64,000 nucleotides of DNA from NCBI GenBank assembly GCA_016223135.1, contig JACRPQ010000005.1:62001-126000 (forward strand), given 5' to 3'. Position 1 is the stretch's first letter. Each line of letters starts with the position of its first letter. Positions 1-64,000 of this stretch are shown one piece after another. A program made the translations under genes and the position numbers. This DNA is from Chloroflexota bacterium. Lineage in GTDB: Bacteria > Chloroflexota > Anaerolineae > Anaerolineales > Villigracilaceae. A model generated the notes under the pieces. The model did no database searches and was not told the DNA's origin. It saw only the letters and a list, made by a program, of their open reading frames with translations.

Positions 1-1
1 C

Positions 2-274
2 ATTGGGCGCGCCATCGGCGAGACGATGACTGTGATGATGGTGACCGGCAATGCGCCCGTCCTTGCGTTAAAACTTGGCAGTCTCTTTTCTCCCGTCCGC
101 ACGATGACCGCCACCATCGCCGCCGAAATGGGCGAGGTTGCCAACGGCAGCACGCACTACCATGTGTTGTTTTTCATCGGCATGGTTCTCTTCCTCATCT
201 CGCTGGGTGTGAACATCGCCGCTTCCTCCGTCGTCTTTCGCGCCAAGAAGCGCGCGGAGAGGATCCTTTCGTGA
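2..274 (+). CDS. pstC: Phosphate ABC transporter permease PstC, C-terminal part
   Basis: The reading frame is open from the window edge, so only the last 90 or so residues of the gene are present. It begins IGRAIGETMTVMMVTGN, the conserved EAA-type loop and following segment of PstC permeases that contacts the PstB ATPase. One strong membrane helix (HYHVLFFIGMVLFLISLGVNIAAS) precedes a short basic tail. With PstA it forms the inner-membrane channel for phosphate. pstA begins 4 bases after the stop, so the two are co-transcribed. The 5' part lies outside the window. Confidence 0.9.
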   Translation: MGRAIGETMTVMMVTGNAPVLALKLGSLFSPVRTMTATIAAEMGEVANGSTHYHVLFFIGMVLFLISLGVNIAASSVVFRAKKRAERILS

Positions 275-278
275 ACGT

Positions 279-1154
279 ATGCCCCGCCTTATGAAACATA
301 TCTTCCCCCTCAACCGCCACCTCATCCAGCGTCTCGGCTTTGCCGGTCTTACCGTGATGGCGTTCCTCACCGTCCTGCCGATTGTGGCTGTGGTCATCTA
401 TATTATCGTGCAGGGCGCGCCTGCCATTTCGCTGGAATTTCTCAGCGATTTTCCGCGCGGCGGCATGCGCGAAGGCGGCATCCTGCCCGCCATCATCGGC
501 ACGATTTATCTGACAATCGGCACAGCCGTCTTTTCGGTGCCGCTCGGCATCGCGGCAGCCATCTATCTCTCGGAATATGCCGCGGATACGCCCCTCACCC
601 GTACCATCCGCATTGCCATCATCAACCTGGCGGGCATCCCTTCGGTGGTGTATGGCTTGTTCGGGCTTGGTCTCTTCGTGCTTTTCCTGCGATTTGGCAC
701 ATCCATCCTTGCCGCCTCGCTGACGCTTTCGATTATGACTCTGCCCGTCATCATCAGCACAGCGGAAGAGGCGCTGCGCTCCGTGCCGCAGGCGTTTCGC
801 ACGGTCAGCATCTCGCTGGGAGCCACCCGTTGGCAGACCATCCGCCGCATCGTCCTGAAGGAGGCGCTGCCGGGCATTATCACCGGCGTTATCCTTGGGC
901 TGGAACGCGCCGCCGGTGAAACCGCGCCGATTCTCTTCACTGGAGCGGCATTCTTCCTGCCGCGTCTGCCGCATTCACCCTTCGATGCGACCATGGCGCT
1001 TCCGTATCATCTTTTCGTCATCTCCACCCAGGTTCCCGAAATGCCCATCAAAATCCAATACGGCACGGCGCTGGTTTTGCTCGTCTTCGTCTTGGCAATG
1101 AACGTGACCGCCACCTTCATCCGCTCGCGGGCGAGGGCAAAGCGGCAGTGGTAA
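279..1154 (+). CDS. pstA: Phosphate ABC transporter permease PstA
   Basis: A 291-residue polytopic membrane protein with about six helices, the usual PstA length. It contains the EAA-loop region ALRSVPQAFRTVSISLGATRWQTIRRIVLKEALPGI, typical of PstA (one helix-turn-helix contact site for the ATPase). It partners PstC in phosphate import. It lies 4 bases after pstC. The expected next gene, pstB, does not follow directly: a repeat-flanked four-helix-bundle gene intervenes, so pstB starts about 530 bases further on. Confidence 0.93.
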   Translation: MPRLMKHIFPLNRHLIQRLGFAGLTVMAFLTVLPIVAVVIYIIVQGAPAISLEFLSDFPRGGMREGGILPAIIGTIYLTIGTAVFSVPLGIAAAIYLSEYAADTPLTRTIRIAIINLAGIPSVVYGLFGLGLFVLFLRFGTSILAASLTLSIMTLPVIISTAEEALRSVPQAFRTVSISLGATRWQTIRRIVLKEALPGIITGVILGLERAAGETAPILFTGAAFFLPRLPHSPFDATMALPYHLFVISTQVPEMPIKIQYGTALVLLVFVLAMNVTATFIRSRARAKRQW

Positions 1155-1156
1155 AC

Positions 1157-1225
1157 TGACGATGGACAATGGACGATGGACCATTGACCATTGACCATTG
1201 ACCATTGACCATTGACTATGGACGC
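1157..1225 (+). repeat. Left arm of an inverted short-period repeat
   Basis: Starts 3 bases after the pstA stop. GACGATGGACAATGGAC leads into about five copies of the 8-base word CCATTGAC and ends TATGGAC. The matching inverted arm (CCATCGTCCACGG...) lies at 1644-1679, on the other side of the four-helix-bundle gene. The arms match as related words (GATGGAC versus GTCCATC), not as an exact inverted repeat. Confidence 0.8.
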
Positions 1226-1230
1226 GCATC

Positions 1231-1638
1231 ATGCCATATAAATTTGAGCAATTGGATGTATGGAAATTATCGCTGGAATATATTGACTCGATCTATGAGT
1301 TGGCAGAAAAATTACCGAAGAGCGAAGAGTACAACTTGAAATCACAAATTGTTCGGGCGGCAACATCCATTTCGCTGAACATTGCAGAAGGCTCAACAGG
1401 GCAATCAGATGCGGAACAGGCAAGATTTTTGGGCATGGCGATTCGCTCCCTCGTCGAAACCGTCGCCTGTCATCACATCATCCAGCGCAGAGGATATATT
1501 CGCGACGAACCCCTGCTCGCTAAAATCTATGAAGACTCCCAAGTTCTTGCCAGAAAATTACAAGCGTTTCGCAAAATTATTTCTCCCTACCAGGTTAGGG
1601 AAGAACAACTACGATATGGAGAAGACGATTTGCCCTAG
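1231..1638 (+). CDS. Four-helix-bundle protein (IVS/S23-type, Avd-like fold)
   Basis: A 135-residue protein that begins MPYKFEQLDVWKLSLEYIDSIYELAEKLPKSEEYNLKSQI and contains RAATSISLNIAEGS, both hallmarks of the four-helix-bundle family first seen in 23S rRNA intervening sequences. Known relatives include Avd of diversity-generating retroelements, which binds nucleic acid and reverse transcriptase; the cellular role of free-standing members is not established. No reverse transcriptase or template repeat is nearby. The gene is more AT-rich than the pst genes and lies inside inverted repeat arms that split the pst operon, which suggests insertion. Family assignment is firm; mobility is inferred. 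Confidence 0.88.
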   Translation: MPYKFEQLDVWKLSLEYIDSIYELAEKLPKSEEYNLKSQIVRAATSISLNIAEGSTGQSDAEQARFLGMAIRSLVETVACHHIIQRRGYIRDEPLLAKIYEDSQVLARKLQAFRKIISPYQVREEQLRYGEDDLP

Positions 1639-1643
1639 GGTTT

Positions 1644-1679
1644 CCATCGTCCACGGTCTATCGTCCATCGTCAATATGG
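1644..1679 (+). repeat. Right arm of the inverted short-period repeat
   Basis: CCATCGTCCACGG, TCTATCGTCC, ATCGTCAATATGG. Its reverse complement (CCATATTGACGATGGACGAT...) matches the start of the arm at 1157-1225, so the two arms face each other across the four-helix-bundle gene. It ends 7 bases before the pstB start, which has no Shine-Dalgarno of its own. Confidence 0.75.
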
Positions 1680-1686
1680 CTCACCC

Positions 1687-2442
1687 ATGAACAAAATCCT
1701 GATCGAATCCCTCTCCCTTCAATACTCCGACGGCACCGAGTCGCTGCGAAACGTCAGCATGGAAATTCCTGCCAACGCCATAACGGTACTATTCGGACCC
1801 GCCGGCGGCGGCAAGTCCACGCTTTTGCGCTGTCTCAACCGCCTCAACGACCTGGCGGATGTACAGGTTGTGGAGGGAAAAGTGCTTATTGACGGCGAAA
1901 ACATCCTCGCCCCCCAAACAGATGTCATTGCCCTGCGCCGCAAAGTGGGAATGGTGTTCGCGCGCCCGGTCGTCCTGCCGATGAGCATCCGCGCCAATTT
2001 GACCTACGGCTTGGAACTGGCAGGCGAAAAACGCCGCTCCAAACTGGACGAAGCAGTGGAACGCAGTTTGCGTCTCGCCGCCCTCTGGGACGAAGTCAAA
2101 GACCGCCTCGACGACCCTGCCATTGCCCTCTCCGGCGGGCAGCAGCAGCGGTTATGCCTGGCGCGTTCGCTGGCGCTTCAACCGGAAATCATCCTGCTCG
2201 ATGAACCAACATCAGGACTCGATCCCATCTCCACCGGCAAAGTCGAAGCGGCATTACAGGAACTGAAAAAAGACTACACCATCGTCCTCGTGCCGCACTC
2301 GGTACAGCAGGCAGCGCGCACCGCCGACTATGCCGCCTTCTTCCTGCAGGGCGAACTCATCGAATATGGCGAAGGAAGCGTCATCTTTACTGCTCCCAAA
2401 GAAAAACGCACGGAAGATTACATCACCGGAAGATTTGGGTAA
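1687..2442 (+). CDS. pstB: Phosphate ABC transporter ATP-binding protein PstB
   Basis: A 251-residue ABC ATPase that powers PstC/PstA-mediated phosphate import. Visible motifs: Walker A GPAGGGKST (37-45), signature LSGGQQQR (about 148-155), Walker B IILLDEP (about 169-175) followed by TSGLDP, and the switch segment PHSVQQAARTAD, in which PstB-like QQAAR is kept. CLNRLNDL after Walker A is also characteristic of PstB. The start is ATG right after a repeat arm, with no clear ribosome binding site, so an upstream insertion may have removed the native leader. Confidence 0.92.
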   Translation: MNKILIESLSLQYSDGTESLRNVSMEIPANAITVLFGPAGGGKSTLLRCLNRLNDLADVQVVEGKVLIDGENILAPQTDVIALRRKVGMVFARPVVLPMSIRANLTYGLELAGEKRRSKLDEAVERSLRLAALWDEVKDRLDDPAIALSGGQQQRLCLARSLALQPEIILLDEPTSGLDPISTGKVEAALQELKKDYTIVLVPHSVQQAARTADYAAFFLQGELIEYGEGSVIFTAPKEKRTEDYITGRFG

Positions 2443-2460
2443 AAAGGAGCAGGCTGGGCA

Positions 2461-2508
2461 AGTACACAAGTACACAGGTATACAGGTATACAGGTATACA
2501 GGTATATA
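2461..2508 (+). repeat. Short-period TACACAGGTA tract
   Basis: AGTACACA, AGTACACAGG, then repeated TATACAGG units between pstB and the arsenate reductase. The same word reappears in two orientations at 4383-4461. The two loci are 1.9 kb apart, so this word family has been copied locally. Confidence 0.75.
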
Positions 2509-2541
2509 AACCACACCTCCCCTTCCACACGGATACCCCCT

Positions 2542-2961
2542 ATGACCAAAACTGTCCTCTTTCTCTGCACCGGCAACTCCTGCCGTTCCCAAATGGCGGA
2601 AGCCATCGTCAACGCCCGCTATGGCAGCGAGTGGAAGGCATACTCCGCCGGCACCAAGCCCGCCGGCTATGTGCATCTTAAAGCAATCCAAGCGCTCAAC
2701 GAAATCGGCATCGCTCACGTGGGCAAATCGAAACACATAGACGACCTGCCCACGAAAGACTTCGACCTCGTCGTCACGGTCTGCGATTCGGCGGCGGAGG
2801 AATGTCCCGTGTGGCCCGGCAAGGCGGGCAGACGTGTCCATCACAGTTTTGTGGATCCCGCCAAAGCGGAGGGCACAGACGAAGAGCAGATGCAGGTTTT
2901 TCGTCGGGTGCGAAACGAGATGTTGGAAGTCATCCCGGAACTCTTGAAGATAAGACCCTAA
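2542..2961 (+). CDS. arsC: Arsenate reductase, thioredoxin-coupled type
   Basis: A 139-residue low-molecular-weight phosphatase-fold protein. The P-loop is CTGNSCR (Cys9 to Arg15, the CX5R motif). A second pair, Cys81 and Cys88 in TVCDSAAEECP, matches the redox relay of pI258/B. subtilis-type ArsC, which reduces arsenate to arsenite with thioredoxin; plain tyrosine phosphatases lack that pair. HHSFVDPAKAEGTDEE is also ArsC-like. It is the last gene of the pst block. That placement makes sense because phosphate transporters also bring in arsenate. Its stop codon lies in the stem of a terminator. Confidence 0.87.
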   Translation: MTKTVLFLCTGNSCRSQMAEAIVNARYGSEWKAYSAGTKPAGYVHLKAIQALNEIGIAHVGKSKHIDDLPTKDFDLVVTVCDSAAEECPVWPGKAGRRVHHSFVDPAKAEGTDEEQMQVFRRVRNEMLEVIPELLKIRP

Positions 2962-2990
2962 AGGATTTCCCTTTAGGGTCTGTTTTTTTC
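2953..2990 (+). terminator. Rho-independent terminator after arsC
   Basis: A 12-bp perfect stem, AGACCCTAAAGG / CCTTTAGGGTCT, with a 5-base loop, followed by a T-run. The arsC stop codon TAA is part of the left stem. Confidence 0.92.
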
Positions 2991-3005
2991 AAGCATGAGG
3001 AAGAA

Positions 3006-4349
3006 TTACCACACCCGCTCCAAATTCGGGTTATCGAGCGCTTTGCGACCCACCTTTGCCATATTGACCCATTCGTCATGCACTTTCACGCGCACCACAT
3101 CGGCGGTGAAATCGGTCACGGTTGAACCGTTGTTGTTGAACAGCCACGAGCCGACCGCATAAATATCGGCTGGCACTCCCAACCTCTCGAACTTGCGAAT
3201 CTTTTCAGGATTGAACCCGCCGGAGACAACAATCTTCACATTGCGGCAATACGAACGCGCCGCCTCTTTCCAGACCTCAGGCAGGCGCCACGATTCCCAA
3301 GCCGAATCCAACGCCTGACGCACGTTGAACACCAGCCGCGGGTTGACGCCGAGGTCGAGGGCGGGGTCGCCGAGCGGCGCCACCGAAACATCGCGCACGC
3401 TTCCGCTGGTATCCAGCCGCACGCCGTACAAAACGTATTTCGCGGCTTCGGCTTCATTCCCTGCCTCTTTCAACTCGCGGTATTTGGCGAACATCGCCTC
3501 CAGCACACGCAGAGAGTCCTGCACCGAGTCATTGTTGAAGTCCACCAGCGCAATGCGCGGAATACGCGCCGGCAGGATGCGCGCAAACTGCATCATGGCT
3601 TCCGCCGTATCGCCGAGGAAGGAGGCGATGGCAGCGTGCGCCACTGTTCCGCCGCCCGCGCCTCCCCACCAGTCGCCTTGGGCATCGGTCGAAACGAAGG
3701 GACCCAGTTCATGAGCGTAATCGCGGTTGAAACGCTGGACGGCGATGTTGTAAGCGTAGCCGTCGGCGGCTTGCACTTCGTGCAGGTCGAAGCGCGCCGG
3801 GAAGAAGAGCACCGGCTTGCCGTGCGCCGCCATGAGGGTTTCATACACGTTAGTCGCCACGCGGCTGGAGCGGGTGAGGATGCCGAGGGTGGGGGTTTCG
3901 AGCAGGGCAAAGTCGCGGTAACGTCCGCGCACCTTGAGGACCGGCTCCACGTGCAGGGGGTTGCCGTCCGATTCGACGATGGTGCCATCGTGAACCGCCC
4001 ACACCTCCAGGCGGCTGGATGTATCCACAAACGTCTCCCCCTCCCAATAGCCGGTACAGTGACGGAGCATGGCGAGCGCCTTATCCACGCCAACGACGAT
4101 GGTCTTGCCGGCGCGGCGGGTGAACCACTGCATTTCCACTTCGATGTTGCCGACGGCAATATCTTCCGGCGACATGCCCGGCGGCAGGTTGTGATACTTT
4201 CCCGAATAGGTGTATCCTTCCGCCGCGAGGGCGGTAAGCATGCGCCCGATATTTTCGAAGTATTTATCGGAATACCAGCCGCGGCGCATGCGCTCAATGT
4301 CGAGCTTGAAGGTTTCGTTGGTAAGGCGTTTATGGTCGAAGATGGACAT
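3006..4349 (-). CDS. pncB: Nicotinate phosphoribosyltransferase
   Basis: A 447-residue NAPRTase-family protein. It joins nicotinate to PRPP with ATP hydrolysis, giving nicotinate mononucleotide for NAD salvage. Features seen: the N-terminal DIERMRRGWYSDKYF segment, a conserved core LLETPTLGILTRSSRVATNVYETL, and the PRPP/phosphate-site loops YGVRLDTSGSVRDVS and VSGGFNPEKIRKFE. It lies downstream, on the same strand, of an isochorismatase-family hydrolase that could supply nicotinate from nicotinamide. A palindromic repeat tract separates the two. The start ATG is preceded by CAGGAACCCCC, a weak ribosome site. Confidence 0.9.
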   Translation of the reverse strand: MSIFDHKRLTNETFKLDIERMRRGWYSDKYFENIGRMLTALAAEGYTYSGKYHNLPPGMSPEDIAVGNIEVEMQWFTRRAGKTIVVGVDKALAMLRHCTGYWEGETFVDTSSRLEVWAVHDGTIVESDGNPLHVEPVLKVRGRYRDFALLETPTLGILTRSSRVATNVYETLMAAHGKPVLFFPARFDLHEVQAADGYAYNIAVQRFNRDYAHELGPFVSTDAQGDWWGGAGGGTVAHAAIASFLGDTAEAMMQFARILPARIPRIALVDFNNDSVQDSLRVLEAMFAKYRELKEAGNEAEAAKYVLYGVRLDTSGSVRDVSVAPLGDPALDLGVNPRLVFNVRQALDSAWESWRLPEVWKEAARSYCRNVKIVVSGGFNPEKIRKFERLGVPADIYAVGSWLFNNNGSTVTDFTADVVRVKVHDEWVNMAKVGRKALDNPNLERVW

Positions 4350-4382
4350 GGGGGTTCCTGAAAGTAGGTTGGTAAATAGGGA

Positions 4383-4461
4383 TACACGTACACAAGTACA
4401 CAGGTAAACAGGTACACAGGTAACTTGTGTACGTGTATACGTGTGTACCTGTGTACGTGTT
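4383..4461. repeat. Palindromic TACACAGG repeat tract
   Basis: The left half iterates ACACGTACACAAG, TACACAGGTAAACAGG and TACACAGGTA. The right half (ACTTGTGTACGTGTATAC, GTGTGTACCTGTGTACG) is its approximate reverse complement, so the tract can fold into one long hairpin. It lies between pncB and the upstream hydrolase. It uses the same word as 2461-2508. Confidence 0.82.
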
Positions 4462-4474
4462 ATGTGTTCACCCC

Positions 4475-5482
4475 TTACACAAACTCATCCGTTGACTTGA
4501 CAATATTCATCCCTGCTTTGGCAAAGCGCGCATACGCTTCGTCCGCCGCATCGGTGTAATCCACCACCCCGGGGACAACCACCGGAGAGGCGCAGTCTTC
4601 GAGCAGGTAAACCTTCTTCGCCAGCGCGGGGTCGGTCGCCTGAATGTCCTCGAGCAGGTCGGAGATTGTCCATGCCACACAGTGGGATTTTGCCTGCCCG
4701 GCAATGACGAGCCGGTCGAACTGCTGTAACTGTTCGATGAATTTTGTATTGCGGACGCCGAGCGTCTCGCCCATCGGTCCCTTCAACACTTCGGGACCAA
4801 TGGCAGAATAGTTTTCAGTAAAGGGCTTATCGCCTTTGATTTCGATGTCATACTGCGCGGCGCGCGCAATGGAGTGGAAGAAGAGCGCCTCCTCCACCGC
4901 CGAGACCAGCGCGTGACCGATTCCGCCCAGCATGGCATGATAGGGCCAGATGGTGAGGGCGTATTTGCCTTTCTTCTCCAGCTCTTCGGCGTAATGGATC
5001 ATCATTTGTTGACCGTATTCGGGGGCAATGCCAAACTGCGGCGCAAGGGCGGGGTTGAATTTCCACTTGCCGCTCTGCAAGTCAGCGAGATGAATGTCGC
5101 TGTATGGAGCAGGGTGGTCTCCATTGGCGTCCACGAAAAAGATGGCGTGAAAGACCTGCAGGGTCTTGTGGGTGTCCATCGTGGCGGTGATGTGGGTGAT
5201 GCTTCCCAGGTTGCGGTAGATGAATTGACATAAGCGGCTGTTATCGTCCACCGCGCCGCGCCCGCTGCGTCCGCCGACGAAGAGTTCAAAGTCTGGGATG
5301 CAGAAGGTGTTTTGCAGGTCAATGAGCAGGAGCCAGGTGCGGGTCCGGTCGGAGGCGGCAGGCTGAAGTCCGTGTTGATGCGCCCAGTCGCGCGCCTGCT
5401 TGGCGCGTTCCTCATACGGAATCCGCCACACCGCGCCGACTTTTGCAGAGTCAAAAAAATCAGGAATGGGAAGAGTGTGCAT
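4475..5482 (-). CDS. Isochorismatase-family cysteine hydrolase, probable nicotinamidase
   Basis: A 335-residue protein, longer than the usual 180-220 residues of the family because of an N-terminal extension. The catalytic elements can be placed: Asp in LLIDLQNTF (about residue 53), Lys in the [16 protein letters not shown] region, and the nucleophile Cys in [11 protein letters not shown] (about residue 269). The metal-site region [16 protein letters not shown] is also present. The neighbouring pncB suggests it deamidates nicotinamide to nicotinate, but other amidase roles in this superfamily are possible. ATG follows a good GGAGG ribosome site. No signal peptide. Confidence 0.78.
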
Positions 5483-5544
5483 GGGTGATCCTCCATTCTG
5501 ATTGTATCCCCGTGCATTTTCATGTCAAGTGCGCCGCTGGGTGG

Positions 5545-5573
5545 TTGACTTTTTTGACTGATACCTTTAGACT
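5545..5573 (+). promoter_or_regulatory. Sigma70-type promoter for the FHA gene
   Basis: TTGACT, 17-base spacer, TAGACT, about 30 bases before the FHA start and its AAGGAG ribosome site. It lies divergent from the hydrolase gene. Confidence 0.55.
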
Positions 5574-5602
5574 CATGCCATTCTCATCTGCAAGGAGAAA
5601 TT

Positions 5603-6193
5603 ATGGCGTCTCAATTTCAACTGATTATGCGGCAGGGACCAACGCCCGGTGCGACTTTTCTTCTGGAAGGCAGTCAATTGAACATCGGGCGCGACTCGTC
5701 CAACGAAATCGTCATTAACGATGCGGAAGTCTCGCGCCGGCACGCCCGCCTGACGTTTCAGGGCGGAAAGTATGTGCTGGAGGACCTCGGCTCGACCAAC
5801 GGGACGTTTGTCAACGGTCAGCGCCTGGCGGGACCGCGCGTTCTGAAGGCGGGCGAGGTGGTTTCGCTGGGCGAGCAGATTGTGCTGGTGTATGAGGTGA
5901 CGACCAACGATCCCGGCGCAACGATGGTTTCGCCGCGCGCCGCGGTGGCGCCTTCGGTTTCGCGACCCGCTGCCCCGCCGCCTCCGCCTGCCGATTATGT
6001 GGGAAGCGTGCCTGCCAGCCCTGCGCCTTCACCTTCTGCGCCGGCGCCTGCTCCTGCCAAGCGGGTAAATGTTTTGCCAATTATCATCGGCGTAGCAGCC
6101 CTGTTCTTTATTTGTTTGTGCGCCGGCTTCCTCTGGTACGTTGACGCCAACTACTTGTGGTGTACGTTCTTCCCCTTCCTGGGCGGGTGTTGA
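5603..6193 (+). CDS. FHA-domain protein with C-terminal membrane anchor
   Basis: A 196-residue protein. Residues 1-95 form a forkhead-associated domain with all signature residues: GR at 29-30, SRRH at 44-47 and STNGTFVNG near 68-76. FHA domains bind phosphothreonine peptides. A Pro/Ala-rich linker (about 115-150) leads to one membrane helix (VLPIIIGVAALFFICLCAGFLWY) and a short aromatic, Cys-ending tail. The predicted topology places the FHA domain in the cytoplasm. No kinase gene is near, so the partner is unknown. ATG has an AAGGAG site. It forms a monocistronic unit with its own promoter and terminator. Confidence 0.88.
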   Translation: MASQFQLIMRQGPTPGATFLLEGSQLNIGRDSSNEIVINDAEVSRRHARLTFQGGKYVLEDLGSTNGTFVNGQRLAGPRVLKAGEVVSLGEQIVLVYEVTTNDPGATMVSPRAAVAPSVSRPAAPPPPPADYVGSVPASPAPSPSAPAPAPAKRVNVLPIIIGVAALFFICLCAGFLWYVDANYLWCTFFPFLGGC

Positions 6194-6209
6194 TTTTTTT
6201 GAAGGTATG

Positions 6210-6250
6210 TCCCCGCAGGGCAGCGCGCCTTGCGGGGATTTTTGTTTTGT
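6210..6250 (+). terminator. Rho-independent terminator after the FHA gene
   Basis: Stem TCCCCGCA/TGCGGGGA, extended past a mismatch by GG/CC, followed by TTTTTGTTTT. Confidence 0.85.
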
Positions 6251-6252
6251 GG

Positions 6253-6281
6253 TTGCCAAACACACCCCTCTTGACTAGAAT
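6253..6281 (+). promoter_or_regulatory. Promoter for the AI-2E-family gene
   Basis: TTGCCA, 17-base spacer, TAGAAT, placed just after the preceding terminator and about 25 bases before the start codon. Confidence 0.5.
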
Positions 6282-6305
6282 AGGATAAAGTCTGGAGATT
6301 ATGCA

Positions 6306-7556
6306 ATGTCACAGGATGCCACCGTCTCACCGCGCTGGAACGCCACCACCAAACTGTTCGTCGGGTTTGTGATGTTGGGCATGGCGGCGTTTCTCATATA
6401 TCGTTTTTCCAATTTAATTCCCCCGCTGCTGATGATTTTCATCATCACGTATCTGCTCCACCCGCTGACCGCGGCGCTGGCGCGCAGTTTGCACCTGCCC
6501 TGGAAAGCGGCGGTCAACCTCGTCTATTTGTTGATCTTCGCCACTTTGATTGGGTTGCTGACGTGGGGCGGCGTGGGGTTGGCGGGACAGGTGCAGAGCC
6601 TGATCAATTCCATCCAAGGCATCATCCGCGACCTGCCGAGGTACATCTCCGAGCTTTCCACACAGGTATTTGTCATCGGTCCGTTTCAACTGGATATGCG
6701 GACGTTCGATTTCAACGACCTCAACCGCCAATTACTTTCCATCACCCAGTCGCTGCTCAGCCGCATGGGAGGGCTGGTTGGCGCGTTGGCGGGCAGCGCG
6801 GCAAATACGCTTGGATGGACGTTCTTCATCCTGGTCGTCTCCTATTTCATCATGAGCGAGAGCGGCGGCTTGCAAGGCAACCTGCTCAAAATCGAAATTC
6901 CCGGCTATGAAGAGGATGTGCGCAGGCTGGGAAACGAACTGAGCAGAATCTGGAATGCGTTCCTGCGCGGACAGATTATCATCTTTACGCTTTCCCTGAC
7001 GATCTATTCCATCCTTCTGCCGGCGCTGGGAGTGCGCTACGCGCTGGGCATTGCGTTCATGGCAGGGCTGGCGAAATTCCTGCCGTACATTGGTCCAGCC
7101 ATTACCTGGCTGGTGATGGCGCTGGTGACCTTCTTCCAGCCGGTCAAACCGTTCGATCTTCAGCCGCTGACGTACATGCTCATCGTCGTGATCACCACCT
7201 TTATCATAGACAACTGGATCATCGACTCGCTGATTACGCCGCGCATCATGGCGCGGGCGCTCAAGGTGCATCCCGGCGCCATTCTGGTTGCCGCCATCAT
7301 CGCCGCCAACCTGCTGGGGCTGTTGGGCGTGGTTATTGCCGCGCCGTTCCTTGCCACCTTCCTTCTGCTGGGCAGGTACGTGATGCGCAAAATGTTCGAT
7401 CTCGAACCCTGGCCCGAAAAAGAGGAACCGCCGCCTCCGCCAAGTATGAGGGAATTGATCAAAAACACCCTGCAGTCTTTCAAACTGCGGTTTGTCAAAA
7501 ATAGACCCCTACAAGATATTAAACAGGAGAAACCCAATGAGCAGCAATCACAATGA
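6306..7556 (+). CDS. AI-2E family transporter (TqsA/PerM-like permease)
   Basis: A 416-residue protein with about eight membrane helices and the conserved C-terminal block GIAFMAGLAKFLPYIGPAITW ... HPGAILVAAIIAANLLGLLGVVIAAP, diagnostic of the AI-2E transporter family. Members export small solutes or act as Na+/H+ antiporters; the substrate here cannot be read from sequence. The C-terminal tail (last 55 residues) is Pro/Glu/Lys-rich and cytoplasmic. GGAG lies 8 bases before ATG. Its last 20 bases overlap the start of a 61-residue gene. Confidence 0.87.
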   Translation: MSQDATVSPRWNATTKLFVGFVMLGMAAFLIYRFSNLIPPLLMIFIITYLLHPLTAALARSLHLPWKAAVNLVYLLIFATLIGLLTWGGVGLAGQVQSLINSIQGIIRDLPRYISELSTQVFVIGPFQLDMRTFDFNDLNRQLLSITQSLLSRMGGLVGALAGSAANTLGWTFFILVVSYFIMSESGGLQGNLLKIEIPGYEEDVRRLGNELSRIWNAFLRGQIIIFTLSLTIYSILLPALGVRYALGIAFMAGLAKFLPYIGPAITWLVMALVTFFQPVKPFDLQPLTYMLIVVITTFIIDNWIIDSLITPRIMARALKVHPGAILVAAIIAANLLGLLGVVIAAPFLATFLLLGRYVMRKMFDLEPWPEKEEPPPPPSMRELIKNTLQSFKLRFVKNRPLQDIKQEKPNEQQSQ

Positions 7557-7722
7557 ACCCAAAACGGAAACCATCGCCGAGACCGATAACTATTTTGCCT
7601 GGAAAGCCGAAGAACCCGACGGCGAAACCACCTACCACATCGAATTGAACAACGTCACCGTGCATTTCTTCGAGGAGGAGTGGCAGGAGTTTCTGGAACT
7701 CATCCGTAATCTGGGCGGATAA
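7537..7722 (+). CDS. Small acidic protein of unknown function
   Basis: 61 residues, starting at MSSNHNEP with an AGGAGA ribosome site 7 bases upstream; an upstream in-frame alternative has no such site. It is acidic, with a compact predicted beta-beta-alpha core: YFAWKAEEPDGETTYHIELNNVTVHFFEEEWQEFLELI. I recognise no family. It overlaps the end of the AI-2E gene by 20 bases and precedes the P1 hydrolase by 18, so the three are probably co-transcribed. Coding is supported by the ribosome site and operon packing. Confidence 0.68.
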   Translation: MSSNHNEPKTETIAETDNYFAWKAEEPDGETTYHIELNNVTVHFFEEEWQEFLELIRNLGG

Positions 7723-7740
7723 TTCGCAGGATAAGCGATT

Positions 7741-8745
7741 ATGCCGCTCATGGCATACAATCATTCCATTACCGATGTGCGCGGCATCGAAGTGGGACAT
7801 GCCCAGGACGAGGACGCCCTGACCGGCTGTACGGTCATCCTCTGCCGAAAGGGAGCAGTGGCAGGCGTGGATGTGCGCGGCAGTGCGCCCGGCACGCGCG
7901 AAACCGATCTGCTCGATCCCGTCAATCTGGTGGAAAAAGTCCATGCCATTGTGCTGTCGGGCGGGTCGGCTTTTGGGTTGGATGCCGCCAGCGGTGTGAT
8001 GAAATACCTCGAAGAGCAGAAGATCGGATTCAACACCGGCGCAGCGAAAGTTCCCATCGTTCCCGCCGCCATTCTCTTTGACCTGAACCTCGGTCGCGCT
8101 GACGTTCGACCGGATGCCGCCATGGGATACCTCGCCGCCGCCTCAGCCTCTTCCTCCGCGCCCGCGGAGGGAAATGTCGGCGCGGGGACGGGGGCGTCGG
8201 TGGGGAAAATGTTCGGGGCAAGCCTCGCAACCAAGAGCGGAGTCGGAAGCGCGTCTGTGGCAATTGGCGGAGGCGTGGTGGTGGGGGCGCTGGTCGCCGT
8301 CAACGCGTGGGGCGATGTGGTGAATCCACAAACAGGCGAGATTGTCGCCGGGCTGCGCTCCGGGCGGGTCGGTCCCCTGCGCGTGGGCGGAAAGGATTAT
8401 TTTGCCGATACGCTGGCGATGATGAAAAAGCCGCTGGGACGGGCTTTGCTTGGGCTGGCAACGCGCGTCAATACCGTCATCGGTGTGGTGGCGACGAATG
8501 CGCGGCTGACCAAGGCGCAGGCAACCAAAGTGGCGCAGATGGCGCAGGATGGCATTGCCCGCACCATCCGTCCTGCTCATACCATGCTCGACGGCGATGT
8601 AATCTTTGCGCTTTCCACCGGCGCGCGCAAGGCAGATGTGACAACCGTCGGGGCGTTTGCGGCGGAGGCAATGGCGGAGGCAATCCTGCGTGCGGTGCGG
8701 ATGGCGAAACCGTCTGGCGGTTTGCCGGGGTTATTTCAAGAGTAA
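7741..8745 (+). CDS. P1-family N-terminal-nucleophile hydrolase (DmpA/NylC-like)
   Basis: A 334-residue P1/S58-type peptidase, a self-processing aminopeptidase or amidase family. It opens ITDVRGIEVGHAQD and has LSGGSAFGLDAASGVMKYLEE, family hallmarks. The expected autocleavage site is visible as VNT-VIGVVATNARL: cleavage between Asn244 and Thr245 would expose Thr245 as nucleophile, as in NylC and DmpA. The GAGTGASVGK glycine-rich loop is present. No signal peptide, so cytoplasmic. The substrate is not predictable. ATG codons at 7741 and 7750 are both possible; 7741 is used. Confidence 0.88.
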   Translation: MPLMAYNHSITDVRGIEVGHAQDEDALTGCTVILCRKGAVAGVDVRGSAPGTRETDLLDPVNLVEKVHAIVLSGGSAFGLDAASGVMKYLEEQKIGFNTGAAKVPIVPAAILFDLNLGRADVRPDAAMGYLAAASASSSAPAEGNVGAGTGASVGKMFGASLATKSGVGSASVAIGGGVVVGALVAVNAWGDVVNPQTGEIVAGLRSGRVGPLRVGGKDYFADTLAMMKKPLGRALLGLATRVNTVIGVVATNARLTKAQATKVAQMAQDGIARTIRPAHTMLDGDVIFALSTGARKADVTTVGAFAAEAMAEAILRAVRMAKPSGGLPGLFQE

Positions 8746-8758
8746 TTGACGATTGGAG

Positions 8759-8804
8759 GAAAAAAAAAGAGGACGGCTCTTGCGAACCGTCCACTTTTTT
8801 TCTC
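8759..8804. terminator. Bidirectional terminator between convergent genes
   Basis: Stem GGACGG/CCGTCC with an A-run on the left and a T-run on the right, so it can work for the P1 hydrolase (plus) and the YvlD-like gene (minus). Confidence 0.8.
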
Positions 8805-8813
8805 TTCGACTGT

Positions 8814-9197
8814 TTATCTTCGTCTGCCTTTCAACTCGTCTTTCAGGATCATCGTCATCACCACGCTAACGATGCTGACGATCAACCCGCCGAGGAAGGC
8901 GTTCCACCAGACCGGCTCGTCGATGATCAACGCGATGCCAAACCACTGACCGACGACGCTCGTTAGCCAAAAGAGGAAGGTGTTGATGACCAGCGTGAAC
9001 AAACCGAGCGTCAGCAAAATGAGCGGGCAGGTGAGGAGTTTGAGCAGGGGACGGAATAAAGCGTTGACAACGCCAAAGATCAACGCCAGCCAAACGAGCG
9101 AGACCATGTTGCTTTGCAGGTCGAGCCCAGGCACGATCAACACTGCCAGGTAGAGCGCAACAGCATTGATAAGCAATCGCAGGATAAATCTTGTCAT
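8814..9197 (-). CDS. YvlD-like four-helix membrane protein (phage holin 4 superfamily)
   Basis: 127 residues, nearly all in four membrane helices. LIFGVVNALFRPLLKLLTCPLILLTLGLFTLVINTFLFWL is the conserved core of the YvlD/COG1950 family. Despite the Pfam name containing 'holin', members are ordinary chromosomal proteins of unknown function, sometimes linked to envelope stress. It ends with a basic KGRRR tail. The neighbouring GNAT gene lies 28 bases upstream on the same strand. Confidence 0.87.
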   Translation of the reverse strand: MTRFILRLLINAVALYLAVLIVPGLDLQSNMVSLVWLALIFGVVNALFRPLLKLLTCPLILLTLGLFTLVINTFLFWLTSVVGQWFGIALIIDEPVWWNAFLGGLIVSIVSVVMTMILKDELKGRRR

Positions 9198-9225
9198 TTT
9201 TACTCCTCGTAAAGTGGATCTGCGA

Positions 9226-10230
9226 TTAAATACGAGAAAGGCTGCTTTTCGTTGCAGGCTTGGCGCGCATCCAAATCAATGTGCGGCGTTCGGTGAAGCC
9301 GGCGGCGAGAAAGGCTTCGGTCATTTCGCCGGAGGGATGTTCGAGCGAGAGGCGGGATTGACCGGTCAATTCGCGGCGGGCATGGATGAGCAGCTGGGCG
9401 AGCGCCTCTGCGCCATACCTTTCGTTCGCCGCCGCAATCAACGGCTCCATCCTGCCTCCATGCGGAATCCAGGAGAGCGTGGCGAGCAGGTCGCCGCCGC
9501 GCACCGCTGCCCATTGTTTGATGTTCACGTCAACGAAGAACAGGTAAAGCCAGTTCATGAGACCGGGGCGCAGGGAATTGAAGTTGAAGGAGCGGTACCA
9601 CGCCAGAGTGTCGGGGTGGAGGCGGCGAAGCCAATCCTGTTGTTGAATCCAGAAGCGCGGATGACGCGGAACGATTTGAATATCGGAAAAGGGTTGGGGG
9701 AGATGCGGATCAGGACGCGTCACCCAGGTGGTACGGCGGGCAATTTCCTCGAAGCCCAGTTCTTGATAGAGGTGCAGGGCGCCGGGATTATCGTCGCGCA
9801 CGTGCAGCCAGATGGCGGCGGCTTTTTTATCCCAGCCGTATTGCATGGCGCGGCGCGTGAGCAGACGGGCAATACCGCGCCGGCGATACTCCGGGTGGAC
9901 GGCAATGTTGGCAATGAGGAAAATGCGTTTGCCCCCCTCGCGGAACGGGATGAGGCTGGCGTTGCCCACGATGCGCCCATCATCCTCCCAGACGAACCCC
10001 GTCAGCGGCAGGGTGACGTTCTCGCTCATGTGCGCCGCCCATTGAAGGAAGCCGTTATCGCGGCTGGCGCGGCGCATGTCGGCGATGTAGCGCTGACCGT
10101 CGTTATCCATCGTGTCGGCGAAGCACAGTTCGATCAAGTCGGCAACAGCAGACAGGTCGCGGAATATGTTCATCGCGCGCAGATGCGGATGCGGCTCTTT
10201 CGTCGTGACAGGCAGGATAACAGAACTCAT
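9226..10230 (-). CDS. GNAT family N-acetyltransferase
   Basis: A 334-residue protein. The acetyl-CoA binding motif is clear in the N-terminal half: IANIAVHPEYRRRGIARLLTRRAM followed by DDNPGALHLYQELGFEE (about residues 107-160). The C-terminal half (about 170-334) looks like a second, degenerate GNAT-like domain ending LSLEHPSGEMTEAFLAAGFTERRTLIWM. The substrate is unknown. ATG at 10230 sits 7 bases after a TATAAT box with no ribosome site, suggesting a leaderless mRNA. Confidence 0.85.
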   Translation of the reverse strand: MSSVILPVTTKEPHPHLRAMNIFRDLSAVADLIELCFADTMDNDGQRYIADMRRASRDNGFLQWAAHMSENVTLPLTGFVWEDDGRIVGNASLIPFREGGKRIFLIANIAVHPEYRRRGIARLLTRRAMQYGWDKKAAAIWLHVRDDNPGALHLYQELGFEEIARRTTWVTRPDPHLPQPFSDIQIVPRHPRFWIQQQDWLRRLHPDTLAWYRSFNFNSLRPGLMNWLYLFFVDVNIKQWAAVRGGDLLATLSWIPHGGRMEPLIAAANERYGAEALAQLLIHARRELTGQSRLSLEHPSGEMTEAFLAAGFTERRTLIWMRAKPATKSSLSRI

Positions 10231-10237
10231 CAAAAGA

Positions 10238-10243
10238 ATTATA
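10238..10243 (-). promoter_or_regulatory. -10 box for a leaderless GNAT transcript
   Basis: TATAAT on the minus strand, 7 bases before the ATG, no Shine-Dalgarno. Confidence 0.5.
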
Positions 10244-10305
10244 GCCGCAACTGGTTGATTTGGAGCGGCAGAGACACGCTTTTGTTATAATCGCTCCACC
10301 CACTC

Positions 10306-10356
10306 GTAACGCGACTTTCAAGTCGCAGCCCAAAAGCGACATAAATGTCGCGCTAC
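10306..10356. repeat. Double-hairpin repeat upstream of the E1 gene
   Basis: Two hairpins in a row, GCGACTTTCAAGTCGC (10311-10326) and GCGACATAAATGTCGC (10336-10351), bounded by GTAAC and CTAC. The same pair style occurs at 58201-58245. A TATAAT at 10286-10291 just upstream suggests this repeat lies in the 5' leader of the E1 mRNA. Confidence 0.75.
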
Positions 10357-10412
10357 AGAATCTTCGCGAGCGGTGTAGTTTTTAAAGACCAATCTACAAG
10401 GAGAGAGACTTC

Positions 10413-12824
10413 ATGCCTCATAAGAAGGGTTCTCTTGTACTGCCTCTCGAAAAAGAAGAAATCATCAAAGATTACCGCCTCGCTTACCAATCGCGCCAAG
10501 CCTCCCTTATCGGACGCCGCGAGGTGTTGAGCGGCAAGGCGAAGTTCGGCATCTTCGGCGACGGAAAAGAGCTTGCCAATCTTGCCATCGCCCGCGCCTT
10601 TCGCAAAGGCGACTGGCGCTCAGGCTATTACCGCGACCAAACCTGGATGTTCATGCTGGGGGTGATGAGCATCCAGGAATTTTTTGCCCAACTCTACGCC
10701 CACGCCGACATAGCCCACGACTCCAATTCGGGCGGGCGCATGATGAACGCGCATTTTGCCTCGCGCTACATCAACCCCGACGGCACATGGAAGAGCCAGA
10801 CCGAGATGTTCAACTCCGCCGCCGATGTCTCGCCGACGGGAACGCAGATGCCGCGCACGGTGGGGCTGGCATACGCCTCGGTGGTATACCGCCAACTCGA
10901 AGAACTCAAAGGCTTCACGCAATTTTCGCGCGGCGGAAACGAGGTCGCTTTTGCCAGCATCGGCAACGCCTCCACCGCCGAAGGCATGTTCTGGGAAAGC
11001 GTCAACGCCATCGGCGTGCTGAAAGCGCCCGCCGTCATCACGGTCTATGACGACGGCTACGGCATCTCGGTCCCCAATCAATTCCAGATGGTCAAGGAAA
11101 ACATCTACGCCATCCTGCGCGGCTTTCAGCGCGAGCCATGCCCTGAACCTGAATGCCTGCACGGCTACGACCTCTATCAGGTGCGCGGCTGGGATTACCC
11201 CGCCCTCATCGAGACCTACGCCGCCGCCGCCGAGACCGCCCGCGAGTATCACATCCCCGCGCTGGTGCATGTCATCGAGGTCACGCAGCCGCAGGGACAC
11301 AGCACAAGCGGCTCGCACGAACGTTACAAGACTCCCGAACGGCTGAAGTTCGAAGAGGAATTCGACTGCATCCGCAAGATGCGCGAATGGATGATCCAAA
11401 ACCGCGTCATCTCGGACCCGGAACTTGCCGCCCTCGAAAAAGCCGACTACGAGGCTGTGGAGGGAATCCGCAAACTGGCATGGGAGGCGTATCTCAACCC
11501 GATTCTCGAAGAGCGCGCCCAGGTGATGGACATGCTGGACGAGATCGCCGCGACCTCGAGTCATGCGTCAGAGTTGGCGAATGTTCGGGAACGGCTGGCA
11601 AACCTCCCGTCGGTGACGAGGCGGGATGTCCACGCCGCGGCGCACGAGGCTTTGCGAATCCTGCGCGACGAGGAGCATCCGTCCAAGCAAATCCTCATCC
11701 AATGGAAGCATGAGCAGGACGCGGTCAATCTGGAGCGGTACGGTTCGCATCTGTATTCGGGCAGCGCGTTGAAGGTCAAGGAAGTCAAGCCTGCCTATTC
11801 CGAGTCGTCGCCGACGGTGTTCGGCTTTGAGGTGATGAACGCCGCGTTCGACGCCATGCTGGCGCGCGACCCGCGCGTGATCGCCTTCGGCGAAGACGTG
11901 GGCAGGCTGGGCGATGTGAACCAGGGCTTCAAGGGCTTGCAGGAAAAGTACGGCGAGTTCCGCGTGAGCGATACGGGCATCCGCGAGGCGACGATTTTGG
12001 GGCAGGCGATTGGGATGGCGATGCGCGGGCTGAGACCGATTGCCGAAATTCAGTATCTCGATTATCTGCTCTACGCCCTGCAGCTCATGTCCGACGATTT
12101 GGCGACCCTGCACTGGCGCACGGCGGGCGGGCAGGCAGCGCCTGTGATCGTCCGCACGCGCGGGCATCGGCTGGAGGGCGTGTGGCATTCCGGCTCGCTC
12201 ATGGCGGGAATCATCCATCTCGTGCGCGGAGTGAACGTACTGGTACCGCGCGATATGACCCGCGCCGCAGGTTTCTACAACACGCTGTTGAAATGCGACG
12301 AGCCGGCGGTGGTGGTGGAGGTGTTGAACGGCTACCGCGTGAAGGAGCGCCTGCCCGATAACATCGGTGAGATGACCGTGCCGCTGGGCGTGCCGGAGGT
12401 CATCCGCGAGGGGAGCGATGTGACGCTGGTGACGTATGGCGCGTGCTGTCGCATCGCCCTCGACGCGGCGCAGAAGTTGAGCAAGGTGGGCATCGAGACG
12501 GAGGTGATTGACGTGCAGTCGCTGCTGCCGTTCGATATTCACGGACGCATCGTCGAGTCGCTGGAGAAGACCAACCGTATTCTTTTCGTGGATGAGGATG
12601 TCCCTGGCGGCACGACGGCGTACATGATGCAGGAGGTCATCGAGAGGCAGGGCGGGTATTATCATCTCGACTCCGAACCGAGGACATTATCGGGCAAGGC
12701 GCATCGTCCCGCCTATGGTTCGGATGGCGATTATTGGAGTAAACCCAACGCTGAAACGATTTTTGACACCATTTATGAGATGATGCACGAAGTTGATCCA
12801 AACTCGTTTCCAAAAATCCTATAA
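10413..12824 (+). CDS. 2-oxoacid dehydrogenase E1, alpha and beta fused
   Basis: An 803-residue thiamine-diphosphate enzyme with E1-alpha (about 1-390) and E1-beta (about 465-790) in one chain. The alpha half has the ThDP/Mg region AFASIGNASTAEGMFWESVNAIGVLKAPAVITVYDDGYGISVPNQF (about 180-225), the GNAS variant typical of fused E1. The beta half has VIAFGEDVGRLGDVNQGFKGLQEKYG, DTGIREATILGQAIGMAMRGLRPI and the transketolase C-terminal domain. It decarboxylates a 2-oxoacid and acylates E2. Branched-chain 2-oxoacids or pyruvate are the likely substrates; the sequence does not decide. An AAGGAGAG site precedes ATG. The E2 gene follows on the same strand. Confidence 0.9.
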   Translation: MPHKKGSLVLPLEKEEIIKDYRLAYQSRQASLIGRREVLSGKAKFGIFGDGKELANLAIARAFRKGDWRSGYYRDQTWMFMLGVMSIQEFFAQLYAHADIAHDSNSGGRMMNAHFASRYINPDGTWKSQTEMFNSAADVSPTGTQMPRTVGLAYASVVYRQLEELKGFTQFSRGGNEVAFASIGNASTAEGMFWESVNAIGVLKAPAVITVYDDGYGISVPNQFQMVKENIYAILRGFQREPCPEPECLHGYDLYQVRGWDYPALIETYAAAAETAREYHIPALVHVIEVTQPQGHSTSGSHERYKTPERLKFEEEFDCIRKMREWMIQNRVISDPELAALEKADYEAVEGIRKLAWEAYLNPILEERAQVMDMLDEIAATSSHASELANVRERLANLPSVTRRDVHAAAHEALRILRDEEHPSKQILIQWKHEQDAVNLERYGSHLYSGSALKVKEVKPAYSESSPTVFGFEVMNAAFDAMLARDPRVIAFGEDVGRLGDVNQGFKGLQEKYGEFRVSDTGIREATILGQAIGMAMRGLRPIAEIQYLDYLLYALQLMSDDLATLHWRTAGGQAAPVIVRTRGHRLEGVWHSGSLMAGIIHLVRGVNVLVPRDMTRAAGFYNTLLKCDEPAVVVEVLNGYRVKERLPDNIGEMTVPLGVPEVIREGSDVTLVTYGACCRIALDAAQKLSKVGIETEVIDVQSLLPFDIHGRIVESLEKTNRILFVDEDVPGGTTAYMMQEVIERQGGYYHLDSEPRTLSGKAHRPAYGSDGDYWSKPNAETIFDTIYEMMHEVDPNSFPKIL

Positions 12825-12831
12825 ATGAATT

Positions 12832-12939
12832 CGTCATTGCGAGGGTGGTCGAGTAGTGGCGCAGGGCGCCACGTATCGAGACCACCCGAAGCAACCTCAA
12901 CGAACCATCAAACAGGAGATTGCTTCGCTCGCAATGACG
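12832..12939. repeat. Nested inverted repeats between E1 and E2 genes
   Basis: The outer inverted repeat is CGTCATTGCGAG (12832-12843) / CTCGCAATGACG (12928-12939). Inside it lies a second palindromic unit (12844-12886), GGTGGTCGAGTAGTGGCGC / GCGCCACGTATCGAGACCACC. A close relative of the inner unit is read in frame within a membrane-protein gene at 50037-50096. Confidence 0.85.
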
Positions 12940-12959
12940 GATGAAAACAAGGAGACTCT

Positions 12960-14219
12960 ATGGCAACCAAAGTTCTCGTTCCCCTGCTCGGCGAAGGCGT
13001 CGAGGAAGTGACTGTCACGAAATGGCTCAAGAAGGAAGGCGACACGGTCAAAGAGTTGGAGCCTTTGCTCGAAGTGAACACCGACAAGGTGGATACCGAA
13101 ATCCCCGCGCCCGCCTCCGGGACGGTGTTGAAGATTCTCGCCCAGGAGGGCGCTCCCGCGAAGGTGGGGGCGGTACTGGCGGTGATTGGAAAGCCGGGGG
13201 AGGCAGTGGACAGCGAGCAGTCATCAGTAAAAAGCGAGTCAAAAGTCGAAAGTCAAAAATCAGAACCTGCGACCTTCGACCTGCAACCTTCGACTTCGGA
13301 CGTTCGACGTTCCACTGATCTTGGCTTTATCTCCCCCGTTGTCGCCAAAATTGCCGCTGAATATGGCGTGGATTTATCGCAGGTGAAAGGGACCGGGTTG
13401 AACGGGCGGATTACGAAGAACGATGTGCTGGGTTATGTTGAAAGTCGAAAGCGCCACCCTGAGCCAGTCGAAGGGTCGCAGGTCGAAAGTCGAATAGCGC
13501 AATCTGCAACCTTCCAACCTTCAAACCTGAAACCCATAGAGGGCGACCAACTCATCAAACATTCGACCATCCGCAAACAGATTGCCGAGCACATGGTCAT
13601 GTCCAAGCACACCTCGCCGCACGTGCTGACGGTCATGGAAGCGGACATGAGCCGCGTGGTCAAGCACCGCGCCGCCAATAAGGAAATGTTCGCGCGCGAC
13701 GGAGTCAACCTCACCTTTACGGCGTATTTCATGATGGCAATCGTGGCAGGCTTGAAGGCGTATCCGCTGGTCAATTCCTCGTGGACGGACGAAGGGCTGC
13801 TGGTTCACAAGGCAATCAACATCGGCATGGCGACCTCGCTGGGCGAGGAGGGCTTGATCGTCCCCGTCATCAAGGGCGCGGATAATCTGTCCCTGTTGGC
13901 GATGGCGCGGACTGTGAACGACCTGGCAAACCGCGCCCGCGCAAAGAAACTCCAACCCGACGAAGTCAAAGGCGGGACGTTCACGCTGACCAATCACGGC
14001 ATCAGCGGGTCGCTGTTTGCGTTCCCGGTCATCAACCAGCCGCAGTGCGGAATCCTGGGCGTCGGCGCGATGCAGAAGCGGGTTGTCGTCATAGATGACG
14101 CGATCGCCATCCGCCCGATGGTGTATCTCTCGTTTGTGTTCGATCACCGCATTTTGGACGGCGCGTCGGCGGATAACTTCTTGATGAAAGTGAAAGAGAC
14201 GCTGGAGAATTGGGCGTAG
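12960..14219 (+). CDS. 2-oxoacid dehydrogenase E2 (dihydrolipoyl acyltransferase)
   Basis: 419 residues in the standard E2 order: one lipoyl domain (1-80) with the lipoylated Lys43 in NTDKVDTEIPAPASGT, a peripheral-subunit-binding domain (about 121-157; FISPVVAKIAAEYGVDLSQVKGTGLNGRITKNDVLGYV), and the catalytic domain (about 195-419) with FDHRILDGA carrying the active-site His near residue 396. It moves the acyl group from E1 to CoA and forms the complex core. Both interdomain linkers are made of short-period repeat DNA read in frame. E3 is not in the window. AAGGAG precedes ATG. Confidence 0.92.
   Translation: MATKVLVPLLGEGVEEVTVTKWLKKEGDTVKELEPLLEVNTDKVDTEIPAPASGTVLKILAQEGAPAKVGAVLAVIGKPGEAVDSEQSSVKSESKVESQKSEPATFDLQPSTSDVRRSTDLGFISPVVAKIAAEYGVDLSQVKGTGLNGRITKNDVLGYVESRKRHPEPVEGSQVESRIAQSATFQPSNLKPIEGDQLIKHSTIRKQIAEHMVMSKHTSPHVLTVMEADMSRVVKHRAANKEMFARDGVNLTFTAYFMMAIVAGLKAYPLVNSSWTDEGLLVHKAINIGMATSLGEEGLIVPVIKGADNLSLLAMARTVNDLANRARAKKLQPDEVKGGTFTLTNHGISGSLFAFPVINQPQCGILGVGAMQKRVVVIDDAIAIRPMVYLSFVFDHRILDGASADNFLMKVKETLENWA
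13221..13314 (+). repeat. In-frame repeat tract in the first E2 linker
   Basis: AGTCAAAAGTCGAAAGTC-type words, then the inverse type (CTTCGACCTGCAACCTTCGAC). It encodes the Ser/Lys/Glu then Thr/Ser-rich linker between lipoyl and E3-binding domains (about residues 88-118). Confidence 0.8.
13438..13535 (+). repeat. In-frame repeat tract in the second E2 linker
   Basis: Starts TTGAAAGTCGAAAG, contains CACCCTGAGCCAGTCGAAGG (read as HPEPVEG), then GGTCGAAAGTCG and the inverted arm CTGCAACCTTCCAACCTTC. It encodes the linker between the E3-binding and catalytic domains (about residues 160-192). Confidence 0.8.
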
Positions 14220-14260
14220 ATGTCTTTATAGAATAAGACATACTACGCGAGTTGATGTTT

Positions 14261-14905
14261 TCATTCCCGTTCTGCTTGCAGTATTCCATTCTCCATCCAA
14301 TAGGTTTTGCCACAAAGGCTTTGGAGTTCTTCCGTGCTGTGACTGGTAAGCAGTATCGTAACGCCTTTCTGATTAAGTTGCATCAGCAGAGCATGAATGT
14401 CAGCGACCCCTTGACGATCCAAGCCGTTTGTTGGCTCGTCGAGAATCAACAATTTTGGTTTTTCCATGATTGCCTGAGCCAGTCCCAGCCGTTGACGCAT
14501 ACCGGTGGAATATACCCTCACCGGACGAGGATCGTCGGGATCCAAGCCTACTAGGCGGATGACTTCAGCAATCTCGTCCCGTGTAATCTGATTTCGTATC
14601 ATGGCAAGAAACAAAAGGTTATCCATGCCGCTGTAGCCGGGTAAAAAGCCCGGGGTTTCAATCAATGCTCCTGTTTCGGGAGGAAATTCTTTTTCAGTTC
14701 CAATCCGGTAACCGAATACCTCAACTCGTCCTGACTGAGGAATGACCAGTCCGCAAATCACACGTAACAACATACTTTTTCCGGAACCGTTCGGTCCGCT
14801 GATACCGTATATCTGCCCGGCCGGTACTTGCAACGACACATCCTTCAAAACCAGCCTGCCTTTGATGGTTTTTGTGACCTTTTCCACTTCAATGATAGAT
14901 TGCAT
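14261..14905 (-). CDS. ABC transporter ATP-binding protein of an export cassette
   Basis: A 214-residue ABC ATPase of the antibiotic/bacteriocin-exporter (CcmA-like) type. Walker A GPNGSGKS (about 38-45), a variant signature YSTGMRQRL in place of LSGGQ, Walker B LLILDEPTNGLD and switch His in LLTSHS are all present. This YSTGM signature is usual for ABC-2 type exporters. It is the last gene of a run that includes three permeases, a small secreted protein and a secreted protease, so it probably energises that exporter. It converges with the E2 gene. Confidence 0.9.
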   Translation of the reverse strand: MQSIIEVEKVTKTIKGRLVLKDVSLQVPAGQIYGISGPNGSGKSMLLRVICGLVIPQSGRVEVFGYRIGTEKEFPPETGALIETPGFLPGYSGMDNLLFLAMIRNQITRDEIAEVIRLVGLDPDDPRPVRVYSTGMRQRLGLAQAIMEKPKLLILDEPTNGLDRQGVADIHALLMQLNQKGVTILLTSHSTEELQSLCGKTYWMENGILQAERE

Positions 14906-14923
14906 GATTCACCTCAAATCTGA

Positions 14924-15772
14924 TTAGCGGATTTCCGCGAGCGAAGCTCCAAAAATATCCATACGCCTTATGTGCCAAAAACTGCCTCCTAACATCAAGA
15001 GCAGGATTAAGCCGTTATATAAAAGCGACCATCCAAAAGTAAAGCCTTGGATGGATGGATCGAGAAAGGTGTGTCTGGAAAGCATGGATTGCGAACCGGG
15101 CAGCCATCGAACCAGTTCTGGTTGGTCAGTGCCTAACAACCAGGAAAGGATTGATACAGCAACAACAAGAACATATGCATGAAAAGAACGCCGCCACCAT
15201 ATTGAAATGAACATCTGAACCGTTATCAATGTAAAGAGTGTGCCAATATATAAACTGAATATCCATAGAAGCAAATCTGCGATATTGATATTTGATGGAA
15301 AGATCCATGGGTCTCCTGAGTGAAGAAAAGGATGTGCTGCCCACGTCACAGGCAACACAAACGCCGCTCCCAAGGAAACAAAGAGGAACCATAGAAGGGT
15401 ATATCCCATCGAGAGCAAGAATGCCAAGAGCAATTTCCCGAGCCACCAGGTTCGACGCGAGCCCATAAGCGGTACAATCGCATATCCTCTGTTCAATAAT
15501 TCTTCATTGGCAATGTTTCCGACAAGATAGAAAAACAACACATGCGGAACAAGCCAGGTCAGCGCTTGCGTTAGCGAACTTCCCCAGACACTTGGTCCTG
15601 CAAAACTCAACAGAACAGCATACCAGATATTGCCATTATCCATTGCAGATTTGACCTCAAAGGCGTTGGACATGCCTATGCCGACAAACAGCATGGAAAT
15701 CAATAGGCTTTTCCAAGGCTTCCCAAAACTTCGCAGATTAAAACCCAAAACTACCAAACAACCTCTAATCAT
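14924..15772 (-). CDS. ABC-2 type permease, third of three
   Basis: 282 residues with about six membrane helices and no enzymatic motifs. The start overlaps the stop of the preceding gene as ATGA (15769-15772), which fixes the start at MIRGCLVVLG. LNRGYAIVPLMGSRRTWWLGKLLLAFLLSMGYTLLW resembles the membrane core of ABC-2 permeases (GSRRLWWFGK in the sister gene). It sits between the sister permease and the ATPase, with 18 bases to the ATPase gene. Likely one half of the exporter pore. Confidence 0.72.
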   Translation of the reverse strand: MIRGCLVVLGFNLRSFGKPWKSLLISMLFVGIGMSNAFEVKSAMDNGNIWYAVLLSFAGPSVWGSSLTQALTWLVPHVLFFYLVGNIANEELLNRGYAIVPLMGSRRTWWLGKLLLAFLLSMGYTLLWFLFVSLGAAFVLPVTWAAHPFLHSGDPWIFPSNINIADLLLWIFSLYIGTLFTLITVQMFISIWWRRSFHAYVLVVAVSILSWLLGTDQPELVRWLPGSQSMLSRHTFLDPSIQGFTFGWSLLYNGLILLLMLGGSFWHIRRMDIFGASLAEIR

Positions 15773-16653
15773 GCTGTTTCCCTCGCTTGAATGAAATCTT
15801 GGCGTAAACTCATTTTGAGACCCCAACAATAAACAACAACAATCCATACCACCCAGTGGGTTATCATATAAACAACAGTGGCAATTTCCCAAGCAGAGTC
15901 TTGAACAGCGCGGGTAAAAATGAATATTTGTTCACTGGAGAGAAAATTCGCCATGGACGATGGAAACACCCCATACCAATCAATTGTCTGGGTGACAAAG
16001 TTAATTATGATGCCAGTCACGAACCCTGCTGTCGAACGCTGAAATCGCTGCGCGACAACCATCACTAATAGCCCGATAAAAAACCACCATAATCCAAGCA
16101 GTATCAATTGAAGCCCTATGATCGCGGGAGGGGGGAGAGTCACGATTGCAGGAGGTGCCCCCCATTCCGAAAATTTTTGGAATGAAAGCGGGCTCCACCC
16201 TCTTTCCCAGGGCAGTACTATGCTGGCAATCATGACCAGCACCAGGACGTTCAACGCGGTGTAAGAAATCACTGTCAATCCCAAGGTGATCGTTTTTCCA
16301 AACCACCAAAGGCGACGCGAGCCAAGTCGAAACAGCATTGCTTGTCCGAACGCAGGTTCAGGTAATAAATCGCTTGCAAGGTAGCAGAACAGAGGGGTCA
16401 ATGAGAATAAGACCAGGCGCTGATTTGTCAGGACTGCCCACAGGACGTCCCATGTGTTTGCGTCCAGCGACGTATTTTTCGATTGAGCAAGCACCGCGCC
16501 GAATACCGCATAGGCAATAAAGGCGCAGACCAAGGGAACCAAACTCCAGCGCAATTTGGTGAAAATGTGTTGAATCAGTTCAAAATATACAAAGGAGAAA
16601 ATGCCTCGCCTTCCTCTTGGCGATGATATGACGTGCGTTGAGTAAGGGTTCAT
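15769..16653 (-). CDS. ABC-2 type permease, second of three
   Basis: 294 residues with about six membrane helices. It is a distant paralogue of the neighbouring permease: both carry a G(S)RR-W-GK element followed by a helix (LGSRRLWWFGKTITLGLTVISYTALNVLVLV). ATG at 16653 lies 10 bases after the upstream stop; a TTG 39 bases earlier is possible but less likely. It overlaps the next gene by ATGA, so the two are translationally coupled. Confidence 0.7.
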   Translation of the reverse strand: MNPYSTHVISSPRGRRGIFSFVYFELIQHIFTKLRWSLVPLVCAFIAYAVFGAVLAQSKNTSLDANTWDVLWAVLTNQRLVLFSLTPLFCYLASDLLPEPAFGQAMLFRLGSRRLWWFGKTITLGLTVISYTALNVLVLVMIASIVLPWERGWSPLSFQKFSEWGAPPAIVTLPPPAIIGLQLILLGLWWFFIGLLVMVVAQRFQRSTAGFVTGIIINFVTQTIDWYGVFPSSMANFLSSEQIFIFTRAVQDSAWEIATVVYMITHWVVWIVVVYCWGLKMSLRQDFIQARETA

Positions 16654-16663
16654 GGCTGGAATT

Positions 16664-17476
16664 TTATCTGTCCTGCTTGAGCCAGCCGGCAAGCAGGAAA
16701 AGTGCCATGCTGACGCCCAGTGCTATCCCCAAAGATAGTCCAATATGCTTCCATTGAATACCTCGATACCAAAATGGAAGGAGGGCAGACAAGGGTATCC
16801 ATTTGGAAAGCCCCCCTAAGATTTCCATGGCAAAATTGACAAGCATATACGCAAGAAAAGGAGTCGCCAGAGAGATATAACGATTGTCGCTGATTGCGGA
16901 TATGGAAAGGCCAAGTAACGCATAGACAGCGCCAAACACAAATCCCAATGCGGCGAGCGACAGGATATAGAGATCGGGGGCGGAGTGGTAAAGCGCTCCG
17001 AAAGGACCGAGCGCGTCAGGACTTGTAGTAAGTTTGGACTCATATACATCCAAATTTATTCCCCTTTTAAAAACCACATTCGAAAGTGCAAAGAGCAGCA
17101 AAATAGGCAGCGAAACCGCCAGTCCTCCCGCCAGGGCAGCGGCAACGGATTTAGATACAAAGTATAAACGATAGGAGGATCGAGACAAAATGAAACGTAA
17201 AAAACCGGAGGTGCGATCTTGCCCAAGAGAATCTGAAAAAGGCAGGACGGCGATCAGGGGAGCAATAAAACCAAAAAGCGAGAACCACTCCGCCCATATA
17301 ACAGCATCATAAGCGTTATAGTAAAAAGGCGGCAACAAACGGATGTAATCGGGCGCTCTTAAAGGCGCGGGACCTATGTAATCGGCAAAGCCGTGCGTTA
17401 AAGAAAAAAGAGCCAAGGCTATGCTTAATAGGAATGATTTGTTTCGAATGGCACGTAGCATCTCTTCGCGGAGCAT
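16664..17476 (-). CDS. ABC-2 type permease, first of three
   Basis: About 270 residues starting MLREEMLRAIRNKSFLLSIALALFS, a layout typical of ABC-2 permeases: a short cytoplasmic N-terminus, then six helices. SDSLGQDRTSGFLRFILSRSSYRLYFVSKSVAAALAGGLAVSLPILLL is the conserved 'E/D-R-x-G' region of ABC-2 membrane proteins. A GTG 48 bases upstream is an alternative start. It lies downstream of the small secreted protein gene and upstream of two more permeases. Confidence 0.75.
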   Translation of the reverse strand: MLREEMLRAIRNKSFLLSIALALFSLTHGFADYIGPAPLRAPDYIRLLPPFYYNAYDAVIWAEWFSLFGFIAPLIAVLPFSDSLGQDRTSGFLRFILSRSSYRLYFVSKSVAAALAGGLAVSLPILLLFALSNVVFKRGINLDVYESKLTTSPDALGPFGALYHSAPDLYILSLAALGFVFGAVYALLGLSISAISDNRYISLATPFLAYMLVNFAMEILGGLSKWIPLSALLPFWYRGIQWKHIGLSLGIALGVSMALFLLAGWLKQDR

Positions 17477-17567
17477 TTTATTTCTCTTATCCCTGTTTAT
17501 ATTCAAAAAAACCAAACAAGCCACCTGCTTTAACAGATAGCCTGTTCATTGATGTGGAGATCCCGGC

Positions 17568-17975
17568 TTAGAAACCACATGCTCCGGGATTGTCTGGGCT
17601 CCACCACCCAATCGCTTGGACATTTACCGTGTTGGTGTTTCTTAACCTGGCATGATATTGCGCGCCAGCAGTGGATGGATTAAGAGTATATTCCCGGCGC
17701 TGAAGGCTGCTGATCGTTTGATAGCCAGCAGCGACATTATTGTTCAAAGTTTCAATTCTCGCCGAAAGGGTTTTGTTTCCTCCAATGCCCTGACTACACA
17801 CTACTGCTTTATCGGCTGCACTAACTTTTGTGTGGTTGTTCGTTATCGCAGTGCCGCCAAGGCGGGGAACCGTCAGGTTGTAATTACTCCAACTGCCCGC
17901 CGCGAGCGCCTGACCAACGACCAGGGCGCTTATGATCGAAACGGCAAAGATTATAAACATTGTACGGTTTTTCAT
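17568..17975 (-). CDS. Small secreted protein, possible exporter substrate
   Basis: 135 residues with a classic signal peptide (MKNRTMFIIFAVSIISALVVGQALAA, cleavage expected near residue 26). The mature part, about 110 residues, is rich in Asn, Thr and Ser, has two Cys (CSQGIG and the C-terminal NPGACGF, perhaps one disulfide), and looks like a small beta-rich domain. I assign no family. A very strong AAGGAGAAA site suggests high expression. Its place directly before an ABC exporter suggests a secreted effector or the protein the exporter protects against, but the Sec-type signal means the ABC pump is not needed for its own export. Confidence 0.72.
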   Translation of the reverse strand: MKNRTMFIIFAVSIISALVVGQALAAGSWSNYNLTVPRLGGTAITNNHTKVSAADKAVVCSQGIGGNKTLSARIETLNNNVAAGYQTISSLQRREYTLNPSTAGAQYHARLRNTNTVNVQAIGWWSPDNPGACGF

Positions 17976-18157
17976 TTTTTCTCCTTTTTTTCATGGCGAT
18001 TTACACATGGATGGAAACAACGGCAGGTTTCACCGGCGGGCGGGGGAGTTGGCAGGAAAAAGCCAGGGTGTAGAACCCGCTCTCGGAGCAGAATCCCTTT
18101 GGGCGGGGGTAAACAATGTTGGGCGGCTAAATGATTCCGTAGATTCGCAAAGACAAT

Positions 18158-18841
18158 CTATTTGTTTCTTTCTTGGACGCTTTGTGTGATCTGAGACTCG
18201 AGGTCAGCAATGTCAGTAGGCAAGGCACTTGATCTATCTGATTGACCATATGAAACAACTTTCTCGTTGACAATTCTATAACGGCCAAATGGGTTAACTA
18301 TTCGATAAAGATCTCGATCTGGAGCATGAATATGGTCTCCAGATATATCCACCAAAAACAGGATATATTCCTCTCCCAGTTTATAGAGTGGGTCGTCTGC
18401 AATTTCCTCAACATCACTTGATATGCTTGGATCGAAACCGCCAGTTTGCATAACTGTAATTTTGTACGAAGGTTTGCCCAAGTAAATCTCTAGTACTTCA
18501 AAAACGGTATCCGAAAAAAGCATTTGAGATGTTGCAGTTCCAACTATGTTATTTTGTTCGTCCCACACGGGAAGTTCATATTGAACTATGCGAGTTGTCG
18601 GCGGCTCAATGACTCTCGCCCTTACAATAACATCAGCCTCCACAACAAGCTCTTCTACTGCAATTGCCTTTGATACCCAAGATGTACTAGATATGCCAGA
18701 TGAAATGTTTGAAGAAGCGACAACGGAAATGGTGGGTAATACATTAGGAACTTTGTGTTCTTTTTTACTAACCCAAAGAGCTATTATTACTAGTATGCCA
18801 ATTGTAAACAGCGTACTGACTTTAAGTAGTGTTTTGTTCAT
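18158..18841 (-). CDS. Membrane-anchored extracytoplasmic protein, unknown family
   Basis: 227 residues: an N-terminal signal-anchor (LLKVSTLFTIGILVIIALWVS) and a mixed alpha/beta domain outside the cell. The core AIAVEELVVEADVIVRARVIEPP ... VFEVLEIYLGKPSYKITVMQTGG ... LGEEYILFLV resembles a class of anchored domains seen beside secreted proteins in several phyla; I have no firm family name. AT-rich relative to the window average. Same strand as the protease upstream and the small secreted protein downstream. Confidence 0.7.
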   Translation of the reverse strand: MNKTLLKVSTLFTIGILVIIALWVSKKEHKVPNVLPTISVVASSNISSGISSTSWVSKAIAVEELVVEADVIVRARVIEPPTTRIVQYELPVWDEQNNIVGTATSQMLFSDTVFEVLEIYLGKPSYKITVMQTGGFDPSISSDVEEIADDPLYKLGEEYILFLVDISGDHIHAPDRDLYRIVNPFGRYRIVNEKVVSYGQSDRSSALPTDIADLESQITQSVQERNK

Positions 18842-18903
18842 TGCGCTATCCTCCGAATAGTTAAGTCAGTAGATACCTCCACAGTTCAAACGATGCAACT
18901 TGG

Positions 18904-19605
18904 CTAATATCTCAAATTTATCAAATAAATGTCCTGAGCATTGGGAATGCTACCATTTCCCATAACGCTTGTGGGGTCGCTTGAGTGTGCTAGAGAATAG
19001 CAGTGACCAAGTTCATGCATGGTTAGCTTCTGCACTTCAGCGTCGGTATAAAACGAAGAATTTGCTTCAATATGGTAGGCATTTAACCTCACTTCGCAGT
19101 TCTTATAAGTGCCATTGTATGCTGAGCTATTGTTACACTGATTATTGGTGTTGCATATGTAAGCATATCCTGCCCATCCCGTATTTCCAAAGTCTGCATA
19201 TTTGGTGGTAATGTGGGTAGTTGTACAGTTGTAGTACATATTGAGGTCCGTATCAGCACTCCACCGTGCGGATGCATTTTGAGTTTGCGTAGCATACTTC
19301 GAGCCTTGATGGCACCGATTAAGATTATTAGTGGGGAAATAGCCTGTTCCCAGATAATAGGGGGTTGGTGTGGGCGTTAGGGTAGGCGTCCGTGTGGGTG
19401 TTCTAGTAGGTGTTCTGGTCGGAGTCCGAGTCGGCGTTCTCGTAGGCGTTCTTGTCGCTGTTCGAGTCGGCGTCCGAGTGCGGGTAGCAGTTGCCGCCGC
19501 CAACTCAGAAGCCGATGCGCCACTAAATGAAGCAACGGCAAACGAAAAAACGGATAGCAGAACAAGAAATACAAACATCTGGCGTTTCAAAGATTTGTGT
19601 AGCAT
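18904..19605 (-). CDS. Secreted metzincin-type zinc metalloprotease with Thr-Pro spacer
   Basis: 233 residues. ATG at 19605 follows AGGGGTG. Signal peptide (MFVFLVLLSVFSFAVASFSGASA), then a spacer of about a dozen T-R-T-P units (about residues 38-80), then a catalytic domain. The zinc motif is HELGHCYSLAH (HExxHxxxxxH, with the catalytic Glu) in LTMHELGHCYSLAH, followed by SVM as a Met-turn: the matrixin/metzincin pattern. Two Cys-rich loops (CNTNNQCN) precede it. It should be an active extracellular peptidase; the spacer may hold it away from the wall. The target is unknown; the adjacent small secreted protein is a candidate. Confidence 0.85.
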   Translation of the reverse strand: MLHKSLKRQMFVFLVLLSVFSFAVASFSGASASELAAATATRTRTPTRTATRTPTRTPTRTPTRTPTRTPTRTPTLTPTPTPYYLGTGYFPTNNLNRCHQGSKYATQTQNASARWSADTDLNMYYNCTTTHITTKYADFGNTGWAGYAYICNTNNQCNNSSAYNGTYKNCEVRLNAYHIEANSSFYTDAEVQKLTMHELGHCYSLAHSSDPTSVMGNGSIPNAQDIYLINLRY

Positions 19606-19694
19606 GTTCACCCCTAAGTGAAACAAGAGTGTATAGTGGCGACATCCGCCGCCCAGCACCAAAATCAGTGTACGAATTATGTCGGTGAACGTCT

Positions 19695-19712
19695 ACTGTG
19701 GATTTCCACAGT
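19695..19712. promoter_or_regulatory. 18-bp dyad, possible operator
   Basis: ACTGTGGATTTCCACAGT, a perfect 8+2+8 palindrome between the LuxR-type gene and the protease start. It is in the size range of LuxR-family sites. A weak attenuator hairpin is the alternative; no T-run follows. Confidence 0.4.
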
Positions 19713-19750
19713 CTTTGTCAGACATCTCATACCCCCGTCTTTTCGGCTTA

Positions 19751-19975
19751 TTACCGATAACGCCTATTTAGCAGTCCCAGCCTTTCAGCCTTCAATACCG
19801 CAGCGGTGCGCGAGGAAACTTCCAGCCTTTGAAAAATCTGGCTCAAATGAAATTCAACTGTCCTTTCCTTGACCTTGAGAAAGCCGGCAATTTCCTTATT
19901 GGTCAGTCCGTGCGAGACTAATCGGAGGATCCGTATTTGATGGTCGGTGAGTTGATGAGTGTTTTCATAATCCAT
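19751..19975 (-). CDS. Stand-alone LuxR/GerE-type DNA-binding protein
   Basis: 74 residues consisting only of the helix-turn-helix domain: LTDHQIRILRLVSHGLTNKEIAGFLKVKERTVEFHLSQIFQRLEVSSRTAAVLKAERLGLL, with the full GerE signature (LT..E..IL.L...G.TNKEIA..L..S..TV..H...I..KL.V..RT.A). There is no receiver or ligand domain, unlike most LuxR regulators. AGGAGG lies 5 bases before ATG. First gene of the minus-strand exporter cassette, so it likely controls that cassette. Confidence 0.9.
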   Translation of the reverse strand: MDYENTHQLTDHQIRILRLVSHGLTNKEIAGFLKVKERTVEFHLSQIFQRLEVSSRTAAVLKAERLGLLNRRYR

Positions 19976-20095
19976 AAAACCTCCTGCTCATGTTGTATAC
20001 GCAAATTCATTTTACCCCCCCTTTTTTTGTATGTGCGTCAATGAAAATGTGGATTCAAAGATAGCACAACAGTCCTGTCAGACAACTTCGAAACT

Positions 20096-22468
20096 TTACA
20101 ACTCCACCACCGTCGGCTCTGACCCCGTTACCGTCACCGATTTTCCGTTGGCGAACAGCACCTCGGTACTGTTCGCTCCGCGAATCACCCTCAAGCCTCG
20201 ATATTCCACAATGACATCCCAAGGGAAGGGATTACTCCCCTCCAGCCGCACACGCCCCGGCGAGAGAATCTCCACCCCTAATATTTTCAAGAACAACCCC
20301 ACAGACACCAACCCGCTTAACGCGTTGCGCTCGCCCAAGCCTGCGCCCTTCTCGGCATGATAGCGCGCCGAAAACGCGCGGTTCTGCTTCAAATTCTGAA
20401 TCACGGCAGACATGTTCCTCACGAACAGCCGCGCCGCATCCGAACGGAAGCCATAACGAAGCAGTCCTTCGCAAATCAACAAATTCCAGGGCAAGTGAAC
20501 GGCTTGGGTCACTGCATCCGCTTCCCGTACGCGCGAAGCGAAGGCTGGGCAGGCAGGCACGCCAAAGGCGCGGTGGAAGCGTTTCGCATCCAGCAGGGCG
20601 CGCCCGATCAGAATCTGCGCGCGCTGCTCGTCTGGCACGCCCGCCCAAAGCGGCGTAAAAAGTGTGTGGTCTTCCAACGAAAAATCCAACGTCCGCACCG
20701 TCACTGTACTCCCCTCCTCCAAATTGCGGATGACCACCTTTGCCAGTTTCGGATACACCTTGCGCGTGGTGTACACCGCCCCGCCTTCGCGCCATTGATA
20801 ATCGCCGGCGGAGATGACTTCATCCGCGGCTTTGGTGGCGAATTGATACAGGCGAATCTGCGGGCGCTTCGCTGCCGGACCTTTGGACTGCACCTCGATC
20901 AACAAACGGACCGGCGCCTCGAACTTCAACTTCGGGCTGATTGTGCCGTCGGCTTTCTGCTGAAAGAGGATTTTCCCTGTTCCATTTGCCTCGCTTTCAC
21001 GGTCGCGGTAGTGATACAGCCCGCTGCGCGCATTCCAAGCCGCTTCGATGGATTCCCGCAGTTTGGCGGCTTGCTCACGGAGCAGCGCCTGCACATCGCT
21101 CTTCCCCAACAGGTCTGCCATGCGCAAGAGACATTCCGCCTCACGGTACAGCATTGCCTCCAGCGCCGGGCTGTGAACGTGGGTAATATCCACCCCCAGC
21201 GACCAGGGATGCCAGGCATCGAACAGCGGATGTTCCTCAAAACCGGTTTGCAGGACGTGTTTCCACTGCGGCAGACCATCGCGGTCATTGTCATATTCGG
21301 GGGAAAACCACGACCAAAAGAACTTATGCAAACTCGGAAAAGCATCCTCCAGAAGGCGCATCTCCCCCGTACATTCATAGATGCGCCATGCCAGGCTGGC
21401 AAGCATAGGCGCGGCAAGATACCGCCCGCGCTGACCCGCCAGACCGGGCTTGCCGTCAATCGTCCCATCTTCCTGCTGGACGGCGAGGAAATTGCGGAGC
21501 AGGTCTTTGGCAAGCGGTGAAGCGGGCAGCACGCTGGCAAGGTAATATGCTTCCAGCGGGGTTTGCCCCTTCCATGAGGAGGGATGATCGCTGCCGTCGC
21601 CTTTGGGCGAGTAGCCGTGATCGGGCTGGCGGGAAGAGACAAACGACGCGCAGGGTAAATGCTGACTGGGAGGGAACAACAGTCCAAATCCGGCGCACTG
21701 ACTCAACGCAAACGCTGCGTCCCAATCGCGGTCGCCGGTGTAGATTTCCACGGTCTGACTGGCATTGAGCAGTTCGATGCGGGCGCGTTCCGCCTCCCAG
21801 GGACGCGCGGCAATTTGACGGGCAAGGTCGAAGGATGTCTGGAGCGCCGCTGTGGCGGCTTGCACCCAGGTAAGTTGACGCCTCGCACCGGGACCCAGTT
21901 CGAGGTCCAGAAAGAGCGAGGGGTGAGGTCCACTGCCGGGAGCGGGTCCGCCGGTCAGAAAGAGGACGGGGAAAAGTCCGCCCGTTTGCCCAGCCAGTAC
22001 GTTGACCATCTGCATCTGGGCGGCGGTCATGCTTTGCCCGTTGAGGGGGATGAGCAGGGCGCATATCTCCATGCGGATTTTGCGCGTGGCGGTGGATTGA
22101 TTGACAAGGGTGATACGCCCGCCGACAGCGTTGGACGCGGGAACCCAATACTCGGAAGTTACGTCCAGACTGGGAAGAGGCGTGTACTCCGTTAGGAGGA
22201 AGTTCGGGTAAAAGCGACGAATGACCGGCGGCGAAACAAATTCGGACGGGCTGCTGATGGATTTGCCGTTTTCGTTGAAGCGCGGAAAGAGGCGCATGGA
22301 TTTGGCGCGCAAGCCGAAGGTGGTGCGAAGCGAGAGCGCGGAAGGCTCGCCGCCGCCGAAGGTAAGTTCCCAAATATGGTCGTTGAAATAGTCGGGTGTG
22401 GAGAGGCGTGAATCCGCCGCCAGTGTCAGGTAGAGCGGGTCGCCGGGAGCGAGGGACCAGTCACGCAT
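20096..22468 (-). CDS. (alpha/alpha)6-barrel glycoside hydrolase (GH63/MGH-like)
   Basis: 790 residues, no signal peptide, so cytoplasmic. The N-terminal third is beta-rich (supersandwich-like). The barrel carries a run typical of the amyloglucosidase/GH63-like clan: ASLAWRIYECTGEMRLLEDAFPSLHKFFWSWFSPEYDNDRDGLPQWKH (about residues 358-405), a helix-loop with acidic residues, and later QAVHLPWNLLICEGLLRYGF and SARYHAEKGAGLGERNALSGL. The WxxxDRDGLPxW element is a substrate-site signature of GH63-like glucosidases. Likely acts on alpha-glucosides or glycogen-related oligosaccharides; the exact substrate is unknown. ATG follows TACAAT by 7 bases with no ribosome site. Confidence 0.78.
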   Translation of the reverse strand: MRDWSLAPGDPLYLTLAADSRLSTPDYFNDHIWELTFGGGEPSALSLRTTFGLRAKSMRLFPRFNENGKSISSPSEFVSPPVIRRFYPNFLLTEYTPLPSLDVTSEYWVPASNAVGGRITLVNQSTATRKIRMEICALLIPLNGQSMTAAQMQMVNVLAGQTGGLFPVLFLTGGPAPGSGPHPSLFLDLELGPGARRQLTWVQAATAALQTSFDLARQIAARPWEAERARIELLNASQTVEIYTGDRDWDAAFALSQCAGFGLLFPPSQHLPCASFVSSRQPDHGYSPKGDGSDHPSSWKGQTPLEAYYLASVLPASPLAKDLLRNFLAVQQEDGTIDGKPGLAGQRGRYLAAPMLASLAWRIYECTGEMRLLEDAFPSLHKFFWSWFSPEYDNDRDGLPQWKHVLQTGFEEHPLFDAWHPWSLGVDITHVHSPALEAMLYREAECLLRMADLLGKSDVQALLREQAAKLRESIEAAWNARSGLYHYRDRESEANGTGKILFQQKADGTISPKLKFEAPVRLLIEVQSKGPAAKRPQIRLYQFATKAADEVISAGDYQWREGGAVYTTRKVYPKLAKVVIRNLEEGSTVTVRTLDFSLEDHTLFTPLWAGVPDEQRAQILIGRALLDAKRFHRAFGVPACPAFASRVREADAVTQAVHLPWNLLICEGLLRYGFRSDAARLFVRNMSAVIQNLKQNRAFSARYHAEKGAGLGERNALSGLVSVGLFLKILGVEILSPGRVRLEGSNPFPWDVIVEYRGLRVIRGANSTEVLFANGKSVTVTGSEPTVVEL

Positions 22469-22475
22469 GGGCTGT

Positions 22476-22481
22476 ATTGTA
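22476..22481 (-). promoter_or_regulatory. -10 box for a leaderless glycoside hydrolase transcript
   Basis: TACAAT, 7 bases before the ATG at 22468, no Shine-Dalgarno. Confidence 0.42.
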
Positions 22482-22525
22482 CGGGCAGATGGTCAGGAGG
22501 TCAAAGGGTATAATTTAGGCTCATA

Positions 22526-22685
22526 AGTCTTGGAGTCTCATAGTCGCAAAGTCTGATGGTCTCATTGTCTGATGGTCTCATGTCGAAACAACGATTGCAA
22601 TGCAATCAGCGACTACTCGACTAACGACTATTTGACTAGCGACTATTCAACCAACGACTATCAGACCGACGACTATTTGACTCAC
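22526..22685. repeat. Inverted-arm short-period repeat
   Basis: The left arm iterates AGTCTGATGGTCTC-type words; the right arm iterates GACTATTTGACTAGC and CGACTATCAGACC, their approximate inverse. A small perfect palindrome, GATTGCAATGCAATC, lies at the centre. A TATAAT at 22509-22514 just before it may drive the MaoC gene, which would put the repeat in its leader. Confidence 0.82.
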
Positions 22686-22702
22686 ACGAGGAGATTGAAA
22701 TC

Positions 22703-23152
22703 ATGGGACTGTACTTTGAAGAATTCACCGTCGGGCAGAAAATCGTCACCGAAAAGCGGACGATCACCGAAGCGGACATCATGGATTTTGCGCGGCTTTC
22801 CGGCGACGACAACCGCATTCACACCGACCCGGAGTTCAGCAAGACAACGCCCTTCGGCAGGCAGATTGCGCATGGACTGCTGGGGCTGTCCATCGCTTCG
22901 GGGCTGGCATGGAAAACCGGGTTAATGGATGGAACCGTCATTGCCTTCCGCGAAGTGAAGGAGTGGAAGTTCGTCAAACCGGTCTTCATCGGCGATACCC
23001 TGCATGCCGAACTGGAAACCATCGAAACCAAAGCCCTGCCGCGCATCGGCGGCGGTTCGGTGACCATCAACATCGAAGTGAAAAATCAAAACGATGAAGT
23101 CTGTCACCGCGGCACGTGGGTCGTGCTGATTATGAGCAAACCACAGGCATAA
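22703..23152 (+). CDS. MaoC-family (R)-specific enoyl-CoA hydratase-like protein
   Basis: 149 residues, single hot-dog fold. The hydratase-2 motif is complete: FARLSGDDNRIHTDPEFSKTTPFGRQIAHGLL, with the catalytic Asp and His in DxNRIHxD. Such proteins hydrate (R)-trans-enoyl-CoA or dehydrate 3-hydroxyacyl-CoA. No fatty-acid genes adjoin, so the pathway is open. AGGAGA precedes ATG. A second MaoC protein is found at 40954-41364 in the polysaccharide locus; the two are only distantly similar. Confidence 0.88.
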   Translation: MGLYFEEFTVGQKIVTEKRTITEADIMDFARLSGDDNRIHTDPEFSKTTPFGRQIAHGLLGLSIASGLAWKTGLMDGTVIAFREVKEWKFVKPVFIGDTLHAELETIETKALPRIGGGSVTINIEVKNQNDEVCHRGTWVVLIMSKPQA

Positions 23153-23192
23153 TTACCAATCACCACTTACCACTTACCAATCACCAATGACC
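23153..23192 (+). repeat. Short-period ACCAATCACC tract
   Basis: TTACCAATCACCACTTACC, ACTTACCAATCACC, then AATGACC. The ATG of the PBP gene is part of the last unit. Confidence 0.75.
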
Positions 23193-26100
23193 AACGACGA
23201 AGAACGCGCAAAACGCATCAAACGACTGCTGGACTCGGAAGCCGAAACGCGGGCGGAGCCTCCCTTTGAGCCGGATCAGGACGAAGCCTCTCAGGAAGGA
23301 ACCACACGAGCCAGCGCCCCGCGCCCCACGCCGACTCCTCCGCCTCCCATCGCGCTGGACAAAGACAACATGCCCTTGCCGCGCCGCGTGGACCAGGTGG
23401 ACTTGGGCAGCACCCGCGTCTCGCCTGCCGCCTACGAACCAGCCAGCCGCCCTGTCAACGGCATTTCACAGCCTCGCAGCGCCTCCACGCCGCGCCCCAG
23501 CCAGCCGCCTCCCATCCGCCCAACCATTTCGCTGAACTGGCTGGGAGGTTCGTGGGGTTGTCTGCTGCGGGCGTTCATCTTTTCCCTGTTTGGACTCGTC
23601 GTCCTTGCCATCATTGGCGCGTCGGCGTTGATGATCACCTACTACCGCATCGCCCGCACCCTCCCCAGCGTGGACGACCTCCGCAACCGCGCCTCGCAAT
23701 TCGAGACCACCCGCATCCTTGACCGTTACGGCAACCCGCTCTACGAAATTCTCGACCCCAACGCCGGACGCCGCACCTACGTCCCCCTCGACAAAATCTC
23801 CCCGGCGCTCGTCGCAGCGACGATAGCCACCGAAGACCAGGACTTCTACACCCACCCCGGCTTCGACCCGCTGGCAATCCTGCGCGCCCTGTGGGTCAAC
23901 TATCGCACCGGCGGCGAAGGCGGAGGCGCCTCCACCATCACCCAGCAGTTGGCGCGTGCGCTCCTGCTTTCCCCCGAGGAACGCGCCCAGCGGACGTATC
24001 AGCGCAAGGCGCGTGAAATCATCCTCGCTGCCGAAATCACCCGCCGCTACTCCAAAGACGAAATCCTCGAACTCTACCTGAACGAAATCTACTACGGCAA
24101 CCTTGCCTACGGCATCGAAGCCGCCGCCGAAACCTACTTCGGCAAGACCGCCAACCAACTCACTCTGGCAGAAGCCTCCCTCCTGGCGGGTCTTCCCCAA
24201 TCCCCCGCAGTCTATGACATCTACACCAACCGCGACGTGACCCTGCGCCGCCAGCAGCAAGTGCTTGTTCTAATGTATGAATTGAGCCAACAGCGAGGCT
24301 GCATCGAAGTCAGCAACAGCGAGACGCCCATTTGCGTGGACGCCCAGACCATCCTCAACGCCGCCGACGAAATGAAAGCCCGCACCTTCGCCGCCCCCAA
24401 CATTGACGCCCGCTACCCGCACTGGGTCAACTTCGTCCGCTCGCAGTTGGAAACGCAATACGACGCGCAAACCATCTACCGCTCCGGCTTCATCGTTTAC
24501 ACCACCCTCGACCCCAACTTGCAGAACGAGGCGCAGCGCCTGGTCACCGAACAGGTGGCGGCGCTTGCCGACAAAAACGCCCGCAACGGCGCATTAGTCG
24601 CCATCAAACCCTCCACCGGCGAAATCCTCGCCATGGTCGGCTCGCCCGATTTCAACAACGCCGCCATCTCCGGGCAGGTCAACATGGCGACCAGCTCCAC
24701 GCGCCAGCCGGGCTCCTCCATCAAACCCATCACCTACCTCGCCGCCTTTGAAAAAGGCTGGACCCCCGCCACCTGGATATGGGACGTCCCCACCGAATTC
24801 CCCGATGGCGCCAACCCGCCTTACGTCCCCAAAAACTACGACGACAAATTTCACGGCGGCATGACCGTCCGCACGGCGCTGGCAAATTCCTTCAACATTC
24901 CCGCCGTCAAAGCGCTGCAATTCGTCGGCGTCTATGACGACCCGAACACCCCCGAAAAAGACGGCATGATTGCCATGGCAGAACGCCTGGGCATCACCAG
25001 CCTGACCCGCCCCGACTACGGTCTCGCGCTGACGCTGGGCGGCGGCGAAGTCAGCCTGCTCGAGATGACCTCCGCCTTCTCCGTCTTCGCCAACGGCGGC
25101 AAAAAAGTTCCTCCCGTTGCCATTTTGAAAATTGTGGACTTCGAGGGCAACGTCATCTATGAATACCAGCCGCCCGAAGGCGAACAAGTCATTCGCCCTG
25201 AACATGCCTTCCTCATCTCCTCCATCCTCTCCGATAACGAAGCCCGCTCGTGGATGTTCGGGCGTAACTCTGTCCTCAACCTGCCCTTCCCCGCCGCCGC
25301 CAAAACCGGCACCACCAACGACTTCCGCGACAACTGGACAATGGGCTACACCCCCGACCTTGCAGCCGGCGTGTGGGTGGGTAACGCCGACTACACCCCC
25401 ATGGTAAACACCACCGGCTTGAGCGGCGCCGCGCCCATCTGGTCGCAGTTCATGCAGTTCGCCGTGCCTTATGTGACGGGCAACAACCCGCGCCCCTTCG
25501 CCATTCCGCCCGGCATCACCGAACACATCATCTGCAACCTCTCCGGCGCCGAACCTTCGCAATGGTGCCGCGGCGGTCAGCGCAGCGAATTCTTCGCCAG
25601 CGACCAGCCTCCGCTTCCCCGCAGCCAGGACCTCCTCACCAAAACCACCATAGATACTTGGACCGGTCTCATCGCCGGCGACGCCTGCACCGACTACGCC
25701 AAAGAAGAAATGGTCATGAACGTGACCGACGAATGGGCGCGCAAATGGTTCAAGACGCCCGACGGACGCGCCTGGCTCGAAACGCACGACTTCCCCCGCA
25801 ACCCCTTCTTCAAACCCGAACGCGAATGTAGCGCCGACGACCCGCGCCCCATCCTGCAATTTGCCAACCTGCGCGAAAACCAGACCATCACCGAAACCTT
25901 GCTCGAAATTCGCGCCGTCATCAACGTCACCAAAGGCGACTTTACCGGCTGGCGGCTCGAATACGGCCGCGGCGACGACCCCGCCGAGTGGACGCTCCTC
26001 GCCGAAGGACGCAACAAATACGAACAGCCCGACATCATCTATACCTGGGACTTGCAGGAAGTCAAAGAAAGCCGCATCACCCTGCGCCTCTACCTCATGA

Positions 26101-26312
26101 ACGGAGAGGATTTCTACGCCGAAAAACGCATCTTCCTGACCCTCGAACTGCCCACCCCCACCCCCGAACCGACCCTCACCCCCACCCTTGTCCCGCCAAC
26201 GATAGCGCCCACCGAGACTCCCACTCCAACACCGTCGTTCACCCCGCCCCCCACCAACACGCCGCTGCCGCCTCCCACCGATACCCCCATCCCCCCCACT
26301 TCCACGCCATGA
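23187..26312 (+). CDS. Class A penicillin-binding protein (glycosyltransferase 51 + transpeptidase)
   Basis: 1041 residues, bifunctional peptidoglycan synthase. Order: a disordered acidic/Pro-rich cytoplasmic tail (1-125), membrane helix (about 130-155), GT51 domain with EDQDFYTHPGFDPLAILRA (about 214) and STITQQLARALLL, then the transpeptidase with SxxK in GSSIKP (nucleophile near 509), SFN as SxN, and KTGTTNDFRDNW (about 704). After it comes a beta-rich region and a Thr/Pro tail of about 55 residues. Longer than E. coli PBP1A. The start ATG lies in a repeat tract without a ribosome site. Its stop overlaps the next gene (ATGA). Confidence 0.93.
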   Translation: MTNDEERAKRIKRLLDSEAETRAEPPFEPDQDEASQEGTTRASAPRPTPTPPPPIALDKDNMPLPRRVDQVDLGSTRVSPAAYEPASRPVNGISQPRSASTPRPSQPPPIRPTISLNWLGGSWGCLLRAFIFSLFGLVVLAIIGASALMITYYRIARTLPSVDDLRNRASQFETTRILDRYGNPLYEILDPNAGRRTYVPLDKISPALVAATIATEDQDFYTHPGFDPLAILRALWVNYRTGGEGGGASTITQQLARALLLSPEERAQRTYQRKAREIILAAEITRRYSKDEILELYLNEIYYGNLAYGIEAAAETYFGKTANQLTLAEASLLAGLPQSPAVYDIYTNRDVTLRRQQQVLVLMYELSQQRGCIEVSNSETPICVDAQTILNAADEMKARTFAAPNIDARYPHWVNFVRSQLETQYDAQTIYRSGFIVYTTLDPNLQNEAQRLVTEQVAALADKNARNGALVAIKPSTGEILAMVGSPDFNNAAISGQVNMATSSTRQPGSSIKPITYLAAFEKGWTPATWIWDVPTEFPDGANPPYVPKNYDDKFHGGMTVRTALANSFNIPAVKALQFVGVYDDPNTPEKDGMIAMAERLGITSLTRPDYGLALTLGGGEVSLLEMTSAFSVFANGGKKVPPVAILKIVDFEGNVIYEYQPPEGEQVIRPEHAFLISSILSDNEARSWMFGRNSVLNLPFPAAAKTGTTNDFRDNWTMGYTPDLAAGVWVGNADYTPMVNTTGLSGAAPIWSQFMQFAVPYVTGNNPRPFAIPPGITEHIICNLSGAEPSQWCRGGQRSEFFASDQPPLPRSQDLLTKTTIDTWTGLIAGDACTDYAKEEMVMNVTDEWARKWFKTPDGRAWLETHDFPRNPFFKPERECSADDPRPILQFANLRENQTITETLLEIRAVINVTKGDFTGWRLEYGRGDDPAEWTLLAEGRNKYEQPDIIYTWDLQEVKESRITLRLYLMNGEDFYAEKRIFLTLELPTPTPEPTLTPTLVPPTIAPTETPTPTPSFTPPPTNTPLPPPTDTPIPPTSTP

Positions 26313-26506
26313 CAGCGCCCGACCGTTCCCTCCTCCGCCCCGGCATGACCGTCTGGATTGTGCTGAAACAGGATCAGCGCACCGGCAAACGCACCCGCGG
26401 CGTGATCAAAGATATTCTCACCAAATCCCCCCGCCATCCGCACGGAATCAAAGTCCGGCTGGAAAACGGCTTGGTCGGGCGTGTCCAGGCTATCGTCGAA
26501 GAATGA
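26309..26506 (+). CDS. YwbE family protein
   Basis: 65 residues. LRPGMTVWIVLKQDQRTGKRTRGVIKDILTKSPRHPHGIKVRLENGLVGRVQAIVEE is nearly the consensus of the YwbE (DUF2196) family, small KOW-like beta proteins of unknown function. ATG overlaps the PBP stop (ATGA) and its own stop overlaps the next start in the same way, so PBP, YwbE and lipoprotein are translationally coupled. This small gene is easy to miss because its frame is open far upstream in a frame antiphase to the PBP. Confidence 0.92.
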   Translation: MTAPDRSLLRPGMTVWIVLKQDQRTGKRTRGVIKDILTKSPRHPHGIKVRLENGLVGRVQAIVEE

Positions 26507-27558
26507 AGCGCAGAACCGTCCTCTTGTGGATTCTGGCGTCGTTGTTGATGACGGCATGTATGCCATCTGCCGTCGCGCCCATCCCCACGCTCGATTCCAA
26601 CGCCATCGGCACCTTCATCGTGCAAACCGCCCAAGCCGCCTCCGCGCAAACTCAGGCGGCAATCCCGCCCACTCCCACCATCACGCCCACTTTGCGGAGC
26701 ACCTTCACGCCCGAACCCACCGCTACCCCAGTTCCCTCCATTGTCTTCCCCACCCTGACCCCCATCCAGCGCGTGCAATATTACCGCGTTAAACATGATA
26801 ATCAGTTGGCGAGGTACGATTACAAATCGCGCACCGCCGCCAAAGACTGGGGCGGAATAAATCTCTTCACACCCGAAACGGTTCCGCTCTTCGTTCTGCC
26901 CAGCGAAGGAACAGGGACTCATCGCACAGTGGTGGACGGCAACTGGGAAATCTACATTAACTTTTTGAACAATAACAACGAAAAAAAATTGAGGTATCTC
27001 AAGGCGAACGACACCGCCCTTTTCAACGGCGCAGGCTTCCCCCAACTCGAAAGCCTGACGATGGGCGGCAATCTCATCACCCTGACCGAAATCCAAAACG
27101 GCTGGGGCAAGGTCAAAACCATTGACTACGCAAACCCCGGCAAGTTGAGGGATGTGGATTACTTCACCCGCCCCGACCTGGTACATAAATTTGTGGTGGT
27201 GGGATACGACCGGGACACCAAAACCACCTTCTGGGTCAACCCGCCGCATGGCGCCATCTACTGGCCCCTCGTCTCCAGCCGTCCGGTTTGGATTTCGCTG
27301 GAACGGCTGGAGCCCTTTCCCATTCTGCCAATGACAGTCAAGGCGAAAGTGACCCAGCCGATTCGCAAAACGCCAGCCGAAAACGGCGAAGAAACCGGCT
27401 TTGTACTGGGGGAAGGAGAGTCGGCGCGCATCGTGGAATACTATCCCTCCGGCTCGAACGTTTGGGGAAGGATTGCCGGCAGCGGATGGATTGCCCTCGT
27501 CCTCAACTGGAAATATCCCACCGACTGGTCCATGCAAACCCTGCCGCCTCCCCCCTGA
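26503..27558 (+). CDS. Lipoprotein with Thr/Pro spacer and SH3-like C-terminus
   Basis: 351 residues. Signal peptide ends LLMTAC, with Cys19 as likely lipidation site. A spacer rich in Thr and Pro follows (about 50-85). The central domain (about 95-280) is unrecognised. The last 60 residues (VTQPIRKTPAENGEETGFVLGEGESARIVEYYPSGSNVWGRIAGSGWIALVLNW) form a bacterial SH3-like beta domain, common in wall-binding proteins. Coupled to YwbE and PBP, suggesting a cell-wall role. Confidence 0.78.
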   Translation: MKRRTVLLWILASLLMTACMPSAVAPIPTLDSNAIGTFIVQTAQAASAQTQAAIPPTPTITPTLRSTFTPEPTATPVPSIVFPTLTPIQRVQYYRVKHDNQLARYDYKSRTAAKDWGGINLFTPETVPLFVLPSEGTGTHRTVVDGNWEIYINFLNNNNEKKLRYLKANDTALFNGAGFPQLESLTMGGNLITLTEIQNGWGKVKTIDYANPGKLRDVDYFTRPDLVHKFVVVGYDRDTKTTFWVNPPHGAIYWPLVSSRPVWISLERLEPFPILPMTVKAKVTQPIRKTPAENGEETGFVLGEGESARIVEYYPSGSNVWGRIAGSGWIALVLNWKYPTDWSMQTLPPPP

Positions 27559-27579
27559 CCTGAAAACGGTTTCAACAAA

Positions 27580-27613
27580 AAGAGCCTTCCTCATAGCGGA
27601 AGGCTCTTACTTT
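27580..27613. terminator. Bidirectional terminator
   Basis: Stem AAGAGCCTTCC / GGAAGGCTCTT with a 7-base loop, A-run before and T-rich after. It separates the convergent lipoprotein and coiled-coil genes. Confidence 0.87.
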
Positions 27614-27629
27614 TCGGCAAGCATCGTTT

Positions 27630-28100
27630 TCACAAGGCTTTGGAGTTTTTCTTCTCCAGTTCCTCCCGCAGGAGGCGGATGCCATTGGCAACCTGCTTGG
27701 AGATTTGTTCCAATTCATCCTGCAACTGGGTCAGGCTGTTCATGGCATAGGCGTCGGCGTCGGCGCGGATGGTTTCCGCCTCGGCGCGCGCCTGCGCGAC
27801 AATTTGTTCGGCGCGGCGTATGGCTTCCTGCGTAACCACTTCCCTGGCAATCAATTGGTCGGCTTTTTGGCGGGCAAGTTCGAGGGTGCGGTTTGCCTCC
27901 TCCTGCGCCTGGGCGAGCAGACGGTCGCGCTGACCGAGCAGCTGCTGCGCCCTCTTCACCTCTTCGGGAATGGCAATGCGCATCTGGTCAATGATGTCCA
28001 ACATGCGGTCTTCATCCACCATCACATTGCGCGTGAGGGGGATGGATCTGCTTTCGTTGAAGAGTTCTTCGAGCCGGTCGATTAATTGCAGGATGTCCAT
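27630..28100 (-). CDS. Coiled-coil protein (ATP synthase b/DivIVA-like)
   Basis: 156 residues, almost wholly helical. Residues 50-155 are an unbroken heptad region rich in Ala, Glu, Gln and Arg (RAQQLLGQRDRLLAQAQEEANRTLELARQKADQLI). The fold resembles F0F1 subunit b or DivIVA/stalk-type coiled coils, but there is no membrane helix and no ATP synthase genes adjoin. The N-terminal MDILQLIDRLEELFNESRSIPLTRNVMVDEDRMLDIIDQMRIAIPEEV is probably a folded dimerisation segment. Placed beside coaD and recG. AAGGAGA precedes ATG. Confidence 0.78.
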   Translation of the reverse strand: MDILQLIDRLEELFNESRSIPLTRNVMVDEDRMLDIIDQMRIAIPEEVKRAQQLLGQRDRLLAQAQEEANRTLELARQKADQLIAREVVTQEAIRRAEQIVAQARAEAETIRADADAYAMNSLTQLQDELEQISKQVANGIRLLREELEKKNSKAL

Positions 28101-28146
28101 GGCGTTCTCCTTCAGCCGAAGGAATGTGAAGCAATTCTAGCACAGA

Positions 28147-28665
28147 TTAATCGCGGAGCGAGTTGGGGAAGGAGTGCTGGTCGCCCTGTTCCATGATCTT
28201 TTTGCGGAAAGCCTCCTGCACAAAGGGCGGCACCATGCTGGAGACGTCGCCATTCAACATGGCAATTTCACGCACCGTAGTGGATGAAAGGAAGGTGTGT
28301 TCCTCGGCGGTGATGAGCGCCACAATTTCGATGTCGGGGGCGAGGCGATGATTCGCCAGCGCCATGCGAAACTCGAACTCAAAATCCGAAAATACGCGCA
28401 GCCCCCGCACGATGACCTGCGCGCCAATCTTACGGGCGTATTCCACCGTCAAGCCGCTGTAGCCGGCAACCTTGATTTTGGGGTTATCTTTGAACGCTTC
28501 GGCGACCAGCGCCATGCGTTCTTCCGGCGAGAACATCAGGGTTTTCAGCGGCTTGTCGTACACCGCCATAACCACTTCATCGAAAAGACGCGAGGCGCGC
28601 TCGGCAATATCCATGTGTCCGTAGTGGATGGGGTCGAACGTGCCGGGAAACAAGGCTCTGACCAT
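28147..28665 (-). CDS. coaD: Phosphopantetheine adenylyltransferase
   Basis: 172 residues, penultimate step of CoA synthesis: 4'-phosphopantetheine + ATP to dephospho-CoA. Motifs: GTFDPIHYGHMDI (T/HxGH nucleotide site, 8-20), VRGLRVFSDFEFEFRMALANHRLAPDIE and FLSSTTVRE (the SSTxVR nucleotide-binding element). Usual length about 160. It lies 36 bases after recG with a short repeat between them. Confidence 0.95.
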   Translation of the reverse strand: MVRALFPGTFDPIHYGHMDIAERASRLFDEVVMAVYDKPLKTLMFSPEERMALVAEAFKDNPKIKVAGYSGLTVEYARKIGAQVIVRGLRVFSDFEFEFRMALANHRLAPDIEIVALITAEEHTFLSSTTVREIAMLNGDVSSMVPPFVQEAFRKKIMEQGDQHSFPNSLRD

Positions 28666-28700
28666 GTAGTCTGATAGTCTCCAGTCTGATAGTCGGATAG
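28666..28700 (+). repeat. Short GTCTGATAGTC tract between recG and coaD
   Basis: GTAGTCTGATAGTCTCC then AGTCTGATAGTCGG: two and a half imperfect units of the word family seen at 22526-22685. It occupies the coaD 5' leader. Confidence 0.7.
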
Positions 28701-28701
28701 G

Positions 28702-31215
28702 TTAACTTACGTCGCCTTTGCCTTCGCCCCAGAAGCGGCGGAGCGATTCGGCAAGCAGGGCATGTTCAGGCAGACTCAAGTCCGCATCTTTCTCGAAGAC
28801 AGCCTGCGCCTGCGCCCGAGCCTTTTCAATCAATTGCAGGTCGGTGATGCTCGCCATGCGCAAGCCGCTGGCAAAGCCTGCCTGACGCGTCCCCAAAAAT
28901 TCGCCCGGTCCGCGCAGGTGCAGGTCTTTTTCGGCAAGGTAAAAGCCGTCGTTGGATTCTGCCATGATTTGCAGACGTTCGTTTTCCGTCGCGTCCTCCC
29001 GCGTGGGGATGAGCAGGCAATAGGATTGCGCCGCGCCGCGTCCCACGCGCCCGCGCAGTTGATGCAGTTGCGCCAGTCCGAAACGGTCTGCGCCTTCGAT
29101 GAGCATCACGGTGGCGTTTGGCACGTCCACGCCCACTTCCACGACGGTGGTCGAAACGAGGATGTCGTATTGCCGATCGCGGAATTTGAGCATGACCTCG
29201 TCCTTTTCGGCGGGACGCATTTTGCCGTGCAACAAGCCCAGCCGCAAATCGGGGAAGACTTCCTTCGAGAGGGTCTCGAAGTCGTCCACGGCGGCGCGGG
29301 CATTGATTTTTTCGCTCTCTTCGATGAGCGGGTAGATGATGAACGCCTGTCTGCCGTCCTGAATCTGGCTGCGGATGAGGGTAAAGGCGCGCTCGCGTTC
29401 CTGCGGACGAAGGACGTAGGTGTGAACCGGCTGACGCCCGGCGGGCATCTCATCCATCACTGAAAGGTCGAGGTCGCCGTAGATGGTGAGGGCAAGGGAG
29501 CGCGGGATGGGGGTGGCGGTCATCACCAGCAGGTGCGGGTTGGTGCCTTTGCTGCGCAGTTCCGCGCGCTGTTCCACGCCGAAGCGGTGCTGTTCATCAA
29601 TGACGACGAATTGCAAGTCGGCAAACTGGACATTGGGTTCGATGACGGCGTGGGTGCCGATGACCAATTTGATGGAGTTATCTGCCAGCCCGGCGCGGAT
29701 TTCCTCTTTTTCAGCATCGGGGGTATCGCCCACCAGCAGACGTATCTCGCCCGGCTGAAGGAACGACTTGAGCAGATTGGAGAAGTTGCGGTAGTGTTGT
29801 TCCGCCAGGATGGAGGTGGGCGCCATGACGGCGGCTTGCGCGCCAGCCGAGGTGACGATGGTAGCGGCGGCGGCAGCGACGACGGTCTTGCCTGAGCCAA
29901 CATCGCCCTGCAGGAGGCGGTTCATGGGTTTGCCGGAATTGAGGTCCGCGCGGATTTCGGCGATGGCGCGCTGTTGGGCGGAAGTCAGGGTGAAGGGCAG
30001 GCTGGTCTTGAGCGTATCCAGCCATTCGTCGGAGACCGGGAAGCGCCGCCCTTCGAGGGAGAGCCAGTCGCGTCTTTGGCGGAGCACTCCCATTTGCAGA
30101 TAGAAGATTTCGTCGAAGGCGAGGCGTTCGCGCGCGGCTTTGAGTTTTTCCTGCGTATCGGGAAAGTGAATTTGCAGTAACGCTTCGCCCAGCGGCATGA
30201 GCCCTGCTGCGCGGCGCACGCTTTCGGGGAGGGGATCCGGCACGGCAGGCGCCCAATAGGTGACGACATCCCACATCCGTGCGCGGAGCCATTTCTGTGT
30301 AATACGTTCGGCAAGGGGATAAATGGGGACAATACGGTTGGTGTTCAGGCTTTCAGCATCCACGGCTTCATGCTCTGGATTGTTCATCACAAGCCGCCCC
30401 AGGTACTGATCCACTTTACCGGAAACAGCAAAGGCGTCGCCCGGTTTGAAGCGGTTGGCAAGCCACGGTTGATTGAAGAAACTTAAACGCAGGGCGCCCG
30501 TGCCGTCGCTGAGGATGACTTCGACCAGCGATGCTTTGCCGCCGCGGATGGTGCGCAAGTGTACATTTTGGATGGTGCCGATAACGGTCACCTGTTCGCC
30601 GTAAAATAAATTTTTGATGGGTTTGAGTTGGGTGTAATCGTCGTAGCGGCGGGGGTAGTAGTGGAGCATGTCGCCGAGGGTGTATAGCCCCAATTTGGCA
30701 AGCGACTCGGCGTTTTTGGGTCCTATCCCCTGCAAGACGGTCAATTTGGCATCGAGGGCGGCAGGGGTAGCGGAGGTTTTTGCGCCCACCACAGTTTCCG
30801 AGCGGGGCGCGGCGGGCGGGCGCGGCTTCACCGCAGCCGGAGCAGGAGCGCCTTGCAGGCGTTGCTCACGCGGTTCTTGTTTTACAGGCGGCTGTGAGGG
30901 GGATGAAGCCGGCTTTGGCTGACCTTCGGCTTTATTTGCATCGCGCGGTTTTTGCTGCGCTTCGGGGTAGGTATCGCCGATGCGCTTCCATAACCCTTTC
31001 AACACGTCGGCGCGGGATTGAGGGCTGAGTCCTTCATAGGAACGGAGACGCTGCACGACTGCCTGGATGACTTCCTCTTGAATCCCGTCGGCGCGGGCTT
31101 CTCCCACCCAATAATCGAGCATTTTAGCAAGTCCGCCGATGACGGCGGTGTTGTTGTAGCCGTTGTCGCGTTCGAGGCGGAAAAATTTGCGTAAGTTTTC
31201 AAGGGATTGCTGCAT
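28702..31215 (-). CDS. recG: ATP-dependent DNA helicase RecG
   Basis: 837 residues, longer than E. coli RecG (693) because of an N-terminal region of about 150 residues with Pro/Ala-rich linker. Then come the wedge/OB domain (GEQVTVIGTIQNVHLRTIRGGKASLVEVILSDGTG), helicase domain 1 with Walker A QGDVGSGKTVVA (about 435) and DEQHRFG (about 537), and domain 2 with GRVGRGAAQSYCLL, TRIP-type signals and the C-terminal LHLRGPGEFLGTRQAG. It reverses stalled forks and branch-migrates Holliday junctions. ATG lies 7 bases after TAAAAT, no ribosome site. Confidence 0.95.
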   Translation of the reverse strand: MQQSLENLRKFFRLERDNGYNNTAVIGGLAKMLDYWVGEARADGIQEEVIQAVVQRLRSYEGLSPQSRADVLKGLWKRIGDTYPEAQQKPRDANKAEGQPKPASSPSQPPVKQEPREQRLQGAPAPAAVKPRPPAAPRSETVVGAKTSATPAALDAKLTVLQGIGPKNAESLAKLGLYTLGDMLHYYPRRYDDYTQLKPIKNLFYGEQVTVIGTIQNVHLRTIRGGKASLVEVILSDGTGALRLSFFNQPWLANRFKPGDAFAVSGKVDQYLGRLVMNNPEHEAVDAESLNTNRIVPIYPLAERITQKWLRARMWDVVTYWAPAVPDPLPESVRRAAGLMPLGEALLQIHFPDTQEKLKAARERLAFDEIFYLQMGVLRQRRDWLSLEGRRFPVSDEWLDTLKTSLPFTLTSAQQRAIAEIRADLNSGKPMNRLLQGDVGSGKTVVAAAAATIVTSAGAQAAVMAPTSILAEQHYRNFSNLLKSFLQPGEIRLLVGDTPDAEKEEIRAGLADNSIKLVIGTHAVIEPNVQFADLQFVVIDEQHRFGVEQRAELRSKGTNPHLLVMTATPIPRSLALTIYGDLDLSVMDEMPAGRQPVHTYVLRPQERERAFTLIRSQIQDGRQAFIIYPLIEESEKINARAAVDDFETLSKEVFPDLRLGLLHGKMRPAEKDEVMLKFRDRQYDILVSTTVVEVGVDVPNATVMLIEGADRFGLAQLHQLRGRVGRGAAQSYCLLIPTREDATENERLQIMAESNDGFYLAEKDLHLRGPGEFLGTRQAGFASGLRMASITDLQLIEKARAQAQAVFEKDADLSLPEHALLAESLRRFWGEGKGDVS

Positions 31216-31222
31216 GGAGAGT

Positions 31223-31228
31223 ATTTTA
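31223..31228 (-). promoter_or_regulatory. -10 box for a leaderless recG transcript
   Basis: TAAAAT on the minus strand, 7 bases before the ATG. Confidence 0.45.
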
Positions 31229-31265
31229 TCATGGGGTTAATCAAAGACTTCCGAAGTCTTGCGGA

Positions 31266-32102
31266 TCACTTCCTCACTGCCGCAAACCCCAAACCGTTGG
31301 GACCGACGTGCGTGCCGATGACCGGCGTTACATTAACAAGCAGGATTTCGCGCGGCATGGACTGGCTGGCGGTTTGCATCACATTATTGAGAAAATCCCT
31401 GGCGCGGGCTTCGGCGCCGGTGTGGAGAATGGCGAGCCGTTCGAGTTCGCCTTCCTGCAGGAGAAGAGTGAGCAGACGTTCGGCGGCTTGTTTTGTCGTC
31501 CGCACGGCGCCGGCGGGTTTGACTTCACCCTCCGTCAGTTCGATGAGCGGTTTGATGGAGAGCAGTCCGCCTAGGGCGGCGATGACACCGGGCACGCGCC
31601 CGCTGCGTTTGAGGTTTTCGAGCGTGTCGAGCGCGGCATAGACCTTGAGACGCTTCCGCGTGGATTCGATGGTTTGCAGCACCGCTTCGAGTCCGTTCTC
31701 GGCGGCTTCCGCGGCGGCAAGCACCTGGAAGCCCAAGCCGAGGGAGAGGGAGGCGCTGTCGAGGATGGTGATTTTGCCGGGGAAATCCTGCGCCGCCTGG
31801 CGGGCGGAGTTGATGATGGTGGTCAGCGTGGAGGCGGCGTGAATGGAGAGGACATGGTCACAGCCGCGCGAGAGGAGAGAGTCGTAGCGGGCGGCGAAGT
31901 CGCCGATGGAGGGCGCGGCAGTTGTCGGCGGAGTCTGAAGCGTGTTCAGTCGTTTGTAGAATTCGTCGCGCGAGATGCCCTGCCCGTCGGCGTATTCTTG
32001 TCCATCCAAAACCAGCAGGGATGGAATAACTTCGAGTTCATGTTGTTCGATGAGATGAGGGGGAAGGTCGGAGGTTGAATCGGTGACGATGCCAAGTTTC
32101 AT
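31266..32102 (-). CDS. DegV family fatty-acid-binding protein
   Basis: 278 residues. KLGIVTDSTSDLPPHLIEQHELEVIPSLLVLDG at the N-terminus, DHVLSIHAASTLTTIINSARQAA in the middle, and the C-terminal LVNVTPVIGTHVGPNGLGFAAV are the three conserved DegV blocks. In Firmicutes such proteins (FakB) present fatty acids to the FakA kinase. It is next to plsY, the acyltransferase that uses acyl-phosphate, which fits a role in fatty-acid incorporation; fakA is not in the window. Start overlaps the plsY stop (ATGA). Confidence 0.92.
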   Translation of the reverse strand: MKLGIVTDSTSDLPPHLIEQHELEVIPSLLVLDGQEYADGQGISRDEFYKRLNTLQTPPTTAAPSIGDFAARYDSLLSRGCDHVLSIHAASTLTTIINSARQAAQDFPGKITILDSASLSLGLGFQVLAAAEAAENGLEAVLQTIESTRKRLKVYAALDTLENLKRSGRVPGVIAALGGLLSIKPLIELTEGEVKPAGAVRTTKQAAERLLTLLLQEGELERLAILHTGAEARARDFLNNVMQTASQSMPREILLVNVTPVIGTHVGPNGLGFAAVRK

Positions 32103-32692
32103 GGTTTCTCCCGGTCGAGCCAGAGTTCGCGGTATTTGCGGTTCCAGTCGGTCAGGAAGCGGAAGGCAATGACCAGCCCGCCGGCGATGGCAATCCAAAT
32201 TTCGACGCCGCGCAAGCCAATGAGCCAGAAGACCGGCGCGATGAGGAGACCGGTGAATACGCTGGCGCGCGCGCCATGATGAACGGTAAGGGTGAGCAGA
32301 AGCAGCAGTCCCAGCCCGATGACGAAGGCAAACCAGTTCACCGCCAGGAGCGCCCCGCCAAAGGTTGCCAGCCCCATGCCGCCGCGAAATTGGGCGAAGA
32401 CCGTCCAGCAGTGACCGATGACGGCGGCGGCGGCGGTGAGGGCAATCAGCCAGGGTTCGCCGCCCAAGCGCAGGGCAAGCCAAACGGGCAGGAACCCTTT
32501 GGCAATGTCGAGCGCCAGCACCAGCGCGCCCCAGCCAAACCCCGCCTGGCGGATGGTGTTGGTGGTGGTGGCATGACCGGAGCCGGCGTCGCGCACATCC
32601 ACGCCTTTGGCATAGCGTGTGACCCAGATGGAAAAGGGAAGCGAGCCGGAGAGATAGGCAAGAATGGGCAGAAGCAGTGTCAGGGTGTTCAT
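32099..32692 (-). CDS. plsY: Glycerol-3-phosphate acyltransferase PlsY
   Basis: 197 residues, about five membrane helices. Family motifs: GSLPFS near the start, GSGHATTTNTIRQAGFGWG (motif 1, GSGN-TTN in most members; His replaces Asn here), HCWTVFAQFRGGMGLATFGG (motif 2, GGKG-like; here GGMG), and a third loop near RFLTDW. It acylates glycerol-3-phosphate from acyl-phosphate. The two altered residues are worth noting, although the topology is intact. ATG at 32692 has a TATACT box 8 bases upstream. Confidence 0.83.
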   Translation of the reverse strand: MNTLTLLLPILAYLSGSLPFSIWVTRYAKGVDVRDAGSGHATTTNTIRQAGFGWGALVLALDIAKGFLPVWLALRLGGEPWLIALTAAAAVIGHCWTVFAQFRGGMGLATFGGALLAVNWFAFVIGLGLLLLLTLTVHHGARASVFTGLLIAPVFWLIGLRGVEIWIAIAGGLVIAFRFLTDWNRKYRELWLDREKP

Positions 32693-32700
32693 GGGAGGCG

Positions 32701-32706
32701 AGTATA
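32701..32706 (-). promoter_or_regulatory. -10 box for plsY-degV
   Basis: TATACT, 8 bases before the plsY ATG at 32692; the gene on the other strand has its own box 38 bases away. Confidence 0.45.
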
Positions 32707-32743
32707 GCATAAGGGGAAAAGAGCGGCGCGGGGAACTCTCAGG

Positions 32744-32749
32744 TAAAAT
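32744..32749 (+). promoter_or_regulatory. -10 box for the methyltransferase-glycosyltransferase gene
   Basis: TAAAAT, 7 bases before the ATG at 32757, no good Shine-Dalgarno. Confidence 0.45.
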
Positions 32750-32756
32750 CGTGCCT

Positions 32757-34193
32757 ATGATTCAAGTTCACCCTCCTTTCGACTCCGCCGGGCAAGCCTA
32801 TCAGCAAGCCCGCATTGAACATTGGGATGCCATTGCCCGTCAGCGCGACTCGTGGCAGGGCATGGGCAAATGGTATCACCGCCGCCTGATGGAGATTTAC
32901 CGTTTTTACGTCCCGCCTCGCTTGCGCGTCCTTGAATTGGGCTGCGCCGATGGACGCCTGCTTGCCAGCCTCCAGCCGGCGCGCGGCGTGGGAGTGGATT
33001 TCTCCGCCGAAATGATCCGCCGCGCGCGGGAACGTCACCCCGACCTCACCTTCCTCCATGCCGACGCGCATGACCTCTCCGCCCTGGATGAGACCTTCGA
33101 TGTCATCATCCTCTCCGACCTGGTGAACGATCTGTGGGACGTTCAGCGCGTCCTCGAGCAGGTACATCGGCTATGCACGCCGCGCACACGGATCATCCTG
33201 AACTTTTACAGCCGTCTCTGGCAACTTCCGCTCAGCCTGGCGCAGGGGGCACATCTCGCCACGCGCAACTTGTATCAGAACTGGCTCACTCCCGAAGATG
33301 TGCGCTCGCTGCTCACGCTGGCTGGATTTGAAGCCATTCGCGGCTCACAGGAGGTGTTATTGCCTCTGCCATTGGGCGGATGGGCAAACCGTTTCCTCGT
33401 CCGTCTGGCGCCGTTCAACCATCTGGCGCTTTCCAACTTTGTGATTGCCCGCCCTGCGCCCGTCCGCGCCGAGGAGCCGAAAGTATCGGTAGTGATTGCG
33501 GCGCGAAACGAAGCGGGAAACATCAAAGCCATCTTCGAGCGCGTTCCGCAGATGGGACGCGGCACCGAACTGGTCTTCGTGGAAGGACACTCCAAAGACG
33601 ATACCTACGCGGCGATCGAGAGGGAAATCGCTTCGCATCCTTCGACCCCGAGCCTGCTCCTCAAACAACCGGGCATTGGCAAAGCCGACGCCATCCGCGC
33701 CGGCTTCAAGAAAGCCAGCGGCGAGGTTCTGATGATCCTCGACGCGGATTTGACCGTCCCGCCGGAAGATTTGCCGCGTTTCTACGAGGCGCTGGTCTCC
33801 GGCAAAGGGGAGTTCATCAACGGCGTGCGGCTCGTTTATCCAATGGAAAAGGAAGCCATGCGCACGCTGAATTTCATCGGCAACAAGTTGTTCAGCATGG
33901 CGTTCTCGTGGCTGCTGGGACAGCCCATCAAGGATACGCTGTGCGGCACAAAGGTTCTGTGGAAAAAAGACTATGAATTGATTGCCGCCAACCGCTCCTA
34001 TTTCGGCGATTTCGACCCCTTCGGCGATTTCGATCTGATCTTCGGCGCGGCAAAACTCAACCTGAAAATCATTGACCTGCCCATCCGCTACCGTGAACGC
34101 ACCTACGGCACGACCAACATCTCCCGCTGGCGGCACGGCTTGCTGTTGTTCCGCATGGTCGCTTTTGCGGCGAGGCGGATCAAGTTTGTGTGA
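32757..34193 (+). CDS. Fusion of SAM methyltransferase and GT2 glycosyltransferase
   Basis: 478 residues in two parts. Residues about 40-210: a class I methyltransferase with LRVLELGCADGRLLASL (SAM loop) and FDVIILSDLVNDLWDVQRVL. Residues about 240-478: a family 2 glycosyltransferase with VSVVIAARNEAGNIKAIFERV, GKADAIRAGFKKASGEVLMILDADL (DxD) and the ending CGTKVLWKKDYEL ... PIRYRERTYGTTNISRWRHG typical of dolichol-phosphate-mannose-type enzymes. First gene of the polysaccharide locus, divergent from plsY. A single protein may methylate and transfer, or act on a lipid carrier. Confidence 0.87.
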   Translation: MIQVHPPFDSAGQAYQQARIEHWDAIARQRDSWQGMGKWYHRRLMEIYRFYVPPRLRVLELGCADGRLLASLQPARGVGVDFSAEMIRRARERHPDLTFLHADAHDLSALDETFDVIILSDLVNDLWDVQRVLEQVHRLCTPRTRIILNFYSRLWQLPLSLAQGAHLATRNLYQNWLTPEDVRSLLTLAGFEAIRGSQEVLLPLPLGGWANRFLVRLAPFNHLALSNFVIARPAPVRAEEPKVSVVIAARNEAGNIKAIFERVPQMGRGTELVFVEGHSKDDTYAAIEREIASHPSTPSLLLKQPGIGKADAIRAGFKKASGEVLMILDADLTVPPEDLPRFYEALVSGKGEFINGVRLVYPMEKEAMRTLNFIGNKLFSMAFSWLLGQPIKDTLCGTKVLWKKDYELIAANRSYFGDFDPFGDFDLIFGAAKLNLKIIDLPIRYRERTYGTTNISRWRHGLLLFRMVAFAARRIKFV

Positions 34194-34555
34194 TGGTTCC
34201 TTGCTATTTTCGGGTTTTTATTGGCAATCTGAATTCCACTCGCAACCCAACTGTCAAAGAGGATGGGACAGTTCTAATTCTGGCGAGCAATTCTTGTCAA
34301 GAACGATTACAACGAATGGGGTAATTGGCAGTCGCGTTCCATCCTGTTTTCGTGTTGTTACCATTTTGAAGCAATCAAGTCATAGGACTTTTTCAATATC
34401 TGTTTCGATTATAATTACTCAAAAGAGAATAATTATGACGTCAAGAAGATAGGCGTAGTAATGATTTAGAAAATTCCTACAGAAGAGCAATATCCAGATT
34501 TTTGCAGAGGGGTCTCATCTCTCGTATACCGGAACGGGTATACACTAAGGGTTTT
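34194..34555. other. Gene-free interval, AT-rich
   Basis: About 360 bases between the methyltransferase-glycosyltransferase gene and the next GT-C protein. It turns abruptly AT-rich at 34200. It has short frames but no ribosome site and no recognisable protein. CTAAGGG just before 34556 is the ribosome site of the next gene. No RNA gene or repeat was seen. Confidence 0.5.
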
Positions 34556-36595
34556 ATGCAGATTGAAAAACTTATCATTCAAGTCGTTCTCTCAATAAAA
34601 AAATATCCCCTCAGAGCAATCCTTATTCTGGGATTTGTTCATGGTTTGATTTATGTTTTCATGATCCCGCCTTGGTGGCACCATGAAGAACCGGGGCATT
34701 TTGAATATGTCTGGCTCGTAGCTAATCGAGACCACTGGCCTCAAGTGAATGACTATGATAACAATTTGCGAAGACAAATAGCGGAGTCCATGTTTGTCAG
34801 TGGATATGAGAATTTATTTAACGTTTCACCCAAGAGTCTGAAAGACAATCCAATTAATATAGGCGGAATTCCTGTCGACAGGAAACCAGTTTATTACTGG
34901 TTGGCATCTCTGCCATTAAGGTTAATTCGTGAACAGTCCGTGTTGGTGCAACTTTATGTTGCTCGCTTGACTTCGTTTGTTCTATTCCTGTTCAGTTTGT
35001 GGCTGAGCTGGCTGGTCATGGAAGAATTAATCCCAAAAGAAAATCCGCTGCAATGGATGTTGCCATTCTCTCTTGCTTTATTGCCTGGTTATGTGGACAA
35101 CATGACCAGCGTACATGATGATGTGATCGGCGCTGTTGTTGCGATTCTTTTTCTCTGGCTGAGTATTCGGATAATAAAAAAAGGCGTTTCCCCATTAGTG
35201 TTTGCGGGATGGATAGCATCCATTGTATTGTGTTTTTATTCACGCGACACTACAATACCGCTTGTTTTTCTGGCTCCATTCGTTCTTTTGTTCCGTTTGT
35301 TTAGATATAAGACCCTTCCCTTAATGGGCACATTATTGCTAATTGGCATTGTTGTAGGTGTAAAACTATTTACTCTTCGCGATGCGTCACAATGGTTTTT
35401 CAGCTCGGATGGCGATGCGTCGAATCGTTTACAAGCCTCGAATGCTCCATTTGGGGATTATGTGTTTTCACTGCCAGCTGGCGAAAAAGTGACAGCCTTT
35501 GGACAATCTTTTGCACCGGCTTTCATTAAGCCGTTTCGTAATAAGACGCTGACTTTAGGAGTCTGGATGTGGGCAGATATGCCTGCGCAGGTAAACTTGC
35601 CTGCTCTTGAATATCGTACCCCCGATGGAGTGATCAGTTCACCCTCCACAATTATAGAAATCGGAACAAGCCCGGCTTTTTATACGGTAACTTTCGATAT
35701 TCCATACGAGGCAGGTCATACTTGGCTAAGTATAGTATCGCTCAATTATACAGATCAAACTGTCAATGTGTACCGTGACAGATTTGTTCGTGTGTATTAT
35801 GACGGGTTTGTCCTTGCAGAAGGACAACGCTCTTCTTCACCGCCAGTGTTTGAAGACAAAACATTGCAGTCAGGCACTTGGGATGGCGAACCTTTTGTAA
35901 ACCTAATACGAAATCCATCAGCCGAGCATGCCTGGTTGGGGGTAAGTAAAATTGCTAATATTCTAAAGGCACGAATGTACATTGATCCGGCTCTATATCT
36001 TCAAACAATTCAAGATGTTCAGGGGTTTGGTTGGTATTACCAAGCATCAATCAGCACACTATTTCAAACCTTTTGGGGCAAAGCAGCCGCACAGATTCCC
36101 CTTTTGGGGGGATTTACATATGATGTTTTACAATTAATTTCCCTGTTGGCTCTGGCAGGAATTTTAATCCGTATAATTCAATCGCCATCCCTTTTCAAGC
36201 AACCTGAAATACTCTTCCTGTTTTTCGTTACGATTGCAATCTGGCTGCCGACATTATTTCGAGGCACATATTGGGTGTTTTACTTTGTACCACTTGTTCC
36301 TTACGCACGGTATGCTTATCCAGCAATTATTCCAACCTTGTTGTTAATGAATGCTGGACTTTTAAAAAGCTTACAATGGATTACGGGGCGTTTTGGGCTG
36401 CCAAGATCCTTATCCGTACTGGCTTATCAAACATTTATCATTTCTTTGGCTGTTTATGCAATCTTTAGTTTCGGGGGGTATTTCCATCCATGGCTTCAGA
36501 GCTTTGGATTTCTCATATTACTTTCTTCATTAGCTGTTGTTCTTTTTATGGGATTGCGACATATGGACGGGTTTGGCGCCTCAATTGATGAATAA
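34556..36595 (+). CDS. Polytopic GT-C-like protein with inserted soluble domain
   Basis: 679 residues, about ten membrane helices. The first loop FMIPPWWHHEEPGHFEYVWLVAN is an acidic loop after helix 1, as in GT-C glycosyltransferases and DUF2142 proteins (PPDEPxHF-like). Between the helices lies a beta-rich soluble domain (about 265-430; LTLGVWMWADMPAQVNLPALEYRTPDG ...), probably outside the membrane. Codon use is distinctly AT-rich compared with the neighbours, suggesting import. ATG has AAGGG upstream. Donor and acceptor are unknown. Confidence 0.66.
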   Translation: MQIEKLIIQVVLSIKKYPLRAILILGFVHGLIYVFMIPPWWHHEEPGHFEYVWLVANRDHWPQVNDYDNNLRRQIAESMFVSGYENLFNVSPKSLKDNPINIGGIPVDRKPVYYWLASLPLRLIREQSVLVQLYVARLTSFVLFLFSLWLSWLVMEELIPKENPLQWMLPFSLALLPGYVDNMTSVHDDVIGAVVAILFLWLSIRIIKKGVSPLVFAGWIASIVLCFYSRDTTIPLVFLAPFVLLFRLFRYKTLPLMGTLLLIGIVVGVKLFTLRDASQWFFSSDGDASNRLQASNAPFGDYVFSLPAGEKVTAFGQSFAPAFIKPFRNKTLTLGVWMWADMPAQVNLPALEYRTPDGVISSPSTIIEIGTSPAFYTVTFDIPYEAGHTWLSIVSLNYTDQTVNVYRDRFVRVYYDGFVLAEGQRSSSPPVFEDKTLQSGTWDGEPFVNLIRNPSAEHAWLGVSKIANILKARMYIDPALYLQTIQDVQGFGWYYQASISTLFQTFWGKAAAQIPLLGGFTYDVLQLISLLALAGILIRIIQSPSLFKQPEILFLFFVTIAIWLPTLFRGTYWVFYFVPLVPYARYAYPAIIPTLLLMNAGLLKSLQWITGRFGLPRSLSVLAYQTFIISLAVYAIFSFGGYFHPWLQSFGFLILLSSLAVVLFMGLRHMDGFGASIDE

Positions 36596-36649
36596 GAACA
36601 CCCCGAGCAACGTTGCTTGTTACTTTATCAACTCAACAGGAAAACCTTC

Positions 36650-37705
36650 ATGTTAAAACGGATCGAATTCATTGATATTGCGCGTGGTATTGGGATTCTA
36701 CTTGTCGTGCTGGGTCACAATGATTTTGGGTATATTTCGCCGTTTGCACACCAAGTCATTTATTCTTTCCACATGCCCCTTTTCTTCTTTTTATCGGGTT
36801 ACTTCCTGAATACAACAGTTGGCTTCAGCGATTTTGCCCTCAAACGCTTCAACGCGCTCTTAAAGCCCTATTACTTCACGATATTCATGATCTACTTCAT
36901 GTCCATTTCGTTTGGGATCATGGGGTTTCCAACCGCCGTTCGACGTATCGTCAAATCGCTGTATGCCAGCGGTTATTACCTCGACTGGGTGCAATTGTGG
37001 TTTCTTCCACATCTTTTTGTCGTAAGCCTGTATTCTTTTTTCTTTTACAAACTGACCATCAGGCTGAACAACCGTGTTCTAAGATGGGCGCTACTTGTCC
37101 TGACATTATGGGTTGCAAGCCTTTTTCTCAAAAATTTTTACCCGTTCTCGGTATCAGTTCTTGGAAGATCCTATACGTTTTTTGGGTTACCCTTCAGCCT
37201 TGACCTGACGCTTCTGAGCGGCTTTTTCTTCATCATGGGCGGGGAAATCCGTCAAACCGTGACAGAGCGGACGTTTGAAAATCCCTTTCTGCTTCTTGGA
37301 AGTGGCGCAGGCATGCTCTTGCTTAATTTCTTCTTCAGACAGCAGATTGATTTCAATACGCGCCTATATGAATCATTCCTCATCAATACGTCAGAAGCCA
37401 TCATCGGGATTTTATTCGTTCTCACCCTCTCACGCCAAATTGATTTGCGCTTCAGGAGGCTTGCCGCGACCCTCAAGTATTTTGGCCGCATATCATTGAT
37501 CCTTCTGATCTTCCATGTCCCAATTCAGGCGCTCTGGGGGCAGAAAATCCTGGCAATGACGGACAACCTGCCTCTTTCAATCTGGGGTGGATTTGTTATG
37601 GGCGTGGCAGGATCAGCGCTTTTGCACGAATTGTTTTTCAAAGCCAATCCTGTTGCCTCGTGGTGGATTGGACGCCAGGTGGAAACAGCAGACCGGGTGC
37701 GATAA
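36650..37705 (+). CDS. Acyltransferase 3 (OafA/YrhL) family membrane protein
   Basis: 351 residues with about ten helices. The family opening FIDIARGIGILLVVLGHNDFG carries the conserved His in helix 1; FHMPLFFFLSGYFL and the later RISLILLIFHVPIQ are also diagnostic. Such enzymes O-acetylate polysaccharides or lipids from acetyl-CoA. AGGAAAACC precedes ATG. 54 bases after the GT-C-like gene, on the same strand, so probably one transcript. It converges with a minus-strand gene. Confidence 0.9.
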   Translation: MLKRIEFIDIARGIGILLVVLGHNDFGYISPFAHQVIYSFHMPLFFFLSGYFLNTTVGFSDFALKRFNALLKPYYFTIFMIYFMSISFGIMGFPTAVRRIVKSLYASGYYLDWVQLWFLPHLFVVSLYSFFFYKLTIRLNNRVLRWALLVLTLWVASLFLKNFYPFSVSVLGRSYTFFGLPFSLDLTLLSGFFFIMGGEIRQTVTERTFENPFLLLGSGAGMLLLNFFFRQQIDFNTRLYESFLINTSEAIIGILFVLTLSRQIDLRFRRLAATLKYFGRISLILLIFHVPIQALWGQKILAMTDNLPLSIWGGFVMGVAGSALLHELFFKANPVASWWIGRQVETADRVR

Positions 37706-37767
37706 CATTCAACAACTTATCATCATCTTTCTCCCTCCTGCAATTTCATCAAGAATTGAATTACTGT

Positions 37768-39783
37768 TTATGGACATTTACGTTCGCCAGACTGAGGCAC
37801 GTATAGGGCAATTCCATCTGCGGGAAACACAGCCTCTTCACGATAATTGCACAGGATCACCCTGACAACCCTCCTGACCCAGACGTTATTCTCCTCCGCA
37901 AAACTACGCTCTCTCGACATAATGACGGGGCGTAACGGATCAACAACGATTAATGCAAAACGCTGGTTCTCGATGTCACTTCTGAATTTCAACAGATAGG
38001 GGATATTGTCCGCCATCGCCATTTCCATCAAGTCTTCACGTTCATATTCGGGAATCAAAGTTACATTTTTCAACATACCCATTGAGATTAGATGCCGTTG
38101 GGTGATGAACAACACCTCCCCGCCCTGCGCATTGACCTGATCCACATGCTCCTGCAAACTAACCAAAACCGATTGCGTCCGCGCTTCATCGAATCCGCGT
38201 GCCAGGACAATATTGGATTGAATTTGCGGCAGCACAACTGGGATGCATAGTGCAAGCACGACCAACCAGTGTAATGATAATGGCTGAGGCGAAACACCAT
38301 CCTCACGAAGGTGTCTGCCCACGACCAGGCTGGAAACGACAATCAGCAAAAGAACAAAATAAGCATCCATATTGTGAAGATCTGCGCCGCCGCCGATCTT
38401 CAGGCTCACCAGCAACCCACCTGCAAAAAGCACTGCGAGGGCGGCAAAGAGCAGACCAAGCCGCAAGGGATGAAACGCTTCTTTTTGCGACCGTATTGCA
38501 AGATAGAGAACAACCCAGACAGGCAGAGATGTCAGGAATGCCGCAAGCAGGAGTCCGGGCGGATAGGTTGCATTGGGTAGTAAACGGTACCACAACAAGA
38601 ATGATGTGACGCTCGTGTAAAAATAGCGTACATCAGTCACTCCGGACATGGCAATATACCCCCTTTGAAATAGCAATGCAGTCAAAACACCCGCAATCCC
38701 CCAAAGCGCAGGCTTCCAAAGATAACCCCAGAAAGTTCTTCCCCGCATGGGAGTTTCCAACACGTACAACATCGCCGCGATTATTGCCGGCACAGGATAC
38801 CAATTAATGCGACTCCAGCCACACCAGGCAGAAGCCAGTAGGATTACAAACCAGTTCCTTCGGTCGTCATGAAGCGAAAATCCAGCCAGGACCACCAGCA
38901 AAGGGATGGCAAGATGATAATAAAGAGGCAGCATGAACAGATACAGGAACATCCACAATGCAACCAGCCAACCGCCTCCCCCAGCGCGGACGCCAAGCCG
39001 TTTCATCATGACAGGGACAACTGCCGCCAGCAAAAGGTATCTGATCGCCACCTGCCAGAACCGATGCACCCACAATGGCGCGTCACACAAGTAGGGCGGC
39101 GTCAAGAGCAGATGCAGGGTGGGATGCAGAACGGGCAGGGGATACTCGCTCCCGTAAATCCTCTTGGAAAGAAAAAGCGACGGGAAATAGAAACGGCTGG
39201 TCTCAGACCATCCCATCGAGAAGGGGTACGACGTTACCTGCGACCAGTAAGCCAAGAGAAGCTGCAAGGCGGCTTGAGAGAGCATCACAGCAACCAAAGC
39301 AGTAAACCATGAAATTTCCCTACGATAGATCTTCACCCCCCACATGCCCAGTAAACTAAACAGCCAGAAAATGAAAATACGAGCCCAATCTTCTCCACTG
39401 AGAATCTTTTGAAAACCGCCCAGTGACGAAAGGATTGAAAACCCCGCCACTCCCCCCAGAACCATGATCGCTCCAGCCATCCTTGGAAGACGGTCCAAAA
39501 ACCAAGACAGCTCGAGCAATCCCCAGAGTCTCTCGCGCAACTTGGAAAAACTTACTATGAGCCCTGACAATACCATCACGGCGAACAGGCTCAATCCTGT
39601 CAGCGCGGCGACCCATGAGGGTCTCGCAGGGATGTCCACGTTCAATTTGCCGGCGATTTGAATCAAGTTCCAGCCCGCCAGAATAATCAACAGGAAAGTC
39701 GTAAGCAGGATGAAACGCCAGAATACGGGACGGCCTGGCTGTATCATTGAGGCTTGATATGGATGGTTGAAAGGAACACTCAT
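37768..39783 (-). CDS. Large polytopic membrane protein, GT-C-like (paralogue A)
   Basis: 671 residues, about 13 helices, then a soluble tail of about 130 residues at the C-terminus (FDEARTQSVLVSLQEHVDQVNAQGGEVLFITQRHLISMG ...). It is a clear paralogue of the 44228-46246 product: both have YPFSxGWSExSRxY (GWSE near helix 4), SFLLWYRLLPN and SxKIGGGxDLHNxD. This layout resembles GT-C glycosyltransferases with a C-terminal globular domain. The conserved Asp-His block (GGADLHN) may be catalytic. The substrate is not known. A Met 12 residues in is an alternative start. Confidence 0.72.
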   Translation of the reverse strand: MSVPFNHPYQASMIQPGRPVFWRFILLTTFLLIILAGWNLIQIAGKLNVDIPARPSWVAALTGLSLFAVMVLSGLIVSFSKLRERLWGLLELSWFLDRLPRMAGAIMVLGGVAGFSILSSLGGFQKILSGEDWARIFIFWLFSLLGMWGVKIYRREISWFTALVAVMLSQAALQLLLAYWSQVTSYPFSMGWSETSRFYFPSLFLSKRIYGSEYPLPVLHPTLHLLLTPPYLCDAPLWVHRFWQVAIRYLLLAAVVPVMMKRLGVRAGGGGWLVALWMFLYLFMLPLYYHLAIPLLVVLAGFSLHDDRRNWFVILLASAWCGWSRINWYPVPAIIAAMLYVLETPMRGRTFWGYLWKPALWGIAGVLTALLFQRGYIAMSGVTDVRYFYTSVTSFLLWYRLLPNATYPPGLLLAAFLTSLPVWVVLYLAIRSQKEAFHPLRLGLLFAALAVLFAGGLLVSLKIGGGADLHNMDAYFVLLLIVVSSLVVGRHLREDGVSPQPLSLHWLVVLALCIPVVLPQIQSNIVLARGFDEARTQSVLVSLQEHVDQVNAQGGEVLFITQRHLISMGMLKNVTLIPEYEREDLMEMAMADNIPYLLKFRSDIENQRFALIVVDPLRPVIMSRERSFAEENNVWVRRVVRVILCNYREEAVFPADGIALYVPQSGERKCP

Positions 39784-39808
39784 CTGATCTTTGAGGCTTT
39801 GATCCTAC

Positions 39809-40939
39809 CTACATCGAAAATTCCTTGAGCGCTTCGATGACCTGCATCTGTTCCTCTTCGGTCATGTTGGTGTAGAAGGGCAGGCGCAGGAGCTGGTCGC
39901 TGATTTGTTCGGTGACGGGGCAGTCGCCCACTTTACCGCCGTATTTTTCGCCCATCGGCGAAAGGTGCAGAGGCAGATAGTGAAAGACCGCCTGAATGCC
40001 GCGTTCCTTGAGGTGGGCAATCGCCGCCTGACGCCGCTCGAGGCTGGGGAAGAGCAGGTAGAACATGTGATAGGTCTGCTCGCAGTGCGCGGGGACGAAC
40101 GGCATGCTCACGTGGTTTTCCTCCGCCCAAGCGCCGAGTTCGGTGTAATACGTTTCCCAAATCTGCCGGCGGCGGGCTTGAATCTGTTCGCGCTCTTCCA
40201 GCTGCGCCAGCAGAAAGGCGGCAAGCATGTCAGAGGGAAGGTAACTCGAACCGACGTTGACCCAGGTGTATTTGTCCACCTGCCCGCGGAAGAAGCGGCT
40301 GCGGTTGGTGCCTTTCTCACGCAGGATTTCGGCGTCTTCGATGTATTTCGGGTCGTTGATGAGCAGCGCGCCGCCCTCGCCGCAAGTGAAGTTCTTGGTC
40401 TCGTGAAAACTCTGGGTCGCCATGACGCCAAAAGTGCCGAGCAGTTTGCCTTTGTATTTGCCGAACAGCCCGTGCGCATTATCTTCGACGACCGGGATGC
40501 CGTGACGATTGGCGATTTCCAGAATGGCGTCCATTTCGCAGCCGACGCCGGCATAGTGGACGACGACGATGGCGCGCGTGCGGGGGGTGATTAACGCCTC
40601 GAGCTTGGATTCATCTATATTCAGGGTATCCGGCCGAACGTCCGCGAAGACCGGTTTGGCGTTCCGTAAGACGAAGGCGTTGATGGTGGAAACGAACGTG
40701 AACGACGGGACGATGACTTCATCCCCTTCCTTCAAATCCAAAAGCAGCGCCGACATTTCAAGCGCATGGGTGCAGGAAGTAGTCAGCAGTACCTTGGGGA
40801 CACCGAGGCTCTCTTCGAGCAGGGTGTGCGCCTTTTTGGTGAATTGCCCGTCACCTGAAATGTGGCGGTTTTGCAGAGCCTGCTGCATGTATTCGGTTTC
40901 TTTGCCGACGGTGGTTGGACGATTGAAAGGGATGGTCAT
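39809..40939 (-). CDS. wecE: dTDP-4-amino-4,6-dideoxygalactose transaminase
   Basis: 376 residues, closely like E. coli WecE (RffA): IPFNRPTTVGKETEYMQQAL, KVLLTTSCTHALEMSALLLDLKEGDEVIVPSFTFVSTINAFVLRNAKPVFADVRPDTLNIDE. PLP-binding Lys in SFHETKNFTCGEGGAL. It converts dTDP-4-keto-6-deoxyglucose plus glutamate to dTDP-4-amino-4,6-dideoxygalactose. rmlA and rmlB, which make the substrate, lie just upstream. Start chosen at MTIPFNRP. Confidence 0.93.
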   Translation of the reverse strand: MTIPFNRPTTVGKETEYMQQALQNRHISGDGQFTKKAHTLLEESLGVPKVLLTTSCTHALEMSALLLDLKEGDEVIVPSFTFVSTINAFVLRNAKPVFADVRPDTLNIDESKLEALITPRTRAIVVVHYAGVGCEMDAILEIANRHGIPVVEDNAHGLFGKYKGKLLGTFGVMATQSFHETKNFTCGEGGALLINDPKYIEDAEILREKGTNRSRFFRGQVDKYTWVNVGSSYLPSDMLAAFLLAQLEEREQIQARRRQIWETYYTELGAWAEENHVSMPFVPAHCEQTYHMFYLLFPSLERRQAAIAHLKERGIQAVFHYLPLHLSPMGEKYGGKVGDCPVTEQISDQLLRLPFYTNMTEEEQMQVIEALKEFSM

Positions 40940-40953
40940 GGTGCGCTCCGTTT

Positions 40954-41364
40954 TTATTCTGGAATCCACACGACCGCCGTGCCAGCGAGACAGACCTCGC
41001 CGTTCTCGTTCCAAACAGTCGTGTCCAACACAAGACGGCGTTTGTCGGGAATCGTTTCAGTCACTTTGACTTCAATTTTGACCGTCGTATCCACATAAAC
41101 GGGACGCTTGAACGTCGAGTTTTGGGAGATGTACACGGTTCCCCGGCCGGGAAAATCCATGCCCAGCGCTTTGGAAATCAGCCCAGCCAGGAACGCGCCG
41201 TGAACAATCCGCTTTTTGAAGAAGGACTGCGCGGCAAATTCCGCATCGAGGTGGATGGGGTTCAGGTCACCGACGACTTCGGCAAAGCGCTTCACATCCT
41301 CCGCCGAGATGAAGCGTTCAAAGGAAAAACCGTCGCCGGGCTGATAGGAAAATTCCTTTGCCAT
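40954..41364 (-). CDS. MaoC-family dehydratase inside the dTDP-sugar operon
   Basis: 136 residues, hot-dog fold, hydratase motif FAEVVGDLNPIHLDAEFAAQSFFKKRIVHGAFLAG with the DxNPIHxD and the histidine of the second half. It is closer to (R)-hydratase/PhaJ-type than to the 22703 copy. GAGAGG precedes ATG. It lies between rmlA (11 bases) and wecE (15 bases), all on the minus strand, so it belongs to the sugar operon. I know of no standard step for a MaoC protein in dTDP-sugar synthesis. It may make a 3-hydroxyacyl group for the amino sugar; this is inferred from position only. Confidence 0.9.
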   Translation of the reverse strand: MAKEFSYQPGDGFSFERFISAEDVKRFAEVVGDLNPIHLDAEFAAQSFFKKRIVHGAFLAGLISKALGMDFPGRGTVYISQNSTFKRPVYVDTTVKIEVKVTETIPDKRRLVLDTTVWNENGEVCLAGTAVVWIPE

Positions 41365-41374
41365 GATCTGCCTC

Positions 41375-42247
41375 TCAGACCGCGCTGTTGGCGACATCCA
41401 TGATGTATTTGCCGTAGCCGTTGCTGGAGAGTTCCTGACCCAGTTTCAGCAACTGTTCCCTCGAGATGAAGCCCATGCGGAAGGCAATCTCTTCGGGGCA
41501 GGCAATCATCAATCCCTGGCGTTCCTGGATGGTTTGAATGAATGCGCCCGCCTGAAGCAGGGATTCGTGCGTGCCGGCATCCAGCCAGGCAACGCCGCGC
41601 CCAAACAGTTTGACCTTCAATTGCCCGCGCTCGAGATAAAGCCTGTTCAGGTCTGTAATCTCGATTTCGCCGCGCGCTGAAGGCTTGAGCGATTCGGCAA
41701 GCCGCACAACCTGATTGTCGTAAAAATAAATGCCCGGCACCGCCCAATGTGATTTGGGTTGTTTGGGTTTTTCCTCGATGCTCAACACATTGCCGTGTTC
41801 GTCGAATTCCACGATGCCATAGCGTTCGGGGTCATGCACCTTGTAGCCAAAAATCATTGCGCCTTCTTTCAAAGTGGCGCAACTTTGCAGCAAAGAGGTC
41901 ATCCCTTCGCCGTAAAAAATATTATCTCCAAGCGTCAGGCAGACGGGACTGTCGCCGATGAAGTCGCGCCCCACCAGAAAGGCGTCGGCAAGTCCGCGCG
42001 GCTGCGGCTGTTCGGCATACTCGAACTTCAGTCCCCACTGTGAGCCGTCCTTGAGCAGGTCGCGGAACAATGGCAAAGCCTCCGGCGTGCTGATGATCAA
42101 AATCTCGCGGATGCCTGCCATCATCAACATCGAAAGCGGATAATAAATCATCGGTTTGTCGAAGACCGGCAGGATTTGTTTGCTGATGGCAATCGTCAGC
42201 GGATACAGGCGCGTCCCCTTCCCGCCTGCCAGAATGATACCCTTCAT
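41375..42247 (-). CDS. rmlA: Glucose-1-phosphate thymidylyltransferase
   Basis: 290 residues. [18 protein letters not shown] is the nucleotide-binding start; [22 protein letters not shown] and [17 protein letters not shown] are RmlA core blocks. It makes dTDP-glucose. ATG overlaps the rmlB stop (ATGA), with an AAAGGAGG site inside the rmlB end. Confidence 0.95.
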
Positions 42248-43359
42248 TTCGCCTCCTTTGCCTCGCGCCAGGCATAATTCTTTTTGATCCATTCACCGTA
42301 TGCGCCGCTGCTGACTTGATCCACCCATTCGGGATGATGCAGATACCAGTCAATCGTGCGGCGCAGCCCCGCCTCAAACCCGACCTCCGGCTGCCAGCCC
42401 AACTCGCGCCGAATCTTCGCCGGATTAATCGCATAGCGTTTATCGTGACCGGGGCGGTCGGTCACGAAACGAATCAACTCACGATAACTCTTCAAGCCCT
42501 GCTGGTGCAGCTGCGGCACTTCCGCCGGCGGAGCGACTTCATCGAGGATGTCGCAGATTTTGTGAACGAGGTTGATGTTCTTTTGCTCGTTGTTTCCGCC
42601 AATGACATAGACTTCGCCCGGCGTACCTTTCTCGAACGCCAGTTTCACCGCCTTGCAGTGGTCTTCCACGTACAGCCAGTCGCGCACGTTCGAGCCGTCG
42701 CCGTACACGGGCAGGGGCTTGCCGGAGATGGCATTCAAGATCATCAGCGGAATCATCTTTTCGGGGAACTGGTACGGTCCATAGTTATTGGAGCAGTTGG
42801 TGATGATGGCGGGCAAGCCGTAGGTGTGATGGAAGGCGCGCACAAAGTGGTCGCTGGCGGCTTTGGAGGCGGAGTAAGGCGAGTTGGGGGCGTAGGGCGT
42901 CTCTTCGGTGAACCAGCCGTCAGGTCCGAGCGAACCGAAGACTTCATCGGTGGAAACATGCAGAAAGCGGAAGGTCTCCTTTCGTTCCTGCGGCAGGCTG
43001 TTCCAGTAAGCGCGCGCGGCTTCGAGCAGGGTGTAGGTGCCGACGACGTTGGTCTGCACGAAGTCCTCGGCGTTGACGATGGAACGGTCCACGTGCGATT
43101 CGGCGGCAAGGTGGAAGATGCCGGCCGGCTGGTATTTCTCGAACAGCGAGGCGACCAGTGCGCGGTCGGTGATGTTGCCCTTGACGAAAGTGTACTGCGG
43201 GTGACCTTCCAGGTCTGCCAGGGAGAGGGGGTTGGCGGCGTAGGTGAGGGCGTCCAGGTTGACGACGTTATACGCGCCGCTTTGAATCAGGAGGCGGACA
43301 AAGTTGGCGCCGATAAATCCGCATCCGCCGGTGACAATGACGGTTTGTTTGTTGGTCAT
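42244..43359 (-). CDS. rmlB: dTDP-glucose 4,6-dehydratase
   Basis: 371 residues of the SDR fold. [14 protein letters not shown] (NAD loop), [22 protein letters not shown] (catalytic Asp-Glu), [10 protein letters not shown] (Tyr and Lys), and [15 protein letters not shown] are complete. It makes dTDP-4-keto-6-deoxyglucose. The C-terminus is 20-odd residues longer than most. AAGGAA precedes ATG. First gene of the rmlB-rmlA-MaoC-wecE unit. Confidence 0.95.
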
Positions 43360-43424
43360 GATGGTTCCTTTACTGGTTTATAACGCTATTTCCCAGACGG
43401 GCAATTCCCCGTTTGGGTACGCGG

Positions 43425-43493
43425 TTAATAAACTTTGATGCGGGAATCCGCTGCTTCGACCCGCACAAGATACAGGGTGCGCATCATGATCAT
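43425..43493 (-). CDS. Tiny coupled reading frame, uncertain
   Basis: 22 codons (MIMMRTLYLVRVEAADSRIKVY). The ATG overlaps the methyltransferase stop (ATGA), and AGGAAGG lies directly upstream, best placed for the third or fourth Met. It could be a coupled small protein or the remnant of the C-terminus of a lost gene. No family recognised. Confidence 0.25.
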   Translation of the reverse strand: MIMMRTLYLVRVEAADSRIKVY

Positions 43494-44206
43494 CCTTCCT
43501 GATGGGCAGTCGGTTTCTTTTCAAGATAAAACACATTGAGAAAGCAGATGTCGGGAATGCCAAGGAGGCGGTTGTAAAGTTTGTGCATCCAAACGACCCT
43601 GGATGGGTAGCGCAGGGTGAGAAGAGAAAGAAGAGGAAATGTTGGGAAGAGCCCTAGGCGGCGTCGGATCTTGAAATGTCTCGTAATCAATTGAATGTAC
43701 TCCCAAACCGGCCGATCCCCCGGATGCCTGTCCACGCTCGATGTGCGGATCAATTTCCCGGTGACGAGGAAAGACAAGCGGGATGCCAGATGTGCAAGAT
43801 TAGGCACTGAGATCAGCACGCGCCCACCGGGTTTGAGTATGCGCGCAAATTCGTCAATAGCCTTCTCCTGGTCGGGATATATCAGATGCTCGATGACATC
43901 CAAACATACGATCACATCCACGGAATTGGCAGCAAGCCCGGAGTTCAGAAAACTGCGCCGAATCACGCTTTCCGAGGCGTAATTTGCATCCATGCCGGTG
44001 ATGTTGTATCCTGCCTTTCGATATTCATTCACCAACACCCCCTCGCCACATCCCATATCATAAATGACGTCCTGTCTGGAGCAGTCATCCAGAAAGGCGC
44101 GCGCCAGTTTTATCTTTTCAAGATACACGGGCAGGTAGGGCCAGTCCTTTTCGAGGGTTACATGATAATCGCCGCGCTGTGCATATTCACCAGATCTGTT
44201 TTCCAT
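43490..44206 (-). CDS. Class I SAM-dependent methyltransferase
   Basis: 238 residues. Ubiquinone/menaquinone methyltransferase-like: VIYDMGCGEGVLVNEYRKAGYNITGMDAN (SAM loop and the acidic strand), VDVIVCLDVIEHLIYPDQEKAIDEFARILKPGGRVLISVPN. The C-terminal part is hydrophobic-amphipathic and ends FYLEKKPTAHQEG. ATG at 44206 has AAGAAGGA; an earlier ATG at 44227 lacks such a site. Between two GT-C-like loci, so probably methylates a sugar or carrier. Confidence 0.85.
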   Translation of the reverse strand: MENRSGEYAQRGDYHVTLEKDWPYLPVYLEKIKLARAFLDDCSRQDVIYDMGCGEGVLVNEYRKAGYNITGMDANYASESVIRRSFLNSGLAANSVDVIVCLDVIEHLIYPDQEKAIDEFARILKPGGRVLISVPNLAHLASRLSFLVTGKLIRTSSVDRHPGDRPVWEYIQLITRHFKIRRRLGLFPTFPLLSLLTLRYPSRVVWMHKLYNRLLGIPDICFLNVFYLEKKPTAHQEG

Positions 44207-44227
44207 CGTTCCTTCTTTTGCGCACAT

Positions 44228-46246
44228 TTACGGTAACGAACAATCGCCATTTAATCGAGGCGTAAATATTTGGATTCGCCTTAACTCAGTCTCGATTTCG
44301 CGTGTAGGTTCGTAATAGCACAGGATGTAGGGCGAGATCTTCGAATTCCAGACATTATTCTCTTCAAAAAAAACGCCATCGGTCTTGATGCCAAGATTTT
44401 GCCTGCCCGCAACGATGGCGGCAAAGCGATGCTCTTTCAGGTCGGCATAAAACTGCTGAAGGTAAGTCTGATTTCCCGACATCGCCATTTCCATGAGGAT
44501 GATCACCTCATACTCGGGAACGAGCGGAACATCAACCTCGCCGAAGGTGATCATTTGACGTTCGGAAATGAACAGTACGGGACCGCTTTTTTTCATCTCG
44601 TTGACCGCCTGAATCAGTTGCTGATGAGCCGCTTGAGCAATGTCTGCCCGGTAAACGGGATATGGCGAGAGCGCGGGGATCAGAAACAAGATTGGGATGA
44701 CCGCCCCGACGGTAATCACAGGCGGCATAAGGATACCCCACCCCCCCGCTTCCGCCACATCGGACCTGATTCTGTTTCCGGCAAAATAAGCCGCCACAAT
44801 ACCCAAAAGCACCGCGTAGGTATCTGTGTTATGCAGATCGCCGCCGCCTCCGATCTTGACGCTGACCACCATGCTCCCGGCAAATAATCCCACAATCATG
44901 ATGAATAAACTCGCCCAGCGGAAGGGATGCAGCCTTTTCCAATGTCTGACAGCGACAAAAATCAGTCCAACCAGAAGGGGGCTGGATACGATAAGGACGC
45001 CGGGAATGATTCCCAGCGGGAAGGAGTCGTTTGGCAGCAAACGATACCATAATAAATCGGACGTAAAACTTGATGTAAAAGCCCTTGCGTTGGCGGCGTT
45101 TCCAGAGAGAAATACATAAGCAGACTGCGCTGCGATTGCAGAGACAACGCCCAAAATAAGCCAGACAGCCGGACGCGAAACATATCTCAGGAATTGGCGG
45201 AAGGATTTGAATGTCCCCTCTACAGGCGTTTCAAGCAAATAAATGGCGGTTGCCATCATGGCAGGCATGGGAAACCAATTTACCCGGCTGATGCCCGCCC
45301 ATAAGGATGCGGCAACAATGGTCAGAACCGTCCTCCATGGATGTTTGCTTGAGACGCCTAACAACACCAGCAACACCATGACCTGCAGATGATAATAAAC
45401 GCTGATCTGCAAGAAAAACAGGAAGAACCATGCCGCCAGCAGTAAACGAAGCCCTTTCTTCTCCGCGGGAATGACCCGCCATGCCAGGGCAAGCGCCGCT
45501 CCCAATGTCAGCCCAATCCACAAAAGGAATTGCCACAGCCTGTGTTCGAAAATGCCAAGTCCATGGAACAGGAACGGCACGGATTGCAATATGTATCGCG
45601 AAGCATGATATGGGGATAATGGAAAAGCCTCTCCGTACAGCGTCCGGGAAAACAACAAGGAGGCATAATAATAACGGCTTCCTTCGGACCATCCCAGCGA
45701 AAACGGATAATTCGTCACCACGTTGTAGCGCGTCATGACTGCATAGGTCACGCCAAGCAATAAAAGGGCGGCGACAAATCCGCCCATCCAACTGGTTCGA
45801 AATGCCGTCCTGAGAACCGCCATCCCCAGCAAAATCAGCCACCAGCATCCCCAGTAGTAAAGCAGCAGTAACAGTTCCGGGTCATAGACCGGCTGTTTGA
45901 TGTCTTGCCCGATCCGATACGTGAATTTGACGTAGGGGATGAGAAAGAGAATGCCAAGGAAGACGATTCCACCGAGGATACGCAGGGGAAGCGCATCAAA
46001 GGTGATGCGTTCGGCGCGGTCGGCAAAACTGGAACGGTTCGCCCCGATGCGTATCATCAGCCACAGGGAAAACGCCGCAAGGAAAAGACAAAGCGCTAGT
46101 ATTCCGCTCCATGCGGCGCGAGTCAGGTCTACGCCCAATTCGACCAGCCTCAGGTACGCGGCGCGGAACATTACCAGGTTGACAACAATGTTGACCAGCA
46201 GAAGGGTCAGCCAGAAGGAACGGGATGTGTGAGAGGGGCTATCCAT
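44228..46246 (-). CDS. Large polytopic membrane protein, GT-C-like (paralogue B)
   Basis: 672 residues, about 13 helices, C-terminal globular part of about 130 residues. It shares with the 37768-39783 product GWSEGSRYYYASLLFS, LLWYRLLPNDSFPLG, SVKIGGGGDLHNTDTYAVLLG and a tail with the pattern VPLVPEYEVIILMEMAMSGNQTYLQQFY. The paralogues sit at two ends of the rml block. Function unknown; a lipid-linked sugar transferase is likely by topology. Confidence 0.72.
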   Translation of the reverse strand: MDSPSHTSRSFWLTLLLVNIVVNLVMFRAAYLRLVELGVDLTRAAWSGILALCLFLAAFSLWLMIRIGANRSSFADRAERITFDALPLRILGGIVFLGILFLIPYVKFTYRIGQDIKQPVYDPELLLLLYYWGCWWLILLGMAVLRTAFRTSWMGGFVAALLLLGVTYAVMTRYNVVTNYPFSLGWSEGSRYYYASLLFSRTLYGEAFPLSPYHASRYILQSVPFLFHGLGIFEHRLWQFLLWIGLTLGAALALAWRVIPAEKKGLRLLLAAWFFLFFLQISVYYHLQVMVLLVLLGVSSKHPWRTVLTIVAASLWAGISRVNWFPMPAMMATAIYLLETPVEGTFKSFRQFLRYVSRPAVWLILGVVSAIAAQSAYVFLSGNAANARAFTSSFTSDLLWYRLLPNDSFPLGIIPGVLIVSSPLLVGLIFVAVRHWKRLHPFRWASLFIMIVGLFAGSMVVSVKIGGGGDLHNTDTYAVLLGIVAAYFAGNRIRSDVAEAGGWGILMPPVITVGAVIPILFLIPALSPYPVYRADIAQAAHQQLIQAVNEMKKSGPVLFISERQMITFGEVDVPLVPEYEVIILMEMAMSGNQTYLQQFYADLKEHRFAAIVAGRQNLGIKTDGVFFEENNVWNSKISPYILCYYEPTREIETELRRIQIFTPRLNGDCSLP

Positions 46247-46258
46247 CGAAACCCAATT

Positions 46259-47182
46259 TTACAGCAGGTTGTTGCCAGCCGATGTTTTTCTTTTTTGTTC
46301 CGTCAGGATCGCCATGATGGAGGGAAGAAACCAGGCGCCCGGCAGGCTCGACAGGATTAAATAAGCGCGAATCAACGCCGCCACGCTCAAACTGGCGGCA
46401 GGCGGCAATCCGGCGATATTCGACATCAGGAAAGTGAATGAAAGTTCCTGCAAACCATAACCGTTGATTGAGATGGGAATCTGGGTGATGAAATAGGTCA
46501 GGCTCCACAACCCGGCAATCGTCCAAAAAGAGATTTGGTTTCCGAGGTTGCCAACAAAAATGTAGATGGAGCCGAACAGGCACAGCATATGAATCCACGT
46601 CAGGGCAAGCGACGCCAGCAGAGAGGCTGGTTGTTCGAGCCACAACCTGAAGACGGCAAGCGTCCGCTTGAAGAAGGCAAGGGGGCGTTTGAACCAGACA
46701 AGAGACAGGAAAGAGACAGGGGCGGTTCCCAACAATCCCCAGGCTTGGATCAGTCCGAGAGGCAGGGTCATGGTCATACCAACCATGCCGATCAGCCGGT
46801 CTGCCGCAATCGAAGCAAGGCAGACCGCGCGGTCAAAGCCCATTTGCATGGCGCCCGCCAGGCGCACCACGTCGCCACCGATGGTGGTGGGCAGGAAATT
46901 CGAGGCAAACAAACCGGTGAAGGTCAGCAGGGCGCTGTCCTTGAAGCGAATGTTCACGCCGCCGGCACGCAAAAGAACATGCCATCTGCCAATGGTGGCT
47001 AGGCGAGACAGTAAAAACAAAAACGCCACCCAAAGCAGGTTGGCGGTTTCGATTTTGCGAAACGCCTCGAGAATTTCATCCCAGCCCCCATCCATCAGCA
47101 GAATGATAAGCAGAATAACCGCAAGCAGGGTTCCTGCCGATTGTAGGACCAGGCGGCGGTTCTTCCTCCACCACGTGGACAT
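46259..47182 (-). CDS. Lysylphosphatidylglycerol synthase TM-like / UPF0104 membrane protein
   Basis: 307 residues, about eight helices. FKDSALLTFTGLFASNFLPTTIGGDVVRLAGAMQMGFDRAVCLASIAADRLIGMVGM and QIPISINGYGLQELSFTFLM are the two signature blocks of the AglD/MprF-TM (UPF0104) family. In archaea AglD-like and in bacteria similar proteins take part in lipid-linked sugar transfer or flipping; exact role unclear. One base after the GT2 stop, so coupled to it. Confidence 0.87.
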   Translation of the reverse strand: MSTWWRKNRRLVLQSAGTLLAVILLIILLMDGGWDEILEAFRKIETANLLWVAFLFLLSRLATIGRWHVLLRAGGVNIRFKDSALLTFTGLFASNFLPTTIGGDVVRLAGAMQMGFDRAVCLASIAADRLIGMVGMTMTLPLGLIQAWGLLGTAPVSFLSLVWFKRPLAFFKRTLAVFRLWLEQPASLLASLALTWIHMLCLFGSIYIFVGNLGNQISFWTIAGLWSLTYFITQIPISINGYGLQELSFTFLMSNIAGLPPAASLSVAALIRAYLILSSLPGAWFLPSIMAILTEQKRKTSAGNNLL

Positions 47183-47183
47183 A

Positions 47184-48137
47184 TCAACGCTTCTTTCCCA
47201 GCACCGCGCGCACCGTGTAGGTGGGTTTGCTCTGCGATTCGTGATAGGTGCGCGCCAACAGTTCAGCAATCAGCCCCATCAGGATGGATTGAAACCCGAG
47301 GATGAGCAGCATCACGCTGATTTGGAAGAACGGCGAACCCAACACCGAGACAAGGAAAAACACGCGGCGGATGAACAGATACGCCAGCAAAATCGCGCTG
47401 ACGCCAATCAGGCTGATGCCCGTCCCGCCGAACAGGCGCATCGGCTTGTGCGAATAATCGAGCAGAAATTTGACGGTGAACAGGTCGAGGATGACTTTGA
47501 CGGTTCGTTCCAGACCGTATTTCGCCGCGCCAAATTTGCGCGGGTGGTGGCGGACGGGGAGTTCTGTAATCTTCGCTCCCACCGAGTGCGCGAAGACCGG
47601 GATGAAGCGGTGCATCTCGCCATACAGGCGGAAGCCCTCCAGCGCCTCGCGGCGGTAGGCTTTGAGGGTGCAGCCATAATCGTGCAGATGCACGCCCGTC
47701 ACCCATGAGATGAGACCGTTGGCAAGATTGGAAGGAATGGTGCGGGTGAAGCGGTTATCCTTACGGTCTTTGCGCCAGCCGCTGACCAAATCGTAGCCTT
47801 CATCCAGTTTGGCGAGCAGCATGGGGATGTCGGCGGGGTCGTTCTGCAGGTCGGCGTCGAGCAAAACGATGATGCCGCCCTCTGCATGGTCAATGCCGGC
47901 GGCGATGGCGGCGGTCTGACCGAAGTTACGGCGGAAGACCACCACGCGGACGTGTTCGGGGTGTTTCTCCGCCAGGCTGCTCAGCACATCCACGCTGCCA
48001 TCCGTTGAGCCGTCATCCACAAAAATGACCTCCCAGGTTCGCTGCAAGGGCGCGAGCGCCGTTTCGATGGCGTTCATCAACAAAGGCAGGTTATCTTTTT
48101 CGTTGTAAACGGGGATGACAAGCGAGAGATCAGTCAT
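47184..48137 (-). CDS. Polyisoprenyl-phosphate glycosyltransferase (GT2, two TM)
   Basis: 317 residues. GT2 core: LSLVIPVYNEKDNLPLLMNAIE, VIFVDDGSTDGS, NFGQTAAIAAGIDHAEGGIIVLLDADLQNDPADI (DxD). C-terminal two helices (LFGGTGISLIGVSAILLAYLF and FQISVMLLILGFQSILMGLIAELL) and the tail RTYHESQSKPTYTV match undecaprenyl-phosphate glucosyltransferase/GtrB-ArnC type. It probably loads a sugar onto the lipid carrier. Confidence 0.92.
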   Translation of the reverse strand: MTDLSLVIPVYNEKDNLPLLMNAIETALAPLQRTWEVIFVDDGSTDGSVDVLSSLAEKHPEHVRVVVFRRNFGQTAAIAAGIDHAEGGIIVLLDADLQNDPADIPMLLAKLDEGYDLVSGWRKDRKDNRFTRTIPSNLANGLISWVTGVHLHDYGCTLKAYRREALEGFRLYGEMHRFIPVFAHSVGAKITELPVRHHPRKFGAAKYGLERTVKVILDLFTVKFLLDYSHKPMRLFGGTGISLIGVSAILLAYLFIRRVFFLVSVLGSPFFQISVMLLILGFQSILMGLIAELLARTYHESQSKPTYTVRAVLGKKR

Positions 48138-48140
48138 GGC

Positions 48141-49106
<966 letters not shown>

Positions 49107-49146
49107 TCAATCTCCTTGGTTCAAAATTCAGCGGCTGAATTATAAC

Positions 49147-50613
49147 CTACATTCCCCGCCCCCGGGCGCGCACTTTATCCAACCGCCACCCCACTCCGAC
49201 GATGATACCCCATAAAATCACGATCACTGCGATCATGAGGGGGAACGGCAGTTGACCGCCCCAGTGAAAATAGCGGCTGGCATACCACTGCGTAAACACC
49301 AGCAGAAAGACCGCTTCGCACAACAGCGTCCGCGCCGCCCAGGCATTGCGTGTTTCCCGCCACCAGACCCATACGACGCCCCCCATCACCGCCTGCCAGG
49401 CAAACAGGATTGTCCGATAACGCGGATTATCCCACGTGTCGCCGCCGCCTCGCAGGGCGGAGAGCAGGATCCAGGTCCACGCGAGAAGCGCAAGCCACAG
49501 GATGACGTTCCGCTTCTTCCCGGACCCTTGAGCGGCTCCCGCTCCGAAAGACAGAATCAACGCCGGCAGCAGTGCATACCATCCCGCCGCGCGGATGAGG
49601 TAGATGATCTGCCAAAAGCGGTTATCCGGTTCGAAGACCGCCGCCGGCAGGACCGGCTGCAGGACGCCATAGACCGCTACAAAGGGCAGGCGCATCCATT
49701 CGGGCATCTCATCGAAAAGCTTTTGCACCCAGCCGGAGCCGCGCTCCAGTTGATAGATGTCCCATTTGACCGTCAGCCTCAGCCAGTCATTGACCACGCC
49801 CAGGGGGGAAGAGGCGTCGAACTGCCCCGCGCGGTTGAGCGAGGCGGAGAGGACGAACAACCCCACAGTAAAAACGAGCGCAAAGAGGAGAATGGGCTTC
49901 CATGAGAGCGTGCGGCGTTCATCCATGAAGAAGACCCAGCCGGCAAAGAGAACGAGGTGCGCCAGCGCCGCCGCCGGCGAAACCAACAACATACCAAGCA
50001 GACCGAGAGCGAGCCAAATCCATGCGCTTCGCACGGCTGGTCGAGTAGTGGCGCCCTGACGCCAGGTATCGCGAAGTCCCCGAAGGGAGAGACCAGCGCC
50101 CCGCCATGCCATAAATCCCGACAACGCCATTGCGCTGAAGGTCAGCAGGTACGGCTCGCGCATGGCGGACGAACCCAGCAGGATGCTTTCAGGGTAAAGC
50201 GCGAAGATCCACGCCGCGGCATAAGCGGCGCTCTCACCAAAGACTTGTTCCACCGCCATCCACAAAAACGGGACTCCCAACGCCGCAGCCAGCGCCGAGA
50301 AAAAAATCAGCAGCAGCGGACGCTGGGCATCGGGCGAGAGATAACGGTACACGAAGGCGCTGAACGCCAGCAGTCCGCCGTATTGGTCGGAGGAGAATTT
50401 GCGGCTGAACGCATCCCAAATGGGACGGTCGGAACTGGCGAGTTTCCATGCCTGGTTGTCGCGAATGTGCGCGTCGGTGAAGACGTAGCCCGCCCGGTCG
50501 TCCTCGTCGGCATGACCGTAGAGGGGAAGCCCAAGGTGAAGCGAAACGCCGACAAGCAGGCGCACCCCGAAGGCGATGGCAACAATCCAGAATAGTTTGT
50601 TTTTGAGAAACAT
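49147..50613 (-). CDS. Polytopic membrane protein, GT-C-like, with in-frame repeat insertion
   Basis: 488 residues, about 11 helices. The first loop LPLYGHADEDDRAGYVFTDAHIRDNQAW has an acidic cluster that fits GT-C/dolichol-phosphate-sugar-dependent transferases. Between two helices a loop of about 20 residues (GLSLRGLRDTWRQGATTRPA) is encoded by a palindromic repeat (50037-50096). A TAAAAT 8 bases before ATG and no ribosome site. The frame survives the repeat. Confidence 0.66.
   Translation of the reverse strand: MFLKNKLFWIVAIAFGVRLLVGVSLHLGLPLYGHADEDDRAGYVFTDAHIRDNQAWKLASSDRPIWDAFSRKFSSDQYGGLLAFSAFVYRYLSPDAQRPLLLIFFSALAAALGVPFLWMAVEQVFGESAAYAAAWIFALYPESILLGSSAMREPYLLTFSAMALSGFMAWRGAGLSLRGLRDTWRQGATTRPAVRSAWIWLALGLLGMLLVSPAAALAHLVLFAGWVFFMDERRTLSWKPILLFALVFTVGLFVLSASLNRAGQFDASSPLGVVNDWLRLTVKWDIYQLERGSGWVQKLFDEMPEWMRLPFVAVYGVLQPVLPAAVFEPDNRFWQIIYLIRAAGWYALLPALILSFGAGAAQGSGKKRNVILWLALLAWTWILLSALRGGGDTWDNPRYRTILFAWQAVMGGVVWVWWRETRNAWAARTLLCEAVFLLVFTQWYASRYFHWGGQLPFPLMIAVIVILWGIIVGVGWRLDKVRARGRGM
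50037..50096. repeat. Palindromic repeat within a coding sequence
   Basis: CTGGTCGAGTAGTGGCGCC ... GCCAGGTATCGCGAAG ... GAGACCAG. It shares TGGTCGAGTAGTGGCGC and GTATCG with the inner unit at 12844-12886 and is 17 bases longer (CGAAGTCCCCGAAGGGA inside the right arm). Confidence 0.82.
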
Positions 50614-50621
50614 ACGGGGGG

Positions 50622-50627
50622 ATTTTA
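50622..50627 (-). promoter_or_regulatory. -10 box upstream of the 488-residue membrane protein gene
   Basis: TAAAAT on the minus strand, 8 bases before the ATG at 50613. Confidence 0.4.
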
Positions 50628-50652
50628 CACTACTTGGCAGAGGCAAATATCA

Positions 50653-50685
50653 TTTGCAGGTCAAGTCTGGAACTTAACCTGCAAA
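50653..50685. other. Hairpin between membrane-protein and antitoxin genes
   Basis: TTTGCAGGT / ACCTGCAAA, extended by AAGT/ACTT with a single mismatch pair. No T-run. Lies in the 160-base gap downstream of brnA. Either a weak terminator or a repeat. Confidence 0.45.
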
Positions 50686-50777
50686 ATATTCTTCAACCAC
50701 TTTTCCACCCATGACAACCTTGCCCTTGGGGCGCTGTATCTGCCGGCTTATCCCCTCAATTCTTCGATATCACACTG

Positions 50778-51005
50778 TTATCCCGCTTGCAAACGTTCTG
50801 CCAGATACATCTTGATAATCGCCTGACGCGTAACGCCCAGCCGCCTCGCTTCACGATCAAGCGCGGCAAGCATCCAGACGGGAATTTCCATATTGATGCG
50901 TTTCTGTTCCTCGGCGGGACGCCGGGCTTTGGAAAGGTCGAGATGGGTAACGACGCTTTCACCAGCGTCGAATTTTTTATCGAAATCAGATGCTTTCGTT
51001 TTCAT
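50778..51005 (-). CDS. brnA: BrnA-type antitoxin
   Basis: 75 residues. C-terminal ribbon-helix-helix motif (KRINMEIPVWMLAALDREARRLGVTRQAIIKMYLAERL), CopG-like, after a flexible N-terminal part. It overlaps the end of the toxin gene by 20 bases. Such proteins bind BrnT and the operator. The antitoxin follows the toxin, the order usual for BrnT-BrnA. Confidence 0.85.
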   Translation of the reverse strand: MKTKASDFDKKFDAGESVVTHLDLSKARRPAEEQKRINMEIPVWMLAALDREARRLGVTRQAIIKMYLAERLQAG

Positions 51006-51255
51006 ATAGGTCAATCTCCTCGTCTCTTGAACGCCGCACAGAAATAATGCGAATGTTTTCGCCGCGATAAGTAATCACAGCCGACCAGTGCTTTCCTTTG
51101 ATTTTCCCTATCACAAGAAAGCGCGGCTCATCCAGGTTCCTGGCGGGAATTTCGAGATACAACTCATCGTCCCATAAGGCTTGCGCCTCTTCAAAATCAA
51201 TGCCATGCTTGCGCCGGTTCAATTCGCTCTTGCGCGGATCATATTCAAAAGGCAT
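50986..51255 (-). CDS. brnT: BrnT family ribonuclease toxin
   Basis: 89 residues. MPFEYDPRKSELNRRKHGIDFEEAQALWDDE and RFLVIGKIKGKHWSAVITYRGENIRIISVRRSRDEE are the BrnT consensus, a RelE-like mRNA/ribosome-associated ribonuclease. All conserved basic residues are kept, so it looks intact. A TATAAT 6 bases before ATG. Inside the polysaccharide locus, same strand as its neighbours. Confidence 0.93.
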   Translation of the reverse strand: MPFEYDPRKSELNRRKHGIDFEEAQALWDDELYLEIPARNLDEPRFLVIGKIKGKHWSAVITYRGENIRIISVRRSRDEEIDLYENESI

Positions 51256-51261
51256 AAAGAA

Positions 51262-51267
51262 ATTATA
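51262..51267 (-). promoter_or_regulatory. -10 box for brnT-brnA
   Basis: TATAAT, 6 bases before the brnT ATG; fits a leaderless TA transcript. Confidence 0.45.
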
Positions 51268-51272
51268 CCAAC

Positions 51273-52385
51273 TTACGCAAGAAGTCCCGCCAATATCTTT
51301 TCCGCCCGCGCCAGCCAGGTATAGCCCTGCACATCCTGCCTCGCTTGTTCCCCCAGTGACCGCCTGCGCGGCTCGTCGGCGAGCAGCCGCTCAATTTCCA
51401 CTTTCCATTTTCCAACCTCATCCGGCTCACAGAAGACTGCGTTCCTCTCGTTCAGCACTTCGCGGATCACCGGTAAATCAGCGGTGACAATCGCCCGTCC
51501 CGCCGCCATGTATTCGAACATCTTCATCGGGCTGGCGACGCTGGCGGAGTCCGCGCTTCCGCTGGAGCCCATGATGGAGCGGCTGTAAGGCATGAGGAGA
51601 ATATCGGCAGCGGCTTGGTAGAGCGGCAGGTCATGATTGGGGATGAAGCCGGTGAAAGTGACGTTGTTCGATTCGGCGCGCGCTTTCCACGCTTCCACGT
51701 CTGCGGGGCGTCCGCCGACCCAAACGAAGTGCGCCTGCGGCAGTTCCTTTGCCAGCGCGAGGAACAGGTCTGCGCCGCGGCCCGCGTAGAGGTGACCGGT
51801 GCACATCACGGTTGGGGCGGGGGGAAGGTTCAGGGTGCGGCGCGCAGTGACCGGGTCCGGTAATGAGGCGAAGCGTTCCAGTTCCACGCCGTTCGGAGCG
51901 ATGACCACCTCGTCCGCGTGGAAGCGGATGTTGTGGCGGCGTTCGAGCAGGTCCACCAATGCCCGCGTAATGGAAGCGAGGCGTTTGCGTCCGCGCAAGG
52001 CGGCGAAGGCGCGGTGCCAGGCGGGACCCAGCGCGCCGGTCGGTTGGAGGTGAATTTCAAAGACGGTGGGAATGTGGAAGAGCAAACCGAAGACCGCCGA
52101 TTGCGGGAACCAGGTGTAGAGCAGGTCGGCGCTGAGGGCGCGGGCGCGTTGAACAGCCTGCCAGGTGAACAGGCGGCGGCTGGGCGAGGCGAGCCATTCG
52201 ATGGGGAAATCAGTCTGAAGTCCGTAATGGGATTTTAGATTTACGATTTCAGATTTACGATTGCCCGGCACAAGCAGGGTCACGTCGTGACCAAGTTGAA
52301 CGAGGGCAGAGCATGCCTTCATGACTTGGATGCTGTTGGCGGTGTCGGAGGGGATTTGGGAGCCGGCGATAGCGGCGATTTTCAT
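51273..52385 (-). CDS. Glycosyltransferase family 4
   Basis: 370 residues of the GT-B fold. IAAIAGSQIPSDTANSIQVMKACSALVQLGHDVTLL at the start; donor-site region ADILLMPYSRSIMGSSGSADSASVASPMKMFEYMAAGRAIVTADLP, with the EX7E-type Glu. Residues SEIVNLKSHYGLQ (about 41-53) are encoded by an AGATTTACGATTTC repeat, an in-frame insertion near the N-domain. The start ATG overlaps the flippase stop (ATGA). Confidence 0.92.
   Translation of the reverse strand: MKIAAIAGSQIPSDTANSIQVMKACSALVQLGHDVTLLVPGNRKSEIVNLKSHYGLQTDFPIEWLASPSRRLFTWQAVQRARALSADLLYTWFPQSAVFGLLFHIPTVFEIHLQPTGALGPAWHRAFAALRGRKRLASITRALVDLLERRHNIRFHADEVVIAPNGVELERFASLPDPVTARRTLNLPPAPTVMCTGHLYAGRGADLFLALAKELPQAHFVWVGGRPADVEAWKARAESNNVTFTGFIPNHDLPLYQAAADILLMPYSRSIMGSSGSADSASVASPMKMFEYMAAGRAIVTADLPVIREVLNERNAVFCEPDEVGKWKVEIERLLADEPRRRSLGEQARQDVQGYTWLARAEKILAGLLA
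52231..52264 (+). repeat. Repeat within the GT4 gene
   Basis: GATTTTAGATTTACGATTTC then AGATTTACGATT. Two units, one orientation, inside coding sequence and in frame. Confidence 0.65.
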
Positions 52386-53737
52386 CCGAGGGTCTCCTCC
52401 CGTTTCAGGGTTCGCAGCCCCAGCCACACCGTCCAGCCAATGGAGACGACAAAGTAAGCGGAGACAATTGCCGCGCCGACGAGGTATCCGCCGCGCGGGA
52501 CGAGCAGGAAGATGAGCGCAACCTCCGCCGCGCCCGTGATCGCAGCGATGAGGAGCGGCAGGGCGGGCTTGCCCAGCGCCAGCAGCAGCGGGCGGTTCCA
52601 GTTGGCGATGTTGGCGGCGCCGTAACCGATGAGCAGCAGCAGAAAGGCGGGATAGGCGGGAGTCATCTCGCGCCCATAGACAAACGGGATGAGCCACCAG
52701 CCGGTCGCCGCCAGCCCGCCGCCAACCAGCAGGGTCCACGCCGCGCTGATGGCGCTGACCTGTTTGAGCAGTTTGCGGGTGGCTGCCCACTGCCGCGCGG
52801 CGATGCTGCGGGTGATTTCAGCGTAGGTCGGCGCGATGAGGGGGTCGAGCGGCACCATGATAAGGTTGATGAGTTTCGAGGCGAGGCTGAAATATCCCAC
52901 CGCGGCGGGGGAGACCAAAGCCGCAATGTAGAGGCGGATGTTGTCGCGGGCAAACAGGTTGACGGTCCCGTTGAGATTCGTGCTGAAGGCGAAGCGCAGG
53001 ATGGGCTTCCAATTCGAGACGATGCGGAGCGGAGCGCGCATCCAGCCGTGACCCAATCTGCGCTTCAATTCGCGGGACGCCGAGCCTGTCACCACAACCC
53101 CGGCAATCGTCTTGCCGACGAGGTAGGCGGCGAGGATGCCCCTCAGCCCCCAGTTTGTGATCTGCAGGAGGTCGAGGATGAAGACGGCGGCGATAAGGAC
53201 GGTCAGCGCAAGGCTCTGATAGAAATTGGCGCGCGCCGCCTGTTTGAAATTGTCGGTGGCTTGCAGCACGCCCAGCGAGGTTTCATAGACAAGGCTGGCA
53301 AGCAGGATCAAACCGTAAAAGCGGAAGAGAGGCTCGATGGGCTGCCCCTGCGCAAAGGTTTGTGCGCCCCACGTCGCCAGCAGGTACAGCACGAGATACG
53401 CGACCAGCGATGTGACTGCCTCTGCTAAAGCGATGCCTTTGACCAGCGCAGCGGCGCGTTCCTTGTCATCCTGTACCAGCGCCTCGCCCGCGTATTTGAC
53501 CGTCACCTCGCTCATGCGGAAGGAGAGCAGTCGGTTGACGTTGGAGGGAAAATCCATGACGATTGCCAGCAAGCCCGATCCCGTATCCCCCAGCAGACGA
53601 AAGACCAGAATGCCCTGCAGCAAGCCGAGCGCCGAGGCAAGCGTGTTGCTGCTGAACAGGTAACTGCTGTTGCGCAGCACGCGGCGGAAGAGTGGGTCAT
53701 CCTGCAGGCGGGATTTGATGGTTTGGATGAGGAACAT
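52382..53737 (-). CDS. Polysaccharide flippase (Wzx/MATE-like)
   Basis: 451 residues, about 12-14 helices. RNSSYLFSSNTLASALGLLQGILVFRLLGDTGSGLLAIVMDF at the N-terminus and AALVSPAAVGYFSLASKLINLIMVPLDPLIAPTYAEI in the middle are typical of the polysaccharide-synthase/Wzx branch of the MOP superfamily. It likely exports lipid-linked repeat units. The start at MFLIQTIK lies next to a repeat whose GGTGATTTT serves as ribosome site. Confidence 0.9.
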   Translation of the reverse strand: MFLIQTIKSRLQDDPLFRRVLRNSSYLFSSNTLASALGLLQGILVFRLLGDTGSGLLAIVMDFPSNVNRLLSFRMSEVTVKYAGEALVQDDKERAAALVKGIALAEAVTSLVAYLVLYLLATWGAQTFAQGQPIEPLFRFYGLILLASLVYETSLGVLQATDNFKQAARANFYQSLALTVLIAAVFILDLLQITNWGLRGILAAYLVGKTIAGVVVTGSASRELKRRLGHGWMRAPLRIVSNWKPILRFAFSTNLNGTVNLFARDNIRLYIAALVSPAAVGYFSLASKLINLIMVPLDPLIAPTYAEITRSIAARQWAATRKLLKQVSAISAAWTLLVGGGLAATGWWLIPFVYGREMTPAYPAFLLLLIGYGAANIANWNRPLLLALGKPALPLLIAAITGAAEVALIFLLVPRGGYLVGAAIVSAYFVVSIGWTVWLGLRTLKREETLG

Positions 53738-53739
53738 AA

Positions 53740-53797
53740 AATCACCAATTGCCAATCACCAATCACCCAATGAGGGTAAATGGTAATTGGTAACTGA
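53740..53797. repeat. Inverted-arm short-period repeat
   Basis: The left arm repeats ATCACCAATTGCC; the right arm (GGGTAAATGGTAATTGGTAAC) is its approximate inverse around a short centre AATG. It lies between the epimerase stop and the flippase start. Confidence 0.82.
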
Positions 53798-54769
53798 TTA
53801 TGGCGTGAGCACATCCTTCGCCCAGGCGCGTTCGGCGTTGTACCATTCGACCAGTTTTTCCACGCCGGCGCGCAGGTCGTATTGCGGCTCCCAGCCGAGC
53901 AGTTTGCCGGCTTTGGTCACGTCCGCCCAGTTGGAGCGCATGTCAGCCAGGTTGGGCGGACCGTAAACCACCTCCGCCTTTTTGCCGACCACATCTTCGA
54001 CCAATTTGATGAGGTTGTTGATGGTGATGACCTCATGTCCGCCAAGGTTGATGATTTCGTAACCGAGCGGTTTGAGCGCCAGGATGGTGCCGCGCGCGAT
54101 GTCGTCAATGTAGGTGAAGCCGCGCGACTGTTCCCCGTCGCCGTTGACGCGCACGGGACGTCCCTCGCTGATCCACTGCACGAAGCGAAAGAGCGCCAGG
54201 TCCGGGCGCCCGGCGGGACCATAGACGGTGAAGTAACGCAGGATGCTGACATCTATGCCATAGAGATGGTGATAAGCGTGCGCCATCGCTTCCGCGCCTT
54301 TTTTACTTGCCGCGTAAGGCTGGAGCGGTTCGCTGCTGGAGGCGGTTTCCGGCGTGGGGTAGGGCGGGTCTTCGCCGTAGATGCTGGAGGTGGAGGCGAG
54401 GATGAATTTCTTCACGCCGTTTTGCCGGCACAATTCCAGCATGTTGAGCGTGCCGATCATGTTGGTCTGCACAAAGACCCAGGGGTCGCTTACGCTGTAA
54501 CGCACGCCCGCCCGCGCCGCCAGATTGATGACACCGTCGAAGGTCTGCCCTTTGAAAAAGTCAATGACCGATTTCTCGGAAATATCCACTTTGTGAAAGG
54601 TGAAGCCGCCCATTTCTTGCAGACGCTTGAGGCGGTATTCCTTCATGCGCACATCGTAGGCGTCGTTCAGGTTGTCAATGCCGGTGACGGTGTGACCGTC
54701 CTGAATCAGCACTTCGGACGTGCGGGCGCCGATAAAGCCAGCCGCGCCGGTCACTAAATAGTGTGCCAT
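53798..54769 (-). CDS. UDP-glucuronate 4-epimerase-like NAD-dependent epimerase
   Basis: 323 residues, SDR fold. VTGAAGFIGARTSEVLIQDGHTVTGIDNLNDAYDVRMKEYRLKRL is the Gla/WbpP-like start; STSSIYG and YAASKKGAEAM hold the catalytic Ser and Tyr/Lys. DNLNDAYDxxxKxxRL points to UDP-uronate 4-epimerases. It neighbours a UDP-sugar dehydrogenase; together they would make UDP-galacturonate or the N-acetyl analogue. GAGGAAAC precedes ATG. Confidence 0.9.
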   Translation of the reverse strand: MAHYLVTGAAGFIGARTSEVLIQDGHTVTGIDNLNDAYDVRMKEYRLKRLQEMGGFTFHKVDISEKSVIDFFKGQTFDGVINLAARAGVRYSVSDPWVFVQTNMIGTLNMLELCRQNGVKKFILASTSSIYGEDPPYPTPETASSSEPLQPYAASKKGAEAMAHAYHHLYGIDVSILRYFTVYGPAGRPDLALFRFVQWISEGRPVRVNGDGEQSRGFTYIDDIARGTILALKPLGYEIINLGGHEVITINNLIKLVEDVVGKKAEVVYGPPNLADMRSNWADVTKAGKLLGWEPQYDLRAGVEKLVEWYNAERAWAKDVLTP

Positions 54770-54795
54770 GTTTCCTCGTTGTTATACATTAGACG

Positions 54796-54903
54796 TTATC
54801 GGAAATAAGATAATCTTCCACGAAGGACACGAATTTTCACGAAGAAAGAAAGGAAATTCGTGATTCTTCGTGAACTTCGTGGATAAAAAGTTGATTCCGA
54901 TAA
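54796..54903. repeat. Nested inverted repeats
   Basis: The outer pair is TTATCGGAA (54796-54804) / TTCCGATAA (54895-54903). The inner unit is CCACGAAGGACACGAA (54818-54833) / TTCGTGAACTTCGTGG (54867-54882). Noncoding; upstream of the epimerase. Confidence 0.8.
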
Positions 54904-54909
54904 AGTTTA

Positions 54910-55024
54910 TTACATAACCTGAATTCGGGATAAGGCTTTTGAATCGTCCCGAAGGCTTTTGACGCAGCGGGTTCGAGAGCAGAATCAGCCTTCGGGACGC
55001 TTATCCTGAACTGACGTTACATAA
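54910..55024. repeat. 99-bp element with 8-bp flanking direct repeats
   Basis: TTACATAA at both ends (54910-54917, 55017-55024). Between them GAATTCGGGATAAG / CTTATCCTGAACTG as imperfect inverted repeats, with an inner hairpin TCCCGAAGGCT / AGCCTTCGGGA. Related to 58090-58140 (ACCTGAATTCAGGATAAGG ... CCCGAACTGACG). A MITE-like layout. Confidence 0.7.
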
Positions 55025-55058
55025 TCCGTAATTGGTAACTCAAGCCGCCGGTGTTCGG

Positions 55059-56381
55059 CTAAAGTCTTACGACTTTCTCATTTCCCTTGGCGAATTTGCC
55101 GGTGGCGTTGCGGCTGTCGAAGACGAATTTCGCCTCGCGGACAATCGCCTCGTAATCATAGACCTTGTGATTGGTGACGATGACCACCGCATCCGCCTCG
55201 CGGACGGACCCCATCACGTCTTGCACGCTATCCATGTGCCAGCCGTCGGTCTCGTGGTGGATGTGAGGAATGTAGGGGTCATGATAGGTCACATCCGCGC
55301 CCTTCTTCATCAGCAGACCGATGACATCCAGCGCCGGCGATTCGCGCACGTCGTCAATATCGGGTTTGTACGCCGCGCCGAGGACGAGAATCTTCGAGCC
55401 TTTGACCGGTTTGCCGCGCTCGTTCAACGCCTCCATCACGCGGCTGACCACATAACGCGGCATGTTGGTGTTGATTTCCGAAGCCAGTTCGATGAAGCGC
55501 GCATTGTAATTGAACGACTTCATCTTCCATGAAAGATACAGCGGATCAATCGGAATGCAGTGACCGCCCAAGCCCGGTCCCGGCGTGAACTTCATGAAGC
55601 CAAAGGGCTTGGTGGCGGCGGCGTCTATCACCTCCCACACGTCCACGCCGAGGCGTTCACACATGATCGCCAATTCGTTGACCAGCCCGATGTTGATCAT
55701 GCGGAAGGTATTCTCCAGCAGTTTTGCCATCTCCGCCGCCTCCGCCGAGGAGACCGCATGTACGGTCTGAATGGCGCCGGCATACCAGGCAGTTGCCACC
55801 TCGTTGCAGGCAGGCGTGATGCCGCCCATCACTTTGGGCGTGTTGACCGTTGTCCAGTCCTTGCGCCCCGGATCCACGCGTTCGGGCGAGAAGGCAAGGA
55901 ACCAATCCTCGCCGATGGTCAATCCGCGCTCGACGCCCAGTTTGGGTAACAGCAATTCGCGCGTGGTGCCGGGGTAGGTGGTGGATTCCAATACCACCAC
56001 CATGCCCTTGTGCATGTACTTCGCCAGTTCGTCAGTGGCGGCGATGATGAACGACATATCCGGGTCGCCGGTTTGGCGCAGGGGCGTCGGCACACAGATG
56101 CTGACGGCGTCAATCTCCTTCAGCGCGGAAAAATCCGTCGTCGCGGCGAGATGACCCGACTTGACCAGCCGTTCCACCGCTTCGGTCGTTACATCGGGGA
56201 TATAAGAAATGCCCTTTGAAAGCGAATCAACCTTTCGTGAGTCCGGGTCAATGCCCGTGACGTGAAATCCCGCCTCGGCGAAGACAACCGCCAGAGGCAG
56301 CCCCACGTAGCCAAGTCCCAAAATTCCCACCCGGGCAGTCTTATCCTTGAGTTTTTTTATGAGCGTTTCCTTTGTAGACAT
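55059..56381 (-). CDS. UDP-N-acetylglucosamine/ManNAc 6-dehydrogenase (WecC/WbpA type)
   Basis: 440 residues, COG0677 group. VGILGLGYVGLPLAVVFAEAGFHVTGID (NAD site), ESTTYPGTTRE, LAFSPERVDPG, KLLENTFRMINIGLVNELA and the catalytic Cys in GPGLGGHCIPIDP. It oxidises C6 of a UDP-sugar to the uronate. WbpA-like features favour an N-acetylated substrate over UDP-glucose. AAGGATAAAG precedes ATG. The epimerase gene follows on the same strand after a repeat-filled gap. Confidence 0.92.
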   Translation of the reverse strand: MSTKETLIKKLKDKTARVGILGLGYVGLPLAVVFAEAGFHVTGIDPDSRKVDSLSKGISYIPDVTTEAVERLVKSGHLAATTDFSALKEIDAVSICVPTPLRQTGDPDMSFIIAATDELAKYMHKGMVVVLESTTYPGTTRELLLPKLGVERGLTIGEDWFLAFSPERVDPGRKDWTTVNTPKVMGGITPACNEVATAWYAGAIQTVHAVSSAEAAEMAKLLENTFRMINIGLVNELAIMCERLGVDVWEVIDAAATKPFGFMKFTPGPGLGGHCIPIDPLYLSWKMKSFNYNARFIELASEINTNMPRYVVSRVMEALNERGKPVKGSKILVLGAAYKPDIDDVRESPALDVIGLLMKKGADVTYHDPYIPHIHHETDGWHMDSVQDVMGSVREADAVVIVTNHKVYDYEAIVREAKFVFDSRNATGKFAKGNEKVVRL

Positions 56382-56390
56382 TCTTTATCC

Positions 56391-56885
56391 TTAACTCCCC
56401 TCTCCTTCGGGAGAGGGGTTGGGGGTGAGGGTAAATCCTTCCAACCCATTCAGGGTCATGAGAATTGCGTCCTCATTGGTGTCCTTGTAATAGCGTTTAC
56501 GGCGTCCCACCGCCTCATAGCCGAACTGACGGTACAACTCCTGCGCGGCAATATTGCTCTCGCGCACCTCCAAAAACGACGAAACCGCCCCCTCCTTCGC
56601 CATGGAACGCAAGGCATGGCTGAGAAGTTTCCGCGCAATGCCCCGCCGGCGATAGGCAGGATGCACAGCAAGGGTGGCAATGTGCGCCTCGTCCACCAGC
56701 AGCCAGGCGACGAGCATGCCCACGATTTCACCGTCTGCCTCCGCCACCCAGCAGCGCGAGGCAGTGTTATCGGTCAGTTCGAAGCGGAAGGACCGCTCGG
56801 GCCAAGGCAGGCTGAACGACATCTGGTCTAATGCCACCACCGCCGGCAGGTCATCCAGCGTCATGCGGCGGATGTTCAGGTTCAT
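56391..56885 (-). CDS. rimI: Ribosomal protein N-acetyltransferase RimI
   Basis: 164 residues, GNAT fold. IATLAVHPAYRRRGIARKLLSHALRSMAKEGAVSSFLEVRESNIAAQELYRQFGYEAVGRRKRYYKDTNEDAILM matches RimI (Q/RxxGxG/A and the RRKxYY element). It acetylates the N-terminus of ribosomal protein S18 in E. coli. The last 13 residues (LTPNPSPEGEGS) and the stop are encoded by a palindromic repeat at 56392-56434. Start overlaps the tsaB stop (ATGA). Confidence 0.92.
   Translation of the reverse strand: MNLNIRRMTLDDLPAVVALDQMSFSLPWPERSFRFELTDNTASRCWVAEADGEIVGMLVAWLLVDEAHIATLAVHPAYRRRGIARKLLSHALRSMAKEGAVSSFLEVRESNIAAQELYRQFGYEAVGRRKRYYKDTNEDAILMTLNGLEGFTLTPNPSPEGEGS
56392..56434. repeat. Palindromic repeat giving the rimI 3' end
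   Basis: CCCCTCTCCTTCGGGAGAGG / GGTTGGGGGTGAGGGT: a very widespread bacterial repeat motif. Its hairpin (CCCCTCTCC/GGAGAGGGG) may also terminate the rimI transcript. Confidence 0.8.
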
Positions 56886-57544
56886 ACAGGCAGCGTTCCC
56901 TCCGTGTGCAGGTAAATCGGCGCAAGCGAGGCGGCGTCGTCCACCTCGCCCGCCTGCCAGCGCGCCCACGCCAATTCGGCAAGAACAGCAGGTCGGCGCA
57001 CCGATGCGGCGGGAGAGACGAGGCGGATTCCCGCCTCCTTCATCTTTTGGATTTCCTCCGCCGAAAACTCTCCGCACACCACGGCAGGACTCTGCGCCTC
57101 CGCCATCAACGCTTCGAGACTCACGACTCTTGCCGGACCCTGAACCTGCCACCGTTTTCTCGAAGTTTTATACACGCCGAGAGCGAACCTTCCGCGCCCC
57201 GCCTGAATGGCGCACAACAGCGGATGCCGCCCAAGCGGCTGGGCATGAGCGAGAATATCGAGCGTGGGAACGCCCGCCAGCGGAAGATGCCTGGCAAGCG
57301 CCAGCCCTTTGACAAGCGAAAGCCCCACGCGCAGGCTGGTAAACGAACCCGGTCCCAGCGCCACGCCCAGCGCCTGCACATTGTCCATCGTTGCGCCGCA
57401 GCGCGTCAGCAAATCGGCGACAGCGGGAGCAAGTTCCACAGTATGCCGCTGACTGCTCCGCCAGGCGCATTCTGCCAGCACGTGCGCGCTATCGTAGAGC
57501 GCCAGCCCCACCTGCGCGGTGGAGGTATCCACAGCCAGCAGCAT
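56882..57544 (-). CDS. tsaB: tRNA threonylcarbamoyladenosine protein TsaB
   Basis: 220 residues, ASKHA fold. MLLAVDTSTAQVGLALYD and GVALGPGSFTSLRVGLSLVKGLALA are diagnostic. Works with TsaD and TsaE on the universal t6A modification of tRNA. Its start overlaps the tsaE stop by one base (TGATG); its own stop overlaps rimI. Confidence 0.95.
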   Translation of the reverse strand: MLLAVDTSTAQVGLALYDSAHVLAECAWRSSQRHTVELAPAVADLLTRCGATMDNVQALGVALGPGSFTSLRVGLSLVKGLALARHLPLAGVPTLDILAHAQPLGRHPLLCAIQAGRGRFALGVYKTSRKRWQVQGPARVVSLEALMAEAQSPAVVCGEFSAEEIQKMKEAGIRLVSPAASVRRPAVLAELAWARWQAGEVDDAASLAPIYLHTEGTLPV

Positions 57545-58038
57545 CAGCCGCCTCCCACCGCACGGCGGATGACATCGAGCAGTTCGTCGTAGCGTCCGCC
57601 GGCCGCTTTGAATTTCAGTTCGCGTTCCTCCTCGTCCACATGTTCGAGTTTGATCCACAAATGCTCCGGCGGGACGAGACCGTCTATCCGCTCGGGCCAT
57701 TCGATGAGCAAAGGACCGTCAGCCAGCAGCGAGTCAAGGTCGAGCTCTTCCGCCTCGGGGACGGAGGCGAGGCGGTAGGCGTCCATGTGAAAAAGCAGGC
57801 TGCCGTCGGCGCGGCGGTATTCGTTGACGAGGATAAAGGTCGGGCTGGAGACGGTATCCTGCGCGCCCCAGCCGCGCGCTACGCCCTGCACAAAGGTGGT
57901 CTTGCCGGCGCCCAACTCGCCCTGCAGGCAGATCACGTCACCGGGGCGCAGCACAGCCCCCAGCCGCGCGCCGAGGCGGCGGGTCTGTTCGGGACTGCGG
58001 CTGAAAAAATCGAGCGAATGCAGGTCAAGGATGGGCAT
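57544..58038 (-). CDS. tsaE: tRNA threonylcarbamoyladenosine ATPase TsaE
   Basis: 164 residues. P-loop GELGAGKTTFVQGV and SSPTFILVNEYRRADG are the TsaE blocks; a DxYRL (MDAYRL) element follows. First gene of tsaE-tsaB-rimI. ATG at 58038 follows TATAAT by 7 bases, no ribosome site. Confidence 0.95.
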   Translation of the reverse strand: MPILDLHSLDFFSRSPEQTRRLGARLGAVLRPGDVICLQGELGAGKTTFVQGVARGWGAQDTVSSPTFILVNEYRRADGSLLFHMDAYRLASVPEAEELDLDSLLADGPLLIEWPERIDGLVPPEHLWIKLEHVDEEERELKFKAAGGRYDELLDVIRRAVGGG

Positions 58039-58045
58039 CGCAGGG

Positions 58046-58051
58046 ATTATA
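58046..58051 (-). promoter_or_regulatory. -10 box for tsaE-tsaB-rimI
   Basis: TATAAT, 7 bases before the tsaE ATG. Confidence 0.5.
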
Positions 58052-58089
58052 CCCCGTTGGACTCATGCCCCGCTTTGGGTTAAGATAGC

Positions 58090-58345
58090 GCAACCTGAAT
58101 TCAGGATAAGGCATTTGAACCGTCCCGAACTGACGTTAGAGGTGTTTTGAAATTCATTTTCCAACCACAGATGAACACGGATAACTCACCTTACGCGGTA
58201 GCGCGAGATTTATCTCGCGTTTTCGGGCGACATTTATGTCGCCCTACGAAGGAACTGCGTAAGGTGAGACAGATAAATTGGATTTAAGGGTGATTGCATC
58301 ACGTTTTTCATCAAAATCAGCGTTCATCTGCGTTTATCTGTGGTG
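58090..58345. repeat. Composite of three repeat types
   Basis: (1) 58090-58140, ACCTGAATTCAGGATAAGG ... CCCGAACTGACG, related to 54918-55016. (2) outer AACCACAGATGAACACGG (58173-58190) / CATCTGCGTTTATCTGTGGT (58325-58344). (3) inside it CTCACCTTACGC (58185-58196) / GCGTAAGGTGAG (58257-58268) enclosing hairpins GCGCGAGATTTATCTCGCG and GGGCGACATTTATGTCGCCC. The gap holds no gene. Confidence 0.82.
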
Positions 58346-58398
58346 AATCTCGATTTATAAAACACTCTCTTACGGATATTCAGCCAAGGAGTTGACGC

Positions 58399-59232
58399 AT
58401 GGGAACTTATTTCGACACCTTCATCGAGAACTTCATCCGAGGCATCCCAAACCTGCTCACGGCGCTGGCGATTTTCGTCGTCAGTTTGTATGCGGCGCGA
58501 GGCTTGAGCCGGGTGGTGCGGCGCGTGCTGGAGAGGCGCAAAGCCGTGGAGGGTGTGACGCACCTTTTGGCGGATCTGACGCGCGTCTCCGTCATTGCCG
58601 TCGGCGCGATCACCGCTTTGCAGAGGTTTTTCGATGTGACCGCGTTTCTTGCCGGGTTGGGAATCATCGGTTTCACGGTTGGGTTCGCCCTGCAGGATGT
58701 GATGAAGAACTTCGCGGCGGGCGTCATCCTGCTGATCCAGCAGCCCTTCCAGGTGGATGAGGTCATCGGCACGGCGGGGTTCGAGGGAACCGTTTTGCGG
58801 ATTGACATGCGCTCCACCGAGCTCAAAGCGCTGGACGGGCGCATCGTGAGCATCCCCAACGCCGAGATTTTGGCGCATCCCATCGTCAACTACACCCGCG
58901 CAGAGCGGCGGCGCGTCGAACTCCCCGTGGGCGTGGGCTACGCCGCCGATACCGATGCCGCCCGCCGCGCCGTGCTGGAAGCGATTCGGCAGGTGCCGGG
59001 CTTCGTGGCAGAGCCGGCGCCGATGGTCGGCTTTTCCAACTTTGGCGATTCGGCGCTGGAACTCATCGCCTACTTCTGGATTGACGCCGCGCAGACCAAT
59101 CCGCTCGCCGCCAAAGACGCCGCATTATCACTGGTCAAAGAGGCGCTGGAGGAGGAGAACATCGAGATTCCATTCTTCCCCCACACGGCATACATGCCTG
59201 CGCCCGTTAAAAAAAGAACTCCGAAGCGTTGA
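58399..59232 (+). CDS. Small-conductance mechanosensitive channel (MscS family)
   Basis: 277 residues. Three N-terminal membrane helices, the pore helix and VGFALQDVMKNFAAGVILLIQQPFQVDEVIGTAGFEGTVLRIDMRSTELKALDGRIVSIPNAEI, the MscS beta-domain consensus. It releases solutes upon osmotic down-shock. AAGGAGTTGACGC precedes ATG. Convergent with the lipoprotein gene across a shared hairpin. Its stop codon is in the hairpin loop. Confidence 0.94.
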   Translation: MGTYFDTFIENFIRGIPNLLTALAIFVVSLYAARGLSRVVRRVLERRKAVEGVTHLLADLTRVSVIAVGAITALQRFFDVTAFLAGLGIIGFTVGFALQDVMKNFAAGVILLIQQPFQVDEVIGTAGFEGTVLRIDMRSTELKALDGRIVSIPNAEILAHPIVNYTRAERRRVELPVGVGYAADTDAARRAVLEAIRQVPGFVAEPAPMVGFSNFGDSALELIAYFWIDAAQTNPLAAKDAALSLVKEALEEENIEIPFFPHTAYMPAPVKKRTPKR

Positions 59233-59246
59233 GCGCTTCGGAGTTC
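59216..59246 (-). terminator. Terminator for the downstream minus-strand lipoprotein gene
   Basis: 13-bp perfect stem GAACTCCGAAGCG / CGCTTCGGAGTTC with a TTGA loop. The T-run lies on the minus-strand side, so it serves the minus-strand gene; on the plus strand it overlaps the MscS gene end. Confidence 0.9.
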
Positions 59247-59263
59247 AAACGTTCACTTGCGGC

Positions 59264-60049
59264 TTACGGCTCGCTGACTTCGAACCAGTTCACATCAACG
59301 GTGATGGGCAGGACGTTGAGGGATGAAATGTTGAAGCCCACTTGACCTTCGGCAAAACCGTAACGACTATCTTTTACGGTTTTGAGCTTGGCGCCGTTGA
59401 TAAACAGGGTGATTTCACTGCCACTGCAGACCATTTTATATTCATTGGTTTCTTTGCCCTGCTTGAGCGCGGTCGTGCCGCCGTTGGCAATGACGTTATA
59501 GGCATTATCAACGGCATAGAGATACCACACACCGCCGCTCTCGACGCTGAATTCATACCATTGCGTCCCATCCTTGTTCATTCTGCAAACGAGGCTGACG
59601 TTGTTGTTGTTGCGTCCGCGGTTTGTGGCGTTGAGCGTAAGGGCAACGTTATCGTAGGTTTCACGATTGTACATGTAGTACACGTACAAATCCTCATCGC
59701 CCAAATCGAACAACAGATGGTCACCTTCTTGTTCGATCTTGAGGTCATCATCGCTGCCGGAGCCGAGCGTAAAGTACTCCCAGTTGCTCAAGTCAACGCC
59801 GGCATCGAATTCCTCTTTGAAGAATTTCGGAATGACCACTGTCGTAGCCGTGGGCGCAGGCGGTTCGGTCGGCGCAGGCGGCTCGGTCGGTTCGGGAGCG
59901 GGGGGTTCGGTGGGCGCAGGCGCCTGCGTGGGAGGCTGCGGTTGGGGCGGCTGGGGGGCGGGGGTGCTGCTGCTGCCAAAAAACTGACACGCCATTCCCA
60001 CTACCAGCACGAACGAAACAAACAAGAACAGGGGACGAAGGCTTCTCAT
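59264..60049 (-). CDS. Lipoprotein with Pro-rich spacer and concanavalin-like domain
   Basis: 261 residues. Signal peptide ends VVGMAC, with Cys21 probably lipidated. A Pro/Glu/Ala/Thr-rich spacer follows (about 28-70; TEPPAPTEPPAP-type repeats). The rest (about 78-261) is beta-rich: FKEEFDAGVDLSNWEYFTLG ... WYEFSVESGGVWYLYAVDNAYN ... TLFINGAKLKTVKDSRYGFAEGQVGFNISSLN, like LamG/DUF1080 jelly-roll domains that bind or act on sugars. No catalytic residues can be placed. The 215-base gap to 60264 holds no gene. Confidence 0.82.
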   Translation of the reverse strand: MRSLRPLFLFVSFVLVVGMACQFFGSSSTPAPQPPQPQPPTQAPAPTEPPAPEPTEPPAPTEPPAPTATTVVIPKFFKEEFDAGVDLSNWEYFTLGSGSDDDLKIEQEGDHLLFDLGDEDLYVYYMYNRETYDNVALTLNATNRGRNNNNVSLVCRMNKDGTQWYEFSVESGGVWYLYAVDNAYNVIANGGTTALKQGKETNEYKMVCSGSEITLFINGAKLKTVKDSRYGFAEGQVGFNISSLNVLPITVDVNWFEVSEP

Positions 60050-60264
60050 TGTGCATTCTCCTTTTGAAGTTTTTTCAAGTATAAGATACCCGACGGCTTA
60101 ATACAATCCCCCAAGCGGCAAAACAAGCAAATTGTAATTGAACAGTAAATTTCAGGATTTCACGTTGAATGCGGCGGGACTTTCGATGCTCCTCTGAGAT
60201 GTGCGTTCACACAGCGCATCGAGTTTCCCACTGCAAAGAAAATTTGTGATACATTCCGACCTGC

Positions 60265-61119
60265 ATGTCCCTCACCGCCTTGCTGCTCCTGTTTGCATCC
60301 GCTTCCCTGCATGCGTTGTGGAATTTGCTCCTCAAACAATCGCAGGAAAAATACATTGCCATGGGCTGGCAGGTTATTTTGAGCGGCGGCTTCGCCTTTG
60401 TCGTCCTGCTCTTCATCGGTCTGCCGCCGCGCTCGATGTGGCTCTTTGCCATCGTCAGTATGACGCTGGAGGCGGTCTATTTCATCCTGCTTTCCAACGC
60501 CTATACCGACCACGACTTTTCCCTCGTCTATCCCATTGCGCGCGGCGCCGCCCCCGCTTTTCTGATGCTTTGGTCGGCGCTCTTCTTGCGGGAAGACTTG
60601 ACCCCGGGCGGAATCGCCGGCGTCCTCTTAATCGTCGGCGGGATGATCGTTATCGGCGCGACCAGTCTCGTTCAGGCACGCGGAAGCCGGCTCCGCCTCA
60701 AAGGCATCCTCACCGCCCTGAGCGTCGCCCTCGTCATCTCGCTCTATACGCTGATTGACGGTACAGCCGTCAAAAATGGACCCGCCGTGCCTTACGCCTT
60801 GAGCATGTTCATGCTGGTGCCAGTCATTACCACCACCTACAACCTGCGCCGCTTCGGGTGGAAACGTTTCGCCGCCGCCTGGGACGGTCCGCGCCTGCCG
60901 CTGATTTTTGCCGCCGTTCTGGGTGTAGTCGCATATCTGCTGGCGCTTTTTGCCTACACCATCGCGCCGGTCAGTTACTCCGGCGCCATCCGCGAAATGA
61001 GCGTTGTCATCGGCGCGTTCCTCGGCTGGCAGTTTCTCGGCGAGAACATGGGAGGAATGCGCGTACTGGGTTCGGTCATCATCTTTGCGGGGATACTGAC
61101 CATTGCGTTGTTTGGGTGA
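60265..61119 (+). CDS. EamA/DMT family permease
   Basis: 284 residues, ten predicted helices in two EamA repeats. ASASLHALWNLLLKQSQEKYIAMGWQV, PIARGAAPAFLMLWSALFLREDLTP and the closing VIGAFLGWQFLGENMGGMRVLGSVIIFAGILTIALFG fit drug/metabolite transporters. The substrate is unknown. Convergent with the subtilase, 12 bases apart. Confidence 0.9.
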   Translation: MSLTALLLLFASASLHALWNLLLKQSQEKYIAMGWQVILSGGFAFVVLLFIGLPPRSMWLFAIVSMTLEAVYFILLSNAYTDHDFSLVYPIARGAAPAFLMLWSALFLREDLTPGGIAGVLLIVGGMIVIGATSLVQARGSRLRLKGILTALSVALVISLYTLIDGTAVKNGPAVPYALSMFMLVPVITTTYNLRRFGWKRFAAAWDGPRLPLIFAAVLGVVAYLLALFAYTIAPVSYSGAIREMSVVIGAFLGWQFLGENMGGMRVLGSVIIFAGILTIALFG

Positions 61120-61131
61120 TGCGCGGCTGCA

Positions 61132-63486
61132 TCAAGGCTCCAACGCTTTCTTCACCGCATCGTAGGCATTCACCAAGCCATAGCCATACCCTGCGTTCGG
61201 CACGCCGCCCTCGAAACACCCCAGCGACGTTCTGCCCGTGTAGGGTTTTGCCGTCTCGATGATGAGTTGCTCGGTGCGATCAATGTCGCCAATCAGGCTG
61301 GGATTCGCCGACCAGAGCAGCGCCACCACGCCCGCCACGTGCGGTCCCGCCATGGACGTGCCTTCCAACGCGCCGTAGCCGCCGCCCGGCAGAGCGGAGA
61401 GGATGTCCCTGCCCGGCGCGATGACATCCGGCTTGATGCGGTTCGAGCCGTCCACCGTCACCGGTCCGCGGCTGGAAAACTCGGTCAAGTTGCCGTACCT
61501 GTCAATCGCTCCAACGGAAAAAACCGAGTCATACAGCGCCAACGGCGCGTTCACCGTACTGCAATTCGGACCGTCATTGCCTGCCGAAACCACCACAAAA
61601 ATCCCCGCGTCGCGCAGATGATTCGCCGCGTAGAGCAGCGCCTGCGGGTCGCAGCCTTCAATTTCGGGACAACCCCACGAATTGTTCAGCACATCCGCCG
61701 CGCGCGTCGGGTCGCCGTCGGTGAACGGGTCGCCGCCCAGCGGAAACGGCGCCAGCATGAACTGCATACAGTCGAGATACAACGCAGGATTGCCCAAATT
61801 GCGATTCAGGTTCATACACGCGAACCAGGTTGCGCCGGGCGCCACGCCGATGCCGTTCTGTCCCAGCGCCGTGCCGAGCGTGTGCGTGCCGTGACCGTTT
61901 ACATCGTACGGCGCGGGCTTGCCGTACCACGGGTCGAACCAGTTATAGTCATCCCCTGAATCCTTCCCGCGATAACTGTCCTTCAGGGCGGGATGACTCG
62001 CATCCACGCCGCTGTCCGACTGTCCAATCACAATCCCTTCGCCGCGCACGCCGAACTCCTCCCATACTTTGTCCGCGCCAATCATGCGCACGTTCCATTG
62101 CACACCCTCGGGCGGAGGGGAGGAGAAGAGATTGCTCAAAGCCATGGCTTCGGCTTGGGGGGCAGGTCGCAGCCTCGGGCTGGGAAGGACGCGGTCCACT
62201 TCGGGGCGGCTCAGCAAAATAAGGCGGGTCAGCATCCCATCGCGCACTTCCAGCGCGTTGACCAAATAATACGGCGTGTACTCCACCCCCAACTTGTCGA
62301 GCGCCGCCCGCAAATCTGCCTGCGACTCGTTTGCAAAGCGGGTCAACTCGTTATAAGCCGCCGTTCGGCGCTCGTCTATGTTTTGGATTTGACGCACGTC
62401 CGATAAATCCGCCTGCGCCTTCAGGATGACGAACAGACGGTCGCCGTAAAAACCATGATTGCCGTTCGTGACGAACAAAATGACGACGACCAGCCACGCC
62501 GCCCCCGCGCCAACCCAGCCAAGCAAACGCTTCGCTGCGGACCTCGAACCGGCTCCTGCAACCATACGGATTACCACGCCGACAACTCCCACCGTCAACC
62601 CCAAACCGACAGCGAACGTCCCCGCCTTCAGCGCCAGCGCACCGATGTCGCCCAGCAAAATCGTCAGTTCCGTCGGGTCGAAGAAGATGAAGCCCGCCGC
62701 CGCCAGCAAACCGACGAGTGTTGCCCCCGCCGCCCGCGAAGGCATGACCGCCGCCACCGCAAACGCAAACGATGGAAGCAGGGCAAGCAGTATCAACTGC
62801 GCGCCGTCGTAGCCGATGGCGGAGCCGAGCAAGGCAAGCGTTGCGCCAATGCCACACGCATCGAGGAAGCGGTTGCCCGTCGTGGCTTCCATCAACACCG
62901 CCGCGAGCAGACCCAGCGAAAGCCCCGCCAGCAAATTGAGCAGGGCGTCGCTTGGCGAACCGAACGCGCCAAACACCGCAAACGGAGCGACGCCGAACGC
63001 GGCGAGCAAGAGAGCAAAAGAGACGCTCCCCGCCTTCCAATCAATCGTCACCTTGCGGACTTTGGACACGATGAAAAACGCCGTCACTGAAATAACAATC
63101 TGATAAAGAGCCCCCACCTGGTCATTGTTTGGACCGATGAAGCGCAGCGCCAGCGCCGGGAACGCCATGAGCGCCGCGCCCAGCCAGCCTGCATAAACGG
63201 GCTTGAAACGTTCGTCTCTGGTGAAATACCACAGCGCCGCAATCACGCCCGTCATCACGAACGCCTGCACCGCCAGTCCCACCGTTCCCGCCCATTTGAA
63301 ATAAGCAAGACTGCCCGAAGCGATCGCCGTCTGTTCCATGGACCACAGCACAAGGTGATACAGGAACATACACAACGGCGCGGGCAGTGCAAATACAAGA
63401 AACAATATCAACGCGCCAACCGAACGGTTTTTCGGTTCTTCCTTTGGCTGAACAGATTGATTCAAATCGTTTTGCATTTCCATCAT
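61132..63486 (-). CDS. Subtilisin-like protease (S8) fused to a polytopic membrane domain
   Basis: 784 residues. The N-terminal half (about 20-350) has 9-10 membrane helices. The C-terminal half is a subtilase: IGQSDSGVDASHPALK (Asp, about 490), NGHGTHTLGTALG (His, about 531), VVVSAGNDGPNC (Asn) and GTSMAGPHVAGVVAL (Ser, about 711). The triad is complete. The catalytic part probably faces outside. ATG at 63486 has GAGGAGA; an earlier in-frame ATG (63555) lies in repeat DNA and would add 23 repeat-derived residues. Confidence 0.88.
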   Translation of the reverse strand: MMEMQNDLNQSVQPKEEPKNRSVGALILFLVFALPAPLCMFLYHLVLWSMEQTAIASGSLAYFKWAGTVGLAVQAFVMTGVIAALWYFTRDERFKPVYAGWLGAALMAFPALALRFIGPNNDQVGALYQIVISVTAFFIVSKVRKVTIDWKAGSVSFALLLAAFGVAPFAVFGAFGSPSDALLNLLAGLSLGLLAAVLMEATTGNRFLDACGIGATLALLGSAIGYDGAQLILLALLPSFAFAVAAVMPSRAAGATLVGLLAAAGFIFFDPTELTILLGDIGALALKAGTFAVGLGLTVGVVGVVIRMVAGAGSRSAAKRLLGWVGAGAAWLVVVILFVTNGNHGFYGDRLFVILKAQADLSDVRQIQNIDERRTAAYNELTRFANESQADLRAALDKLGVEYTPYYLVNALEVRDGMLTRLILLSRPEVDRVLPSPRLRPAPQAEAMALSNLFSSPPPEGVQWNVRMIGADKVWEEFGVRGEGIVIGQSDSGVDASHPALKDSYRGKDSGDDYNWFDPWYGKPAPYDVNGHGTHTLGTALGQNGIGVAPGATWFACMNLNRNLGNPALYLDCMQFMLAPFPLGGDPFTDGDPTRAADVLNNSWGCPEIEGCDPQALLYAANHLRDAGIFVVVSAGNDGPNCSTVNAPLALYDSVFSVGAIDRYGNLTEFSSRGPVTVDGSNRIKPDVIAPGRDILSALPGGGYGALEGTSMAGPHVAGVVALLWSANPSLIGDIDRTEQLIIETAKPYTGRTSLGCFEGGVPNAGYGYGLVNAYDAVKKALEP

Positions 63487-63503
63487 GACCAGATTCTCCT
63501 CAC

Positions 63504-63590
63504 AACTACCAATTGCTCCCTGCTTACCGCTTACTGACCACTGATCACTGATCACTGCTTACTGATCACTATTCACCGATCACCACCATT
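63504..63590. repeat. Short-period GATCACTGATCACTGCTTAC tract
   Basis: Words of type CTGATCACTGATCACTGC and TTACCGCTTACTG. Lies between the subtilase start and the YczE-like stop. It extends an open frame upstream of the subtilase. Confidence 0.75.
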
Positions 63591-64000
63591 AATCCTCCCC
63601 TGCCGCCACCGGCACAACCGCATCCTCCACCTGGTGCGGACGCACGTTGAACAACTTGAACGCCCACTGCACCGACGGACCGATTAGCAGCGCAAACGCC
63701 AGCGTCCCCCAGCCCGCCGGTCCGCCCAACAGCCAACCCAGCGTGACGACGATGACTTCAATGGAACTTCTTGCCGCCCGCACACTGCTTCCCGTCACGC
63801 GGTGAATCGCCAGCATCAAACTATCGCGCGGACCCGCCCCCGCGTCCACGCCAATATACACCGCCGTCGCAACGCCCTGAATCAACACCCCCAGCAGAAA
63901 CATCCCGATTCGCAAAGGGAGATTCCCTTCAAGCGTTGGAATCCAACTCAGGAACAAGTTCAGCCACAGACCGATGCTCAAGATGTTTCCCAGCGTTCCC
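63589..64000 (-). CDS. YczE/YitT-like membrane protein, partial
   Basis: The 5' end lies beyond the window; the frame is open to the edge (..GTLGNILSIGLWLNLFLSW). About 137 residues with three to four helices, VYIGVDAGAGPRDSLMLAIHRVTGSSVRAARSSIEVIVVTLGWLLGGPAGWGTLAFALLIGPSVQWAFKLFNV: the YczE consensus (GAGPRDxLM, IGPxVQ). Function unknown. The tail ends with an acidic PVAAGED. Confidence 0.85.
   Translation of the reverse strand, partial: GTLGNILSIGLWLNLFLSWIPTLEGNLPLRIGMFLLGVLIQGVATAVYIGVDAGAGPRDSLMLAIHRVTGSSVRAARSSIEVIVVTLGWLLGGPAGWGTLAFALLIGPSVQWAFKLFNVRPHQVEDAVVPVAAGED

Follow-up and report, generated by a model that had tools for sequence, protein, structure and literature searches.

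An IVP/S23 gene between inverted short-word arrays in a Chloroflexota pst operon, and similar arrays around IVP genes of many phyla

The insert between pstA and pstB

The window, which is the whole stretch of 64,000 nucleotides analysed here, carries pstA and pstB near its start, and between them lies a gene of the IVP/S23 family enclosed by two arrays of a short word (Table 1). Profile search assigns the product to Pfam 23S_rRNA_IVP (PF05635) with 98.5 bits (cut-off 33.8) and to TIGR02436 with 99.5 bits, and its sequence matches PDB entry 2gsc with an E value of 2.4e-15. The gene is AT-richer than its neighbors, with a GC content of 0.45 versus 0.60 in pstA and 0.57 in pstB. An AlphaFold model based on an alignment of 26 sequences predicts a helix bundle (mean pLDDT 92.4), and this model matches the S23 structures 2gsc (TM 0.82/0.95) and 2rld. 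Its match to the DGR protein Avd is weaker (4dwl, TM 0.70/0.86, E 0.14); the Avd structures 4dwl and 8ube compared with the model give TM of about 0.70/0.85 at E 0.14, and the sequence identity to Avd is 8–11%. Structures of the S23/IVP protein family have been solved, and to our knowledge neither a function nor a catalytic site is known for it. Because dN among the three IVPs found at this site is 0.175–0.203 while dS is 2.6 or saturated, the protein is under purifying selection.

The left arm was called by TRF at 1157-1216 with a period of 7, 8.6 copies and 90% matches. The right arm, which begins 4 nt past the IVP stop codon, was called at 1643-1672 with 4.3 copies of the same period and 73% matches. 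The two arms are inverted relative to each other, with a best pairing of 33 nt at 79% complementarity, and the cis score of the locus is 16.0, where pairings between different loci, taken over 58 IVP loci, have their 99th percentile at 15.0. In the predicted fold of the insert the left arm pairs partly with the right arm and partly with itself (z -2.0; 4 of 100 shuffles equally good). A preliminary description of this DNA had reported an AT-richer, IVS/Avd-like gene that splits pstA from pstB within inverted short-period arms. Our profile matches, base composition and period-7 arrays bear this out, and the coordinates that it gave are correct.

Table 1. Features of the pst insert and word arrays elsewhere in the window. 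Paired scores give the best match among IVP arms from the own genome or order, then the best match among distant-phylum arms.
Position	Strand	Feature	Evidence or score
279..1154	+	pstA (phosphate ABC permease), upstream flank	TIGR00974, 285.6 bits (cut-off 193.45)
1157..1223	.	Left arm, period-7 word array of GACNATN type (GATGGAC/CCATTGAC)	TRF, repeat finder, cis complementarity with right arm
1231..1638	+	IVP/S23 four-helix-bundle protein gene, 135 aa, between arms	PF05635 and TIGR02436
1643..1675	.	Right arm, inverted word array	Inverted repeats I1-I8; TRF 1643-1672, period 7
1687..2442	+	pstB, downstream flank	TIGR00972, 337.3 bits, slightly under cut-off 343.2
2459..2506	.	Gene-less array, word GTAnACAR (IVP clade L038)	38.0 (L038 arm) vs 13.0
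4371..4460	.	Gene-less hairpin, word GTAnACAR	4384-4460: 41.5 vs 11.0
13237..13532	.	Word arrays (GTCGAAA, CAACCTTC types) in both linkers of the 2-oxoacid dehydrogenase acyltransferase (E2) gene	
22526..22683	.	Gene-less hairpin, words AGTCTGAT / CGACTAT	Right half: 20.5 vs 10.5
23151..23206	.	Gene-less array, word AATTACC, as at own-genome IVP locus L004	18.5 vs 11.0
28665..28701	.	Short gene-less array, word TAGTCTGA	10.5 vs 10.5 (tie; weakest)
52231..52262	.	Array, word GATTTACG, within glycosyltransferase reading frame	25.0 vs 12.0
53740..53793	.	Gene-less hairpin AATCACC / GGTAAAT	19.0 vs 11.0
63514..63584	.	Gene-less array, word ACTGATC (IVP group D)	29.0 vs 13.5

The presence of the insert in the genus is patchy. 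Sixteen pstA-pstB junctions were read, with G010 (no pstA match at the threshold) and G013 (contig ends) left out, and an IVP gene with the same words was found in three of them: the own genome (G000), G009 and G014. A midpoint-rooted tree built from PstA, PstB and the catalytic domain of E2 does not place these genomes as sisters. A fourth genome, G016, possesses at the same place a gene-less hairpin of the same words, the left end of which is identical to that of G009 in 35 of 42 positions, including the last pstA codon. The sister of the own genome, G008, has an unrelated spacer of 62 nt, G005 has no spacer as read, and the remaining ten junctions contain other spacers, most of them with another hairpin or word array as judged by eye. 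Element-free sites are thus found in close relatives, at the pst junction in G008 and G005 and after pstB in G001, and arrays neighboring the pst element turn over fast between relatives, as the differences in G001 and G008 illustrate. The layout had been read in the preliminary description as that of an inserted element, a reading that would have been refuted if the gene were common to all relatives and no empty site existed, and it withstands this comparison. Of the two traces of insertion named there, the empty site is present, whereas a target-site duplication is visible neither at the pst site nor after pstB in the junctions and alignments with relatives, where the spacers have turned over.

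Arms and words around IVP genes

There are 10 IVP genes in the own genome, and arrays with different words surround nearly all of them; at 9 of the 10 loci the upstream-downstream complementarity score is at least 12, the exception being L007. Words are alike within one locus and different between most loci. Among 58 IVP loci of the own genome and its relatives (L027, a copy of L001, and L044, with a short flank, were left out), the same-locus score lies above the 99th percentile of cross-locus scores in 30 and above the 95th in 41. At a score of 12, arms were found at 41 of 56 IVP genes versus 6 of 186 control ORFs in the same sequences (Fisher p 2.5e-27; own genome and relatives, without L003, L027 and short-flank loci). 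A wider set was composed of the best 80 loci of a longer list, obtained by scanning species genomes of many phyla, and 28 loci of the window's phylum. In this set, from which 4 of 116 IVP ORFs with short flanks were left out, arms at the same score accompany 70 of 112 IVP genes versus 10 of 269 control ORFs and 3.6% of cross-locus pairs. Arms are therefore far commoner at IVP genes than at other genes, and the proposal of an element escapes a second possible refutation, namely that such arms might flank IVP genes no more often than any other gene.

The architecture is spread over many phyla. IVP genes occur in 50 of 151 genomes of the window's phylum, and among the best 80 loci of the longer list, 49 of the 76 that are not titled Chloroflexi have arms at score 12. 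After clustering of loci that share a flank or 70% identity, with a single locus kept for each cluster, inverted arms remain in 54 of 85. For all 210 IVP loci (216 less 6 with short flanks), inverted arms were observed in 139 and direct ones in 29, some loci having both, and 71 lack inverted arms at score 12. The best period among 98 arms is 7 in 69 and 8 in 19, and the downstream arm starts at a median of 9.5 nt past the stop codon.

Some loci depart from this pattern. L011-L014 (in G014, G012, G011 and G015) form a conserved group in which the IVP gene always has the same gene downstream and no arms are detected; this member may have a function for the host. A long direct repeat (direct score 128.5) encloses the gene at L109, unlike at other loci. 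A cyanobacterial sample comprised six IVP loci out of 26 plasmid records matched. Clear inverted arms are found in three of the six (Nostoc edaphicum, Nostoc sp. ATCC 53789 and Calothrix brevissima), with the words GTAGGGA, GGGAAAA and GGGTGTA, and two further loci score 9 and 11. These plasmid IVP genes also split host gene pairs: in Nostoc edaphicum plasmid pNe_5 (L287) the gene lies between those for ribonucleotide reductase beta and alpha, in opposite orientation and with inverted GTAGGGA arms, and in Pseudanabaena galeata plasmid pPg_01 (L286) it separates cas6 from cas4, and its AAAAGCY arrays are highly regular and direct, not inverted.

Word sharing between IVP genes at unrelated loci rises with the similarity of the proteins. 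Non-orthologous pairs have the same word in 1% of 1857 cases at 40–50% identity, 11% of 533 at 50–60%, 26% of 77 at 60–70%, 43% of 7 at 70–80% and 3 of 3 above 80%. The nearest non-orthologous IVP carries the same word in 25.4% of 142 cases versus 1.7% of random non-orthologous pairs, and this fraction is 41% of 46 at 60–70% identity and 61% of 18 at 70% or more. Between the window's phylum and others, a word is common to 6 of 14 pairs with at least 60% identity, 9 of 29 at 55–60% and 33 of 2623 below 45%; the first of these counts leaves out scan loci titled Chloroflexi and becomes 8 of 19 with them. The between-phyla case rests mainly on one word, because all six pairs use CAGCTATC. Its carriers are Methylobacillus (L098), a deltaproteobacterium (L110), Bacteroidales (L126 and L140) and, in the window's phylum, L015 and L190; Geothrix (L114) also has it, at 55–56% identity.

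Hairpins of one word keep one polarity, 26 versus 1 in the fetched sequences (overlapping loci not removed), and polarity is constant in 20 of 20 close pairs, counted by eye among part of the GTAnACAR and pst-word matches (sign test p 1.9e-6). The sole exception among the 27 carries the word of the window hairpin at 53740, which is itself of opposite polarity to the IVP arms with its word.

Gene-less arrays in the window and across genomes

Eleven hand-picked arrays of the window were scored against the IVP arms of 58 loci of the own genome and order and of 49 loci of distant phyla. For nine the best match lies in the own genome or order, one ties and one is matched better by a distant-phylum arm; unit-shuffled versions of the arrays reach the real score in 0–4 of 15 trials. 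The case that speaks against an own-order reading is the left half of the hairpin at 22526-22683 (13.5 versus 15.5). Comparison with relatives shows an absence at one site, where G001 lacks the array found after pstB (2459-2506), and a partial conservation at another, the site of 4371-4460, where G008 and G007 have the same word family and G001 a different sequence. G008 has an extra GATTTTA array (at 23142) near the site of 23151-23206. The preliminary description had noted a similar architecture without the gene elsewhere in the window, and it was seen at all the array and hairpin positions of Table 1 from 2459 to 63514. The suggestion made there, that these might be gene-less derivatives, gains support from the words shared with IVP arms and from word counts over whole genomes, which track the IVP clade in part.

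Word arrays are also found inside reading frames. The linkers of the E2 gene are coding sequence built from word repeats; the arrays are in-frame and the words vary by species, with GTCGAAA types in many and ATAGACC hairpins in G009, G013 and G016. The array in the glycosyltransferase frame keeps its place in the sister G008 (L323; at 52225) with the word partly changed. Upstream of the E2 gene, at 12832-12940, lies a hairpin of another kind (CGTCATTGCGAG ... CTCGCAATGACG) that encloses a second one; this nested structure has relatives, as judged by eye, in the pst spacers of G003 and G006.

Dispersed words and IVP clades co-occur across genomes. Three units of GTANACAR match 220 times in the own genome (3.8 Mb), counting matches that overlap within arrays, which is the highest number of 31 genomes; the word is present in 15 of the 31, and the backwards pattern gives no matches. 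Its cognate IVP clade (L038) is found in seven of the 31 genomes, all of which carry the word (16–132 matches), and outside the genus the only one of 13 genomes with the clade, G023, is also the only one with the word (Mann-Whitney p 1.4e-4 for counts over 31 genomes). The cognate IVP was not found in the own genome despite its 220 matches, and G008, G001, G009 and G012 likewise have 15–44 matches and no cognate IVP. For the own genome, either the gene was lost or the link between word and IVP is looser than proposed.

The result for the pst word is weaker (p 0.0056). Six genomes with a pst-clade IVP (at least 56% identity) have 12, 30, 96, 58, 33 and 0 matches, and 7 of the 12 in the own genome are the pst arm itself, whereas G012, G013 and G005 have 34, 29 and 26 matches without such an IVP. 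Outside the genus, G019, which belongs to another family and has an IVP 60% identical, shows 33 matches and the other 12 genomes 0–3; G023 has none despite an IVP of 56% identity, the arms of which carry another word. The clade limits (53% and 56% identity) were taken from the hit lists and not set beforehand. Non-cognate word and clade pairs also correlate (p 0.009 and 0.021), so the trans signal partly reflects general richness and shared ancestry within the genus. The word of L168 (Proteiniphilum) gives 59 matches in its own genome and 0–3 in the 17 others of 18 searched; the backwards-pattern control is not independent in this case (108 matches in the same genome), since CAAGAAC arrays fit the reversed pattern too. 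Array density was set aside as evidence: at score 16, IVP-rich genomes have 5 arrays per 380 kb and IVP-less ones 1 per 364 kb, which is too weak (p 0.22), and at score 12 the IVP-less genomes have 6 arrays versus 13.

Origin and spread of the elements

We consider it probable that the pst insert is a gene-carrying copy in a family of short-period-arm elements that work in a REPtron-like manner, with an IVP matched to the word and gene-less copies dispersed. A REPtron-like working is proposed because gene-less copies with the same word are scattered through the genome. Each element would consist of an arm, an IVP gene and an arm, the arms being two inverted arrays of a 7-8-nt word. The IVP may recognize its own word, probably in the form of a stem or of a folded single strand, a step that is inferred from covariation without any binding data. 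It might then promote copying of the hairpin into new sites and keep both arms alike, and copying could proceed via host replication (template switching at hairpins) or with a helper such as Y1 transposases. Loss of the ORF would leave a gene-less hairpin, as is inferred for G016, and the arms may additionally let an operon tolerate the insert, like the stems of the rRNA IVS. Among routes of copying, replication-linked template switching is favored because no catalytic site is known to us in IVP, a reverse transcriptase match is missing in four IVP-rich genomes, Y1 transposases are found in all 31 genomes and no target duplications were seen; with IVP as a binding or annealing factor, this route remains a doubtful suggestion. 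Y1 transposase was also considered as a specific partner, and matches in 31 of 31 genomes make it uninformative. No movement of an element was observed in the compared genomes. Mobility of the elements, nucleic-acid binding by IVP and independence from any other protein are inferences.

In a REPtron, a gene is flanked by inverted repeats, gene-less repeats are dispersed, and the repeat is matched to the protein. REPtrons are formed by TnpA_REP/RAYT with REP repeats, according to the accessible part of PMC8266576. The likeness is that an IVP gene is flanked by inverted copies of its own repeat, by analogy since these are word arrays and not REPs, and that gene-less copies of the same repeat are dispersed. 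The differences are that IVP is a PF05635 four-helix bundle (2gsc fold) and not a HuH Y1 transposase, and that IVP elements carry tandem words while REPtron repeats are tagged palindromes. As for transposons of IS/MITE type, element-free sites in close relatives are met with, whereas no target-site duplication is visible and the spacers have turned over.

A closer precedent for the protein is the 23S rRNA IVS with an S23p/IVP ORF between terminal inverted repeats, which is called a selfish genetic element in the available portion of a Coxiella IVS paper (PMC4990558); there its mobility is discussed as a hypothesis, and the ORF is not universal and is found in a few bacteria. The pst element shares with it the S23p/IVP ORF and stem-forming inverted ends, which pair partially in the predicted fold. 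It differs in lying between pstA and pstB and not in a 23S rRNA helix, and IVP elements in general stand in operons and spacers, have arms made of 7-8-nt word arrays, and have dispersed gene-less copies.

Other explanations of the arms are conceivable. The one that survives best, though we judge it unlikely, is that a host mutational process (slippage and template switching at quasi-palindromes) makes the arms and arrays, and IVP genes sit passively in permissive spacers. Arrays do occur in neutral places, including coding linkers, and turn over unit by unit between close species; weak arrays are seen by eye in the E2 linkers of G003, which has no IVP match (87% complete), and two words are common in some genomes without a cognate IVP. 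However, such a process should yield both polarities and the observed polarity is nearly invariant, arms are rare at the control ORFs of the same sequences, and words track IVP identity at unrelated loci. A local mutational origin is thus disfavored, and not excluded.

The arms might instead form an mRNA hairpin that shields the IVP message or excises it from the pst transcript through RNase III, as in the rRNA IVS; the operon would then tolerate the insert, with no mobility at present. The predicted partial pairing of the arms would suit such a stem, and RNase III cuts the rRNA IVS in its stem, as stated in the part of PMC4990558 at hand, but dispersed gene-less copies and the association of word with clade are left unexplained. 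As a complete account we regard this as quite unlikely; it may be compatible with the REPtron-like reading. It seems still more improbable that word arrays were there first and an IVP unit homes into them, the word being its target and not its own ends. Copies of the word are more numerous than IVP genes (in the own genome, one word has 220 overlapping three-unit matches and there are 10 genes) and strong direct repeats occur at some IVP loci, yet insertion into a single array predicts direct halves, and inverted ones are far commoner. Least credible of all is a retroelement in which reverse transcriptase and an Avd-like IVP copy hairpin RNA: IVP shares the Avd fold (4dwl, 8ube) and 17 of 31 relatives have an RVT_1 match, but the draft genomes G000, G010, G016 and G020, with 7–16 IVP genes each, have no RVT_1 match (E 0.001). 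This route was demoted on that account, and copying probably does not require a reverse transcriptase resident in the genome.

The arms also resemble heptamer repeats described in other bacteria. In Xanthomonas such repeats often form inverted pairs, with 70 (Xcc) and 75 (Xac) convergent inverted pairs of GGGAATC, their role is not known and no association with mobile elements was found, and the GGGGA(C/T)T repeats of Nostoc PCC 7120 form only a few inverted pairs, as far as the accessible text of PMC4692102 goes. The STRR of cyanobacteria are 7 bp long and hairpin-forming, with no known function in the consulted part of PMC2670836, and the TAACTGA sets of Beggiatoaceae are direct with one inverted exception in that of PMC4679880. 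Like IVP arms, these are mostly intergenic tandem words of 7 nt, and IVP arms share hairpin formation with the STRR and Xanthomonas repeats; they differ in being mostly inverted, which the Nostoc PCC 7120 and TAACTGA sets rarely are. The term S23 is absent from the main text of PMC4692102 and PMC4679880, and no link between S23/IVP genes and flanking word repeats was found in open-access PMC titles and the openings of abstracts. The pairing is new as far as the open-access literature tells, and a subscription paper could have it.

Taken together, the REPtron-like reading suggests an undescribed kind of selfish or mobile DNA, for which movement and binding have not been demonstrated. More tentatively, and at a strength on which we would not yet rely, IVP/S23 proteins could be nucleic-acid-binding factors, each specific to its word, that give rise to hairpins of short tandem words and spread them. 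Many phyla would then possess a class of mobile repeat systems without a transposase. This would explain the origin of the heptamer repeats of cyanobacteria (STRR) and Xanthomonas as well as the function of S23, with the rRNA IVS as a special case. The S23/IVP family and the short tandem word repeats of bacterial spacers are two unexplained things that may be one, and for heptamer-rich genomes a simple check is to look at the flanks of the S23 gene. If IVP reads its own word, the two would be a protein-repeat pair that spreads without a recognized recombinase or reverse transcriptase, and the many natural pairs of protein and word would provide material for working out the recognition.
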